A DNA stretch of 64,000 bases, taken from NCBI GenBank assembly GCA_037833965.1, contig AP031357.1, forward strand, positions 16,202,001 to 16,266,000, written 5' to 3'. Within the stretch, counting starts at the first letter, position 1, and each line of letters starts with the position of its first letter. This document shows positions 1-64,000 of the stretch, in pieces. The notes under the pieces were generated by a model. It worked only from the letters and a program-made list of their open reading frames with translations. It was not told the origin of the DNA and ran no database searches. Made by a program: the position numbers and the translations under genes. This DNA is from Marchantia polymorpha subsp. ruderalis. Taxonomy: Eukaryota > Streptophyta > Marchantiopsida > Marchantiales > Marchantiaceae.

Positions 1-1828
1 TGCCCTCTTTACTTCAATCCTAAAGTAAGAAACGCCTTTTCCTGTTTCCAGTATAATAGTCAGATTCCTGTGATTTGTATAGTTTTGACCATTTCCATTT
101 GTTTCTTGTCTCATAATGATTTCAAGCCCTTGTACTACGACGGCTTCTTAACATTGTACGTGTTGTTTGTAGGATATGGTGATGAAGAACCAGTGCATAT
201 TTTCTTTCGATGATACAAAACCGTCACGTTTTGGTGTATTACCCAGATATGCCAAAAATGAATCTCAGATGATCTGGTTTGAAGTCACTACTTGTGTCAT
301 CTTCCACAATGGTAAAGCTTCACTTAAAATTTGAAACGCAAACACCTCTTCTTTGCAGTGTTTAGGTGCTTGTCCTGATGCTTGTTTACTTCTGTTTACT
401 CTGGTATTTTGACTGGCGTGTTTTCCCTCGAATGGAGAATTTTCACTGGCTTTTCTAAGAAGCGGCCTGGCCAAAATACTGATGCGTTTTCTCAAAACTC
501 GAAACGATCCTGCAGCTAACGCATGGGAGGAAGGCGATGAAGTGGTTCTTGTTACCTGTCGTATCCCAAGCATCGACCTGGGAGCAATTGCAGTATACGA
601 CGAAGTAAAAGTGAAGAAATTTGTTAACGACTTGTAAGTGATATTAGCCTCCTGGTTATCTAGTGATCCCGTCGAAATGCCCTAAAAACTTCAATAATAG
701 CATTTAGAAAGGGACGGTGAGAATCGAGTCTGCAAAAGTCCATGCTAAATTGTCCACGCAATTGTCTACGTATTCTGCAGGTGGGAGTATCGATTTAACA
801 TGAAGACTGGAAAGGCTGTAGAAAGAAAATTGGGGGAGTTCCAGTCTGATTTTCCAAGAATCAACGAGGAGTACGTCGGCAGGTGAGGATAGAGATGATA
901 AGTTCTTTGAAAGTTCCATCCAATATTTCAGCTAGGCTCTTCCTTACGGGCATCTAAGTGACGGTAATGACTCCTTTTACCTCATCACAGGAAAAATCGC
1001 TTTGTCTACGCCGCTGTCTTTGAGGATGCGACTCACATCAATGCTGTTGCCAAGTATGACTTAACACTTGAACCTGAGCTGGGGAAAGACCAGTTAGAGG
1101 TCGGTGGCAACGTGGCCGGTGTTTTCAGGCATGGGAATCGTCGCTATGGATCCGAGTCCGTGTTTGTGCCCAAGAATCCTGGCAGAGAAGGAGAAGAAGA
1201 TGATGGATATCTCATGTGTTTCGTGCATGACGAAAATACATCGTAAGTTTTTCGCTTACTTAAAGCGTTTCTAGATACCGGATAACGATATCATTCATTA
1301 GACTCGGCCTCAGTAGTTCCGTGAGGCTTTTTCAGCCTTGACACTCGGGATTTTGCAGTGAGATGCAGTCTGAGTGATAGGCGTATTTACGCATATTATC
1401 AGATGATATTCTTGCTGGTATATACATTACATCTTCGTGGTTTCAAGTCTGTGATTCTTTAATCTTCTAGATTTAGATATATATATCTGTGAAGAAGATT
1501 AGGATGGAATCCCTCGATTCAAACCTGACTGATGAGTTCGTATATTGTGTCTAACAGGATATCTGAAGTAGTCGTAATCGATGCTAAAACGATGTCCCCT
1601 GAACCCGTCGCTGTGGTCCAACTACCCACTAGAGTTCCTTTCGGCTTTCATGCCATGCACATGACGGAGGTAATTGAGCGAATTGATCTTGATCTTGGTG
1701 AAATTTTCATATTAAAGTATTGCACGTGGATCATGCCTTTTTTTAAGGTTATGACTGAGGATCAACTGTTGACAGACTGGTTGTTACTATTGCAAACGCA
1801 GGAACAAGTCCGAAATCAGAAGGTCTAA
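1..1828 (+). CDS. CCD1: Carotenoid cleavage dioxygenase CCD1-like, 3' part of gene (5' truncated by window)
   Basis: CCD1-type enzymes are non-heme Fe(II) dioxygenases that cleave carotenoids at the 9,10 (9',10') bonds to give volatile C13 apocarotenoids; they are usually cytosolic. Exons with consistent phase: <1-24, 173-311, 516-633, 781-882, 991-1242, 1558-1669 and 1748-1828. The translation carries CCD1 blocks in order: [103 protein letters not shown] and VPFGFHA. Two of the four iron-binding histidines are visible (CAC at 305-307, CAT at 1649-1651). The FHN-ANAWEE and [14 protein letters not shown] blocks fit CCD1 better than NCED or CCD4. The last exon gives an unusual tail of about 20 residues. 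A second acceptor 12 nt downstream (after 1759) would join MTE directly to DQLLTD, which is nearer to the usual CCD1 C-terminus. Confidence 0.9.
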
Positions 1829-2061
1829 AGGCGACCAGTAAGTACTCCTCGGACTCCACGTTTCAAACTTTCCTGTAGATAGTACAGTTGGAATCCACCT
1901 ATAGAGGAGGCCTTCCCACAAAAGAATCTGTACATGGGGTATGCCAGCAATGGAGATGCCATTTTTGTTGGTGACTTGTAGCACATATAAGTGTATATGG
2001 CGCAGAAGGTTTCCACCCCCAAGGTTACCTCAGCGGTGAAGATGATTGGAGATATCGAGTT

Positions 2062-2084
2062 AGTCAATAGTCAATAGTCAATAG
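2062..2084. repeat. Tandem repeat of a 7-mer (AGTCAAT x3)
   Basis: Three perfect copies of AGTCAAT followed by AG, about 230 bp past the CCD1 stop codon. This is simple repeat sequence in the 3' flank with no evident function. Confidence 0.8.
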
Positions 2085-5000
2085 CATTAGATACAAAGTT
2101 TGCAGACGGTTAGACTGCACTGTATATCAAAATGTTTCCTGTTTTTATCCGAAGAGGTATTTATCGAGTCTGAAGAAATAGTTGTCGTCTGTCCGGCATA
2201 AACGAACTGTCGATTGGCCCCAGTCAGCCGCTTTTGGTATATTCTTCAAGTAAATACTGTGCGCGTGTGCATGCCGAAGTCATTCTTTTGTCGTCACTCT
2301 GAACTCATGAAGGAATATGACTGAAGATTCTCGAAGAATAATGAATAACGTGGTAGTGTATAGTTGAGAAGATATTATTCCCTCATACCGCCAACACCGA
2401 TATCACCAATCAGCTCTAAATGATGTCAATAAGCTGTTTTCTACTGCATCATTTTCGAAGAAGACTACGTAGGTTTACACGGTGACGCATGTTTATCTCC
2501 TCAGCCGAAGGGACGACAGAAGATCGGGATGACCCACGGTGAGCTGTCATAAGTCTCTTCTTGGATGTCGTGAAATTTCGACAATATTCGACTTCATCTA
2601 AATTGCGCTCACTCACCCTCGGCGTGCATTTTTCGAAAGCTGGAATCGAAATCTTCGTCACTACGTGCATGTTAGATTTTGTTTCACATTCTCCAACTTC
2701 TTACAATACTTTCTGATCTCTGGGCTTGTGAAAACGAAATAAATTCCAGCGATTGAAAGCGAAATTAATAAAAATGTTATATTTAAAAGAAAAATAAAAT
2801 ATCGCTTTTAAATTTAAAAATCACATTTACTTGCTCAACCAGTAAAATATTATGATTGCTTGCAATGCAAATGTGTACGTAGTTCGGAAAACACATCTGC
2901 ATACAATCTCTCCGAAGTGTACAATATATTACGCTACATGAATTCTCAGAATTGCATATTAGTCAGATTTTCATAACTGACGTCCACATTCGACTGAAAT
3001 CATTATGAGTGAAGTTGAACACTCTTCGATCGTACCATCTAAACATGTGTTTCTAGAGAACTTGGCTTTTTTCAATTGGTAATAGAAAATTCTTAATTGG
3101 GAACTTCTCAAGATGCGCACCTTCAAGTTTTTATAAATCGCTTTCAATTTGACAATTTTTATCCTCTGCTTCCAGCACCCCACATGTGTCCTACCCATTC
3201 GGATTACACAAATACTCGCTGAAATATTCGAAAAATATTCGTCACACAAAATGCGGACTGTTCCAAGTTTCAGAATGTCATGGCTTCATAAGAGCTGAAT
3301 TAGAAGCGAATCGTCTCTTACTGTTCTAAAACTTCTGCAACAGTATACTCTTTCCTGACATGCATTTCTTCCCACTGTATTCTGCCGCCATCAATCTCAT
3401 ATTTTCCCACATTATAGTATCTGATCACAAGCAGCAGGCATCAAACCAAGATTAGAAACACTGAACAGCACTGATCAAATTTTAGAGAAAACCTCAAACA
3501 AGGTCAGTTGAAGTCATCTTTGCAAGTCTGAAAACAAACCTGAGATCTGAAAGGTCAGCATAAGTTGGCAACTTGTATCCGTGAATTTCAATACAATTCC
3601 ATGTGAAGAGTGTTCTCCACTTGGAGAAAGGGCATATGTATGGAAACCATCAAGGAAGTGACTTTGTAACTATTCCAATACTTAACTCGCTAAAATCTGC
3701 GTACACATTGGTACTTTCCGCATGGTTCCATCGTTTCTCGACCATTTTCATTGTTCTGCTCAGCATGGCCCGTTAACACGCACGAGGACAAACTTGACAA
3801 ATTCAGCCTGTCTCGACTCTTCTGGAATTGACATGAAACATAATATCCCATGAGTCAATTCAGCTTTCAGATAGTGGCTGGTTGGCATATATCTGGGCGT
3901 AAATATTCACGGCTGCTTTCTTGGAAGCTGGATACAAAAGCCGTCGTTTGGAAGAGACAACAACGCCTTCTCCATCACTGTCATAACTTAATGTTGTAAT
4001 TTTGAGGCCCCACCTTTCACGATTCTACTAAATTGATCGGCGTAACTTGATGAATATGTCAATCTTTGTGACAAATTACTCTCGTGCATGACCCTGTAGA
4101 AACGACAACATCAGTAAGAGGTCAATCATCTCCAACTACTGTTAAAGCCCGAATAACAGCAGAAAGTGACTAGTCCCAGCAACTTAAGCCACGCTCTCCA
4201 CCCAGTATCGTCGATATTCAATGCTTCGGTTTTCTGCTTCTCTCAGTCGCCACACTGTTCCCCTCGTCAATGTTTGAAGTTTTTCGTGGTTCCGAATTCC
4301 AAAGCTTCTGCAGAGATTGCAGGTTCTTTCGAGAACCGAGTCCTATCAACGACTAAGCACCTAATACTCTTGAAAGATGTAGACTTTTCAGCTCAGACGA
4401 GGATTCCTTTTCCTCCCCTAGTCTGAAAATCTTCGTCATTTCCTCACAATAGCATTGTCGCCTCATAATGTGAACTAATGAAAACCTGTTGTGCAAGTGA
4501 ATCCAAAAATCACAGTGCCAACACGTTGTTCGCAAGTCAGTCGCATGAGGGTGGCTGCTCATCATTGGCTGTTCCCAATCACAGAGACCTAAATCGCGAT
4601 GAGAGCAGGGTGACGATATTAGCTTCTTAGGTGATGGATGCATCCTTCCCCACCGCAGTTTCTGCTGGTTACATCAATTGGGCCTCGCGTGTCATGCAGG
4701 CCCCCTATTTTTGAGTAATTTTGATTCTGAGCGTGTGGTGCACGAAATGTAAAGAAAGGAAGAGTGCTCTCGGGGGAAAAGACCAGCACTGGACGAGAGA
4801 TGAATCAATGGGCAAATGTGGAACCATACTGCGAAGTCAAAAGTGGGTCCTGCAAACAACGCATCGCATTTCTAGCCATCGGACAGTCCAAAGATTGTCA
4901 GGTCCAGGAGGGATTTAGGAAATAGGATTTGGCATTATACATAACTAGCTATATTTTTCTAAATGACTGGATTTATTTTTGATATTGTACACCTGGTGAA

Positions 5001-5510
5001 TTTCATGACACACTGGAAATGCAAATTTTTAATGACCTTTGTTATTAAATCATAAAGTTTAAAGTAGAAATAAATATAAAAAAAATTTTCAGGTTTAATT
5101 TTTTTTCACTATAGCCACTGAATGATATGACATTTTAAGTCATTGAATATAAAATCAATTTCAAAGTTTACATCAAGATATCTGAAAAGTAAACAACAAT
5201 ATTTTAATTTTTCACTTGATTTTGAATACGTAAGGCATATTTATGTATGCGATGATGAAAATATTTCCTATGGATTATAGAAACTACTTCCAAGCTACTA
5301 GGTACAAAAGCTCACATATAAGCTTTTGATTATAGTAAACCCTCCATTCCAACCTTACTATCATCACATCAAGAAAATAAAATAAATCGTTGATTTTTGC
5401 AGTATGTTTAAAATGTGATGGATTTTGATTTTATATTTTAAAGTAGATAGTAGAATATCGAATCATTAATTGGCTATTTAAATTTTAATGATAATTAATA
5501 TTTAGATGAA

Positions 5511-5528
5511 ATAAATAAATAAATAAAA
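5511..5528. repeat. Simple repeat (AAAT)n
   Basis: A short run of AAAT/TAAA tetranucleotides inside an AT-rich tract; low-complexity sequence. Confidence 0.7.
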
Positions 5529-8479
5529 ATATATAACATTGTAATTTTAAACTTAAATTTTAATGTTGCATATATTTATATATGAAATTTCTTTTGAATT
5601 AAATAAGTAAAAAATTTATTTAAATTTTTATTTTAGATGGATATCATATAATCTTAAAATAAGATAAGATCACAAATATATCAAGTATACTCTTATCTAA
5701 ATATGATAAAATTTGTTAGATTGAAAACAAGTAAATGTGACATTTTGTATGACTCTTACTACAAATCAATAAAAACCCATCATATCCTTAATGATCTTGA
5801 AAATTGGATGAAACATGATTTATTTTTTTTAATATTTCAAATCTGAATTTAAGAATCTCTTTAACCTGTTTTAAAAATGTTTATTGAACTTCGAGCTTCA
5901 CTTATAAACGAAGATCATTTCAAAATGGGAGCTATCTGTACACAAAAGTTAAGGATGTAGGACCATTGAAATGATTTTTTCAGATACACAGAGCCTAAGA
6001 TAATATTAAATGCTCAGTTAAGTATAATGGACAGTGGAGAGCATCTGTCTAGGAAGAGACTAGAAAAGACATCTAGATGTTTCAGTTCTCCTGAAAGCTA
6101 TGCATCCTCCAAGAAGGTAAGTGCACGAGCTAAAATGTACGTACATGAAACAAGGAGACTTTGCGTGAAATTGCAGCTAAATGCACCATACGTCGGATGT
6201 TAATGATGAATACGCTTACAAGATTTGTGTCGAAATCATTGCAATTGTATACAAAGTGACTGTCAACAAAAGCAAGATGGCCAAATGCAACGGGGATTGC
6301 CTGATGTTCCTTCGTGATGTTCATAAAACTCTAGATATAACGACCTGTGCTGGATGGGGCCGCGTAAAAGGTTGCATTCGCAGCCTCGACATTATGAATT
6401 ATTAGAGAATGACGGAAAGACCATTATACTCGGCCATGCTAGTCTGCGTTTCCTGCATACGAGGTGATTTCGATTTTGTCCGGTACAAATTCACAGTTTC
6501 TTGGAAACTCCACACCATCGCTTGAATATAGACACTCATCTTGATACAGGGCGTAGATATCGACATCACACTATCATGAGAACATGCACAACAGCAGAGT
6601 GAATGTTTGTTGTATGTCTTCTCCTCCCGCAACGCTGTGAGACTTTTCGAATCACTTCCATTCTTCGATAGCGAAAAATTGATCCGTAACACCTCTCTTC
6701 TCTCTAAAGCTGCATGTGCAGGAGGTTGCCTTCGAGAAACTTGGATACTAGATATACTGATCAGTTTTACTCAGCTTGCCTAAGAATAAAGCTCTTGCCT
6801 GCCTTTGTGTGTAAAATTGATATACATCTTGTTAAGATCATTTGTGCACTATAAAATTCAATGCACAAATAGTAGAGAAATATTTATACATTCTATTATT
6901 CTTATGGCCTCTTATCACCGTGGCCGTCCGTAAATAGATAATGTCCGACCACACAAGCGAATGATGTGCTACATCAGCCTTCCACAAATTGCAATAATCT
7001 CAACACGCTCTAATCTGTCACAAGTGGAACTCAAAAACAACTCAGATATGTACTCCGGTTGGGGCACGACAGGTGGTCTGACGCAAGACAGAAGATGCTC
7101 CCGAAGATGGTAAGAAACTCAAGGGAAGATTAGCGATTACCATGTTTCGGCTGATTTTACCATAGAATCCTCCGGCCCTCAGGATCAACAGCGTTAGGTC
7201 TGATCTGGAGCCATGACTCATCCTCCGTGAGCGTGGCAAGGTTAGACTAATCTTGCCGCGCTCTTTGTTTGGAGTCAGATGCTTCTGCTCATAAACTTGG
7301 ATTTATTCTGGACATACATCGTACTAAATGCGCTGCGAGATTACTCTTCAGCAAAGGGATACGTGACCTTGCCACAAAAAGAGCCCTTGCGAGCAGGAAA
7401 GAACTCTTAAGTTGAAATTTCAAAAACAACGGCTGAATCTATATATGAAAAAATTAGGCCTAGGCTTTCAATTGCAGTATGCAAGGTGTATAGATGATGA
7501 AATCCTGATGAATTACTGCTTTTTTCATGATTATCCATTATCTTAAGTGGTGGATCACCTTTCTTCATTCTGGGTAAGTGGATCCATTGAGATCGCCTTC
7601 TAAGATAAGAAATTTGAAGATCATGCTAATTAAGGTAATGTACATATTTCATGGAGATGGAATCAAGGTACTGGAGGGAAATTTCAAGGCAATGTACTCA
7701 ATAAAAAAATTCGTGATGAGTACGTAAGCAGAGAAGCGGCCAAATGCTCCATCAAAGCAATAAAATGAACAAACTTTACACTTAATTATTCATGATCATT
7801 CCTTATCACATCACTACTTTTGTTAGCAATCACATGCGAAGCTCACAGATTTGCTTTCAGAGATGTTAAATTGAGTTATTCGTTAATCAAAAGCGCAGCA
7901 TGGGACCTGTTGTGAAGGCATGGTTTTAATTTCAGTTTCAAGACAATAAGCGTCTTTGTAGTTCACCTCGAAGACCACCTACCCTCGGACTTGCTCGACA
8001 CTCGTGTAGTGGAATGTAAGATCCCAATGAGAATCACAATCTTAGATATGTCTATTCGTACATTCGCAAGGAGACAACCATGGAAGAAAATTGGAAGCAG
8101 CGAGGCACTTCTGCAAGTGGGCATCTGTTGCACAAACTCTAGAGATGGCTGCCACCAGTTCTCTCTCATGGTTGCTTTGCAACAATTTTCGGACTTCTCG
8201 AAAGTGGAAGGATGAGCGACAGCGACTACCAAATTGTAAACTCGCAAATCAGTTTGTGTGAATTGCAAAATTGTCATCATAAAAAAGTAAATTATGTACG
8301 AGAGTGTGCTCCTATAAAACTTTCTGAGGCAAAAATGTTGAAAGAGGTTAGAGTTACCAGTTTCTCATCATTTCCTTAACCTTTTGAAGTACAACATATT
8401 CTTTTTCAAGTTCACTGAAATTATATATGAAACAGCATGCTTCAGTAATTTTCAAAAACGTGTTCTGTTAAGATCCTAA

Positions 8480-9345
8480 TTTTATTCGATATACTACTTG
8501 TTAATTGGGATTTTATGTAAGATAAGTTTTGATTTAAAGACGAAAATGAAAAAATTAAAGACAGATACGTGACCTTTTCACCGAACTTGTCATTGAAGAC
8601 ATCGACCACGCTCCGCGTGTATTTAACATGTCTAAGTTTGGCTTGCAGTTTGCTTCCACGTTTTGTGCAAACGTCAAGCATTTCGACCGATGGAAATCAC
8701 AGCTATGCATATTTCATGGCAGATCGCCAACGTATTCTTGGGCTGGCCTGACCCCGGTACATGGGTTAGATCAGTACTCTTGCAAGAAGCTCAGAGCAAT
8801 GCAAAAGACTGAAAATTTATGAATTGATGTCAATGCCACAAATTTGATGGCCGCCTTTGTCAGATTGAAATTACTTTCAACATTGAAACGACTCACGTGC
8901 AGTCCTGTTTTGTTGAGTTCACGATACATGTCTTGCAGAAAACGGGTTCTTGCAAATACAATCTGACAATGAGCAGACAGTGAAAAATGCTTAATCTGAG
9001 GAGAAGGTCGTACTAAAAAGAAAGCTCATGGATAGAATCTTCAGACAGGCCATGGAACTGTGTCATCTGCTTGATGCTCTTTCGCGAGGATGTGTAATTA
9101 TTGTATAGATGGTAAGAGTAGATGGGAAGAGGAGACGTAGCGAGAGATGAGGTGCATCAGGACTTCAGTGATTGAATATATATGTATTGCTGATTGAAAG
9201 TGGGTGGACACATTGGAAGTGCTGTTGCTGAAGAGGTATAAGCCTTTAGTCCAAGATGAACCCACTATATGCAAGGCATTGGAACTTTTCAGAAGACTGA
9301 AGCTTGGAACAAGAAATAACCTCACTCAAAATTGGATCTAAAGAG
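8480..9345 (-). pseudogene. Left arm: decayed copy of Patched-like gene fragment
   Basis: On the minus strand this stretch parallels 12.55-13.37 kb of the intact Patched-like gene, including intron sequence, so it is a DNA-level duplication and not a retrocopy. Matches by eye: the exon with the SNSTANVS glycosylation site (copy near 9190-9260), the exon with LQDMYCE and SCFNVEQNPNLR (copy near 8840-8950), and the exon with FAQNLGANTKPNLD and TRSVVDGLNDKFGE (copy near 8570-8690). The copy has lost one base relative to the parent in the codons following PNLDM, which shifts the frame, and exon borders have drifted. It can be followed to about 8480, where parent residues around FLFFEQYLHSYH are still faintly visible. 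It lies back to back with the plus-strand copy that begins near 9366. Confidence 0.78.
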
Positions 9346-9365
9346 GGGACGTTTTCCCGTGAAGG

Positions 9366-10640
9366 AATCATCGCTTCTTCGAAGCTTCAGTAGCTGCAAA
9401 TATTGAATGTCTGGATGGGAAGCTTGTAACTCTTCAGGTTCATCACTATCAAAATGTCGTACCCAGTTACACTTCAGACCTTCAATTAGCTATTAAGGTC
9501 TGGTCTAACTCGCCTCTCGCTAAGTTTGCTATTACCATATATAGAATCAGTACACATACTAATTGTATAGATGCACGAAAGAGCACCTAGAACATGACAC
9601 AATTATATGGCTTGTCTGAAAAGTTTCCCCTTCGTCTGCATACTTATACAGCCTCGTACTTCTACCCAGATCAATTTTGATTCATTGTCTGTTCGTTGTC
9701 GTATCGTTTCTCTGTAAGAGATGTATGTTATTAATACGGAAAAGGACTGTGGCTGAGTTGCCTCAATCTCGAGCAAATTCCCAATCTGAAAATGGCGGCT
9801 TTTAAAACTCTGTGATATGAACATCAGTCTAGAATCTATTGCATTGCTCTGAGTTCTTCCACTAGGATAGCTAATGGGGTCCCGCGTGACCTACTGGTAC
9901 GCTGTCCACCCGCCATGAAAATATCAACCGTGAATGTTTCACGGCTGAGATTATCATCGGAAGGAATGCCAGATGTTCGCATAAAATATGGTAAAATTCA
10001 ACCACGGAAACAAACTTGGACTTGATGAGAGATAAGTGGACACTGGTCAATGGCCTGAATGACAAGTTCGGTGAGACGTACACGTTCCTGTTATTCGAGT
10101 TATACTTGCAAAGCTTCCATGATCTTTAGCTGGTGGTTGGATTGGTTGGATTAACTGAGGTGAGTGTGTTTCCTTCACGTGCGGTGTGATACTTTTTAAT
10201 CCGCTGAATCAGCACGAGCGACGTAGGAATCCGACTGAACTGCCATGTGCAGTGGGAGTCGTTGCAGCCATCACCGTCTTTCAAATAAACTTACCTGTAC
10301 TCAGTTTCATGTGCGTGATTCTTCTCTTGACGTATCTCGAAGTACATGGATCTGGGCATACAATTGGCGGCTCATATGAAGGTAGACTTTCCTTTCTGTT
10401 AAATTCGCCCCATCTCCCACCAGCTTATAACGGAATTAGCATCACTACATAGACTTCACTTCGTTTTTAGCCGTCAAATCATGGCAATGGGAAAATAAAT
10501 GAGGCGAAGCTCTCTCCGAAATTTCTGAGTCTTTACCGAAGTCCGGACCTTGCATGTAAGCAGACGTGCGCAGCCATTTCTCTGTATAATCTTGGCAGTG
10601 TGGTAAGAAGGAACAAGCGACCCTACGGAGCTTTTGGTTG
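9366..10640 (+). pseudogene. Right arm: inverted decayed copy of Patched-like gene fragment
   Basis: Read on the plus strand, this segment follows the parent (minus strand, about 13.35 down to 12.02 kb) through five exons and the introns between them. In order they are the SNSTANVS exon (9400-9510), the QDMYCEHNE exon (about 9700-9800), the FAQNLGAN to HDLYLVV exon (9965-10155), the VGVFVAITVFQ exon (10245-10385) and the copy of the 29-nt microexon (10574-10603) with its GTAAG donor. Parent HDLYL reads HDL-stop here (TAG at 10137-10139), and bases are missing near 10085, so it cannot make the parent protein. Similarity ends at about 10640. The segment encoding GVVAAITVFQINLPVLSFM remains open for 88 codons and would otherwise look like a small gene. 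Confidence 0.82.
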
Positions 10641-11363
10641 ACTAAATGGACGCTGTAACTGTGTCGGACATGTGCCTAACCACTCTCGAAAATCTTCGGG
10701 GTACAACATTAAGCTTTACTGTACTGAGAAGTCGCATCCAAAAACGCATGAAAATACTGAAACTCAACGTCTGGATTGAAATCACGAGGTTATGTTTTCA
10801 TGCCCATAAGATCGGCAAAAATCCACGCAACAACTTTCAAGAGCGGGTCACATGGTTTCTTAGCCAGAATAGCGATGGATCCCGGAAGCAACTTACCGAA
10901 CCCTGTCACTCCCTGAACGACATCCTCAGGGTGCGTGACAACGACAGGTTCGGCTCGAGCACAGCAAGGTATGACATCAAGCGTGTCGGTAGAAAGTGCG
11001 CCTTATCCACATACAAGAAAAATCAATAGTCCCAACAGATCATGATACGCTAACGAGTACTATGTACGTGCATTTTTGGTTCCTTCATTACAGCTTGTAC
11101 AAACACATGGACGAATTTCTCGATCCACCGTGCGTATGTGGGTATGCCGCAATGCATGTGGACAGGAACCAGCCTATTCCTTCTGTCTGTGATAAAGCAT
11201 GACAACCAGCCAACCAGCCTTCTAATACTTTTGCTATGACTAATTTTACTGACAACTAGTTCGAGGCCCACGATGTTGGTCTAGCTACAGATCTAATTTA
11301 CCATTCCTATCTTTTGTATACTCTGTATGAACGTAAAGTTGTATAATCTGAGCTGTAGTAGTA
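10641..11363. other. Spacer between duplication and Patched-like gene; orphan 127-codon ORF
   Basis: This lies between the right arm and the 3' end of the Patched-like gene. It contains an open frame at 10646-11029 (+) of 127 codons, rich in Arg/Lys, with no motif I recognise. It begins where similarity to the parent gene stops, so it may be chance or relic sequence. No RNA gene or transposon end was seen. Confidence 0.3.
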
Positions 11364-14300
11364 TCAAGTATGGGGAGCAGTTCCGTTGCTGGGTGCCGAA
11401 TCCGCCTGCTCGACCTTCGACCCGTTCGTTTGGGCTTGCACGGCCCTTTGCTTGGCTTTGGCCGATGCTTCTTTGATGTGGTGCAAAGTGCCTGGTCCGA
11501 TCCACGTGAGCAGCGCAGGCAGAAGTACAAATCCGTTGAAGAAGCCAATGATCCCCATCACTGTAAACATGGCGAAGTAGTAGAGCCTGAAGGCATGGTA
11601 CCTGCACACGCCCACGTTCAGATTGAAGCCCTTTAGCAGAGGAACATGAACTGAATGATGTACTGTCCTCTAGAGGAGCGCTACAAGTTTCCTACGAGGT
11701 ACTCTTGTTAGATTCTAAATTATTGAGCAGTTGAATCATGGCGGTGACGACGTACTTTACAAACAAGAGAGGAAAAGTGGCGACGAATTGAGTTCCGAAG
11801 CCGTGCAGCAGAGGTTCGAAGGTCCACTCCAGAGCCTTGCGCACTCGTTCGGTCTTGGTTCCCTCCACGACCAGAAACGACCTCGCCAAGTACGTGAACT
11901 CGGCAGACATGCCAATCTGCAACAACATGCCAATCGGCGTATCAGTTACACTTCTCTTCTCTCCTCGAGGCGAGGAATGTATAATTTGCAAGACTGCTGC
12001 CCATGATGGGCGTGGGGTCGCATGCTACTTACCACAATGCCGAGATTCACCAGAGAAAGGGCTGAACGCGTGTCCAGTACATGCAAGGTCCGGACGAGAA
12101 GTCGTTAGCATCAGGAGGATTGTCTCAGGTAGAGATTCAAAAATTGCAGAGAGGACAGCGTCATTCATTCTCTACCATTCGCTCATTGCCATGATTTCGC
12201 GGCTAAATCAAGAGATGAGGAATATGAAGTGATCGTAAGTTCGTGATGAAGTGGTGAAGTGAGCAGAAAGGGAACTTACCATTCAGTTTAGCGCCAATAA
12301 TATACACAAATCCATACACTTCGAGATCCGTCACGAGAAGAATCACGCATATCAGAATGGATACAGTTAAGCTGAATTGAAAGACGGTGATTGCTACAAA
12401 AACTCCCACTGCACATGACATGCGCACGTCAGTTACAATCCTCTGTCGCTCGTGCTCGTTCAGCGAATGGAAAAGTATCAGAATTCATAACATTACGTGA
12501 AGGAAAAACACTCACCTAAGGCTAATCCGACCACCAGATAAAGATCATGGTAGCTGTGCAAGTATTGCTCGAAGAAGAGGAACGGGTACCCGTACATATA
12601 TGCGATGTTCTCACCAAACTTGTCATTCAGCCCATCGACCACGCTTCTTGTGTCTCTGATCATGTCTAAGTTTGGCTTCGTGTTTGCTCCCAGGTTTTGT
12701 GCAAACATCTGACATTACGCCCGATGAAAATCTTAGCCGTGTACGTTTCATTGCAGATGGCAAACGTGCTCGTGAGGCAGTCAGGACTGCTGTTGCTGGA
12801 TTAGACCATCCTAGTGGAAGAAACTTAGAGCAATGCAAAGAAGGTTTATAGAATGAGTTTCATACCACAGATTTGGTGGCCGCCACTCTCAGATTAGGAT
12901 TTTGCTCAACATTGAAGCAACTCAGTGGAAGTCCTGTTTCGTTGTGTTCACAATACATATCTTGGAGAGAAAGGATTCCTGCAAGTGGGAACCCATAACA
13001 AGCATACAGTGAATCAAACTTCATCTCCAGTGAATGCTTTTTATCGAGGGAGACTAAGGCACTCTTTAGAAGAGCCATGGAACTGTGTGATCTGTCATGG
13101 GCTCTGTGTGGTGACTATGTGTGACTGTCTGTAATGATTATACAGATGATCTGTTATGATACAGATGGTAAGAGTAGACTTACCAAGGGATGAGGTGGAC
13201 CAGCCCTCTAGTAGTTGATTGAAGGCTTGTGCTGGAACAGGGTATGACACATTGGCAGTGCTGTTACTGAAGAGGTAAAAACCTCCCATCCACGATGATT
13301 CCAATATCTGCACAGTATTGAAACATTTAAGCGATTGAAGATTGTAAAATAAATAAATCTCATTCAACAATTCGAAGTATATAGGGAGCAATTTATAGCT
13401 TACAAACACTTAATTTAATGCTTGTGTTTTAATTTCAAGTTCATGTACGCCCATTCAATTTAGAGACTACAAACGAGATGTGGATGAACGTACCCTGGGT
13501 TGAACTGGCGCCCATCGTTTTTTCTTCTGCAACTCCGAAAATATCTCCAGAATTTCCGCTTGCCGATTTGGATAATCAATTTCTCTTGTTACTATGGCCT
13601 ATATCCAACGAAATGCAATTGATTAGAAGAAAAAAGATTCCTCAGAAAGCATCAGGTATTGAAAACTTCTACTCTTTTGATTCGGAGGGATTCTAAAACC
13701 AATATCTCACAGTTCAGAATGAAATTTAGACAATTTACTCAAAATGCTCTGTACTTTGACACTTGAAATGCTCTTACCACATCATAGTTGGGAAATCGTT
13801 CCTCAGTGAGCTTGGCAAATGTGTTCTGATATGATCCTGCAATGCCCATTGATTGATATCCATTAAGTTGCAATCGACTTTCAATTAATCGAGCTTTTGC
13901 AAATTCACAATTAGCTTTTGTATGAGGATCCAAAGGCATGAGATTCAACGATTCTTACCTGCAAGGGTAACGTCTGATAGCTTTAGTCCGTGCTCCACCT
14001 TGTGAAAGCCAAGATATATCATTACAGCCAAAAATGCTGCTGATACTATTACCTGCATCAAAAAATTCAGAAGATTAGTTTAGGATTTCTTCTTTAACTA
14101 TTCGTATTTTATCAGGACCAGTATGGGCTAATGAAGCATGACGTTCCTATTGGAATTGGGATCCAAAAGAAACTTGGACTTTAATTACTTGGTAAATATT
14201 TTCTATTTCTTTGCGTACTCAATAATTAAAGGTTGGCAAGGGAAAAAACCGCCAATTATAGCTTCGTTAGGTTTTTTGTTGTTTGAATAAGGATAATTAA

Positions 14301-17300
14301 AGTATGAAAGTCTTACTTTTGCCAAACTAAACATGCAAATCTCTAGAGCCATGGAAAACTTTTCCAAACATGAAAAAAATTTTAAGCCATGAGCCACACA
14401 AGTGACGTACCACACAAATTTTGAACATATTGTTTTCGAACAAAGGTGCGTATCTTGAAGCTACCCATCTTGATATGGCAGTGCTCCCGGTATTTTCTTG
14501 CAGCGAAGGATCATTCACATCAAAGTTTGCGGCGTCATCACCTGCTACAGTTTCATCCTTCACTCCTGCTGCAGCTGCAGATAGATGGAAACTTTACTTT
14601 CAGTTTAAAACAATATAGAGAATTTGTTTAAATGTTTAAATAATAAGAGAAACAACTTGTTGGTTGGACCACTGAACTTGGTAAAAGGTGTAAGCAAGAT
14701 GACAAGGAAAAAGTTGCTTAAATAAAGTAGAAGTCTTTTCAATGATATTTTGGATGTCGAAATCATCTCTCTATTTTCATGCAAGTCAACAGAAGTCAAA
14801 CTTTCCCTTTGTGCTAACACTTACTTTCTGATGCTCCTTTGCTGCGATATCCATGCACTAGCCAAAGGTTCGGGTCATTGATTCCTGCCTGCGTCCCCAC
14901 AAACACCATCACCAGCAAAACGTTACTTCAGGAAGCATGAATGAATAACTTCTGGCAAAGAAGAATCAGGAAGAAAGGATATTTAATTGATTAGCTAGGT
15001 CTGATTGATCAAGGCTCGTTGATCTGACCTAAAGCCATGGTTATATGAACCCATGGATCGTGTTAAATCGTTACTACTAGCAATCACTATCTTTTTTATT
15101 GCTTCTTTCTTTCTATATCCCTCTCCCTTGTTTATAGTTACTCATAAAGTGGCAGTTCGCCTATGTTTACGAGCTTGATGATTTCTCGATGAGGGCGCGG
15201 GATGACGCGGCACAAAAAAAAATCTTTGGTTTCACGGCTGATTATCTATCATATATATGAGAAATCCAACCCTGAAGGCTTTAAATCTCCGCAGGGCCGT
15301 AGTGCATAAAAGGCTTTCCGATTTCGTGGCCTTCTTGTCTTACATACAATGGGCCACCCCTTATCGTGAAGTAGCCGCTTTTGCTCACTTTGGTTCAGAC
15401 CTTGATGCTGCGACTCAGTAAATATTAAATCGTGGGGTTAGGTTAACCGAGATGCTTGAACAAGCACAATATAGCTCACTTCCTATTGAGAAACAAATCG
15501 TGGTTTATTTATGCAGCTGTCGAAGGTAACTTAGACCAAATACCCGTCGCTCTCATAACTCACTATGAACAAGAGCTACTGAAATCTATTGAATCAGTTC
15601 TACTTTCTGTTATTGTACAACAAAAATACATCACTGAGCGAATTAGTAGTCAAGTGGCTACCTTTTGCCAAAAGATCTTCTTAGCTCGGAAAGATTTCTT
15701 CTATTTTCAGATAATTTTAGATAGTGTAGCAGTTTGCATGATCGAGAATACTTCCAAGAAAATTAGCTAGTCGGCACGTTCATTTCTTGCTTAAGTTCCT
15801 AGACCTGTTAAGACAATATTTCACAGGTTGGCACAAGAATACTTTCATATATTTTTGTAGCGATTTGCGCTGGTTGTTAGTCTGCTTATACAACTGTATA
15901 TATACCCCTGGACGCTCCGGTGAGAACTCAAAGTTATATGTGAAATGATCATCGTTCATCGGAGTTATGAAATCATCACTTTTATGAGTCTGCTTTTAAG
16001 TGAAGGCCACCAATAATTTCCCATATTTTCAAATTATTCACTCGGAAGCACAGTGGTTAAGAAAGTAATCTGAAAGTTTCAACTCACCTTTACCCGACGT
16101 GCATCGATAGCCATGATCGGCATGAAAATTAATATAAGTCCGATTGTGTGAAGACTTGCAGTTATGCCCATTTGCCAACAAAACCACTGAGAAATCGGCA
16201 TGGGATTCTGCATCACACCCAAGAAATGTTTGAGCAATTACTCAAAGCGATTTTTTCTTGAGAAACCTGAAACCAACTTAACTTCCATACACCCATGTGT
16301 TGCAACAAAATACTAGAGAAGCAAGGTGTATGTGCCGACTTAACTTACCAGGGAGGAGATGAAGAATGCAGCCAGAACGGAAAAGGTGGTGAGAATAACA
16401 GAAGGACCCGCAAGTGCGAGGGTAAGTCTCATTTCTCTCTCAGGAATGATGGAGCCAGACCCCATGGCTTGTAATCTCGGATCTTCTAAATAATTGCGCA
16501 TAATATTTACGAGTACAAACACATCATCAATACCTGCGCAATCACAAGTACCCAAAAAAATTATCTTCCAATTCACAAAGGTTTCATAGATACACATATG
16601 ATCACCGAGTGATCTCAGCAGCGGAAGTAACCTCGATTAAGATAAAAGATCTTTGTAAAGCTCATAACAGATACAAGAGAGATAAGTCCCGTTCTCACTA
16701 AGACCGTGTGACATCAGAAAAGAAGACAAAAACAAACAGATGAATCATCTTAAGCATTGATAGTGTTCCATCACGTCTTGGAGGCAACGAATGAAATTAA
16801 CAATAAGATAACAAGTTGAACACAGAAGATGAAAGCTGAAGGATTGCAATAGATTCTAAGGCAGGAATCGGTAAAGGGCATGTATCCATCGTGGATATCA
16901 TTGAGCCGATTCAAGACTGCGCCAACTAGAATCAAGAGTCTCACAACATACGTAGATTGGGATTGAAATTGAGGGAAAGAATGAACAGAATAAGCGAAAT
17001 ATCTCTAGTTAACGACATTTGCTTACCAAGACCGAGTGCCAAAAACGGTACCACGCCACCGGCAAGGGGTGAGAACTTAATGCCAATCATAGCAGTGAAT
17101 CCAAAGCCTGACAAGATGGACAATGTGACCACTGAAAGTCCCTGAAACATCATTATCAGAGAGATCAGAGTCATTTTAAGAAGAATGTCATGAGCAGTTG
17201 TCTTAAAAACTTCTACGTAAATTCACCTTCGTAAATCATAAATAATCTAGTGGTTCGATAGGGGGGAAATGTTTGCCATCTCCAAACATCAGTCTTCAGC

Positions 17301-20300
17301 TAGTCAAAGGCAAGGCTTCTTTGAAAGGGGAAGATAAGTGTCATAAACTTGGACAACTCAAAGCGCGTTCTTACAATCAAAATTAGAAACTTAAGTCCAA
17401 TTACTCAGAGATAATACATACTTGTTTGGATTTACATGATAACAAGAGATGAGATCTTACCGTAAGAACCACCCAAGTGTGAGAATGAACTGGTCTCTTG
17501 ATATTGATGAAGGCCAAGTATGCGTATAGAGAAGTTAGAATAACACTAAGTACAATTTGCCAGATTGGAGTCTTCGCAGAATCTGATATAATATCTTGAG
17601 AAGATCTCTGCAGACCAACATAACAATATGAGACTACCAAAAGAATTACGATAGTCCTGCGAGTTACTTTTCAGTCTAGTGAATTGGGCATCACGTAATT
17701 AGGATTCATAATAACATCTTACCCAGGTAAGGAACTCAAGTTGAAGATCGTTGTAGGTGGTGGCAAACAAATTGCTTTCTCTGTTACGTAAAGGTTCAAG
17801 GTGATCCACCATACGACCTTCCCACTTTCTGTGCAGATTCTTGCGTTGCTTCCGAGTGATATTTACTCCCAAAACTTCTTCTATGTAGTCTACCCAAAGG
17901 GGCTGGGCTTCATGATAATTGTTTTGACCCCACCGTATGCCTCCAATCTGTAAGATAAAAACTCAAGATCTTAAATTCGTGTTTAAATTGACGAAAGATC
18001 ACACTCCTTGATTTGAGGTGCTACAGTTCAGTGAAGATTCACATTCAGATACTCAATAAACTCCTACATGAGGCTGCTCACTGGCGCTTAAGCAATCCCC
18101 AGGGCAAATTATTCTACATGGTACTCTTATTGCAAATCAAGGAAATACTATGCTAATATGTACATCGAACATCGCAAGAGAAAGGGTCTGGACCGACCTT
18201 AGTGACATTGCCACCTTCGTTGTAATCGATACTACCCAAGGAAGCCAAAATTGGTGTGTGCAGACCAAACCAGGTAAGACAGCAAGGTAGACCTTCCGTG
18301 ATGCATGTAGCCACCTGCAAGCAATTAAACATACTCTTCTGAGGAACATGACGGAGATAAATTGCATTTCTGACTGGCAGGCTGAAATGCTGACATAGCA
18401 ACGCAGATGCAATTTCCTCAATCAATCACTTGAATCACATTATGATGCAAGTGTTTTGGAACCATTTCATTGCTTTGTTTAGAGCTTTGCAGTCACTCAC
18501 TTGAGGATTACTTGGAGCTGTATCCCATTCATCTGCAAGCTTGACGGCGGTGTTGATGTGGTCGATAATCTATAATATTTAAGATCATACAGAAGTCACT
18601 TTCTGCTTAAATCTTCAAGCACTAGCTTTGAATGCTGATTTTGGCGATTCTTGATAGTCAGATTCGAGAACGATTGATATGGAACAAAATACATATCATC
18701 CTGAAATCCTTGTGTGAGAAATAGAAAACAATTCCATTGCTGCTAACGGAAGCCCTGAAAATTTACAAACGAAATACATATCCTGATAATACTAAGCAAT
18801 CGACGTGCACAAAACATTTCATTGGCCTTTCTGATAACCTGTATTACCTCTTCACTAGACATTCCTTTGTAAGATCTTCTCCAGCGATATCCCCAAGAAA
18901 AGAAACTCTCTGTCTGGCTTTCAACCCCTGCCACAATCTACGATGCCAAACGAAGATAAATGAACACTGCATGGTACTTGGAAACTAACCACATCAATAA
19001 CTTCAAAAGTATATCCTTATGTCATATAATGTTCCTAAGGAGGTGACGTAAACAGTTTAGAAGATTCTTCGATGCGTTGAGAACGAAGCAACTGGTGCAA
19101 TGAAAGCAATTGAGCCAATGTTGTAAGACACTGTGCATAGCGACATTGTTCATGTGTTCATACAGTCGTGTGGTACTGATAAATCAGTTATTTCACCTGT
19201 GCAATTTGAGGAGCAGCTTGCTCAGCAGGCACTTGGGCTAGTGTGAACAACCCTTCAAGCTCTGATGTAAGTGCTACACTGCAAATGTTGGTTTGGGCGA
19301 TGAAAGATGCGGTTATGTCAACTAAGGTAAAGTTACCAGCTGCACAATAAAGAAGAAATACGTATCAGAATACAGTATTTGAAGCAGAATTTGAAGTCCG
19401 GAATATTATCTTCCATTCAACATTGTGAAATTTGAATAATGATAAACACTCTGTTCTTTCGTACTTGGAAGAGGTGGCATCGGAGTTTCAAGTTGTCGAA
19501 GGGCTTCAGGATAATCAAAACTTCCTCCCTCTCGGAAGCAGTCCATAGGTGTCAGCTTGGTACACGGGAACTTGGATATACCCCAGCCCACAGGTAAGAA
19601 GGAAGGTTTGATAGTGGAAGCTGCGAAAGTAGTGTTCAGAGCACAAGTCGACATCCTCTGGAAACCCCATGAAAGCCAATTGTTGTCCACCAATGGATTG
19701 TTTCCTGGTCTCAAAGTGGGAGGTACCAAAGGTCTTACGCACAGGTCGCTCTGCAATCAGAAACCATAACACCATTAAAGCTCCCGATTCACCTTGCGAC
19801 CGACCTCTAAAACGTAGAACCACTGGTTTACAGAAGCCATTTGAAAATGCACATCGTGCAAGGTGGAAGTACGAATTTCTAGAATTCAGTGTGGAGGATG
19901 TTGTGGTACCTGGACAAGTTGCACAGACTTTGTACTACCGGGAGGAACGTAATCGAGAGTGAGGTTGTCGAATAGAGGACCTATGGAGTAAGTCAATGCA
20001 TCCATTGCATGCGCCAGGTCCAGCTGTGCATCTGGGTTGTCCTTGGAAACAATGGCCACTATCTCTTGACGAGGAATTCCTCCGAATCTGATGAAGCCGG
20101 AAAAGTATATAAGAGCTTGGCCGCTTTAGATATACTGAATGCATGTCATCTGAAAGTGAGTTTCATAGGAACGAGATTCTCGAGAGGTTACCTGGCATCG
20201 TAAAATGCTTTTTCTTCCACGACTCGAGAACCGTGCTCCACCCATAGCTTCTCGAGATCTGTCTCCTTACTGTACCGAAACAGCCCGAAGCAGAATCCTC

Positions 20301-20341
20301 CCAGCAAAACTAAACCGAAGCTGCAAATGCGGCAGAGTGCA
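11364..20341 (-). CDS. Patched/NPC1-type RND membrane protein with sterol-sensing domain (N-terminal exon(s) unresolved)
   Basis: Exons from 5' to 3' (minus strand): 20341-20192, 20087-19910, 19750-19465, 19339-19197, 18569-18501, 18314-18198, 17947-17723, 17607-17461, 17141-17027, 16533-16349, 16207-16088, 14888-14825, 14574-14411, 14052-13959, 13836-13778, 13598-13494, 13307-13184, 12978-12866, 12708-12516, 12408-12280, 12061-12033, 11916-11756, 11601-11364. Phases agree at every junction, giving about 1068 residues plus a missing N-terminus. Order: TM1 (FGLVLLGGFCFGLF) then LEKLWVEHGSRV; luminal loop 1 with the Patched-like motif LTPMDCFREG; sterol-sensing domain with GLGIDDVFVLV (Asp pair, 16523-16528) and MAIDARRVK; TM7 (VIVSAAFLAVMIYLGF); glycosylated loop 2; second TM bundle with GIVIGMSAEF (Glu, 11899-11901); C-terminal FNGFVLLPALLTWIGPG and a short hydrophilic tail. 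Both charged motifs used for ion coupling in RND proteins are kept. A role in sterol/lipid transport or sensing is inferred from the family. Confidence 0.88.
12033..12061 (-). other. 29-nt microexon of the Patched-like gene
   Basis: The residues ALSLVNLGIV bridge two transmembrane exons. Acceptor CAG precedes 12061 and donor GTAAGT follows 12033. The exon completes the split Ala codon left by exon 12408-12280 (KLN plus G) and ends in phase 0 before IGMSAEF. It is also preserved as DNA in the right pseudogene arm at 10574-10603, with the same flanking CAG and GTAAG. Confidence 0.85.
15362..15700 (+). pseudogene. Nuclear copy of mitochondrial atp1 (ATP synthase alpha) C-terminal fragment, inside a Patched-like intron
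   Basis: On the plus strand, opposite to the host gene, the translation gives YREVAAFAHFGSDLDAATQ, then a TAA (15419-15421), then ILNRGVRLTEMLEQAQYSS and LPIEKQIVV. After a one-base frame change it continues YAAVEGNLDQIPVALITHYE, ELLKSIES and a degenerate tail to about 15700. The blocks FGSDLDAATQ, LNRG-RLTE, LPIEKQI and IYAAV are those of the mitochondrial F1 ATP synthase alpha subunit, not the plastid AtpA, which has FASDLD and TVEEQI. The fragment lacks the nucleotide-binding core, carries a stop and a frameshift, and sits in the 1.2-kb intron 14889-16087. It is therefore read as a mitochondrion-to-nucleus insertion (NUMT). The 104-codon ORF at 15456-15770 is its still-open part. Confidence 0.82.
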
Positions 20342-23110
20342 CTGAAATCAGGGCCAACATTGCACCAAAATGTTCCTTGCCTGGACTGACAGTTGATATG
20401 TGTGGAGGCTTAAGAAGCTCGAAATTTGGCCCGCCAAAAATTTCGATCGTAAAGGGTGCGAGGTCAGACACATCATGCTTGGCGTTCATGTTACCCCAAA
20501 CATGCACATTAGTCTACGGCACCAACAGATAGTCACATTTCCACGACCGACTCGACGCTCTGAATAGACAGCGAAATGGTCTGTCTCGAGGCGTTCAGTA
20601 ACTCTACGGAGAGAAGAAAGCACATGTGGAGACAGAGTCAGCTCGTTTCAGAGTCCAATGCCACTGATTGCATTCGATTGGAACAGCCATTCCTCCTCCA
20701 CTCAAGGAAACCATCATCTCTGCTCCGGAACTGACAGAAAAGTTAAAGATCTCAGAGATGTTTCTCTACGACGACGAAGGAAAGTGTCTTCTGCGAAGCC
20801 CGCGACGTACGCTGCCCAAGCAAAAATCCACGATGCATCTTGCCGACCTGGTCAATCTGACGTCAAGCCAGATTCCTCAGAGCAGAAGACCTGTACAGCA
20901 TGCGGACTGAGGGCGGGGAGGTCGGCCATGGAAGTCGGATAACGTTCTCGCAAACCTCTAATAATCGACGGAGCCGCTCCTAATTTCCTGCCTCGAATGC
21001 CACGGTGCGTACGTTCAATAACCCTCGACTCCGCTTGAAGAGCTGGCCAGAATCTGAACACTGATTGACAGCCAGGAGCCTGGGGCCGCAGCATCTCACT
21101 TTGAAGACTCGAAAGTACTGGACTGGAGATGCAACTTACACAAGAGGAATGAGGGGCTTCCGTGCAACGTAAGATCCGTATGAAGAAAACGCGTTGTTCA
21201 TCCACAAATGGTACTTCCCGACGGCTCGCTGAAACGAGCCATGCAACTGCACCATCGAAGAAAACAATCAGATCGCTAGCATGCCCCCACAAAGTTTACC
21301 CCGCATGCAAATTTCGACCAGATGCACAATAACACTGAAATTCGTCAGGCCATGGCAACAGATGCATGGACTGCTAGCGCCGCCAGAAATGTGGCTAAAC
21401 GAACAGTGGACTGTACCACCGAGTGGCTTCCAGTTCCATGTGATGCAGTTGGGTGGAAATCACCGTAGGGTCACCAATTCCTCCAGAACAGGAAGTACAA
21501 GCAGAACTGCGAGAAATTGACAATACGTGCGGAGCTGAACTCACCCCCATCTTTTCTGACTCAGGACTGGGCTCCCGTCCCCGGCCCCGGGAAAATTTCA
21601 GCAATGAAGCGCCAGCCCTGACTGCCTCTGGTCCTCGTCAAACTCTATGCTCCAGCATGCCTGCACTCGACAAGCGTACCACAACCTTCATGGTCACAAT
21701 CCACATTGTCCGAGTCTTGTGCAATATTTATCTACGTCTGCCCTTCAATGCCTGTAGCAATATGACAGACGCCACTGTCAGTGGCATCTTTCCTTAACCT
21801 GCGCAAACCTGGATAATCCAACACAAATTCTCTCAATCCCCGACCGAACAAACGTCACTCCTGTTCCCGACATTGAGCATCACCTCGGATCATCGCTCGA
21901 ATACACACACATGCCATCCACTCCACAGCAGAATCTGTTCTCTCTCACCCTCTATCTCTCCTTCATTCGCTATGGGCCTCGAGTAGCTCCCGAGTCTGAC
22001 CAATCGCTCGTGCGTTTCAAAGCACAAGGCCGCAATGCTCGCTCACCTCGATCCTCACAGCAGCTGCTCTGGACTGTAAGCAAGCAAACAGTCGCTTACG
22101 ATTCTCGAACTACTAAGACTTGAACATCATCGGCGGCTCTGGCGTCGGCAGCAAACTCAGACGTCATCGACCTGCTGCTGCTATTCATTCAATGGGTCTG
22201 CTGGGGCAGAGATGGTCGGTCGGTCGGTCAGTCAGTCAGTCAGTCAGTCCAGAAAGCAGGCAGGTCCAAAAGACGCAGCGTCGACGAGAGTTCGAGAGAG
22301 CGACACTAGCATTTACACTCGCGGCAGCAGCCGCAGCAACGCAGCTCCCAGCTACCCCGCAGCTCTTTCTCCAGCTGTTGTTGCCGTGTGGAGATTTCAC
22401 TTCTGACCCTCGGACTCTCGAGCATGTCAGATCCCCGCAACCGAACTCGACTCGATGCGCAACTACTGCGGTACCGGCATTACGCTCCCGTCCAGCTGCT
22501 AGCTCGGGCTCAGACTGCCTGCCGCTGCAGTCATAGGCCTGTCCTTTACTTGATTCGATGATTTGCACCTCCTGGTGCCGTTCGTGCGTTGCAGCTATAA
22601 AGTGCGACCGTACGTCACGTCGCGCGCTTTAAATCTAATTATAAGTTCTGCGATTGAAGCCGCTTGAAGTTTGAACCCTTGTTCTCTTCGCCCGCACTTT
22701 CGGCGATCCGAGAATCGGTCAAACTGCATACACTGCATACACCTCGGGCAATTACCGGACCCTGTTTTTCGAACCGTTAGTTTTTTCTTCCGAGCCCAGC
22801 CTTCGTTCGGGTTCTGACCGCTGAATGGACGCTGTGTCTTTCGGTCCTGTCGTGGAGTCCAAAGTCCGTACTGTACCTATTTCCCGTACAGTTGACATGT
22901 CATCTGGTTAATAGATCAAATTTAGTTTACCCCCCGGACCACGGATCCAAGATTGTAGTACAGTAGATTCTACCGTGTGGCCTGACTCCTGGTTTGTTTT
23001 GTCTGTTATTCTCCTACAAAGACCTCCTGCTGCCTGCCACGTTTCCCAGACTGACGTTGACGAGTGAAAGCCACGGGACCCCGGAGGGAAATGAAAGAAC
23101 GTTACTTCAA
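20342..23110 (-). promoter_or_regulatory. CpG-rich probable 5' region of the Patched-like gene
   Basis: Base composition changes sharply here from AT-rich to GC- and CpG-rich, as at the two other 5' gene ends in this window (about 49.5-50.3 and 53.7-54.5 kb). The missing first exon(s) should lie here. One candidate on the minus strand is an ATG-GGG followed by a GTGAGT donor near 21545-21555, but its phase does not fit the next known exon without another exon between. Several frames stay open by composition alone, for example 20852-21292 (-) and 22120-22536 (+), with no recognisable domain. Confidence 0.45.
22214..22249. repeat. Tetranucleotide microsatellite (GGTC)n(AGTC)n
   Basis: About three to four units of GGTC pass without interruption into five units of AGTC, within the CpG-rich region upstream of the Patched-like gene. 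This is a compound microsatellite, likely length-variable. Confidence 0.85.
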
Positions 23111-26100
23111 AGTAACGTAGGTAAGCATCAAGTATTATAGAAAAGATTAGTGAAAACCAAACAGGCTTGAAATCAATGATGCATCCAAACTAGTAACATG
23201 GTGCTAGCTCTCTATGTCAAAACATCTAAGCCAAACCTTTTAGACATAATAGGTTATTCAAATAATTCTCACTTGATGCGAAATAGAATTTGGTGTTCCC
23301 CCTGTAGCGATGGAAACCAAGGATCTCATAATTATTTTCCTACTCATTCTTGTGTTTGTGTTTTTGGGCATTCAATAGGGAGGCATGGAACAGATGTGCT
23401 TCAACTACAACCAGTGAATGAAAAAAGACAATTGAATTTTCTTCATAGCGTATGGAATAAATAAGACGAGTTGGTAAAACTGAAATAAATCGTCCCGCTT
23501 TTAAAAGTTGAATGTGATCTATGCATGCGTACTACTCAATGACCACGGACCCGTATTCATGTCATAACATCTAACGCTTTTTAATCATATGTAATCCTTG
23601 AATCCTGGCCATCTTCCCGTGAGAAATGTTATGATGTGATCTAAAGGGCACGCAATATGAAGCGTTTCCAGGTTCCGAAACGAACATATTTCCCTTGGGT
23701 GGAATCCAGACTAAGTATTCTATTGGTTTTTTGAAGCCCCTTGAGGTACAACGTTGTTTACCTTTTGAAGAGACAAAATCTAAATTTACGTATAATCTGT
23801 TGTCCTAAATATTTTACACTAAAGTTTGGTTCTCTGAAACATATCTTCATGAAGTGATGTATTTTTCATTCAGTTCAAAAGGATTATACATTCTTGTAAA
23901 TTAGGCTTCAATTTCCCTTTCATGAACCTTTTGGTTAGAATCTCCCTCAAATTGTTCCAGTCTCCATATATGCAATAATAGTTGCATGTCTTATCATATG
24001 AGCAAAGTGTCAAAGAAAGGTAATAGTGTCACCTGAAACTAGGAAACAAAGTATGTATGTAGTGAAACTTCTGTACTTCGTAGTATGTAGTGAGTACTTC
24101 GTACTTTGCTTTTTCTTATCTAACAAGGGCACATTTCTCATGCTTTCAATACCATGATCGCATATACATGGACTCGAATAAACTTCCACCATTCAACGGG
24201 TTCAACTAAGTTACATCAAGAAACATTAGATTCCACATAGTAGTTTCTCTTTTTAATCTTGACTTTCATTTGATTTTTAAAAAAAAAGCAGATCCAACCT
24301 CGTAGGAACATTTCAAATGAAACCAAAATCTGATCAAATCGAAATCTCTGGTTGATCACAACAAGGTATGGAAATATCCTAAATTCAAATACATTTCAAG
24401 CCTTATTCGGCTTACAAGTAGTAATGCAGTCTACCTGTTCTAATCTTGGCAAAACATATGTATGGGAAATGACCAGACATCTGGACCTATTACATAGACG
24501 ATTCTCATTAGTATAATTTTTTTAAGAGGTTTTGTATTATACATATTAAAAGATTCCAGTATTAACTTCTTTATCTCTAAAAGTCCCTTTGCTTCAAAAT
24601 TTTGAATCCAGCCTTCTTAGCATACTCGAAAAGTCTAAAGGCTGATCGTTAAAAACGAACATGCAGAGTTGCTTCTAGAAGTCAAAAATGCGTTAACATC
24701 CTCATTTGCTTAGGCTTCAGATTCCACATAGAGGTAGTCATTCCACGAAGTTTGCTTTTTTTCAAAAGGAGTATGAGGTTATGAATTTCTTATGCATCAT
24801 ACCCAAAAGAAAAGGTATTGCTAGATATCCTCAAGTTGCTCTATTCCCCATGATATTCTCTTCAACTTTTTTCCAGTGCCAATTTCTTTTAACTTTTTAG
24901 AGTTCTAGTTGCTTTTGTTATTCTCCTTCAGAATCCCTCTAGCTTTTGATCTTTTTTCAACGCATGTTTCCTAGAGAAACACCTTGTGATCTAAATAAAT
25001 ACAAATTGATACATATTCACCCATTCTCTCTAAGTAGAGTATCTCGTATCTTGCTTGGATCCACATTTTTCGCTTGTTGCTTTTAGATATAACAAATACA
25101 GATCCATCCGTAGTTGATAATGTATCGTGCATTGGCATCCTTTGACGTGGCCTTCCAATTACTTTACTTAATATTTACTTTTGTCTTATGAATTCTGGGA
25201 ATGGGCTGGACAAAAATGGCTCATATGCATAAAATGCATAGGATTTCTTGCATAGTCAATAGAGAAACATCAGCACGTATTAAAATTCTCGATTTGCTTT
25301 ATAATGACCTGAGATTTGTTATTATTTCATGGAAATCCAGTTTTCATGTCAAGTTTATTACATGTTTATATAATAAACTGTGTCTCGTTTTTCTGCCTTT
25401 TGAACCTTTGGGTCCCCTGGGCTTGGTCTATTACCATTTATATGTCCAGGTCTTTGCCCATCTCTACAAATCCTTAACGGACTTCAAGATTCCTTGACTT
25501 GCTGACTTGACAGTCGGGGTCTTTCTTTCGAATCTGGACTTTCTACTATAGGTGATCCAAAGTCCACTCTCCACCCTACTCTTTGATATTTACCTGCACT
25601 TTTGGGACCATCCCATACTTTGACGCAATTCTTTTTCTTTTTTTATGGTACAAGCATCAATGCCAATTCATTTTCTAGATATACAAAAAATTTAAAGGAA
25701 ACTTATCTCGTTGCTCGTACGTTAACAATGGTTTGTTCTCTGCATTGGGTTTGGCTCAATACAGGATAATTATTCTTTCTTATTTAGAAAGAGTGATAAC
25801 TCAACCTTTTCACAAACGATACATGGCCAATATCTGAGACTTACTCCTTAAACCTTGTACAAATGCTATGGCTAGGACACAACAACGCAAAATGCTCTGT
25901 GCATTTAGGGAAAGGGGGAATGAGGAATAACTGTAAAAGGTATTTTTTGACCCTCCTAGTAATATCTAAGTGCACTCTTATTAGGCTACTTGTTCTACCC
26001 TATGTTTACCTTTTTTGCCCCATCATCCTTTTCATCACATAATTTTACTGCAGTAACGTAAAGGACAAATGTGATTACATCAAAACTACATTTTCGACCG

Positions 26101-27531
26101 TTGTCATAGTGGTATACAACCCAATTGAGTAGAGAAATGATGCCAAGAGAAACTTTGGAAAAGTATGTCAACAAGGTCTAAATTTGAACTTATCTGGATA
26201 GGCAAAAGAGAATCCCTTGTTTGTTGTCAATGAGCTTTTTGTCTCCTCAGTGAGGGAATGATACGCTATAAACTCATGGCTTTAACTTCTAGTATTCATC
26301 CGAACCTGATTGACCCATGCCCATGAAAATTGTTTGGATGCGATGCACTGTTTAGGGCAATTGGTGAAAGCCCGTTATCGAGGTCAACTCGAAGAGACCA
26401 AGGCCCAAATTCTAATCACCATGTCAAGGACAGAATGCGACCGTCTTGAGTACCTGGACGCTGACCATGCTCTAAAAGACCCCAATTATCTCTCGCAAAA
26501 ATAGCAATTACGCCACCCTTTTGGAGGTCATGGCCACATCTGACGGAGGCATGTCCGAGGCAAGCTCCCCACTTGAGCACTGCCGTTGCCGATGACCAGT
26601 CTAGCTTGACAACTTAAAGAATTCCTGTTTGTTCATTCTTGTTCCTGCAAAAGATAATCAAACATTATCCTTTGTTCCTAAATTTAGTTGGTCGTTGTCA
26701 AATGGTCTTCGCGTTGTGCTGTGGACGCCTGTCTGTGTCCGCATGATTCTCGGGATATTATTGTACATGCGGTTAAAAAGAGCTTATCCACACCGATGTT
26801 CTGTATATTACAGAATCCAAAGTCACTTTGAATAGTGTAGGCATCCAAGTAGGAAGTATCCATAGAGTTAATTTCTAAATTTTTATCCATAAATTTATAT
26901 ACATTTATTGGTGCTTACACATTTGTGTTAATGATAAGTGCGCATTCGCCTAATATGAACCATGGATATCGATTTCTTCGATGTATGATTTACACTATTC
27001 AGTTGCTCGTATCCATGTATGAACAGTCACATTAACAATTGATACCGAATGCTCCAAACGTATATAAAGCATTCGATCTAACTTATTTATGCGCAATCGG
27101 CAATATGTCCCCATGTGATGCTGTTGAGATCCAGCTCCATCTTCCTCAGTTTAATCCTTCTGAGACTTACGGGCAATACACATCCGTATTGGTATGTTGT
27201 TCGATTTACTTCACTTTAACACTATATACACAATATCCAGCATAAGGAGAAAAATATCAGCACCAGAAGAGGAGTCAAAATAAACTGTAGAATGAAAACA
27301 GATTATAAAACTCCTTTGACGGACTGTCAAAGGACAGGAATCAAACTCTAGAATATTAATAAGAGAAAGAAGCAAACCAAATTTCAAAATCAACTACCAT
27401 ATTTTTTTGAGTTGAGCAGAAATTGAGGATGTTGACATAAATTTAAAACTTCGAGCACAAAAGTTTCTACATGAGAGAAAATTTCTAAATGAAAAACTGT
27501 TTACTTCCTGAATCTTTCTCTACCTAAATAA

Positions 27532-27556
27532 ATATATATATATATATATATATATA
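27532..27556. repeat. (TA)n microsatellite
   Basis: An uninterrupted TA dinucleotide run of about 12 units in AT-rich intergenic DNA. Confidence 0.85.
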
Positions 27557-30500
27557 GTGAAAACCTCCATAATTTCACTTCTCATGATTCAACATGCTAA
27601 AATGATATCATGAATTTTTTTGGATATTTTTCAGTGACGCATGATCGTGTTCTCTTTTTTCTCTTTCGTTACTGTCAAATGGTTTTAAAAGGCTTGGTGC
27701 AAAAAATATTTTTCTTCTTTCCAACAACTTCATAACCGAATGTAATAATATTGAGAGCTTTAGAAATTCTTAATCAAAACGATGAATAAGCTATTAGACT
27801 ATTCTGAACTAGTACACAAGATCATGAAAGCATAATAATGGCAATCAAAAAATCAAAACTGCATCGTTACTTTTTGTGGGAGTTATTTTTTATCAATAAT
27901 TAAACAATTCGTCCAAAAATGCATTTCCTTGATTTTGACCAGTAAAATAATCGGAACTGTTATTCGAAAAGAAATATTTAATATTATTTATTTTCACAGT
28001 TTCAAATAAAATTTAAAATAGTCCGATTATTTATTTCTGAAAACCATCAAGAAGAAATACAATCTACTGAAATGATCATAAAAATATATGGCATTATACA
28101 ACTGAAAAGTTTATAAAATTTTCATACGTGAAACTCATTAAATTAAAACTTAAATATTAATAAAGTAATCTCATGATTTCATTGTAAAGAGTTGTGTTCA
28201 ACATTTTTTGCAGGGGTTTTACCAGAAACTTGAATACCATTTAGATTTCATTTTATTTTTTTTTAATTCCAAATAAATTATATTATAATCTCAGAATATG
28301 AAATCCCAATGAATTTCACAATTATTGACTTCAAATTGAGGTTTTAAGGAATAATTCTAAATATTTGTTCCACTTTGAAAATGTACCATTTTGGATTTAT
28401 ACATTATTTCTTTTCATCATTTTGATTGGAACTGGTCAAACTTGATATATAAGCGGTATTTTATATTTTATGCTGTCAATAGGATTAATTTCAATAAAAG
28501 ATTTGATATATTTTTCATTAAAGAAATAATCAAATGATATACTCTGTTAGAAGAAAACTAAAAGTCTGATAGAGAGCAAAAACAATGAGATATTCCATCA
28601 CGTCTGGAAGGAAAAAGAAACCAGAACTAAGAGGTTGGTCTGAATATATTATATTGGAAATGTGTATCGTCGTAAGAGTATCAGAATTATCTATCTTAGA
28701 CGATCGACAGTAGCACCTGATATCGTATCATCCAAATGAATTGTTATGATGTGTTTAGCTTTGGCAGGGGCTTTATGTCGGGAAATGGCAAAATGTGGAG
28801 TACAATAAATTTTTAAGTTAGGCTAGAAAAAATGATAATACTTGTCGGTTAGATAGCTAGCTGATGTATTTTTTCATCAATGTATCACAACTGGCATCCA
28901 TTCTTCCATAAAACTCGAATACCAGGGGAATCAAGAGATGACTTCTTTGCTTCCCCATATGATTGGATAACTTCGCTCTTGTTGCCTTAATCACTGCGCT
29001 TTCAGGAATATGAGTAATCAATCTCAAAACATCTAACGTGTGAAGGATCACAACTATTTGAGGCGATGTTTACTTTAAAAACATAAAACTTAAGAGCCCA
29101 AAGAGCAATAAGAAAGCCAAGATGGAGAAAAACCATGAGTTTATGTCGAGAAAGAATCTACCTTAATGGATTTCTTCTCACTCTCTCTCTTGTTGATGAC
29201 AAGGTGGAAATGCTGGAGCTCCGTTTGCATAGAAAAGTATAACGAAGGAAAAACAAAAGACAGTCAGAAGGAGGTCTATATGGACAGGAAAGGTAGCGAG
29301 GAATTTATATTCGTTTCCATCTAAAGCCAAAAAGGAGTGACTTTTGGAGAAATGGGGACTAGCACTGAGATAACAGGAATCTCAGCGTGCATGATTTTGC
29401 ATCTTAGCTGGACACAACAGAATCTGATGGGGAATGCCTATCTTTTGTGTGGTGATCCACATGTTTGGAGTCGGTGAATAACGCAAAGGACGAGGAATGG
29501 AAAAAGCGAGTTGTCATATACACTGTTCGTGACGAAATTGACAGGGTGAAACGAGATTAGTGGGTTGAGATGTAGGATTATATGCACGATCGAGGATTTG
29601 ACGCATGATGATGGTTGAATGCGTATGAGCACCATCCATCAGGCGTTGCAAATGAGCGAGATCAGAATGAAGAGATGAAACGATATCCATGAAAATAACA
29701 AAAACCAATGGATGGTGATGTTTCTCACCTTTTGGTGAAAATCTCGGTGGAAGATTGTCTGTCCGAATGGAATGTTGAGTACTGGTTTAGCAATAAAAGC
29801 CAACACAAAAGTTTGACTTATCGATTTAATATGTCAAACGGGTGCCAAGTCAATATAGAAGGTAGCAAATCCATTTTACCTTTATTATGCCGTTTGGGTT
29901 CAGTTGGAAAAAAACTGGGCTCAATGTAGTTGTTTTCTTCTACAGCGTCCATTAAGATTTATAGAATTCTATCTTTGCAATATGTTACTTTGATTGAGGT
30001 GATTTTTAGAATTTTGAAGAGGATCTGGAGAGTGATAAAAGATGTGAAATAAGCTTTTACTTAACACCATATTTCCATCCGTGGGCAGATCTCCTAAGAA
30101 TGTCATTGTAGATTACTACAAGTATAGCAAGTCTTTTGGATCCTGACATTCAAAGCCATCGTGGCGAGTATGTGCATCTTGATCATTTGGGACTTCTAAG
30201 CTCGTCAAGTTGAACATTTCTTGCTGTTGCCAGGTATTATCTATGCCTAAAAGCCTAGGCAGCCAAGATAGAGGTCATAATGAGCCTAACCGTAGTATCC
30301 AGAACAAAACACAGAGACTGTAAAAGTAGACAGACTTTACTCTCCACCGACGAAAAGCCATTTCTTTGGTGGACTTTTTAACGAAGTCAACCAAGATAAG
30401 AGATTTTATAGCAGGAGGGAATCATTCATCAAGCCGTATATATACGTCAAAAGTGGATGTAATGTACTTTATGAGCCAATGTACTCGTTCGTAACACAAC

Positions 30501-33310
30501 ATACATCTGCGAAGGAAATTGATCGACAGTTTGGTCCACCACAATCCCTCCAATCCATGACATCAAAGAGGCTGAAGAAAAGCATTTGTTGCTGCGGTGG
30601 TATGAGATACAATTGTTGGGAAGTGAAGGGTTAAATAGAATCTTATCATGCCCAACCGGTAGAAACTTCATTAGATCTAACACTTTCAAGAACTGCGTTC
30701 AGTATGTAAATTGAATGTACTCTTCTTATCAACTCGCTTATGTCGCCTCGAACTATTCTGTAGCTTGGTAAACAGCTCGGACGCCTGATACACCAAAAGA
30801 GTACATTCACGTTGTTCCGTTTTCATTAACGCTACAAGGTGCATTTGATAACTCTCGTCTGTAGGCCAAATTGAAATATTCCCCCTCACAAAATACTCTG
30901 AATAGTGGAAGCTCTGCCAATATTGTTTATGAAATTGGGATTGAACGAAATAAAGAATTTTCGATGTTAATTTTTTATCTCTGTTCCATTTTATGCTTCA
31001 AAACGAACACTCTTGGTGAGACTTTGAAAATCTCAGGGTATCTAACAAATGATGGATATTTTTGCGTCACTGCCGAGACAACAATGAAGATCCTTAATCG
31101 GTATAAGAACTCCGATTGTGGGTCTCATTAGAGATCCATAATTTGTACGAAGAAAGGGGGGACAACAAAACAATTACGGGATCGTGAACGGGCACCCTCA
31201 GAGTTTATCGGTCATATATCAATCCGGTGATGACTTTATGCACTATCAAAATTTCCAACAAATAAAAAGGCCCCCCCTCTCAGTGTTGGAGTATAGAAAG
31301 AAAAAACTATTCCTATCTATACCTAATAGTTTTTTATGCAACCTTCGACATTAACCGTCAAAAGTTGTTTGGAACTGATGTGTTCTATGGACTTTATCCA
31401 GTATCATGAAATAAATTTCTTACTTGAAATCCACAATCGCACCAACCATCACCTATTATAAACGTTTTTTATGATGATATCTCAAATCTATGAAGCTTGT
31501 GTTTTTGTATAATCACTACATCATGATGCGATGCATTTAAGAATTCATGACATTATTACTTCCAGTTTTTATGAAGATTAGATTTTCATTACAAAACTTT
31601 TCGCACAAAGATAGGGGTTTTTACTTCCGTCATTCTATTCCGCAGAAACACTTCATACCAACTATTGGATTTCAAGTGCATTCGGTAGCATCTAGATTAT
31701 CCATTGAACACACCGACGGTTTATGATAATCTTTATGTCTTGACTCTTTTGTCTTTCATGAATTACTCTTACATGGACTCAAAAAGCGAGTGAAGATCAG
31801 ATGAGGACGCAACGCGAGGAAATCTGGATTTTCCAGATTGTAAACATGATCTTCAACTTATAGAGGGAAAAGAACTGATTAAATTAATCCCAAACCTATT
31901 TCTACCCGCAAAATCCAGGACATAGTGCAGCTCGTTCTTATTGTATACAACTCTAAGAAATGGGAATTAGGACAAGCAAATGGTGCACAGGCGGCTCTGG
32001 CTAGATTCTTCACGCCCTCCACATTCCACTGAAAGTATGTTTCATGTGCTCACGATAAGTCAAGTTTAGAGAATATTTCACACTTTCTATAATAAGATAG
32101 TTGTCAAACATATTCACACTCTGTAGTGGAGAAAAGCGAGATCGTCGAGACATATCAAAAGACCCAAAGAGATAACAAATTTGCAGGGCACGGTACAGGG
32201 CAGGATTGATGGAGATTCTCCTACTGCAAGCCGCAAATCCAGAGAACACATGCATAAAAAACCATAGCACTTTTCCCTTTCTCACTCCCAGGAGACTTCC
32301 CCGGAAGTGAACATCTCACTACCTTGCCGTCCATTCAGAGCCCAATAAAAGCATGTTGTGAGACATGCACCGCTCTTGTCGACACAAAGCTTGTCAATAA
32401 TGCTGCAGCTCGAAGCTAACGTCTACAGAGCGCAGCTATGTTTCTAGCCTTTGGGCTCAAGGACTCGGTCATCATCAATATAATTTGTCGTCGTGCCCTA
32501 GGTTCTAACCGACTTTTGTTCCATGGCCTCCAACTTTACATCAATTTTGTCACTGGATATTCTCATGCTTTATGTAAGGTTAGGTCTTTTTTGGCACACA
32601 CTGATATGTTGAGTATATCTTTGGCGATAAGGAAGCTAGACGCTACGTTAGACCTCAGGCCTATCTTCTAAGACTTCACAAAAGCTGACCTGTAGAAAAT
32701 TATTACTTCCGTTGTTGTACTGGAGAGGAAGTGGTGTCAAGTTGAGGACCGTGGAAAGAGAAGATCAGTCACTTGAGTCGAATCTCTTCTGAGCAAGAAC
32801 GAAAAAGTGTAATGAAGATATTAGGAGGTCTAAATGTCTGTACTCAAGAAGGATTTAGCTAGAGTATTAAGGAAAATATGTTTATATTCAACTATACTTG
32901 TGTTTTCTAACGCTACAGAAAGGAATGGAATGTTTAGTGCTTTACAAACGCAGATAATAGGTTCAAGATCCAAAGCATATGTGTAAAGAACGTCTAAGAT
33001 CACTTAGTAACTTACCGAAATCAACTACTTGTGTTTCAAATCGATTGAAACCTCTAAACTATCATTTATTTGTGACAAAAGTGTCTAAGTCTTGATTAGG
33101 AATGAAATGAAATGTATGTATTCCAGTATGCATTACTTAATAGTGGTATAAATTCAGAATAATCATGGGAATAAGTGTAATATCAAGTCAACTTTCCAAA
33201 ATAGCAATGTCTTACTAGTCACACAGGTAATTATCCATCTTCATTTCAAAAAAGATATTCACGTCTATTCTTTACTAAAATCAATCATCTAATAAGTGAT
33301 CATAAACCTT

Positions 33311-33339
33311 ATATCACATGTACATTGCACATGTGATAT
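33311..33339. repeat. 11-bp perfect inverted repeat with 7-nt loop
   Basis: ATATCACATGT and its exact reverse complement ACATGTGATAT are separated by seven bases. There is no adjacent gene, so a terminator role is not supported; it could be a decayed foldback element. Confidence 0.7.
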
Positions 33340-35030
33340 CCTTTTGAAAAAAAGATGGAAAATTGTGAGAAGTGACAAAATTTATAAATGAAAGAATATT
33401 TTATATAGCATATTATTATTAAACGTCCAAGATACAAATCAAATGTGTGTAGAAATTTTACTTTCCCTGCACTACTTTGTGATGATCTTGCAGTCAATAA
33501 GATATTGATAATGATGCAAAAAATTTGCATCTACAAGTTGTATTGTTGATGGAACATACATTATTGCAGCGCAACAATATATATTCATATGATCGATATC
33601 TTAAGTATTGATTCGAGTAAAATTATGAAAATCTTCTTCTTTTTCTTATTTTTGTCAAAGGGTTGATGCAGTCAATGACGAACTTTTTCTGTACGAGAGT
33701 AATATCATGTACTTCCTGAATAGGTAAAACGTTTGCATCTTTTCTTGACCATTTTTTACGCCCAAGAAATGGTTTATAAATGTATGACACTGAAATGATC
33801 AAAAGTTTCAAAGATTAACACTATTTTATGTAACCTAAGAAAGAGGCGTTAAGGAACCAAATACGAAATCTTAGCAGTTTTCAAACTGCTTTTTATCAAA
33901 TTGAGGCAGAAAATTGAACGACGAACACAACTTGTTCACATATGTATAAAATGAGATATACATTGGAAAATGTTTTTATCCCATAACACTCGGAGTCAAA
34001 ACCCACCTAATAAAATTTAAGAATCATTATTAGTATAAAAATAAAAATAAAAATAAATAAATGTAGGATGAAAAGAAACTAATGTGTTTATTCAAAATAA
34101 AATTGTGAAAAATAATTCCTGATAAAAATCCCCCAATAAATTTTATTTATCGTATTCAATATATTCCAGAATCCGTAAAGCTCTCTTACGAGATTTAAAT
34201 CCGAATGTTCTCGTTGTGTTTTAATAGCCTTACACATAAATAAGTCCTAAATTCAAATAAGTACGAACAAGTCTTGCTAATTGAGTTTAATGCAATGTTA
34301 TATGTTGAAATTGAAAAATATTCAACATATTTTTGTTGGAAAAATGAAACTCCTCTTCGACTTCATTAAAATGAAGTTGGAACAAAAAATCAAAACGATC
34401 ATTTTTTGTATCAGACCATAATAATGTTGATAAAAAATAGTAGTTTATTTTCTACTATTCAATATTTCATTTTATACCTTGGAGTTCAATATATAATTTT
34501 TTCTTTTGTTTAATACAGTTCACAACTTGAAATATTTAGTTCAGATTTTAGTAATCCTGAAGATATTTCCAATCTACAAATTACTCTTCCTTGTTCGAAT
34601 GAACCACAAGGAAAAAATGAGATTCCAGAATACACACTGAAACGTCGACACTGGATTACCTGATTCATCATTGCAATCTAAGTCCACGGAGAATGTTAGT
34701 TTTTTTTCCTAAACAATTTAATCTAAACATTAACTAGTGTTAAAGTTAAATTAAATTTCTAAGTTAAATACTAACTCTACTTTAAATCTTTGTTTTGGCA
34801 TATTTAACTTGTCAAAGTTGTGATACAGTATATGTTCATAAGTCTCTGCCGGAATACGTAAAGGCTTTAAATGTGGTTTCTCATTCTTAAAGTTAAATAT
34901 GAATCCTTAATTCGGAATTGGATAAATAAAATTATGGTATTATTCATTAGTTTATTACTTAAAAAGATTGATAGTTTTGAAACTAGCATTATCCATACAA
35001 CAATGAGAAATGTCGAATCTATGCGACCGC

Positions 35031-36650
35031 TGATGGTTAGGCCTTGACTAATTTCAAGGCCGTCCTCCAGGAAAATGTGTCAGTGCGGAAGACAAAGACT
35101 TTCTTGATATCTAGATGATCTGAATATTTCTTGTTCTCTGTTGCATTACGATGGGTTCCTGGCAATCCGCGTTCTAAATCAGCCTTTGCGTGCGCATACC
35201 TGGTAAAACAGACCGCAGTTTACCGAGTTGACATTGACAACGCTGGAGATGGATTCACGTCGGAGACATCTCATGCAGAATCTGAGGACCCCAGACAAAT
35301 CGCTTTGGGAAATCGTTATTAAGGAAGTCATTGCGAGCTACCGACAGTCGCCACATTCGAGTCAAGGCTCCGGTGAACGATTTGGATTAGGAACCGACCC
35401 AGCAACGCGATGAATGCCGTTCACTATCCAGTCGCCGTCGCCGTCGGAGTCGCCTTGACCTGGCGTTTACTCGAAGACGTTCACTGAACTGCAAGTCAAC
35501 AGCATATTCACCCATGGCCCCGAGATTCCATCCACGACGGGCACTCTGTCCGAACAAACTCTCCCCTCGGGAAGAAACTCCAGTTTGTCTGAGACAAAAC
35601 AGAAAGAAATTGATGGAGTCGATTGGACATGAGCGGTGTACCACCTTACCGCTCTTCACTCTGGGTGATCAAAATCACAGACAGTGTTCAAAAGTTTGAG
35701 CCTGGACGCGGAATTTGAATTCAGTATGAGAGACCATCGAAGTTTGCTCGAGCTGTAGCAGTGTAGTGGTGGGTGCTACCAGGAATTAAGTCTGGTTTGT
35801 CGGCCGTTGAATGAAAGCAACGAGTGCCCACAAATCGTCACTTTGCCAAGGCATATGTCACCAACCGCGATCGGATTGGATTTATTGTACTTCAGTTTCT
35901 TCAGTTGGATTGAAGTCAACACTTGACAAGGACGTGCTGGAACGATCGACGTATGTGTTGATATCTGACGTACTCGATTCACAACCTTTGACTGCGTCGC
36001 CGATTGACGGACGTAACTGAACAGATTCATACGGGAACTCCCTCATTGGTCTGCACATGTGGCCGTGGATCCACTGATCTAGAGCTTTTTGGTGCATGAA
36101 GGAGTTCAAAAAGAACAAAAAGACCAAGAAGTCAAAAAAAACCAACGAACGTAAAGAAAATGGCGACAATAATGGTTCCTGGCAGACAGAACGAAGTAAA
36201 GAGTTCGTTGACACTATCTTCCTTCTGGAGAATCAGGCAATGCTTCAATGCAACAGGACAGTTTTTCTTCGAAACCTTCCTTAATTATGATCGATCATCC
36301 AGCAGGAACCTCACCCTGGATTAGTGGTCACGGTGAAAAGACCCATCAAGGCGTAGAAGCAGTAAACGAAGCGGGTTACATGGGGCTAGGCTCAATAGCA
36401 TCACCTTGGGAACTAAATTATTGGAAATCTGAAGATATCGAAGTATCTGCATTGCGTAATGATGATTTTAAAAATCTAAACATAAAGTGAACAAAATATC
36501 CATCTTCTTTGTAATCCCTCACAAATTCGTCTCTCCACCTCGGTAAAATATTCCTCCATCCATATACACCGTTGACAGATTGGATTCGGAAAAGACACAA
36601 TTTGGAATTTGGAAAAGACAATGAGCATTAAGTGGGCGTAGAGCCGTTCA
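35031..36650. other. GC-elevated island without recognised gene
   Basis: Composition rises well above the flanks between about 35.03 and 36.65 kb, and short frames stay open on both strands (35131-35322 +, 35387-35659 -, 35776-36030 -, 36096-36284 +, 36248-36490 +). The 36096 frame starts with a very Lys-rich stretch. No domain, splice pattern or transposase/reverse transcriptase motif could be recognised. It may be a decayed gene, the edge of an element, or a non-coding transcript. Confidence 0.3.
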
Positions 36651-39247
36651 TGAGTGGAAACGATGCCAAAGCTGCATCGACGTCACCAAAGAGTAACAAA
36701 GCCTCTAATACCCTCCTTGCAGATACTCGTCTAGAAGTTTTAAAACAGCAGACAAGAGTCCTGCATCATGGACTTAGAGATCATTAGGGTTGAAAAAGAC
36801 CAAAGAGTTAGAGTGTATACTTGTCTTAACGCGCCAGTGGAACCTTGAGGAGTATAGTAAATAAGTCACAATTGAAGGTATGAACAAAGCAGGGCAACAA
36901 CCCCCTAGTGATATTGTAGGGCAAGTCCGTACTGCTTGTCATGTTGCAAAGTGCCCTCCCACAATACTGGCCCACAAGGACCTGCCGAGACCACAACGCA
37001 CACGGTCATCTGAGGCTTTCATGATCAGTTGTGAAAGGGGCTTGTGATTTCCAGTATACTTTCCACTGATGCGGTTTCTGCAAGCAAGTATGTTGCACAT
37101 GATTTTTGCCAGCATGTATTCCTGTGGACCAACAACTCAAGTTCTTCTGAGGCACGATGAGAAGTGATATTTGGTGTTATGGAGTGGCTTTTTGCTGCAA
37201 TATCGATGGTGGCAAAGCAGATCCGGTGCCAGCACACCCAACTGCATTTTCCCAGAAGTGCTACGTACTATGTATACCTTTAGGGCGCCGTACAAGTTTC
37301 GCAAAAATGTAAACAAAAATTGGTATTGAAGTCATAATACATTGTGATACTGTACTGCACTTCGTTCTTTTGCGTGTCTAAACCGGCATATTGTCGTATA
37401 AATATGACATATTGTTAATAAAGTGTTGGCCTAGATAGACAAAGGAATAGGGTCAAAACGACCTAGTACCACAATGCAATGTCAAAATGATACAATGACA
37501 AGAACGTGTCCATATTAGAGAAGTCGAAATATATTAATTCAAAATCTCATTTCCTACGCACAACGCAATATTTTGTATCTGCATTGATTTTAAATTTGAC
37601 GTACTTACATACAAAATCTCGTATTCTCTGGAAAAGAAGTCATATATATATATATGGAGGTGTGTAAAAATCTAGTGATGAATATTTGTTTTAGTCTTCA
37701 CTAATCCTAGAAACACTGCCAATTATTACTTCACGTTTGGTGGACTATTTAGCCCTGCACAACTGTTAATTTGTGCTCAATCAAGAACACGCTTACCCCA
37801 AAATATAGTTTATAACCCAAAATAGCCTAATAAAGTTTAATTTATAGCAATCTTCATACTCTGGCGGCACTAAAAACCAAGTAGGTTTAAATTAATTCGT
37901 TCATTTCAATAAAATTGTATGTCGTGTCCATAGAAGTTTTTTTCTAGAAACAAAGGAGTAGTTGCCCTAAATGGTGCTGAGTTGTTCTGTGAGCAATTGT
38001 TACACAATGAGCTTAGCGTTCGACCAACTGGCAATGACGGGGATGCAATTCAATTCTTCGCTGAAGAACACCTTTCCCGTCCTCGGGCTTATCTGATGCA
38101 CATTGTCTTCAAGTCTACGAACCTTTCCACCAATTTGTCGCCCTTTCATTCACGTCAAGAAAGGCGAAACTCGTCATGGCCATCTTATTGTTGTCCAATC
38201 ACTCCTGTGAAAAACTGAAAGCAAAAGCTCGGCTTTGGACGAGAAGTAATGAATTCAACATCAAAGCAGCGATGTTCCTACTCCAGCTTGAATTTATGGC
38301 TCCTCCTCCAATCACCTCTTGCTCCAATCACCCCTTGCACGCTACAGCGCATGGTGCACATTCTGAACAAATTGCTCCAGTCCTAGTCACATAGAACATC
38401 AACTGATTGTGCCAAAAAATCCCCAAGCGCATGCGGGCTTACACAAAGACTTGCCAAACAGTTTTACTCTTTTCAGGCATCAAATCGCGATGATGGTCGG
38501 CAAAATATCTTGTTCTCGATTGTTGAATAATGCGTTCCAAAGGCTACGAGATCCACAGAGACTGACCAACTCTACCCTACCTATTAGGTTGGACCCACGC
38601 GGCCGCATAGGTAGCCATATTTCCGGCATCGGCTCATTTGTTCGAGGGCATTTGGTCTTTTGAATCGTATGAGTGTTCTCGAAACTCAAAAGCGTGAATA
38701 GACTACGATTGTCGAATTCCATAGGAAGCTGAATAGTTTTCGTATGGCCCATAGAGTTTGTACGGGAATAAGTCCCGTCACAGTAAAATAGCTGAACATG
38801 CAGAAGCCTACCGCAAAAAGAAGGACCCCTATCTCTATCTCCCTCTCAAGTCCATCCAGCCCTAAACTATAGCGTACTCAAAAGAGAAGATCTCGAACCT
38901 GCAAGTCCGATATCAGAAGCTGAGTCTTTACTTTTGTCTCCTGTTGCTTGATTTTTAGGTCAAAATGGCGGAGGGAATTGCTAGAAAAAAGATGGGAATC
39001 AGGGGCTAGGGTTATATTTTTAGGTTACAGATCATTTGCACTCATGCTACCATGGAGATGCAGCCAGTCTTGCTTACCTACTTTCGTTTTTCCCCGGCAC
39101 ATTTGATGGAATGAAGCTCCTTCCATGATTTGACTCTCGATCTCCATGGCCTTACGCATCGATCCTACGGATCACGTTATAATCTCCTTGTGAATTGGAT
39201 GGTTCGTCGACATGGTCATCACACGCCTGACTGGTGTTTGAATTTCT
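36651..39247. other. Intergenic, no recognised gene
   Basis: Mixed composition with short ORFs only, for example 38409-38663 (+) and 38480-38752 (-) overlapping on opposite strands. There is a short (AT)n run at about 37642-37655. No conserved protein block was seen. Confidence 0.4.
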
Positions 39248-39442
39248 TTAAGTGGGATGTTCGGAGCGAATATAATTGTGACTCAATCGAGAAATGGATT
39301 GAATACAGTTTATTTGCCATTTCTTGAATGATCTGTTGGCCGTTATGTCGTCCACATAACTTCCTAACACATAGCCCTGAATAACCTGCTCAGATGTTGA
39401 CCTCTCACGTAGATCGAGATGAACCAAAGTGGTCCAGAACAT
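39248..39442 (-). mobile_element. Possible Ty1/copia RNase H remnant
   Basis: The minus-strand frame contains a block (GYVLGSYVDDITANRS) that loosely matches the Ty1/copia RNase H signature GYVDADYAGDxDxRRS in spacing and in the Gly-Tyr, Asp and Arg-Ser positions. No long terminal repeat, integrase or reverse transcriptase block is visible nearby. Only a short relic is suggested, and chance similarity is possible. Confidence 0.25.
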
Positions 39443-39868
39443 CGCCCAAAGAATATTTGATGTAAAGCTAAGATTATGTGTTTTATCTTAGCGACCAATA
39501 CGTACATTCTTTTATGTTTGGATTGTATACAACTTTCTTTCTAGTAAGTCATATTACATTTCGAATCTATATAAGGGGAAAAATTTATCTGAATAATTAG
39601 CGTTTTCTGCTAATGAATTTGCATGAAATAATCCAACTCTCTATTTAGTATTTTTTAACTGCATATAGATTATTAACTCTTCTGCACCAGCATAAATGTG
39701 AGTCCAAAAGTACGTTGTTATTAAATTTTCTTTACACATGAAATATACTTACTTATGTGATGTATTGTGTAGAAGATGCTATTTAAGTCACCCAAAAAAA
39801 TTTCATTAATTGATTCTGTCATGATAATAATATGTGATGTATAATTTAGTATGTTTAATGTTAATAAA

Positions 39869-40033
39869 GTGAAGTGCTATTTATCATTCAATTTAGACTA
39901 ATTATCACTCACCATATTATATTATACAGAGTTCTATGATTGATATGAACTATCACTATGTTTACTAATTTTAGCAGGCAAAGGGAGAGTGAGAGAAGTA
40001 GTGCACATGGGTGAGAGATAATTAATCGCTCCT
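39869..40033. mobile_element. MITE, about 165 bp, 8-bp target duplication
   Basis: Imperfect terminal inverted repeats (left contains AGTGCTATTTATCATTCA, right reverse-complemented contains GGAGCGATTAATTATCTCTC) are flanked by perfect 8-bp direct repeats TTAATAAA at 39861-39868 and 40034-40041. The left subterminal part (ATTCAATTT then TAATTATCACTCA) matches the element at 40901. There is no coding capacity. The 8-bp duplication fits hAT-type transposition. Confidence 0.7.
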
Positions 40034-40900
40034 TTAATAAAATCTATGAGTTCAGTAACATAAGTTGATTATCATAATTTGTTAGAATCTGCACATGTCA
40101 TTACTAAGGTTATATATTTTACGTTAAGCATATAGTGTCTCATATTGTGATGCTGTGATTATTCATACTTAGAATTCATCCCATTTATCTTTATCAGAGG
40201 TCCAAAAATAATGATAAAAAAAGAAATTTCTTGATAACTATATGTTGAGGAAACTCGTTTCCTTTAATGAATCACAAATATTTTTTAAGTTAATTGTAGC
40301 TCTTTTTCTATGATGAAAAACATGTCATTGATATATTGACCCTCATGTAAAAATTTACTCAGAAATCTCATGTAGTACTTTTACTTTCCTCAAGGTCAAC
40401 ATGTAGTAATACTTTCAAGCACTCATGACTTATTTCAGAATTTTTAGTCTTGAAGATGCAAGAACAAAAATATATCAATCTTAACTTAATATTCTTCTAT
40501 TTAGATAATCTACATTGAAATTTCAAATACATGATATAAAAGGAAAAATCAATCTGAGAGACTAACTTTAGATAACCCAAATTTTACAGCAGATAACAAA
40601 GAAACGAGTTGAAATTTTTGTTGATATATATTTTTATTGTAAGGATTTAAAATTATGAAGATGTAAAACCATATAAAAACTGAACGATTTTGCAAGCATT
40701 ATAAACCAAAAATTGGTAATTTAACACATATTGCTTGAGAGTTTATCATATCAAGACAAATGGTAAACTCACAAAAGATAAATGTAAAGAATATGGTTAG
40801 GATTTAGAAATTATCATCTATTATCTAACAATAATGTCACATAATGTATATTTAGAGCTTGTAGATTTTCTTTGATTACATGTATGTTATGTAGATGGTA

Positions 40901-41056
40901 GGGAGCGGTTAGTTATCACTCAATTTGGCTTAATTATCCCTCATCTTAGGATTATGTGCACGAGAAGATTATATCAGGGATCTCTAGTAAACAGAGAGGT
41001 AGCTTTGACCAATCACATAGCTTTGTTCAGTAGGGTGAGGGATAACTAGCACTCCC
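40901..41056. mobile_element. MITE, about 156 bp, related to the 39869 element
   Basis: Termini GGGAGCGGTTAGTTATCACT (left) and GGGAGTGCTAGTTATCCCTC (right, reverse-complemented) form inverted repeats of about 22 bp. The interior starts like the 39869 element (ACTCAATTTGG, TTAATTATCCCTCA). No clear target duplication remains, so it is probably older. Confidence 0.65.
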
Positions 41057-41325
41057 AAATTATAATGTTTATTTTATGTTCTTACCATTTATTTGATAAA
41101 TTTAATCAGATGATTCAAAAATTATATTTCTCATCACATATTGCAAGGGCTGGTATAGATAATAAATAAATTCTCAAATACTATCTTTTTTATTTTTGAG
41201 TTTTCTCAAATAGGGGCGAAAGTTGTGTGCTAAAGAATGAACTTTCGCCAGTGTGAATAATCTTAGGTGCAAATGCAATAAGTCAATCCTTTCTTCGAAA
41301 AATATTGATTCTTAATTTATTTTAA

Positions 41326-41751
41326 TTACAACAGAAACAGTGTGTTTGCCCAATGTGGCAGGCTGAAGAAAAATAGGACGGCGCGGAGAGAAGGTAAAAA
41401 GGCTCGATTAAAGTCAGCATTGGACAGGTAGCGATCGCTTATGATATACCAATCAGTAGATTTGAGACTGCAAGAATTTGGTTCAATCAAGCCACGATCC
41501 AGGAACACAGTATTGGAACTCTGCAAAAGTACATGAGTTATTTGACCTAAATTCAATTGTACGTCAAATGAAGAAATTACGAAGCTGACCGCAATAAAAA
41601 AGGGGAAAGGTCTTGAGCTAGAATCCATGGAGCATCGTGCGATCATTGCCATGAGTGAGAGGGAAGAACCCAATGTCCAAAACGATCCTCGAGAGGATCG
41701 CTCTGGTCTTGTCCAAACCAGTGCATTGATGTCAAGCAGGTACGAGCGCAA
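41326..41751 (-). other. Orphan ORF of 141 codons, unrecognised
   Basis: An open frame of 141 codons in a locally less AT-rich patch (41.3-41.8 kb). The N-terminal half is Ser/Arg-rich and the C-terminal half hydrophobic and Phe/Leu-rich. I recognise no domain. An overlapping plus-strand frame (41627-41809) is also open, so composition alone may explain it. Confidence 0.2.
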
Positions 41752-42429
41752 CTCAAACCGTCTGAACTTGGTTTCAGATGTTCTACAGTTCGTTCGACAT
41801 GTTCAGTAATCCGACATGGGGATAAGACATGAGGTTACAAAGAAGTAAGGAGTAGTAGGAGTCGAAGGAAGTAAGCAATATGGGGTATGACGAAGTAATA
41901 ATTGCTCTATATAATCAAAAGTGATATTTAACACATGGAAGCAATTTTACCCTTCATCCTTAATTTTGTAGTTTTAGAAGTTTCAAAAACTATAGAAGGA
42001 GTTGGTAGTGTACGATTAAAAGATACTACTTAAATATGAGAGCAGCTGGAAGCGTCTTAGTCAGGAATGGGTTCCAATTGCTCAATTTTTTTAGATAATC
42101 TAACCAACATGTCCCAAATTTAGGCAAACGTCAAGGATTAAAAGCCTCATTCAGCCTTGCTTCACAACATAATTGACTCTTAGTATGGCCCATACATGTG
42201 ACCAGTTCATATAGTATCAACTGGGCCCGACATTCATGCGAAGAAGAAAAATAGCCTACTTTGAACTTGAAATAAATAAATATTCGGTTCTACCTGTTTG
42301 CAATCCTCCTGCCAAAGTCTAATCATATGTAGCAAAATCAAACAATTCTCCTTCGGGCCAAATAGGAAATTTTAATTCTTTACTCCAAAATCAAGTTTTT
42401 TTAGAAATATAAATAAAATGTTTTTACTA

Positions 42430-42940
42430 GGGGCGTGATAAATGGACATCACCTTTTTAATACATGGACATCACCCCATGTATAACCCCAGAGTGGGAGG
42501 GCAGAGCAGCAAACTGAGGACCCGTGCCGGAATATGACTCTCTCTCTCGGAGAGGGCTGCTGGTGATGACGATGTGGGGCAGGTAGTGCTACGATCCACA
42601 ATTGCATTTCTTCATGGGAACGACAAAATTCCAAGCGAGGGACGGACACCGTCGGTAGCAATGGCTCCGATGCGGAAGAGACTTAACTTGAGGGCAGGAG
42701 CGTGGGGTGAAGAGAAGAGTTTGTGGGTCATGTTTAGTGGGTGGGCTCAAGGGAGACTCTATAGCTCTCACACCTCGCCTCTGCATTGGCCCCAGGTTAG
42801 CGGGAGTGCGAGTCAAACTTTAGAGGAAATTCCGGGCTCTACCTCCTACCTAACTACTCACACCAAATGCGTGGCGCAATCACAAGACGGAGTGGGTGAT
42901 GTCCATATATCAAAAAGTTGATGTTCATTTATCAGCACAC
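42430..42940. mobile_element. Non-autonomous inverted-repeat element, 511 bp, with 8-bp target duplication
   Basis: Terminal inverted repeats of about 45 bp (left contains GTGATAAATGGACATCACC, right reverse-complemented contains CTGATAAATGAACATCAAC; both continue into ATATGGACATCACCC-like sequence) are flanked by perfect direct repeats TTTTACTA at 42422-42429 and 42941-42948. The interior is markedly GC-rich against an AT-rich background and has overlapping frames on both strands (42574-42921 +, 42589-42816 -) without a transposase motif. The 8-bp duplication suggests a hAT-related MITE. Confidence 0.8.
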
Positions 42941-44224
42941 TTTTACTAAATGAAAACCAAATCTATGATTAAATATTTACATGAAAAACATGTCACTGAA
43001 TAAATAATATTTTTACATTATTTTCATATATTTGATTTTCATTTGATTAAGTTGAAACAATTTAATATAATATAACATGATTGAAATATTGCAAAACCTT
43101 TGGTTGCAAAAGGAAAAAAAAATCTAGTACTGTATATGCCTGAAACGATATAAAGACCCCGACGAAAAATAAGATTATGGCTTACTCTCATATATAATAA
43201 GTCATATAATTTTAACTTGGATCACACCTCGTTTTCCATTTTAGTTCCCATTTTGATATACCGTGGTAGTTTTCAGTGCTTAAAATACGTCCATCTCACC
43301 CTTTGAATATTCATTTAAAAATGGGTAGTTGAGGTATTCCTATGGTTTTTGAGCTATCACGTATTTCCAGACTTTCAGTACGGAAACTTTGTTGAAGGCC
43401 CATGGTGATGTGTACCTGGAAACAGGAATGGGAGAAAATCCCCGGAATCTGGATGTGAGTGATGAATATGTCTGGCGGCTGTCTAGTTCATCATCCCTGT
43501 CTTGCAAGTTACACAGTACACTCCTACAAATCGTTTGAGACAGTAACGTACTCATAACTCTTGACGTTCAACAAGGATTCGAACGATTTGTTGCGAGTGG
43601 ATCTTTATGAGCTTTTAAGTACCGTAGATCACAACTCCAGGTACAAACCATTGAATAGAGATAGCTGGCTTGGAGGGATGGGAGACTTTGATTTGGAGCG
43701 CTGTACGGACAACAACAGAGACTCCTCAGCATTCATAACCAGCGAAGATTGTCCTGAGATGCAGAACTCGTCCCTCAAGATGCATACTAGCAGTTTTGAG
43801 AAAAGATAGGCCAAACATACGTGATGTTGACGGGACAAGTCCCTAAGCCAGACCTCCTAAATTTTGGGATTTGTTTCCCGAATCTAAGAATTAAATCTCG
43901 CGGAGTCCATAAATTAAGTACTCATGCATGTCTTTTGGTAATATTTGTGTAATTCGAGACAAATTTGACTTTGCTGCCATTAGTAATACGCCACATACTC
44001 AAAAATTATTATAAGTTTTATTCATGTGCGTACTCTGTTTCTTGAATTCAAATTCAACTATTCGAACTTTTTTTAATAGAATATTTGAATGCAAGGTCAA
44101 GTTAATAAGAGTATTTTCAGAGTTTAAGAAGATCGCTCTGTCCAGGGCAATCGTGTTAGTTCTTTTGGAACGTGACGTCTTGCGAGGGTAGTTCAGTGAC
44201 GGTCCATCCTAGACAAGACTCTTG

Positions 44225-44271
44225 AGTTTGCACCTTTCGGTGCAAACTAAAACTTTTTATGAAAAGTTTTA
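44225..44271. repeat. Two adjoining perfect hairpins
   Basis: Stem one pairs AGTTTGCACC (44225-44234) with GGTGCAAACT (44239-44248) across TTTC. Stem two pairs TAAAACTTTT (44248-44257) with AAAAGTTTTA (44262-44271) across TATG. The right stem can also extend outward, pairing GGTG with the following CACC, so two alternative folds compete. Just downstream, the motif CTATAACCAATA is repeated at about 44283-44313. Confidence 0.75.
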
Positions 44272-45708
44272 GCACCAAAAGGTACTATAACCAATAGATG
44301 GATGCTATAACCAATACATCCATTCTCTTCGAAAGTAAATCCGAGAAAAATAGTTGAAGTTGAACACTTGTATGTTCATTATCTCTCGATGTTTATTTTC
44401 AATTAGTTCGTAATACATTTCAAAGCCCCCAAGACAAAAACGATGGTGTAAATTTAAGGAAGTTAAATCTAGACCAGGTCCATGATCGAATAATAGCATG
44501 TCTGCATCCTGTCCTTTTAGTAATTTTGGCAATATTTTGATTTACCAAAATTAGTAGAATCCATATTTTTCAATTAATCTTGATAATTATGGTAATTCCC
44601 AAGCCTTACGAGGCCTGCCCTAACCTGAGTATTTAGGTGAATGAGGCAGACGAAGGATCATGGAAGCGACAACTACTGAGAAGAAGAAACACGCACTGCA
44701 TTAACCAGACAATCATCATTACGGTAGAGTGCACACGCATTCATAAATTTGAATTATACCTTGATGTTTCGGAATCTGCCTGCAATCTGGATGATAAATA
44801 TACAAAGCAGGGAATATCTCGTGATGATGTTACTTCACTAACACTTTTTCATCCGATGTGTATTAATTGGTCGTAAAAGAACACTATCTAGTGCAAATCA
44901 ACAAAAGTTATGCTCGGGTAGATTAGTTTGTTCAATTTCGGCTTGAATAATTCGGATCTGAGTAGTTCTAGATGCGAGAAAACTTACCAAACCTTTATCA
45001 AAAAATTATAACTGGAAAATGTATGTAAGAAAAATGGAAGTCCTTTCTTTTCACATTGAATACAACCTGAGTAAATTAATAAATTGCCAATTATTTTTAC
45101 TGTCAAGCTTCACGACCTTCGCCTCGAAACATGGCGACCCTCTTATACTGTAGTACTTCCTTTAAATTGGTGATCATCAATCAGATCTTCAAAGCGAAGT
45201 AAATTCTTTAACTTAATGTATGCCTGTCTTTTAATATTTTGGTTGATATGATGATGGAATGTACTTTTACGAGTTTTTTGTAATGCTTAAATTTGGTATG
45301 CGAATATATATACTCAACTTTGTGCTTGAAAATATGAGTACAAAAAGATCGTGTGATTGAAAATACGTTTATCGCTGATTACTGCATAGCTTGTCAACCA
45401 TTACTCTTTGCGGTGACACCAAAACTCAAATGTGCAATATTTTTCTAATATAATTGATGTCGAAAATAACATTTTCAATTCTCATTATGTATACCTTTCA
45501 ATTACCTTTTGACTTAACTCACTACCGTACCATAGTCCCAGTGAAAAGATGGAAGTAATTGGGAGCAGAGAGCTAGTACAGAAGACATACAATATGTGGC
45601 AACAGTAAAAGACAACCAGAAGAGGTTTACATGATAAACAACTTTGACATTCATTTCAAATTGAGCAAAACAGATTAAGGATTCTGAATGCCACAAATTG
45701 TATCATTC

Positions 45709-45751
45709 TTTTCCGGTCATTAGGGTTTTCCGGTCATTCTTTTCCGGTCAT
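45709..45751. repeat. Short tandem repeat, TTTTCCGGTCAT x3
   Basis: Three near-identical copies of a TTTTCCGGTCAT unit in intergenic DNA, with slightly different spacers. No function is evident. Confidence 0.75.
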
Positions 45752-48484
45752 CATGGACACGCACAAACAAACGTACATGGTTTGTATCGAATCGAAGTAC
45801 TAGCATTAGGGGATACCATCAAGATTGTAAAATTGTCTGTCAGGAAGAAACAACATTTTCCTAAATAATAACACTTAAAACCTCGGCACGGAAGGAATTC
45901 CATTGAAAACAGTTGGTACTACTCGAAAACCTTCCTCCATACTAGCCGGTGTTTGGCCTTCACTCGCATTGTGGCTTCTCTTACTTCAATAATTTCATCA
46001 CAAATCATTATGTCTCCGTATGTCAGTTCAGATAATTCAGATAGATCCTCTTATTTCATCTGATTTTAGCTCTTGCTGTCACATATTATTTTCGCCGGAG
46101 GTGTTGGGGTGAGGAGATACACCATTCCAAAGTTTCATGCTAGATTGACTTCTGCTGTTCTGTGATACACTCTTGGTCAGTGATTGCCTATTTAATTGAA
46201 GGATTGTCGGTCGAAAGGTGTGAGCCGAATCACATGCTTCGTATAGTACAAATTTCACTAAAGATTTTGCTGGATAAACCTGTAGAATGGTTTTGGATTT
46301 CCGAAACGAAAATAAATAGAGACAAGTACGAAGTCTAAGTCTACGGGACGATTGTGTAGAATTGAACGTTGGCTATTTAGCCGTACTGCAAGATATTCTC
46401 TGTACCATTTCACCGAACTATAAATGGTTACCTGTACCTTCGCTGCAAAAGCAACTGAAGTTTCTCTGGCAAATGCTTAAAAAGGCCCAGTATGCACACC
46501 AATTGTCACCACTAATCGGATGTGCACCTGTTTTCTTCAGACTCTACCTTGATAAATAAGCAGACCTTTCAGTCAGAAACTGACTGGAGGGACTACAATG
46601 TCACGGCTGCTGACCGCGTTGATCTAAATGGTTTTAGTAAAGACAGGCCTGTCGAGCACGTTCAGTCAACTGCTTCTACGAATACGTTTCTCTCAGATTA
46701 TCAGCTACCACAATTATAAATTTTACAGAGCTAATTCTTGTTGCAAACAGCAAGTCATGATATAAAAAAACAAAGTTTAATTGATCATTTCTCATACTTC
46801 AAGGACCGGCACGACTGTCCTACTCTTTCACAAAACCCACTAACACCTCAAACTGAAGCTTCCACGCACTCGACACTCTGTTGGAATCAGTCGGTCCTTC
46901 AGAGAAATAGTGTCACGAGCCTAATGCAGTGAATAGACAAAAGACAATTGGAGAAACAGATTATCCGATCAGTAACTTCAATTGCGTTTAACACCAGTTA
47001 CAGTCCTGGATAGAGCGTCCAGCATAAGCCTTCAAAAATGAAAATAGATTTCACTTTATAATTGAATCTCCAAGTTGATTTAGAAACGTGAAAAGAAAGA
47101 CTAAATCCGGAACTGGGCCCCTCCTGTGGGACAAGATTCAACTATAATGCTATAAATCAGCAGTCACAACATATTTGACACAGCATATTACCTTGGGAGT
47201 GATGGAACAAGAGAAAGAGCAGATAATTTCTTCAGCGGAAATGACGATAAATAAACAAATAGTCAGAAGATGATCAAGCATCAAGAACTTAAAAGCATGT
47301 AACGATCAACTGGCCCTTCGTGAAGCGGAAGATGTATGAATGTTGCATTGGCTGCACCACAATCACAACACAATTAGAGCCTGAAGTTCCAAAGGAAAAT
47401 ACACAATTACGATAAATAGTAACTATTGATACGAGGAACAGAAGGATGACAGTGGATGCAATTAGAGAAGTCACACTGCACAGGACCTCAGCACAATGTC
47501 CTCACGGTCATTCGTACAAGTTGGGTGAGTAGTAAAGTGTGGGCATTATGTCAGAGTTCCGCTCATGAGGTTTGGACTTATCACTTCATATTTTATGCAC
47601 GTCACAGGAAGACCGTTACAAGTCAGAAAAGGGTCCACAACCAGGTTGATGTTTCTGTATGAACTAGCAAGCAGTCTTTGCCACAAGTCTCTATTCATCA
47701 CCTCTAGCATCTTCCTGACTAGCCACAATTGGACTGGCTGCTGCAGCCAGTAAACCCAACTTGTGAGAAAATTCATCGTCTTATTCATAATCTTCATACT
47801 AACAACTATATGGAGGTAACTGTATCCACGGAAGTATAAAACAAGCAGCATATTAGCCTTGTCGCAAGATAAGAACGCATACGATGGTTATCCGGTATCT
47901 TTCAACCGTGTCGGTACGATAAAGCAACTGCTTGTAACTGTTCCAGCACGTCGCTCAACCTATCACAAGATGAGCATATAAAACTTTCAACGAGAAGGAC
48001 ACAGCATTCAATACTTGTAATTTGATCTACACGTGTCGACGATTTATTACTTGAACAAATACTTGATAAAGTGCATGTATTGAGAAACCTACAGCCTATG
48101 AAGAAACTAATGGCAATAATTACTGAGCTGGACAGAAGCAATGACCTCGATGGATTCACAACATGAGCATTCCCGCAGTAAGCATTCAATCTGGCGCCTT
48201 CAACTGAATCTGTGTCCACATAATGTCCGGTCAATTGACCTCGTAGTTGCTCTAATATTCACACTTCAAGATGAACTTGATGAATTACAAGTCCACTCCG
48301 CAAACTGCAGAAACGCATGCCACTTCCGAGTCCACATCTGCATTCGAGATTGAGCTGCATAACTTTCGAAGGTTTCATTCTCTTCTTCCACAGTAAACTA
48401 CCACGCTTATCATGTATATGAAGGAGTATCTTGGGATTTCCCAGAAAAAGAATGTGGTAGAAAACTCATCGAGACGCGGTACAT

Positions 48485-49696
48485 TCAGGTGGCAGGTGAT
48501 TGCTGCGTTGCAATAAGAAGAGCATTGACCACCACGTGCACGGCAGCCTCATAGGTCGCATAGTTGTAGTGCATGCCATCTATAGTACAGAAAGGGCCAC
48601 AACCTTGACTGAGTTTTTTCATGTTGACTAGAGTCATAGGGCCCTCTGGCCGGACGAGCTTACTCTTCCGCAGCTCGTCCTCATACAATTGAGAAGTTTC
48701 GGCTGTCATTCGTTCCCGCTTCCTCTCAGTGTTGAGCATGGACCGTATCAAGGCCGGAGAGTTGAGCCAGAACATGTGTGGAACTTGCAACGTAGTTTTG
48801 GACCAAGTATCTACAACGTTTGCGGATGTAAGAGATTTTGTGTAGGAGGATGAGGGGAAAAGAGAAACTATGGCTCTCTGCAGCTGCGAAAGAGACTCGC
48901 CGTAGTGGGAGGAATTCGTCAGGTGAAGCATGTGCCATAATCCGGCACCCATTACAAGCACGTCAGGATAAGTATGATTATGGCGGTACTCGACGACTAG
49001 TCGAGTCAAATTGACGCTGAAAGGTGCCCACACAAACTGCAACCTGATATTCTCTTCCTCCCAAGTGTGCTCATAACTAGTGTGCCGCTCCATAGGCCGC
49101 TGATTGATGGGATTATCATCCGGCATAAGGAGGTCAAGTAACGAGAGGAAAAAAAACCGCAATTGAGAATCCCCCGCCACAACAATCCAAGTGCCCCGGA
49201 AAAGCTCCACCATATCCTCCGTGTTCAGCTTCTGAAATTTACATTTGTCCGCTGCCCTTCCCGTCGGTTCCCAGTCGAAGTCTCGAAAGGTGGAAACATT
49301 GCCAGCAGTGCTGGACATGAATTCCCTAGGCTCTCCGTCTCTCCACACGAGGTCATGGAGATGAGAGACGCAATTAACAGGAGTCAGTTTCGGGGGTAAT
49401 GAATCCAAAACCCCCGGATAGGGCCATGGAGAATGTATAGAATAAATCATCGAAGACATGCTAGGAAAGTAGGGCAACAGATGCACAGTGACGGCGAGCA
49501 CGATGAACAGGGCAGCACTGAAGAAGAGCACGCGATTCCGCGTGAGGTGCCAACCGGCGAGCGCCATTGGTACGAAAACTACGCCCCCGGCCAGCATTCC
49601 TGCTTGCAAAGCCACCCCCATCAATTCGACCTCGTTCTCGAGCCCCCAATTCTGGATCGATCGCCCACAAGCACCGCACTCAACCGTCTGCCCCAA
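48485..49696 (-). CDS. Membrane-anchored PC-esterase-like (SGNH/GDSL) protein
   Basis: An intronless frame of 403 codons. Residues about 28-48 and 54-76 are two hydrophobic segments predicted to anchor it in an endomembrane. The catalytic region follows, with AGDSQLRFF placing the nucleophile in a Gly-Asp-Ser motif (Ser177), a middle block VMGAGLWHML (about 248-257), and a C-terminal IDGMHY supplying the Asp-x-x-His pair (Asp373, His376). This order is that of PC-esterase/SGNH enzymes such as the CASD1 acyltransferase head and plant TBL proteins. The TBL-specific DCxHWCLPG block is absent, so it is not a standard TBL. Likely role: O-acylation or deacylation of a glycan or lipid in the secretory pathway (inferred from family). 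Met26 (MGVALQ) is an alternative start nearer the first membrane segment. The 5' side is CpG-rich. Confidence 0.8.
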   Translation of the reverse strand: MGQTVECGACGRSIQNWGLENEVELMGVALQAGMLAGGVVFVPMALAGWHLTRNRVLFFSAALFIVLAVTVHLLPYFPSMSSMIYSIHSPWPYPGVLDSLPPKLTPVNCVSHLHDLVWRDGEPREFMSSTAGNVSTFRDFDWEPTGRAADKCKFQKLNTEDMVELFRGTWIVVAGDSQLRFFFLSLLDLLMPDDNPINQRPMERHTSYEHTWEEENIRLQFVWAPFSVNLTRLVVEYRHNHTYPDVLVMGAGLWHMLHLTNSSHYGESLSQLQRAIVSLFPSSSYTKSLTSANVVDTWSKTTLQVPHMFWLNSPALIRSMLNTERKRERMTAETSQLYEDELRKSKLVRPEGPMTLVNMKKLSQGCGPFCTIDGMHYNYATYEAAVHVVVNALLIATQQSPAT

Positions 49697-50420
49697 TTCA
49701 TGGCACCACCGCCGCCGGGCCTCGCCTCACGTCTCAGCAACATATTCTCAGCTAAAACTACTGTCAGATTCCGCAGGCAGCTCCAGCACCGCCTCCTCCC
49801 AAATCCCAGCACCCCCGCGAGCGACACGAGAAGAGCTCCCGCTCTTCCGATTCCGCCCCAGTCACCATCGTCCGTGTGCTTCGAGCCATTGGCACGACTT
49901 CGATCTCCCCGCCCGTCCGCCGACATCGAACCCCATCGTCAAGCGCCCTGAGCTCCGGCAGCACTAGCTCTTCCTCGCTCTGCTCGCTGGCTCGCGAGTT
50001 CAGAGGTGGGCGAGGATCAATTGGTTCACACTTCAGAGTACTGCTCGCTCGCGCAGCGGAGGTGGGAAATTTCCATGGCACGAGGCGAATCGATCCGCGA
50101 TCACGGCGGCCGTGAGCTCAGACTGCTCCCGGGATCGAATCGGGATCGGGATGACGAGCGGGCGATCTATCGACCGTCCGTGAGGCATTTCGTCGCCCCT
50201 GCCTTGCGGTCGTGCACAGCTCTGGGCTCTGGACTGGCGACACTGTCTTCCTCGTTCGCTGCGACGACACGAGAACAACTGTGGCGCTCTCTCGCGCTAA
50301 AAGAACCGTCCGGAGCAGCATCGGGCTAAAAGAACTCGGTGAAGAACGGAAATGATTGGGCCTGCATACCGATGGTTCACAACACGTTCTCCCGCCCTTT
50401 GTCAGAGACCCAGAGGCACG
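49697..50420 (-). promoter_or_regulatory. CpG-rich upstream region of the PC-esterase gene
   Basis: The high-GC, CpG-dense segment continues from the 5' end of the coding frame to about 50.4 kb and then falls to AT-rich DNA. Overlapping ORFs on both strands (49433-49951 +, 49764-50081 -, 50006-50329 +) are explained by composition. It is probably promoter and 5' UTR; no TATA box is assigned. Confidence 0.45.
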
Positions 50421-50699
50421 CTCTGTTAACCAATGTGTGAGTGTGGCCGTCGATCGATGTCGTTTTCTCCTGGAAAGGATATCGTGGTCGTACAGCAGCT
50501 GGAATCTGGCACCCGATTTCCTCTTTTATTGCTCGAGTGGGTGGAATCATGGTTTGTGATGTGGCTTCCTCGCTTGCAGAGTTTATTGATAGAAAAAATG
50601 TATACTATGCACCTTTGTAACAATGCCATTAGGGATTTGTTTGCTGTGGTGAACGTTGGTTACGTCGAATCTATGTTAGTTACAAAGTAGGATATTAAC

Positions 50700-53330
50700 A
50701 TTAGATACTTTAAGATTATATAGATCGTACGAGAGAGTGGGTGATTAAGTGAAAAAGTGCAGACGATTATAAAATTAATACGTTAATATTTTTACAATAC
50801 ATTAATATTTTTCAATATTTTATTCAAAAATGAATGAGAGACTGTTTAAAATCGAAAATGTATATTCAAATTTGACATGCATATTTTAATTTTAAATTTA
50901 AAAAAATTAAATGTATTGTACAAAATTTGTAGTCTACACTCTGCATCATAACAAAATTTGAATCATATCGATAAACATTAATGTAAGAAAAACATATTTT
51001 AGAACTTTCAAATTCACACTATGACACTTAATCTATAATTATGACATACAAAACCAAATACAATCAAATCAAAGTCATTAATAAATTTAGAAACTACACG
51101 ATTCATCATATCTTAGCGTACGTCGTGCATGTATTTATCAAATCATAGCGTGCGTCATGATCATATCCAACATATTCTGTAGACATTAACACATGTATTG
51201 TTTTTTATCCTAACATCAGTTAATTTTCATCAATAAAAGAAAGCTTAATATGCTCATTGTAAATATTCAGATAAGCTTACAAGATGAAATAATGCTTCAA
51301 TATTAGTCACTTTTTTCAATCAATTCAGTTCAAACCAGTTTGTGTGTTATTTTCAACATCTATCATCAGTCTTCATGTCTTTACATATTTAATATATCTT
51401 TCATGCTTGGAATATGCAAGGACATGTTGAACATGACATATATCATGTTTAGCATGTTCTTACATGTTACATTATGAACTATAATGTAATTGAATAAATA
51501 AAAATTTTTAATTTATTATAAATACTAAAATAAATGCATCTTCATCACTTGAATTGTTTTAGTTATTTTATTTAGATAAAAAATTATTTTATTCTGAAGT
51601 TTAAGATTTTTTAAAGATATAACATTTACATAATCTATAAAAAAATATAAAATATACAAAAGATCTTGTTTATCAGTTTATGTTGTCAGGTATATCTGTT
51701 TGATAAGTTCTTCTTGACTTAATCTGATCAAAAAATATTTTACATCATAAAATTTCATTTCATTGAAGAAATAAAAAGTACACACTCATTTTCAAATTAA
51801 TTGTGAACAGTCATCGTTTCAATAAGCAAAATTTTTAAATTTTTATTTTTTCATTCAGATTCATAAATTTCGTCAAATGGAAAAATTCTTCATCAATAAT
51901 TTTTTTTACTCATGTTATACTTGAAATAATATGGAAATAAATTTAATAAATTTTGGATATGAAAAGTAATTTTTTTCAAAAAAATATAATTTTTTAAATT
52001 CATGATGATAGTCTAAAAACCTTAGAAATTGATCAAAAATTAATATTTTTGATTGAAATGCATTTTGATTCAGCAAAGTAAATCTTTTGGTATTGTAGAT
52101 CATTATACATACTCTACTTTTTTATTTAAATTTCTATATTTGAAATTTTTATATAATAAAATTAATATTCTTGCATGTTTTACAATAAATATGTAAGTTT
52201 TTTTTTGAACTATTTGAAAATTATCTTCATATGCATAAATATTGGAAATTTACCACACTATTCACAATGTCATGATCACATATCAACTATTTCAATTTAT
52301 ATCCAATCATGACTTGTGAATAAACATCTTCGGTATGATTGAAAGACGAATGAATTTAAAATGAATGAACATCCAAGCATATGATGAAAATGATCAAATA
52401 TTATCTAATATATACTATTCACGTTGTCATTGTTGCAAGGTACTTTTTTAATACAAATAATTTATATGATTGCACTACATGTATATAGTTTATTCTAGGA
52501 ATGGTGAAAGTGAATTATCTCACTTCTACTGAATGTAAATTGGTTATAAGTCAAACTAAAAAGAACATGATTTATGACATGTGAGTTTAGATTTGGTATA
52601 CATAGCTAAATCATCTGATTTACTGACAGTTTGCGTACATCTTTTTGAAACTTGCGTAGATAAAATTAAGTGTGAAAATTCCATTCATGTATACATCTTA
52701 ATTTTCAATGCAATAGATTGATACTCTAGTATATTATGCACTATAAAAAGTATCACAATGACTAATCATAAGAGGTTGAATTTGTTACATCCACTCTGGC
52801 TGACATGTTTATCTGATTCATATTATTTTTACTTCACATGCAGTGTATTGCATTTGACCATCTTTCATATGAAGATCATGGTGTGTTTGATGAGATTAAG
52901 ATTTTGGATTGTTTCAAAGAAGGCTGACTTTGAAAAGTTTCGTCTTTTTTCAGTTTTGATGCAAGGTAGACTCATTATAAAAAACTTTCATGGATTTGGT
53001 TAGTTGATAAATACTAGAACTTTTTTATAGTCCTAGTTAGTGTTTGTATATGTGCATATACTTGATAATCATATCCATGCAAGAAACTTGGATAAAGTGT
53101 ACTATTTCTAGAGAGATATTATGTTCTTGATATACTACAAGAAATTTATTCTTTACCTATCTTTGACCATGTATTGGAATAGAGTCATGCAATTGTGTCG
53201 ATATACCTACAATTTCAATATGTTGTCCACTCTCTTATATTGAATATTGCGCCATTCTTTGTCGTACTGAAAATTGAAAACATAGAACTTACTCCGGGTT
53301 AGAGGATTTGAAACTGCTTATGAAGTTGCC
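50700..53330. other. AT-rich intergenic desert
   Basis: Very AT-rich DNA with no open frame over about 80 codons and no recognisable element ends. It separates the divergently oriented PC-esterase and USP genes. Confidence 0.6.
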
Positions 53331-53729
53331 TTCATTTCTTCTCAAAAGTTATGGATTATTTCATATATGGCAACCGCTCGTGACGATGGATCTTTTTCCA
53401 TGAACATTCTTCTCAGATACGACATGAGTAGAATAAACACTCTTGAAATGAGATTTGTGGAAAATAGAGAAACAATACTAGAATCCAACCGCAAAATGTC
53501 TTCAGAAAACACGGCTGCACATTCAACTACATGTGAATTTAACCTGATCAAGCTGAGATATAACCGTGGCATGTTCTCTGAAAGAAATTGAGATGATTGA
53601 ATAGAGGCTCACTCCAGTTCATCAGAGCTAATCAATTCCCATACGCAAACCTACTCTCAGCGAAATTGAGGCAGGCTGAATCAGACTCGTCATGCCCAAC
53701 AACATAAACCCCGGAAACTCAACGAATCA

Positions 53730-54975
53730 ATGAAGCAAGAGAGAGTGCCGCCTCCGGAAATCAACGAACTGATATTTTGTCGTGCAGGGGATGATTGGTC
53801 GATCGGGACGACGAGGAGCAGATCTAGCGCTGTGAAGGACAATTGGCTTCACCGTCACGCACTGACGCCCCGACGGTTATGGCCAGGAGCAGCCACCGAG
53901 TGCCTCTCCCGTTCACGACACTCGCCGCTGACTAGACCGTCTTTTCTCCGACGAGCCGAGAGGCCCAATTTGAGGGTTCGATTTTCGTGGCAGCAGCATC
54001 GTCGACAGGTATGGTCCCTCTGATTTGACAGGCAGGCAGGTGAGGGCGCAGACAGTTGTGAAATTGAAGTGGAGGAGAGTTTGATCCCGTCCCGCGGACG
54101 CAAGAGGAGCGGGTGTTTGTTTGGTACGTGCTTGTGTTCGTGTCATGTTCATGTTCATGTTCATGCTGTTGTTGTGTTGTGGAGATCGAGGCGCTTTGTA
54201 GTCGGGTGTCTTCTGAGGAGCCCAGCGCTGGTGTTTGTACAAATGTCCTTGAGTTCGAGCGTATGCTGTGCTAGGGTTTGAGAGAGAAAGGACTCGACAG
54301 AGGCGGATTTTTTGGCGTCTGCTTACCCGCAATTTTCCCCACGATTTTGCTGGATCGTGTTGTCTCTGAGGAGTAGCAAGGTGTGGAATTGGGCGAGTCG
54401 AGGGGTTGCGAATTCGAGCGAGAAGGTTGGGTCAGTCGGTCAATCGGAACTGGTCATCAGACGGATTCTGCGCGAACCGATGTCATCGAATCGGCTAATT
54501 GATAACGCTCCTGGAGGCATATGCGTGTGATTTGCGTATGCTGGAGCGGTGGAATGCAGCGTGGTCAGAGTTTCGGGAAGCGGATGGAAAGTGCAGATTT
54601 CATCTCACAAGAATCAATTCCAACTTTAGACTTTCCATTGCATTTGGTGGATATGAAATGCCGCGGTTGATTGTATTGACGTTTTTCGTAGACGAAGAAG
54701 CTTAGGGCAAGATGTTCCTGTCTGGTATCCCAGACCTTCTAGAGTGGTCGTTGTCATAGAAGAGATGAGGAACGGTTCATTCAGGTGCTCCATATTTCTC
54801 GGTCGGACCGGGAAATATGTACTGCTGAATGCTCTGTTCTTCACTTACTTTCCAGTTCTAGAGAGTGACGGTAAGACAATTTGCGGGGACCATGACTCGT
54901 GGAATACACAAATTGCCGAAGGTTGAGATTCCAGTACACCGTTTGAGACTTTGACCGCTATGTGAAGACTTTCAC
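53730..54975 (+). promoter_or_regulatory. Probable promoter and 5' leader of the USP gene
   Basis: GC content and CpG density rise between about 53.73 and 54.5 kb, immediately upstream of the USP coding frame. In frame with the USP ATG there is a TGA at 54952-54954, so the coding region cannot extend further in this exon. A 5' UTR intron is possible. A (TCATGT)n run lies at 54143-54166. Confidence 0.4.
54143..54166. repeat. Hexanucleotide repeat (TCATGT)n
   Basis: About four units of TCATGT/CATGTT in the leader region of the USP gene. Confidence 0.75.
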
Positions 54976-57900
54976 ATGCTATCGAAGAATAAAAAGGAGG
55001 GGCTGCCTCTCAAAGAGATAAAATCGGACAACAAATGGTTCGCTTATTACAGGGAGAAATTCGGTGCCTCCTCTGGCACGACCAATAAATCGCGGAGGAC
55101 ATCACGGGCGGAGCCAACTAGCTCACAAATCGTCAAAGAGAAAGAGAGAGGAAAAGAGAAAGCGCTTGCCAGTAGCAGCCCAGGGCAGCAGAGGGTATGT
55201 AGTATGAAAGGGAGCGATTCCATTGTTTTACCACTGGCTTACAAGAGGATACCTTACGAGGAAGAGCGCAACAAAAACAGCCCTGTTCGTATTTTGGGAG
55301 GAGGATTAGGGGGAGGAGGAAACCGTGAGCGGAAGCCTGAGGTTCAAAGAAGTGCAAGCTCTAGAAACCTCGATAGGGAGGATTCAAGACGCCGATCCAG
55401 TATATCCAAGGAGATAGACGCGTTGTTTCCTGGGCCCAAAGTTTATGGTGGCAGAGATGCCGTAAAGGACCAGATTGGTTTGCCTGGAGGTCGGAGTACT
55501 GTGACTCCTGCGGCTGCCCTCTCCACTACCTCTTCTAATAGAGACTTACGAAGGAAGTCAGATTCCAGCGCATTCGTGCCCGAGCGGTGTAGAGGTGCGG
55601 ACAAGGCTGACGAGAAGCTTTTGCGTGGCAGAAGAAAGTCAGCGGCGGTTGATGCTCAAACATCACTATCGACTGACACGAACAATATCGCAAAACGTTC
55701 TCAGAGAAGTGAAAGGCCCTATGAACTTTCCACCTCTTCCAAGACGCCGTGTAAGCCAAGTAGCAAAAAGCCTGCGATCTCGAACGTGCCCGAAGTCCCA
55801 ATCATCATCACAGACTCATCATCCTCAGAGAGTTCGCGCGAGTCCGCCGATATTGTTGAAAATCGTAGAGACAAACATAGAGTCACAGGTGAGACGAACA
55901 ATGATGCGAGCAGCTGTTCTTCATCAGGATCTATCTCTCCCATTTCTCTCAATTCCAGGTTGACTGAGATGAATCTGGGATCTGATCGAGCAAGAAGATC
56001 ATCCGCATCCGATGAAAAGTTACCTGTAAGTTCCGAAAAGAAACCGAGTAACTCATCTAGCTTCGAGAGGGGAAGTCTTATGAGCACTAGTTCTGGAGAT
56101 TCTCGTGCCCCTCGAGACTCTACGCTTGCTAGGAGCCGCTCCGGAATGGGAGTTGCGGGATTGGTTGGGCTTATGAATGAAGGAAACACGTGCTACCTGA
56201 ATAGTTGCTTGCAGTGTTTGGCCCACTCGCTTCCTCTTGCATCGAGTATCCAGGGGCCTCTTCAAGAACTTATGCAGAGGAGGGGGAGTGGTATGAGAGC
56301 AGGTTCTTCCGAGAGGGATTTCTCTAGTTTGACAGAATTGCTAGCGTACTCATTTAGGCAGGTCGTAAGGGATCTCTGGCAAAGGCCGGCATTCTCCGCC
56401 ACAAGTGCCAGGACGTTTCTTCAATGTGTGCAGGCTTGGGCGCCGCAATTTGCAGGTCATTCGCAACATGATGCGCAGGTGTGTCTCTATCTTGTCAATC
56501 ACAAATGCCTGACTAGTCTTTGGATGTTGGGATTTGAGTACGTCAGCCGTCTCATATTACCTGGACACTGTATACTGTAGATGCTTTTCTTTCTAGGAGT
56601 GCTCAGATTGTGTGGATCTCCATTTTTAGGAAGTGTTGAGGGCGATACTTGACGGCCTTCACGAGGCTTTGAACAAGGTTACGACCCCTCCACCTTACAG
56701 AGACCTTTACATCGAGCCGAAGCCTGAAGAAGAGCTTGCTGATTTGACTTGGAGGTATCACAAACTATGTCAGGACTCAATCATTCAAGACATTTTTTGT
56801 GGTAAAGACTCATCCACTTTTTCCGATTTTAGAACAAAACACTGACAATGTATTCTCAGCAGCCAATTGTTCTCAAGCGCTGTCCACGTCAATTCTTCTG
56901 CCATAGAAATGTGTCAACTTGCTCTTACATTGAGTGTCCTGACGAGTGATTCTAATTGGACCGAGTATCGACTGGCGGGGGATTCTTTGGATCAGGTTGT
57001 AGTGTCTTGGAATCTCATGTACAGTTCCAAAGTTGGTACTTAGTAAATTGTAAAGATGGACTTTTGAGTGGTGAATCGTACAGTATTTCTTTGTCTAAGT
57101 GTCCATCTAAGAATTTAAATCTTTTGCCTTAATTCAACAGGGCAGCTACAAAGCACCATTGAGTGCTGTACATGTCATCGGAAATCTCACTGTTTCGATC
57201 CATTTTTGGACCTCTCTCTGCCTTTTCCAAAAAATGCTGGTGAGTCCAGTATGAGGGATCAGTTTAGAGGTGGACAGTCCAGAGCAAGAGTTACTTTGCA
57301 AGATTGCTTGTCAGCGTTCGTTACACCGGAGCAACTGGAAGGCAGCAATAAATACTATTGTCCAAGTTGCAAGGTAGACTTAAACTATTCTTCTGGAGTT
57401 GTACTTCTTACTTCTAGTGGCTAAGATTAATTGTCGATACGTAAAGACTAGTGGTTGGGTGAGATGATTTTGATTTCCGTTTTACAGTTTTGTAGTCTGT
57501 TTGTAAATGAGTATGGGGATGAACTTGTAGCGAACTTAATCCAGATTTAGGACCAAGTGATATACGTCATAGCAGATGTCATTTACATATTTTCGAACTC
57601 AATCTCTTAGATAAATTTTTCCTGATGTCATCCAGGCTCCTCGGACATCGATAAAGAAGTTAACACTTTACCGACTGCCTCCCGTCCTTGTGCTTCACAT
57701 CAAGGTTTGAAGCTATGAATCCTCCTCCCCGCGACTGATTTGGAAAGAGAGCAGCAACTTTTAAAGAAATACTATCATTCCTTCCTTCCATATTGTAATT
57801 TTTGGATACCTCACGGTCGGAATCGATAGCAGCTTGCTGTCCTATACTCTGGACAAGCCATCCCACGTTATTTGTGTGCATAAAGCCCAAAGGGCCAACG

Positions 57901-58736
57901 GCCCTTCAGGTACTCGACCATAGGGAGAGGCAACGGGACTGTCAAACAAAAAAGGGGAAAAAAAACTGACAGGGCTTTGAGAGAGTATCTTTCACCTGGA
58001 AACGCCGTATAGATGCTGCAGTTCCAGGCTGTTCCATCCATCTAGCTCTAGTTCCATAGTTATACAATCCTACTACTGTAGTAACTGACGACGTCCTTCC
58101 TGAGAAGGTGCCGTTCACTCCTAAAACTGTAGCAAATAGTAAGCTGCTGTAGTATCTTCACGTGCTTTGAGTTCCACCAAGCCAGAAGTCCCACTGATGA
58201 TTCATGACTTGGTTCGTGTGCTGCTGTTTCTTGCAGCGTTTTTTCAAATCAGACCGTTATTCATACCAAAAAGACGATACTCCAGTATATTACCCACTGA
58301 AAGGACTTGACTTAACAGACTTCCTGTCGTAAGTTTCCTTACACTGTACCTCGGCTTCGGTAGGAGTAACATATCCTGCTTAGCCTAATTAGTACTGTAT
58401 ATCCTGCAGCCAGACATTTACTGATCATCTTGTTTACGAAAAACTGATGGTAGATAGTATGCTTCGTTCCACGTCACGCAGAGCATTTCAAACACCACAA
58501 ACTGACACATTCTCAGATCCAGATCTAGGAGGGTTGGGAGGCAGGGAGTCATTTATGACTTGTACGGCGTGTGCTGCCACATGGGTTCTCTGGGCGGTGG
58601 TCATTACACTGCGCAGTGCAAGAACTGGGAGAACGATGTGTGGTATTGCTTCAACGATTCTTCTGTATCACCATTGCAAGATTCTGCTGTTCTTAGTTCC
58701 TCTGCGTACATACTCTTTTACCAGCAACGGACTTGA
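54976..58736 (+). CDS. Ubiquitin-specific protease (C19), USP2/8/21-like catalytic core
   Basis: A deubiquitinase that removes ubiquitin from proteins. Six exons: 54976-56478, 56630-56801, 57141-57373, 57636-57704, 58237-58328 and 58517-58736. All phases agree and give 762 residues. Residues 1 to about 390 are a Ser/Arg/Lys-rich, probably disordered region with a short conserved-looking start (KSDNKWFAYYREKFG). The USP core follows: Cys box GLMNEGNTCYLNSCLQCL (Cys406), QFAGHSQHDAQ, LDGLHEALN, a zinc-ribbon pair (ECCTC and YYCPSC), RLPPVLVLHIKRF, and His box SLGGGHYTAQCKNW (His719) with FNDSSV (Asn736/Asp737). The final motif AYILFYQQRT ends the protein. All catalytic residues are present, so it should be active. 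The compact core with WRYHKLCQDSIIQDIFCGQLQSTIEC resembles animal USP2/USP8/USP21. The start is chosen because an in-frame stop lies 24 bases upstream. Confidence 0.92.
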
Positions 58737-59722
58737 TGTGAATTGTCGAGGAGATGAATGGAGCGAACTCCAGTCAGATCAGAGTAGCAAGAGATGGGCT
58801 GGATGACTACAAAGGAAGGGTCGAGTTGCAGATCGCCCGTCAAAATTATCTTGTATAAGGAGATGTTTGTTAATGGCCTGCGACGTGTAATTGTTGAAAT
58901 ATCGCCTAACTAGGTTGTAAGCTACCGTGGAAGACTTGCAAGAAGTTTAAATCTACTTCAGCGCAGAGGATGTCCAGGGAATGTACATGGTGTACACTGA
59001 AAACAGTTGTGCCTCTTGGAATGTGGCCGCTCAAATCGGAAAATTTTGTTAGAGAAAGTGTGCTGATTCGTTTGTAAAGGAGTTCGTAGCCTACTTGCAT
59101 AAATAATTTGTTGTGTTGGCAATGTGAGAGCAGGGCTCACCATCGGCATTAGGACTGTAGAATTTAAGTTAAGAATGAGGATAGGATGATTCTGGAAAAA
59201 AATAGTGACATCCCTGCTTTTGTGCTTATTCCAGATGTGCTCTTTAGTCAAAGTCCTCGACGACGCTGCCACGATTTAACGAGCAGCCACTGGGGCTTAC
59301 TGTATTGTTTGGTCACCTATTTAACATACCTTTAGTTAGAGAATCACCTTACAATTTCTACCTTCTTTGCACCGAGGGCTCATGACTCTGAAGCTAATCT
59401 GTATAGTCTGAAACCTCATAAGCGATCCATGTAAGTGGGGAAGGAGTTCCATGTGTTCGTTGTTTAAGTTTGACCTCAATTGAATGGATGAAGTCTTTGC
59501 TTGCATAATGTGGACTTTTATGGTATCACTTTTGTCATCGTCATATTTACGGTTTGTTGAAGTGAAAGATGACCTCCAGGGTTCCCGTGTTTTCCTCTAT
59601 TTGCCTCTGTTGTTCTTCGTTGGTTTTACTTTCCCCAGAAAATGACCATTGAGACTCAGTTATCAGATTGTCATGAGTTTTACTTTAGTCTAAATTATAT
59701 TGCGCTTAACAGTAGTCAGTAA
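58737..59722. other. 3' flank of USP gene, no recognised gene
   Basis: Probably 3' UTR and spacer between the USP gene and the tRNA gene. Short antisense frames at 58906-59272 have no recognisable content. Confidence 0.45.
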
Positions 59723-59794
59723 GGGCATTTGGTCTAGTGGTATGATTCTTGCTTAGGGTGCAAGAGGTCCCGAGTTCAATTCTCGGAATGCCCC
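59723..59794 (+). tRNA. trnP-AGG: tRNA-Pro (anticodon AGG)
   Basis: A 72-nt sequence folds as a complete cloverleaf. The acceptor stem pairs GGGCATT with AATGCCC, the anticodon stem CTTGC pairs with GCAAG around loop TTAGGGT (anticodon AGG), and the T-stem CCGAG pairs with CTCGG around TTCAATT. Internal promoter boxes are present (A: TGGTCTAGTGGTA, B: AGTTCAATTC). There is no intron and no encoded CCA, and a TTTT stop signal for RNA polymerase III follows directly at 59795. It closely resembles plant nuclear tRNA-Pro. Confidence 0.96.
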
Positions 59795-59799
59795 TTTTG

Positions 59800-62694
59800 G
59801 TCTCTCCTTGAACGTGTGAGTTCTCGGAAAGCTTTAACCGGAAATGTGGTCTAGGGAACCTGCCCCCGAGAAGGGGTTGTGACGAGTGTATAGTGTGTCG
59901 TAAGGGACACAGCCTAGACCTTCGCGGCTTACAGAAGATGTGATGTCCCCGGAATTCCTTTTTGTTTTTATCTTGACGCCTCACTGGAATATGGTAAAGG
60001 AATCTGCACAGGAAGGGGAAACCAGTAACTTTCAGGTCGTGACGGGTTTATTGAGTGTGTTATGGGAAAGAGGATAGATGCTAAGACGGCATAAAAGCAG
60101 AGTTTAAAATCCCAAGAGTGGAGACATTAAAAGAGAAATTAGAGATGCCAAAGCAATTTTGAAAACTTACAAAGGAAAAAACGAGGAAGTTGGCAGAACT
60201 AAAATTAATTTGGGATTTTAAGGTACTTTTGTTGCGGGCAGTGCAGGTATTCTGGTCCCAGAACCTTTGGTAAACCATAGTCGTAGATATAACCAAACTT
60301 GAAAGCTTAACAGTAGAAAGCAATGCCAATCATCTTTCTCACCAATTATAAGAATCAGGTGACACCTTAGTTTGGTTTGTAAGTCTTCATTGTTTGATGT
60401 TATAACTTCTGATGAAAAAAGTAAGATAGTTGTCATAGCCAAATTCGTAATTCGATTTCTATGTTTTTCTTGATATTGAGCAGATGTAACTCTATATTGT
60501 ACCTGATTCTAGAAAGATAATTAACGTTGAGGTAAGACCAGTCTACGAGACTCTCCTAGTCATCCAAGATGATGTGGCTTTTGATTGCATTTTTACAACT
60601 TAAATTGAGCTATCTTTGGTAAAAAAACTCCAATGAGTTAGAAGTCATTACAACATATATAAATCTTCAAAAATAGCACACTAGTGCACGTAGTTCTCAA
60701 AAGATAAGTTGACTTTTACTTCTATAATTTGACATTCATCTGAACTATGTGACATAAATTGGTAAGTATTCCAATGTTAGTTGTCTTTAAACTAACACAT
60801 TGAACTATATCTTTCTTGTGCTTGACATGATTGTTAAGTGTACCATGTCATTAAATATTGACAAAATAGAAGTCCAATTTGTTCAAACACATAAGTTCAC
60901 TTTGAACGGATACGCTCCAATTGAGCTGGGATTGCTGCATGCATTGATAGAATGTACAAGTGGAAAAATATCTTTCAAACGTTATCTAGTTTAAAAATCA
61001 TATATTCATATTATGATCATTCTAAAAAATTTTGATTTCAAAAAACGTCGCTCAACCCACAGATTTTGATATAAAGCATGTAGAATTTTATTTTTAAAAA
61101 AATTTGTGAAAATCTATAAAAGAAATTCTTCAAAGATCGATTAGATATTTTGGTTATGAAAGTATTATGAACATAAATCTGAATAATTTTTAGGCTAGAT
61201 CATTTCCACCAAAAGCAATTGTGACATTGCATTAATTTTTTTTTTAAAAAAATTTCCTTAACTCAATTGTAGTAAGGCTAGAAGGGGTATCCAAAAACCA
61301 TGTATAGCTTGCACGTAATTTAGTGTTTTGAACGCAACTAGAATCACTTATCAAGTGTGCCTTAGAAGATATAATTTATAATAGACCAAAAATTCATATT
61401 CTTCAAAAAATTGGATGTTTGTAGTATTAACTCAAGTCTCAACCTAAACTCTAATTAACCTAACTTGGATTAGAGTTAGATGTAAGCTTATTCCTAGTAA
61501 GAATGAGAACTAGTGATTTTTGCTACCCTGTATAAATAAAAAGGGGAGTCACAGCTGGTAGTGAACACTTTGCAGGTTTTTAAGTTCAGACCTCGTTACT
61601 GTGAACGTTGTCTGAGAATGGCAAACCATGTATATTTTTGTGATTTATGAATATTTGTGCATTTCTGAGAAAATATCTCTTTGCAGTTTTTAGATTAAGA
61701 ATTTGGTTTGGGTTTTCAACCTAGAAATTTTCAAAATCTAGTTGATGTCAACTGATTGAATTCATTTGAAATCAGGTACTGTTTGCGAGCAAATGACACA
61801 CAAAACAAAATCAAGACTAGATGTGGAAAAAGTGTTGTCAAGACATTTGTATGTCTTATGGATTTGAGTTTAGAATGAAAAAATTGATAGAGATAAGGAG
61901 GTGGATATCTTCACGCCGAGCAAGAAATCAAGCAATTGATTGACTATCAAAAAGAACGTGGATTGTACTTTTGGTGGTGGACAACAGCAAAAAGATCCAT
62001 CTAGGCAAGTGATTAATCGATTATCATAAATTTTGTGATAGCGTCGAGACATTTGGATGTAAATTGAGAAAAAGTGCAATTTTTTTGACAGATCAAATGA
62101 TGATTTTGTAGATCGAATTGAGCAAAACAAATCGAGAAGAAAATAAAAAGTCAAGAGGCAAGCAGATTTTGGAGAGAGAGATCAAGATACAAAAGAGTGA
62201 GAAAAAATTACTAAGGTGTGGCGGCAAGAAAATCCTAAATCCTAAGGGAAGATGATAAAATAAACAATTTTGGCTTAAAATACTTGAAAACAGCTAACGG
62301 CTGAAAAAACAGCAGTCGCCGTTAAAAGACCAAACAACCAATGTTTTCGTAAAAAACTCTAACAACCTTTTCCTCATCATCTGGCAAGAAAATCCGTGTA
62401 GCCATCGTTTTTTGCAGAAATTCTTCCTGTTGCCACAATTTAATCCTTGATTCAGCCAGTCAAAATAGCTTCTGTTTAACAAAGTGCCTCTCTAATTGCT
62501 CAAGAAACATCTTGGAAAATAGATCTTAAAAAACCATAGGTTCCAAATTAAAAAAAAAATTCCTACCAATATTACAGATCCAGCCCTAGGTTCTTGAAAA
62601 GCCGTGTGATGGAAGACTATCAAGCACGGTTTCACGATAAAGGCTAATCGTTTGGGCATAAACCTAAATTTATGTTTAAAATCCAATTTATTAT
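59800..62694. other. AT-rich intergenic, no recognised gene
   Basis: No conserved coding block. The antisense frame over the tRNA (59706-59984) is an artefact of the tRNA sequence. A moderately purine-rich stretch at about 61.86-62.22 kb has no recognised element structure. Confidence 0.5.
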
Positions 62695-62936
62695 GGGAGC
62701 CGCTAGTCACCACTCACTTTTTGCTTTTCACCACTCATCCCCAATTCTAAAGAACCCATGCGCACTTTTCTCGCGCTCCGATTTAGAGCCGCGCGGACAG
62801 CCTTCAGACTAGCATAAGTTGCTATGGTAAGTTCTTGGTAACGATCCATGGTGATGTAAGTGGTGTTTTAGACGCGCTTTTCAAAATTGGGGATGAGTGT
62901 TGAATAGCGAAAAGTGAGATCTGACTAACGGCTCCC
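62695..62936. mobile_element. MITE, 242 bp, long TIRs and perfect 8-bp target duplication
   Basis: Both ends begin GGGAGCCG(C/T)TAGTCA, and the inverted repeats can be followed for about 57 bp (shared CTCACTTTT, CACTCATCCCCAATT) at roughly 80 percent identity by eye. Perfect direct repeats TTTATTAT flank the element at 62687-62694 and 62937-62944. The interior of about 125 bp is GC-richer and non-coding. The 8-bp duplication points to a hAT-type transposase acting in trans. The first bases resemble the element at 40901 (GGGAGCGGTTAGT), suggesting one superfamily. Confidence 0.88.
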
Positions 62937-62944
62937 TTTATTAT

Positions 62945-64000
62945 CTATAAAACCTGCTACGTGTTGTTTGGAAAAATATTAATTCAAATCATCTATCACG
63001 GATTTCCACTGAAAGTAATATTGTCAAAGCCATAAAACTCCAATTGATCGTCGTTTACCACATGATAACTTATATAATAAATGGTGGACATCTAGATACT
63101 GGTAATTTAAGAGCTTGAAGTACATTGCAAAAAATTTATTTATGTTACACATGCTCGAGATTAAGATTTGATTATGATGAAGTCAAGTACAATGAATTCC
63201 TATCTTACACATAATGTAGAGTAATCTCAACATTAAGATTTGATTATGAAATAGTCAAGTACAATGCTACATACGTGATGACTTTTATTTTGGAATAAAA
63301 AAATAAATGTCAAGTTGAAAATTATGGAGTTAAGCAAAACGTTGAAATCAAAATTTTCAAATTATAACAACAACTATTGGAGCAATCTTCAAGAATAAGT
63401 TGTGAGCATAGTTTTATTGCATATATAAATATTGTTTTTGAAACAATGAGATAATTATGACAATAGAAATATGTTGTTTGAGGCTACGGTTGGTATCACA
63501 TTTTTTATGTTAGAATTTCTTTTAGTATTTTTTTAATATCAAACGGTTCAACTTTTATGAAAAATGATAAATCTTTTAAATTGAAAATGCTTAATATTCA
63601 AATGTTTGATGTAATCCAACATGTATAAATTCAAGTAATATTTATTCCTAATATGAAAAAAATATTGGTATATTTTGGAACGTTAGATTCAAATTTTTGA
63701 TTGAAATTTTCAAAAGTAAATGGTTGAGGGTAAAATAAATGATAAATTATAATAAGATTCCCTAAACGTATCTATTTATACATGCTAGAATACATTATCA
63801 TGTGCAGTGAAGTCAACTTTACTAAATCTTGACTTGAGATGTTTTACGTATAATATCATAAACTAGTACACATGACTAGAAGTTTTTTCATGATTTTTGA
63901 TGCTCTCGTTCTAACAAATACAAAACTCCAATCATGAATATTGTTGGAAAAAAATTGATCATTATGCGATTTACAATGTGAAATTTTTCTACAAATGGAA
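62945..64000. other. AT-rich intergenic to window end
   Basis: No gene was recognised. A diverged tandem duplication lies at 63145-63266. Confidence 0.5.
63145..63266. repeat. Diverged tandem duplication (unit about 60-70 bp)
   Basis: Two adjacent units each contain TTACACAT, then ATTAAGATTTGATTATGA, then AGTCAAGTACAATG (units at about 63145-63194 and 63204-63266). They differ by small indels in the spacer. Confidence 0.7.

Follow-up and report, generated by a model that had tools for sequence, protein, structure and literature searches.

Beside a Patched-like sterol-sensing-domain gene of Marchantia polymorpha subsp. ruderalis lie two diverged pieces of that same gene, arranged head to head, which are very probably neutrally decaying duplicated-pseudogene fragments of their neighbour. 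The window, that is, the whole stretch of DNA that was analysed, comprises 64,000 nucleotides (C8:16202001-16266000), and the genome searched for related sequence amounts to 241.5 Mb in nine contigs, C1 measuring 5.6 Mb and the other eight 24-33 Mb. The parent gene occupies 11364-20340 on the minus strand and is apparently intact, with about 25 exons, as judged from splice sites, Pfam matches and solved relatives; its 5' limit is approximate (the start codon was not located) and its stop codon lies at 11364-11366. The limits of exons 19-23 were checked by script and most of the others were set by eye, a few of them (exons 3 and 6) being uncertain. Joined across the minus-strand splice sites, the parent translation runs to 1118 aa and carries both a sterol-sensing domain (PF12349, 2.2e-22, 80 bits) and a Patched domain (PF02460, 6.6e-17, 62.1 bits), each above the curated cut-off, which makes it a member of the Patched family. 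Its top solved relative was Patched-1 (1.3e-50, 175 bits), with NPC1 behind (4.7e-39, 137 bits), and this search of solved structures suggests that the parent is nearer to animal Patched-1 than to NPC1. An exon-wise genome search for PF02460, in which the parent's own exons singly gave no match, returned one match only, at C7:24575283-24575501 (L007), probably a further Patched or NPC1-type gene. None of the literature matches listed was a paper on a liverwort Patched gene, and the word Patched is absent from the main text of the Marchantia miRNA paper and of the reviews examined.

The left arm (8561-9347, minus strand) runs from parent exon 19 to the middle of exon 21, introns included, and aligns directly with parent 12594-13386 over 810 columns at 69.3% identity (E 5e-80). 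The right arm (9395-10627, plus strand) covers exons 19-23 with their introns and aligns, inverted, with parent 12011-13312 over 1358 columns at 66.3% (E 3e-102). Between the two lies a spacer at 9348-9394, delimited by the arm limits and placed inside the loop of the predicted hairpin. Beyond the end of the parent coding sequence, as set by the stop codon, the distance to the right arm is about 0.7 kb and that to the left arm about 2.0 kb. The arms also align with each other in two inverted blocks, 8561-8703 with 9944-10091 (68.7%) and 8781-9118 with 9529-9861 (64.1%), both at E about 1e-6 and too weak for the cut-off (E<=1e-6) of a self-comparison of the 64 kb, which returned five pairs: each arm with the parent, and three inverted matches of 41-64 columns. 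These three are short inverted repeats at 42436-42934, 51408-51471 and 62695-62936 with 78-90% identity, and one resembles a palindrome. The preliminary description of this DNA had reported diverged Patched-like copies, introns included, inverted to each other beside their parent; these alignments bear it out, homology among arms and parent being found in the orientations it gave and its arm coordinates being correct within about 80 bases. Both arms retain intron sequence, the arm-parent alignment crossing the introns, which rules out a processed pseudogene. As that description had also held, the reading frames of both arms are disrupted. In the left arm the frame is broken twice, in exon 19 (+4 nt) and in exon 21 (-1 nt), and in the right arm by several indels and stops across exons 19-21, exon 22 of this arm being nearly open still; the exon-19 splice donor is lost in both arms, which read CT where the parent has GT. 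Each arm is a partial copy with the exon-intron structure of the parent, disabled by frameshifts, stops and a lost splice donor, as befits a duplicated pseudogene fragment.

Substitution rates point to decay of these fragments at the neutral pace. Three-branch estimates over parent 12594-13312 (346-351 exon and 319-348 intron columns, gapped columns excluded) gave exon branch lengths of 0.072 for the parent, 0.229 for the left arm and 0.269 for the right, and intron branch lengths of 0.227, 0.251 and 0.210, respectively. Thus, the exons of the arms have changed at about the speed of introns, and only the exons of the parent are slow, by a factor of about three. Arm-arm identity at codon positions 1, 2 and 3 was flat or slightly reversed (0.605, 0.638 and 0.664), with no third-position excess of change across exons 19-21. 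Taken together, the similar exon and intron branches and the absence of a third-position excess suggest neutral evolution of the former coding sites in both arms. A pairwise aligner scored 0.59-0.65 identity on shuffled sequence, and the branch estimates used another alignment; as intron identity may have been inflated by the aligner, the codon-position result is the safer of the two, and true intron rates may be higher, in which case weak constraint on the arms is possible. Since the shuffled control reached 0.59-0.65, no ages of the relics were drawn from identity. Coding constraint on the right arm, considered in view of its nearly open exon 22, was rejected for want of a third-position excess, in a comparison limited to exons 19-21. 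A methylation footprint was rejected likewise, the counts of C>T, G>A, T>C and A>G changes (13, 12, 13 and 7 in left exons; 19, 13, 21 and 17 in left introns; 22, 13, 16 and 13 in right exons; 22, 13, 21 and 19 in right introns) having no clear excess by inspection.

The preliminary description had further proposed that a read-through transcript might form a long imperfect hairpin with complementarity to parent exons, and folding in silico agrees. In the minimum-energy fold of the plus strand of 8541-10660, 434 of the 787 left-arm nucleotides paired with the right arm, in register from 8561/10091 to 9291/9395, and in the minus-strand fold 423 of 1233 right-arm nucleotides paired with the left arm. 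Plus-strand RNA of the left arm would be antisense to the parent, its similarity to the parent exons lying on the antisense strand. Of the left arm, 55.1% has a partner in the right arm within the core hairpin, whose energy is -0.369 kcal/nt; neutral simulations (n = 20, branch 0.24 per arm, indel and transition settings of our own choice) gave 55.6 +/- 6.0% and -0.360 +/- 0.018 kcal/nt, and in shuffles (n = 8) 12.2% of the left arm was paired. The arms are 64.5% identical across 665 aligned positions, which in a plus transcript comprise 429 Watson-Crick, 64 G-U and 49 A-C oppositions, so that the excess of G-U over A-C is small (z about 1.4, calculated by hand); among ungapped 21-nt arm-arm windows, 87 of 445 have five mismatches or fewer. 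Long double-stranded RNA, as expected of an inverted-repeat siRNA locus, could therefore be formed by the arms according to the folding model, imperfect as it would be at such identity.

The preliminary description had asked whether any short block stays unusually conserved, and here the answer is negative but for one marginal signal. No 21-nt window was outstanding in five best-window tests (P 0.48-0.86), and the longest run identical in both arms and the parent was 12 (P 0.10); the intron block TTGCATTGCTCT, identical in all three, was rejected as a conserved block on this P value. The marginal signal is that right-arm 21-nt windows with two mismatches or fewer to the parent numbered 51 in exons against a shuffle mean of 26, and 63 against 34 in all sequence (P 0.045 in both), the left-arm counts being 18 against 16 in exons (P 0.41) and 23 against 12 in all sequence (P 0.13). 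Across these four tests, of which the two right-arm ones overlap, near-matches to the parent may be partly clustered in the right arm, at a marginal level. At gathering thresholds, Rfam matched nothing in the window other than a tRNA, namely tRNA-Pro (AGG) at 59723-59794. A selected small-RNA locus, as first envisaged, does not emerge from these results, given neutral rates, no outstanding block and pairing at the neutral level; uniform neutral decay, which the preliminary description had set against its own reading, is what the data resemble, arm exons changing at about intron rates and pairing being no stronger than in simulated decay.

How the two arms relate to each other was approached through shared changes. 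At 230 first and second codon positions, the left arm differs from the parent at 52 and the right at 54, with 14 changed in both (about 12 expected) and 5 of the 230 changed to the same base (about 4 expected), the expected figures being calculated by hand on the assumption of independence. As shared changes are at chance level, descent of the arms from one earlier copy is without support from them. Intron columns in which two of the three sequences agree are star-like (parent-left 40, parent-right 45, left-right 41). Trees of the arms and other relics were weak, the right arm joining the C7 relics in one region (66% bootstrap, with a common 12-nt gap) and the left arm in another (44% bootstrap). 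Stretches of 12 and 6 nt of parent intron 19 are missing from both arms, and these two gaps, together with the common CT donor change, hint at shared ancestry. Inverted duplication of one fragment already detached from the parent nevertheless finds no excess of shared changes in its favour, and the right arm goes weakly with the C7 relics. From these comparisons we conclude that the two arms probably separated from the parent in roughly the same period and had little or no past in common as one pseudogene; it is possible that a single event made both at once, straight from the parent.

The arms are not the sole remains of this gene. Used as queries in DNA searches that score a limited number of candidates and may therefore miss relics, the arms and the parent's 3' part located matches at seven further places, which with the two arms make at least nine relics, eight of them bearing exons and one intron only, on three chromosomes (C7, C8 and C9). 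On C7 they lie at 4.5075 and 4.5278 Mb and are about 90% alike over 266 columns, one being probably a later copy on account of this likeness; exon-bearing relics lie at C8:9.375 and C8:13.271 Mb and at C9:10.035 and C9:20.090-20.093 Mb, and the match at C9:6.999 Mb is confined to intron and could be another repeat. Every detected match falls within parent 11816-14611 (minus strand), exons 15-24, about one third of the gene. By protein, no relics of exons 1-13 were found, as 8 of 8 matches to exons 1-8 and 5 of 5 to exons 9-13 were the parent itself; the 11 matches to exons 14-20 were the parent, C9:10.035, C9:20.090 and the left arm. When 14700-20600 was searched as DNA, one of the 36 rows was the parent and the other 35 were confined to intron 13. 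At 15027-16032 this intron holds repeat sequence with at least 35 matches elsewhere, 65-97% identical and on all nine contigs. Two relics of nine, the arms, lie within about 3 kb of the parent, which is unlikely under random dispersal. Two rearranged stretches were seen besides. On C9, a mosaic of 243 bases (L025:4864-5106) combines pieces like the exon-16 relic of L034, parent exon 21 (85%) and exon 15 (83%), out of gene order. On C7, sequence flanking the Patched relic has three copies within about 20 kb, 86-89% alike (L035:1-1678, L009:1-1375 and L009:5345-6087), one opposite to the other two and two of the three adjoining a relic.

Two of the relics are joined to a dispersed repeat, X, a copy of which lies in the window at 6462-7157, with further copies at L026:5726-6442 and L032:1866-2030. 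The C8:9.375 and C8:13.271 Mb relics end at parent 11819 and 11816, respectively, and pass within 0-2 bases into X, the X side of both junctions being sequence like the window from 7079 downward; they also group together in the tree (96%). Two X copies joined to relics at the same X position suggest a chimeric element. Repeat X is also present on C2, C3, C4 and C7, and in four X-bearing stretches of 1.1-1.5 kb sampled there neither the parent gene nor the arms had a match. No convincing terminal inverted repeats were seen in two copies of X, and by eye it has no long shared reading frame.

Capture and spread of a gene fragment by X, with the arms as decayed copies of a Pack-type chimera, is accordingly a reading to be weighed, and one we hold tentatively as a minority possibility. 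The shared junction and 96% grouping of the C8 relics favour it, as do the X copy in the window, which lies to the corresponding side of the left arm, and the occurrence of X in stretches free of parent and arm sequence, and it would explain why all relic matches come from one third of one gene (exons 15-24). However, in the window X lies 1.5 kb from the left arm and continues past 7079, no X match adjoins the right arm, and the two copies inspected for terminal repeats had none that convinced. That the arms are what is left of full-length tandem and inverted paralogues of the parent would fit their retained introns and gene order and their position next to it, but the protein matches to exons 1-13 were all the parent, with no trace elsewhere, and no exon 25 match was found beside the arms; this reading is disfavoured and unlikely.

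Silencing explanations fare worse. In one, the pair would be transcribed as a long inverted-repeat siRNA locus, diced by DCL3/DCL4-type enzymes, and would repress or methylate the Patched-like gene. The hairpin in register on both strands and the 21-nt windows of near-complementarity between the arms speak for it, as does rice, where inverted adjacent pseudogenes have small RNAs (PMC2708354); there is, however, no sign of pairing constraint, no clear wobble bias and no hairpin better than neutral simulation, and the arm-arm identity is below the 83% and 96% given for the rice pairs, which leaves this explanation highly unlikely. A relic pair that is still transcribed and supplies siRNAs directed at the Patched-like gene keeps a slim chance; it would be an old silencer with a long hairpin built from the debris of its own target, functional despite its neutral-looking sequence. 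A MIRNA at a young or proto stage, arisen when its target gene was duplicated in inverted form, is extremely unlikely. Fragments of the target gene do lie inverted next to it, as that model has it (PMC3237417), but no 21-nt block is outstanding and Rfam at gathering thresholds yields only the tRNA. The length of the structure tells against it as well. The limit for a foldback in MIRNA annotation is about 300 nt, and the in-register foldback here, from 8561 to 10091, is far longer at about 1.5 kb. Nor do sequence comparisons suggest a block preserved against the target, the clustering in the right arm being marginal.

Neutral decay of duplicated fragments therefore remains our preferred explanation. 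The 3' part of the neighbouring Patched-like gene would have been copied piecemeal at the DNA level, probably in one dispersal episode that perhaps involved repeat X; two of the copies, among the eight exon-bearing relics (nine with the intron-only match), would have ended up next to the parent in head-to-head arrangement, and both arms would since have decayed with no detectable constraint on coding or on pairing. The arms probably yield no functional transcript, and if transcribed, their RNA could form a long imperfect hairpin as a by-product of orientation, not as a kept function.

To conclude, we describe an inverted pair of gene fragments that can stand as a counter-example where small RNA loci are held to arise by inverted duplication: it folds as strongly as neutral decay predicts, and foldability and similarity to a target are therefore weak evidence for a silencing locus at such divergence. 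The scattering of one third of one gene as relics, two of them joined to a repeat, is in turn a lead on gene-fragment dispersal. Judged by its sequence, the pair appears ordinary, matching the geometry of known inverted-repeat small-RNA loci with no sign of function; the chance that it still acts in silencing is low. It resembles the adjacent inverted paralogous pseudogenes of rice (PMC2708354) in that two pseudogene pieces of one parent lie close together on opposite strands and are predicted to form a long duplex; the two rice pairs, however, have mapped small RNAs and identities of 83% and 96%, whereas the arms here are 64.5% identical. With the inverted duplication model for the origin of MIRNA genes, and with the pseudogene variant of that model (PMC3237417), it shares inverted fragments of a possible target gene side by side, and it differs in a far longer hairpin, near-uniform decay and no miRNA-like block found. 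Arabidopsis IR71, an endogenous inverted-repeat siRNA locus (PMC4687873), likewise has a long stem-loop that needs no RNA-dependent RNA polymerase, but IR71 is a proven siRNA precursor. The closest likeness in kind is to duplicated, non-processed pseudogene fragments, with introns retained, frames broken, near-neutral rates and a constrained parent; among these, only the head-to-head orientation beside the parent is unusual.
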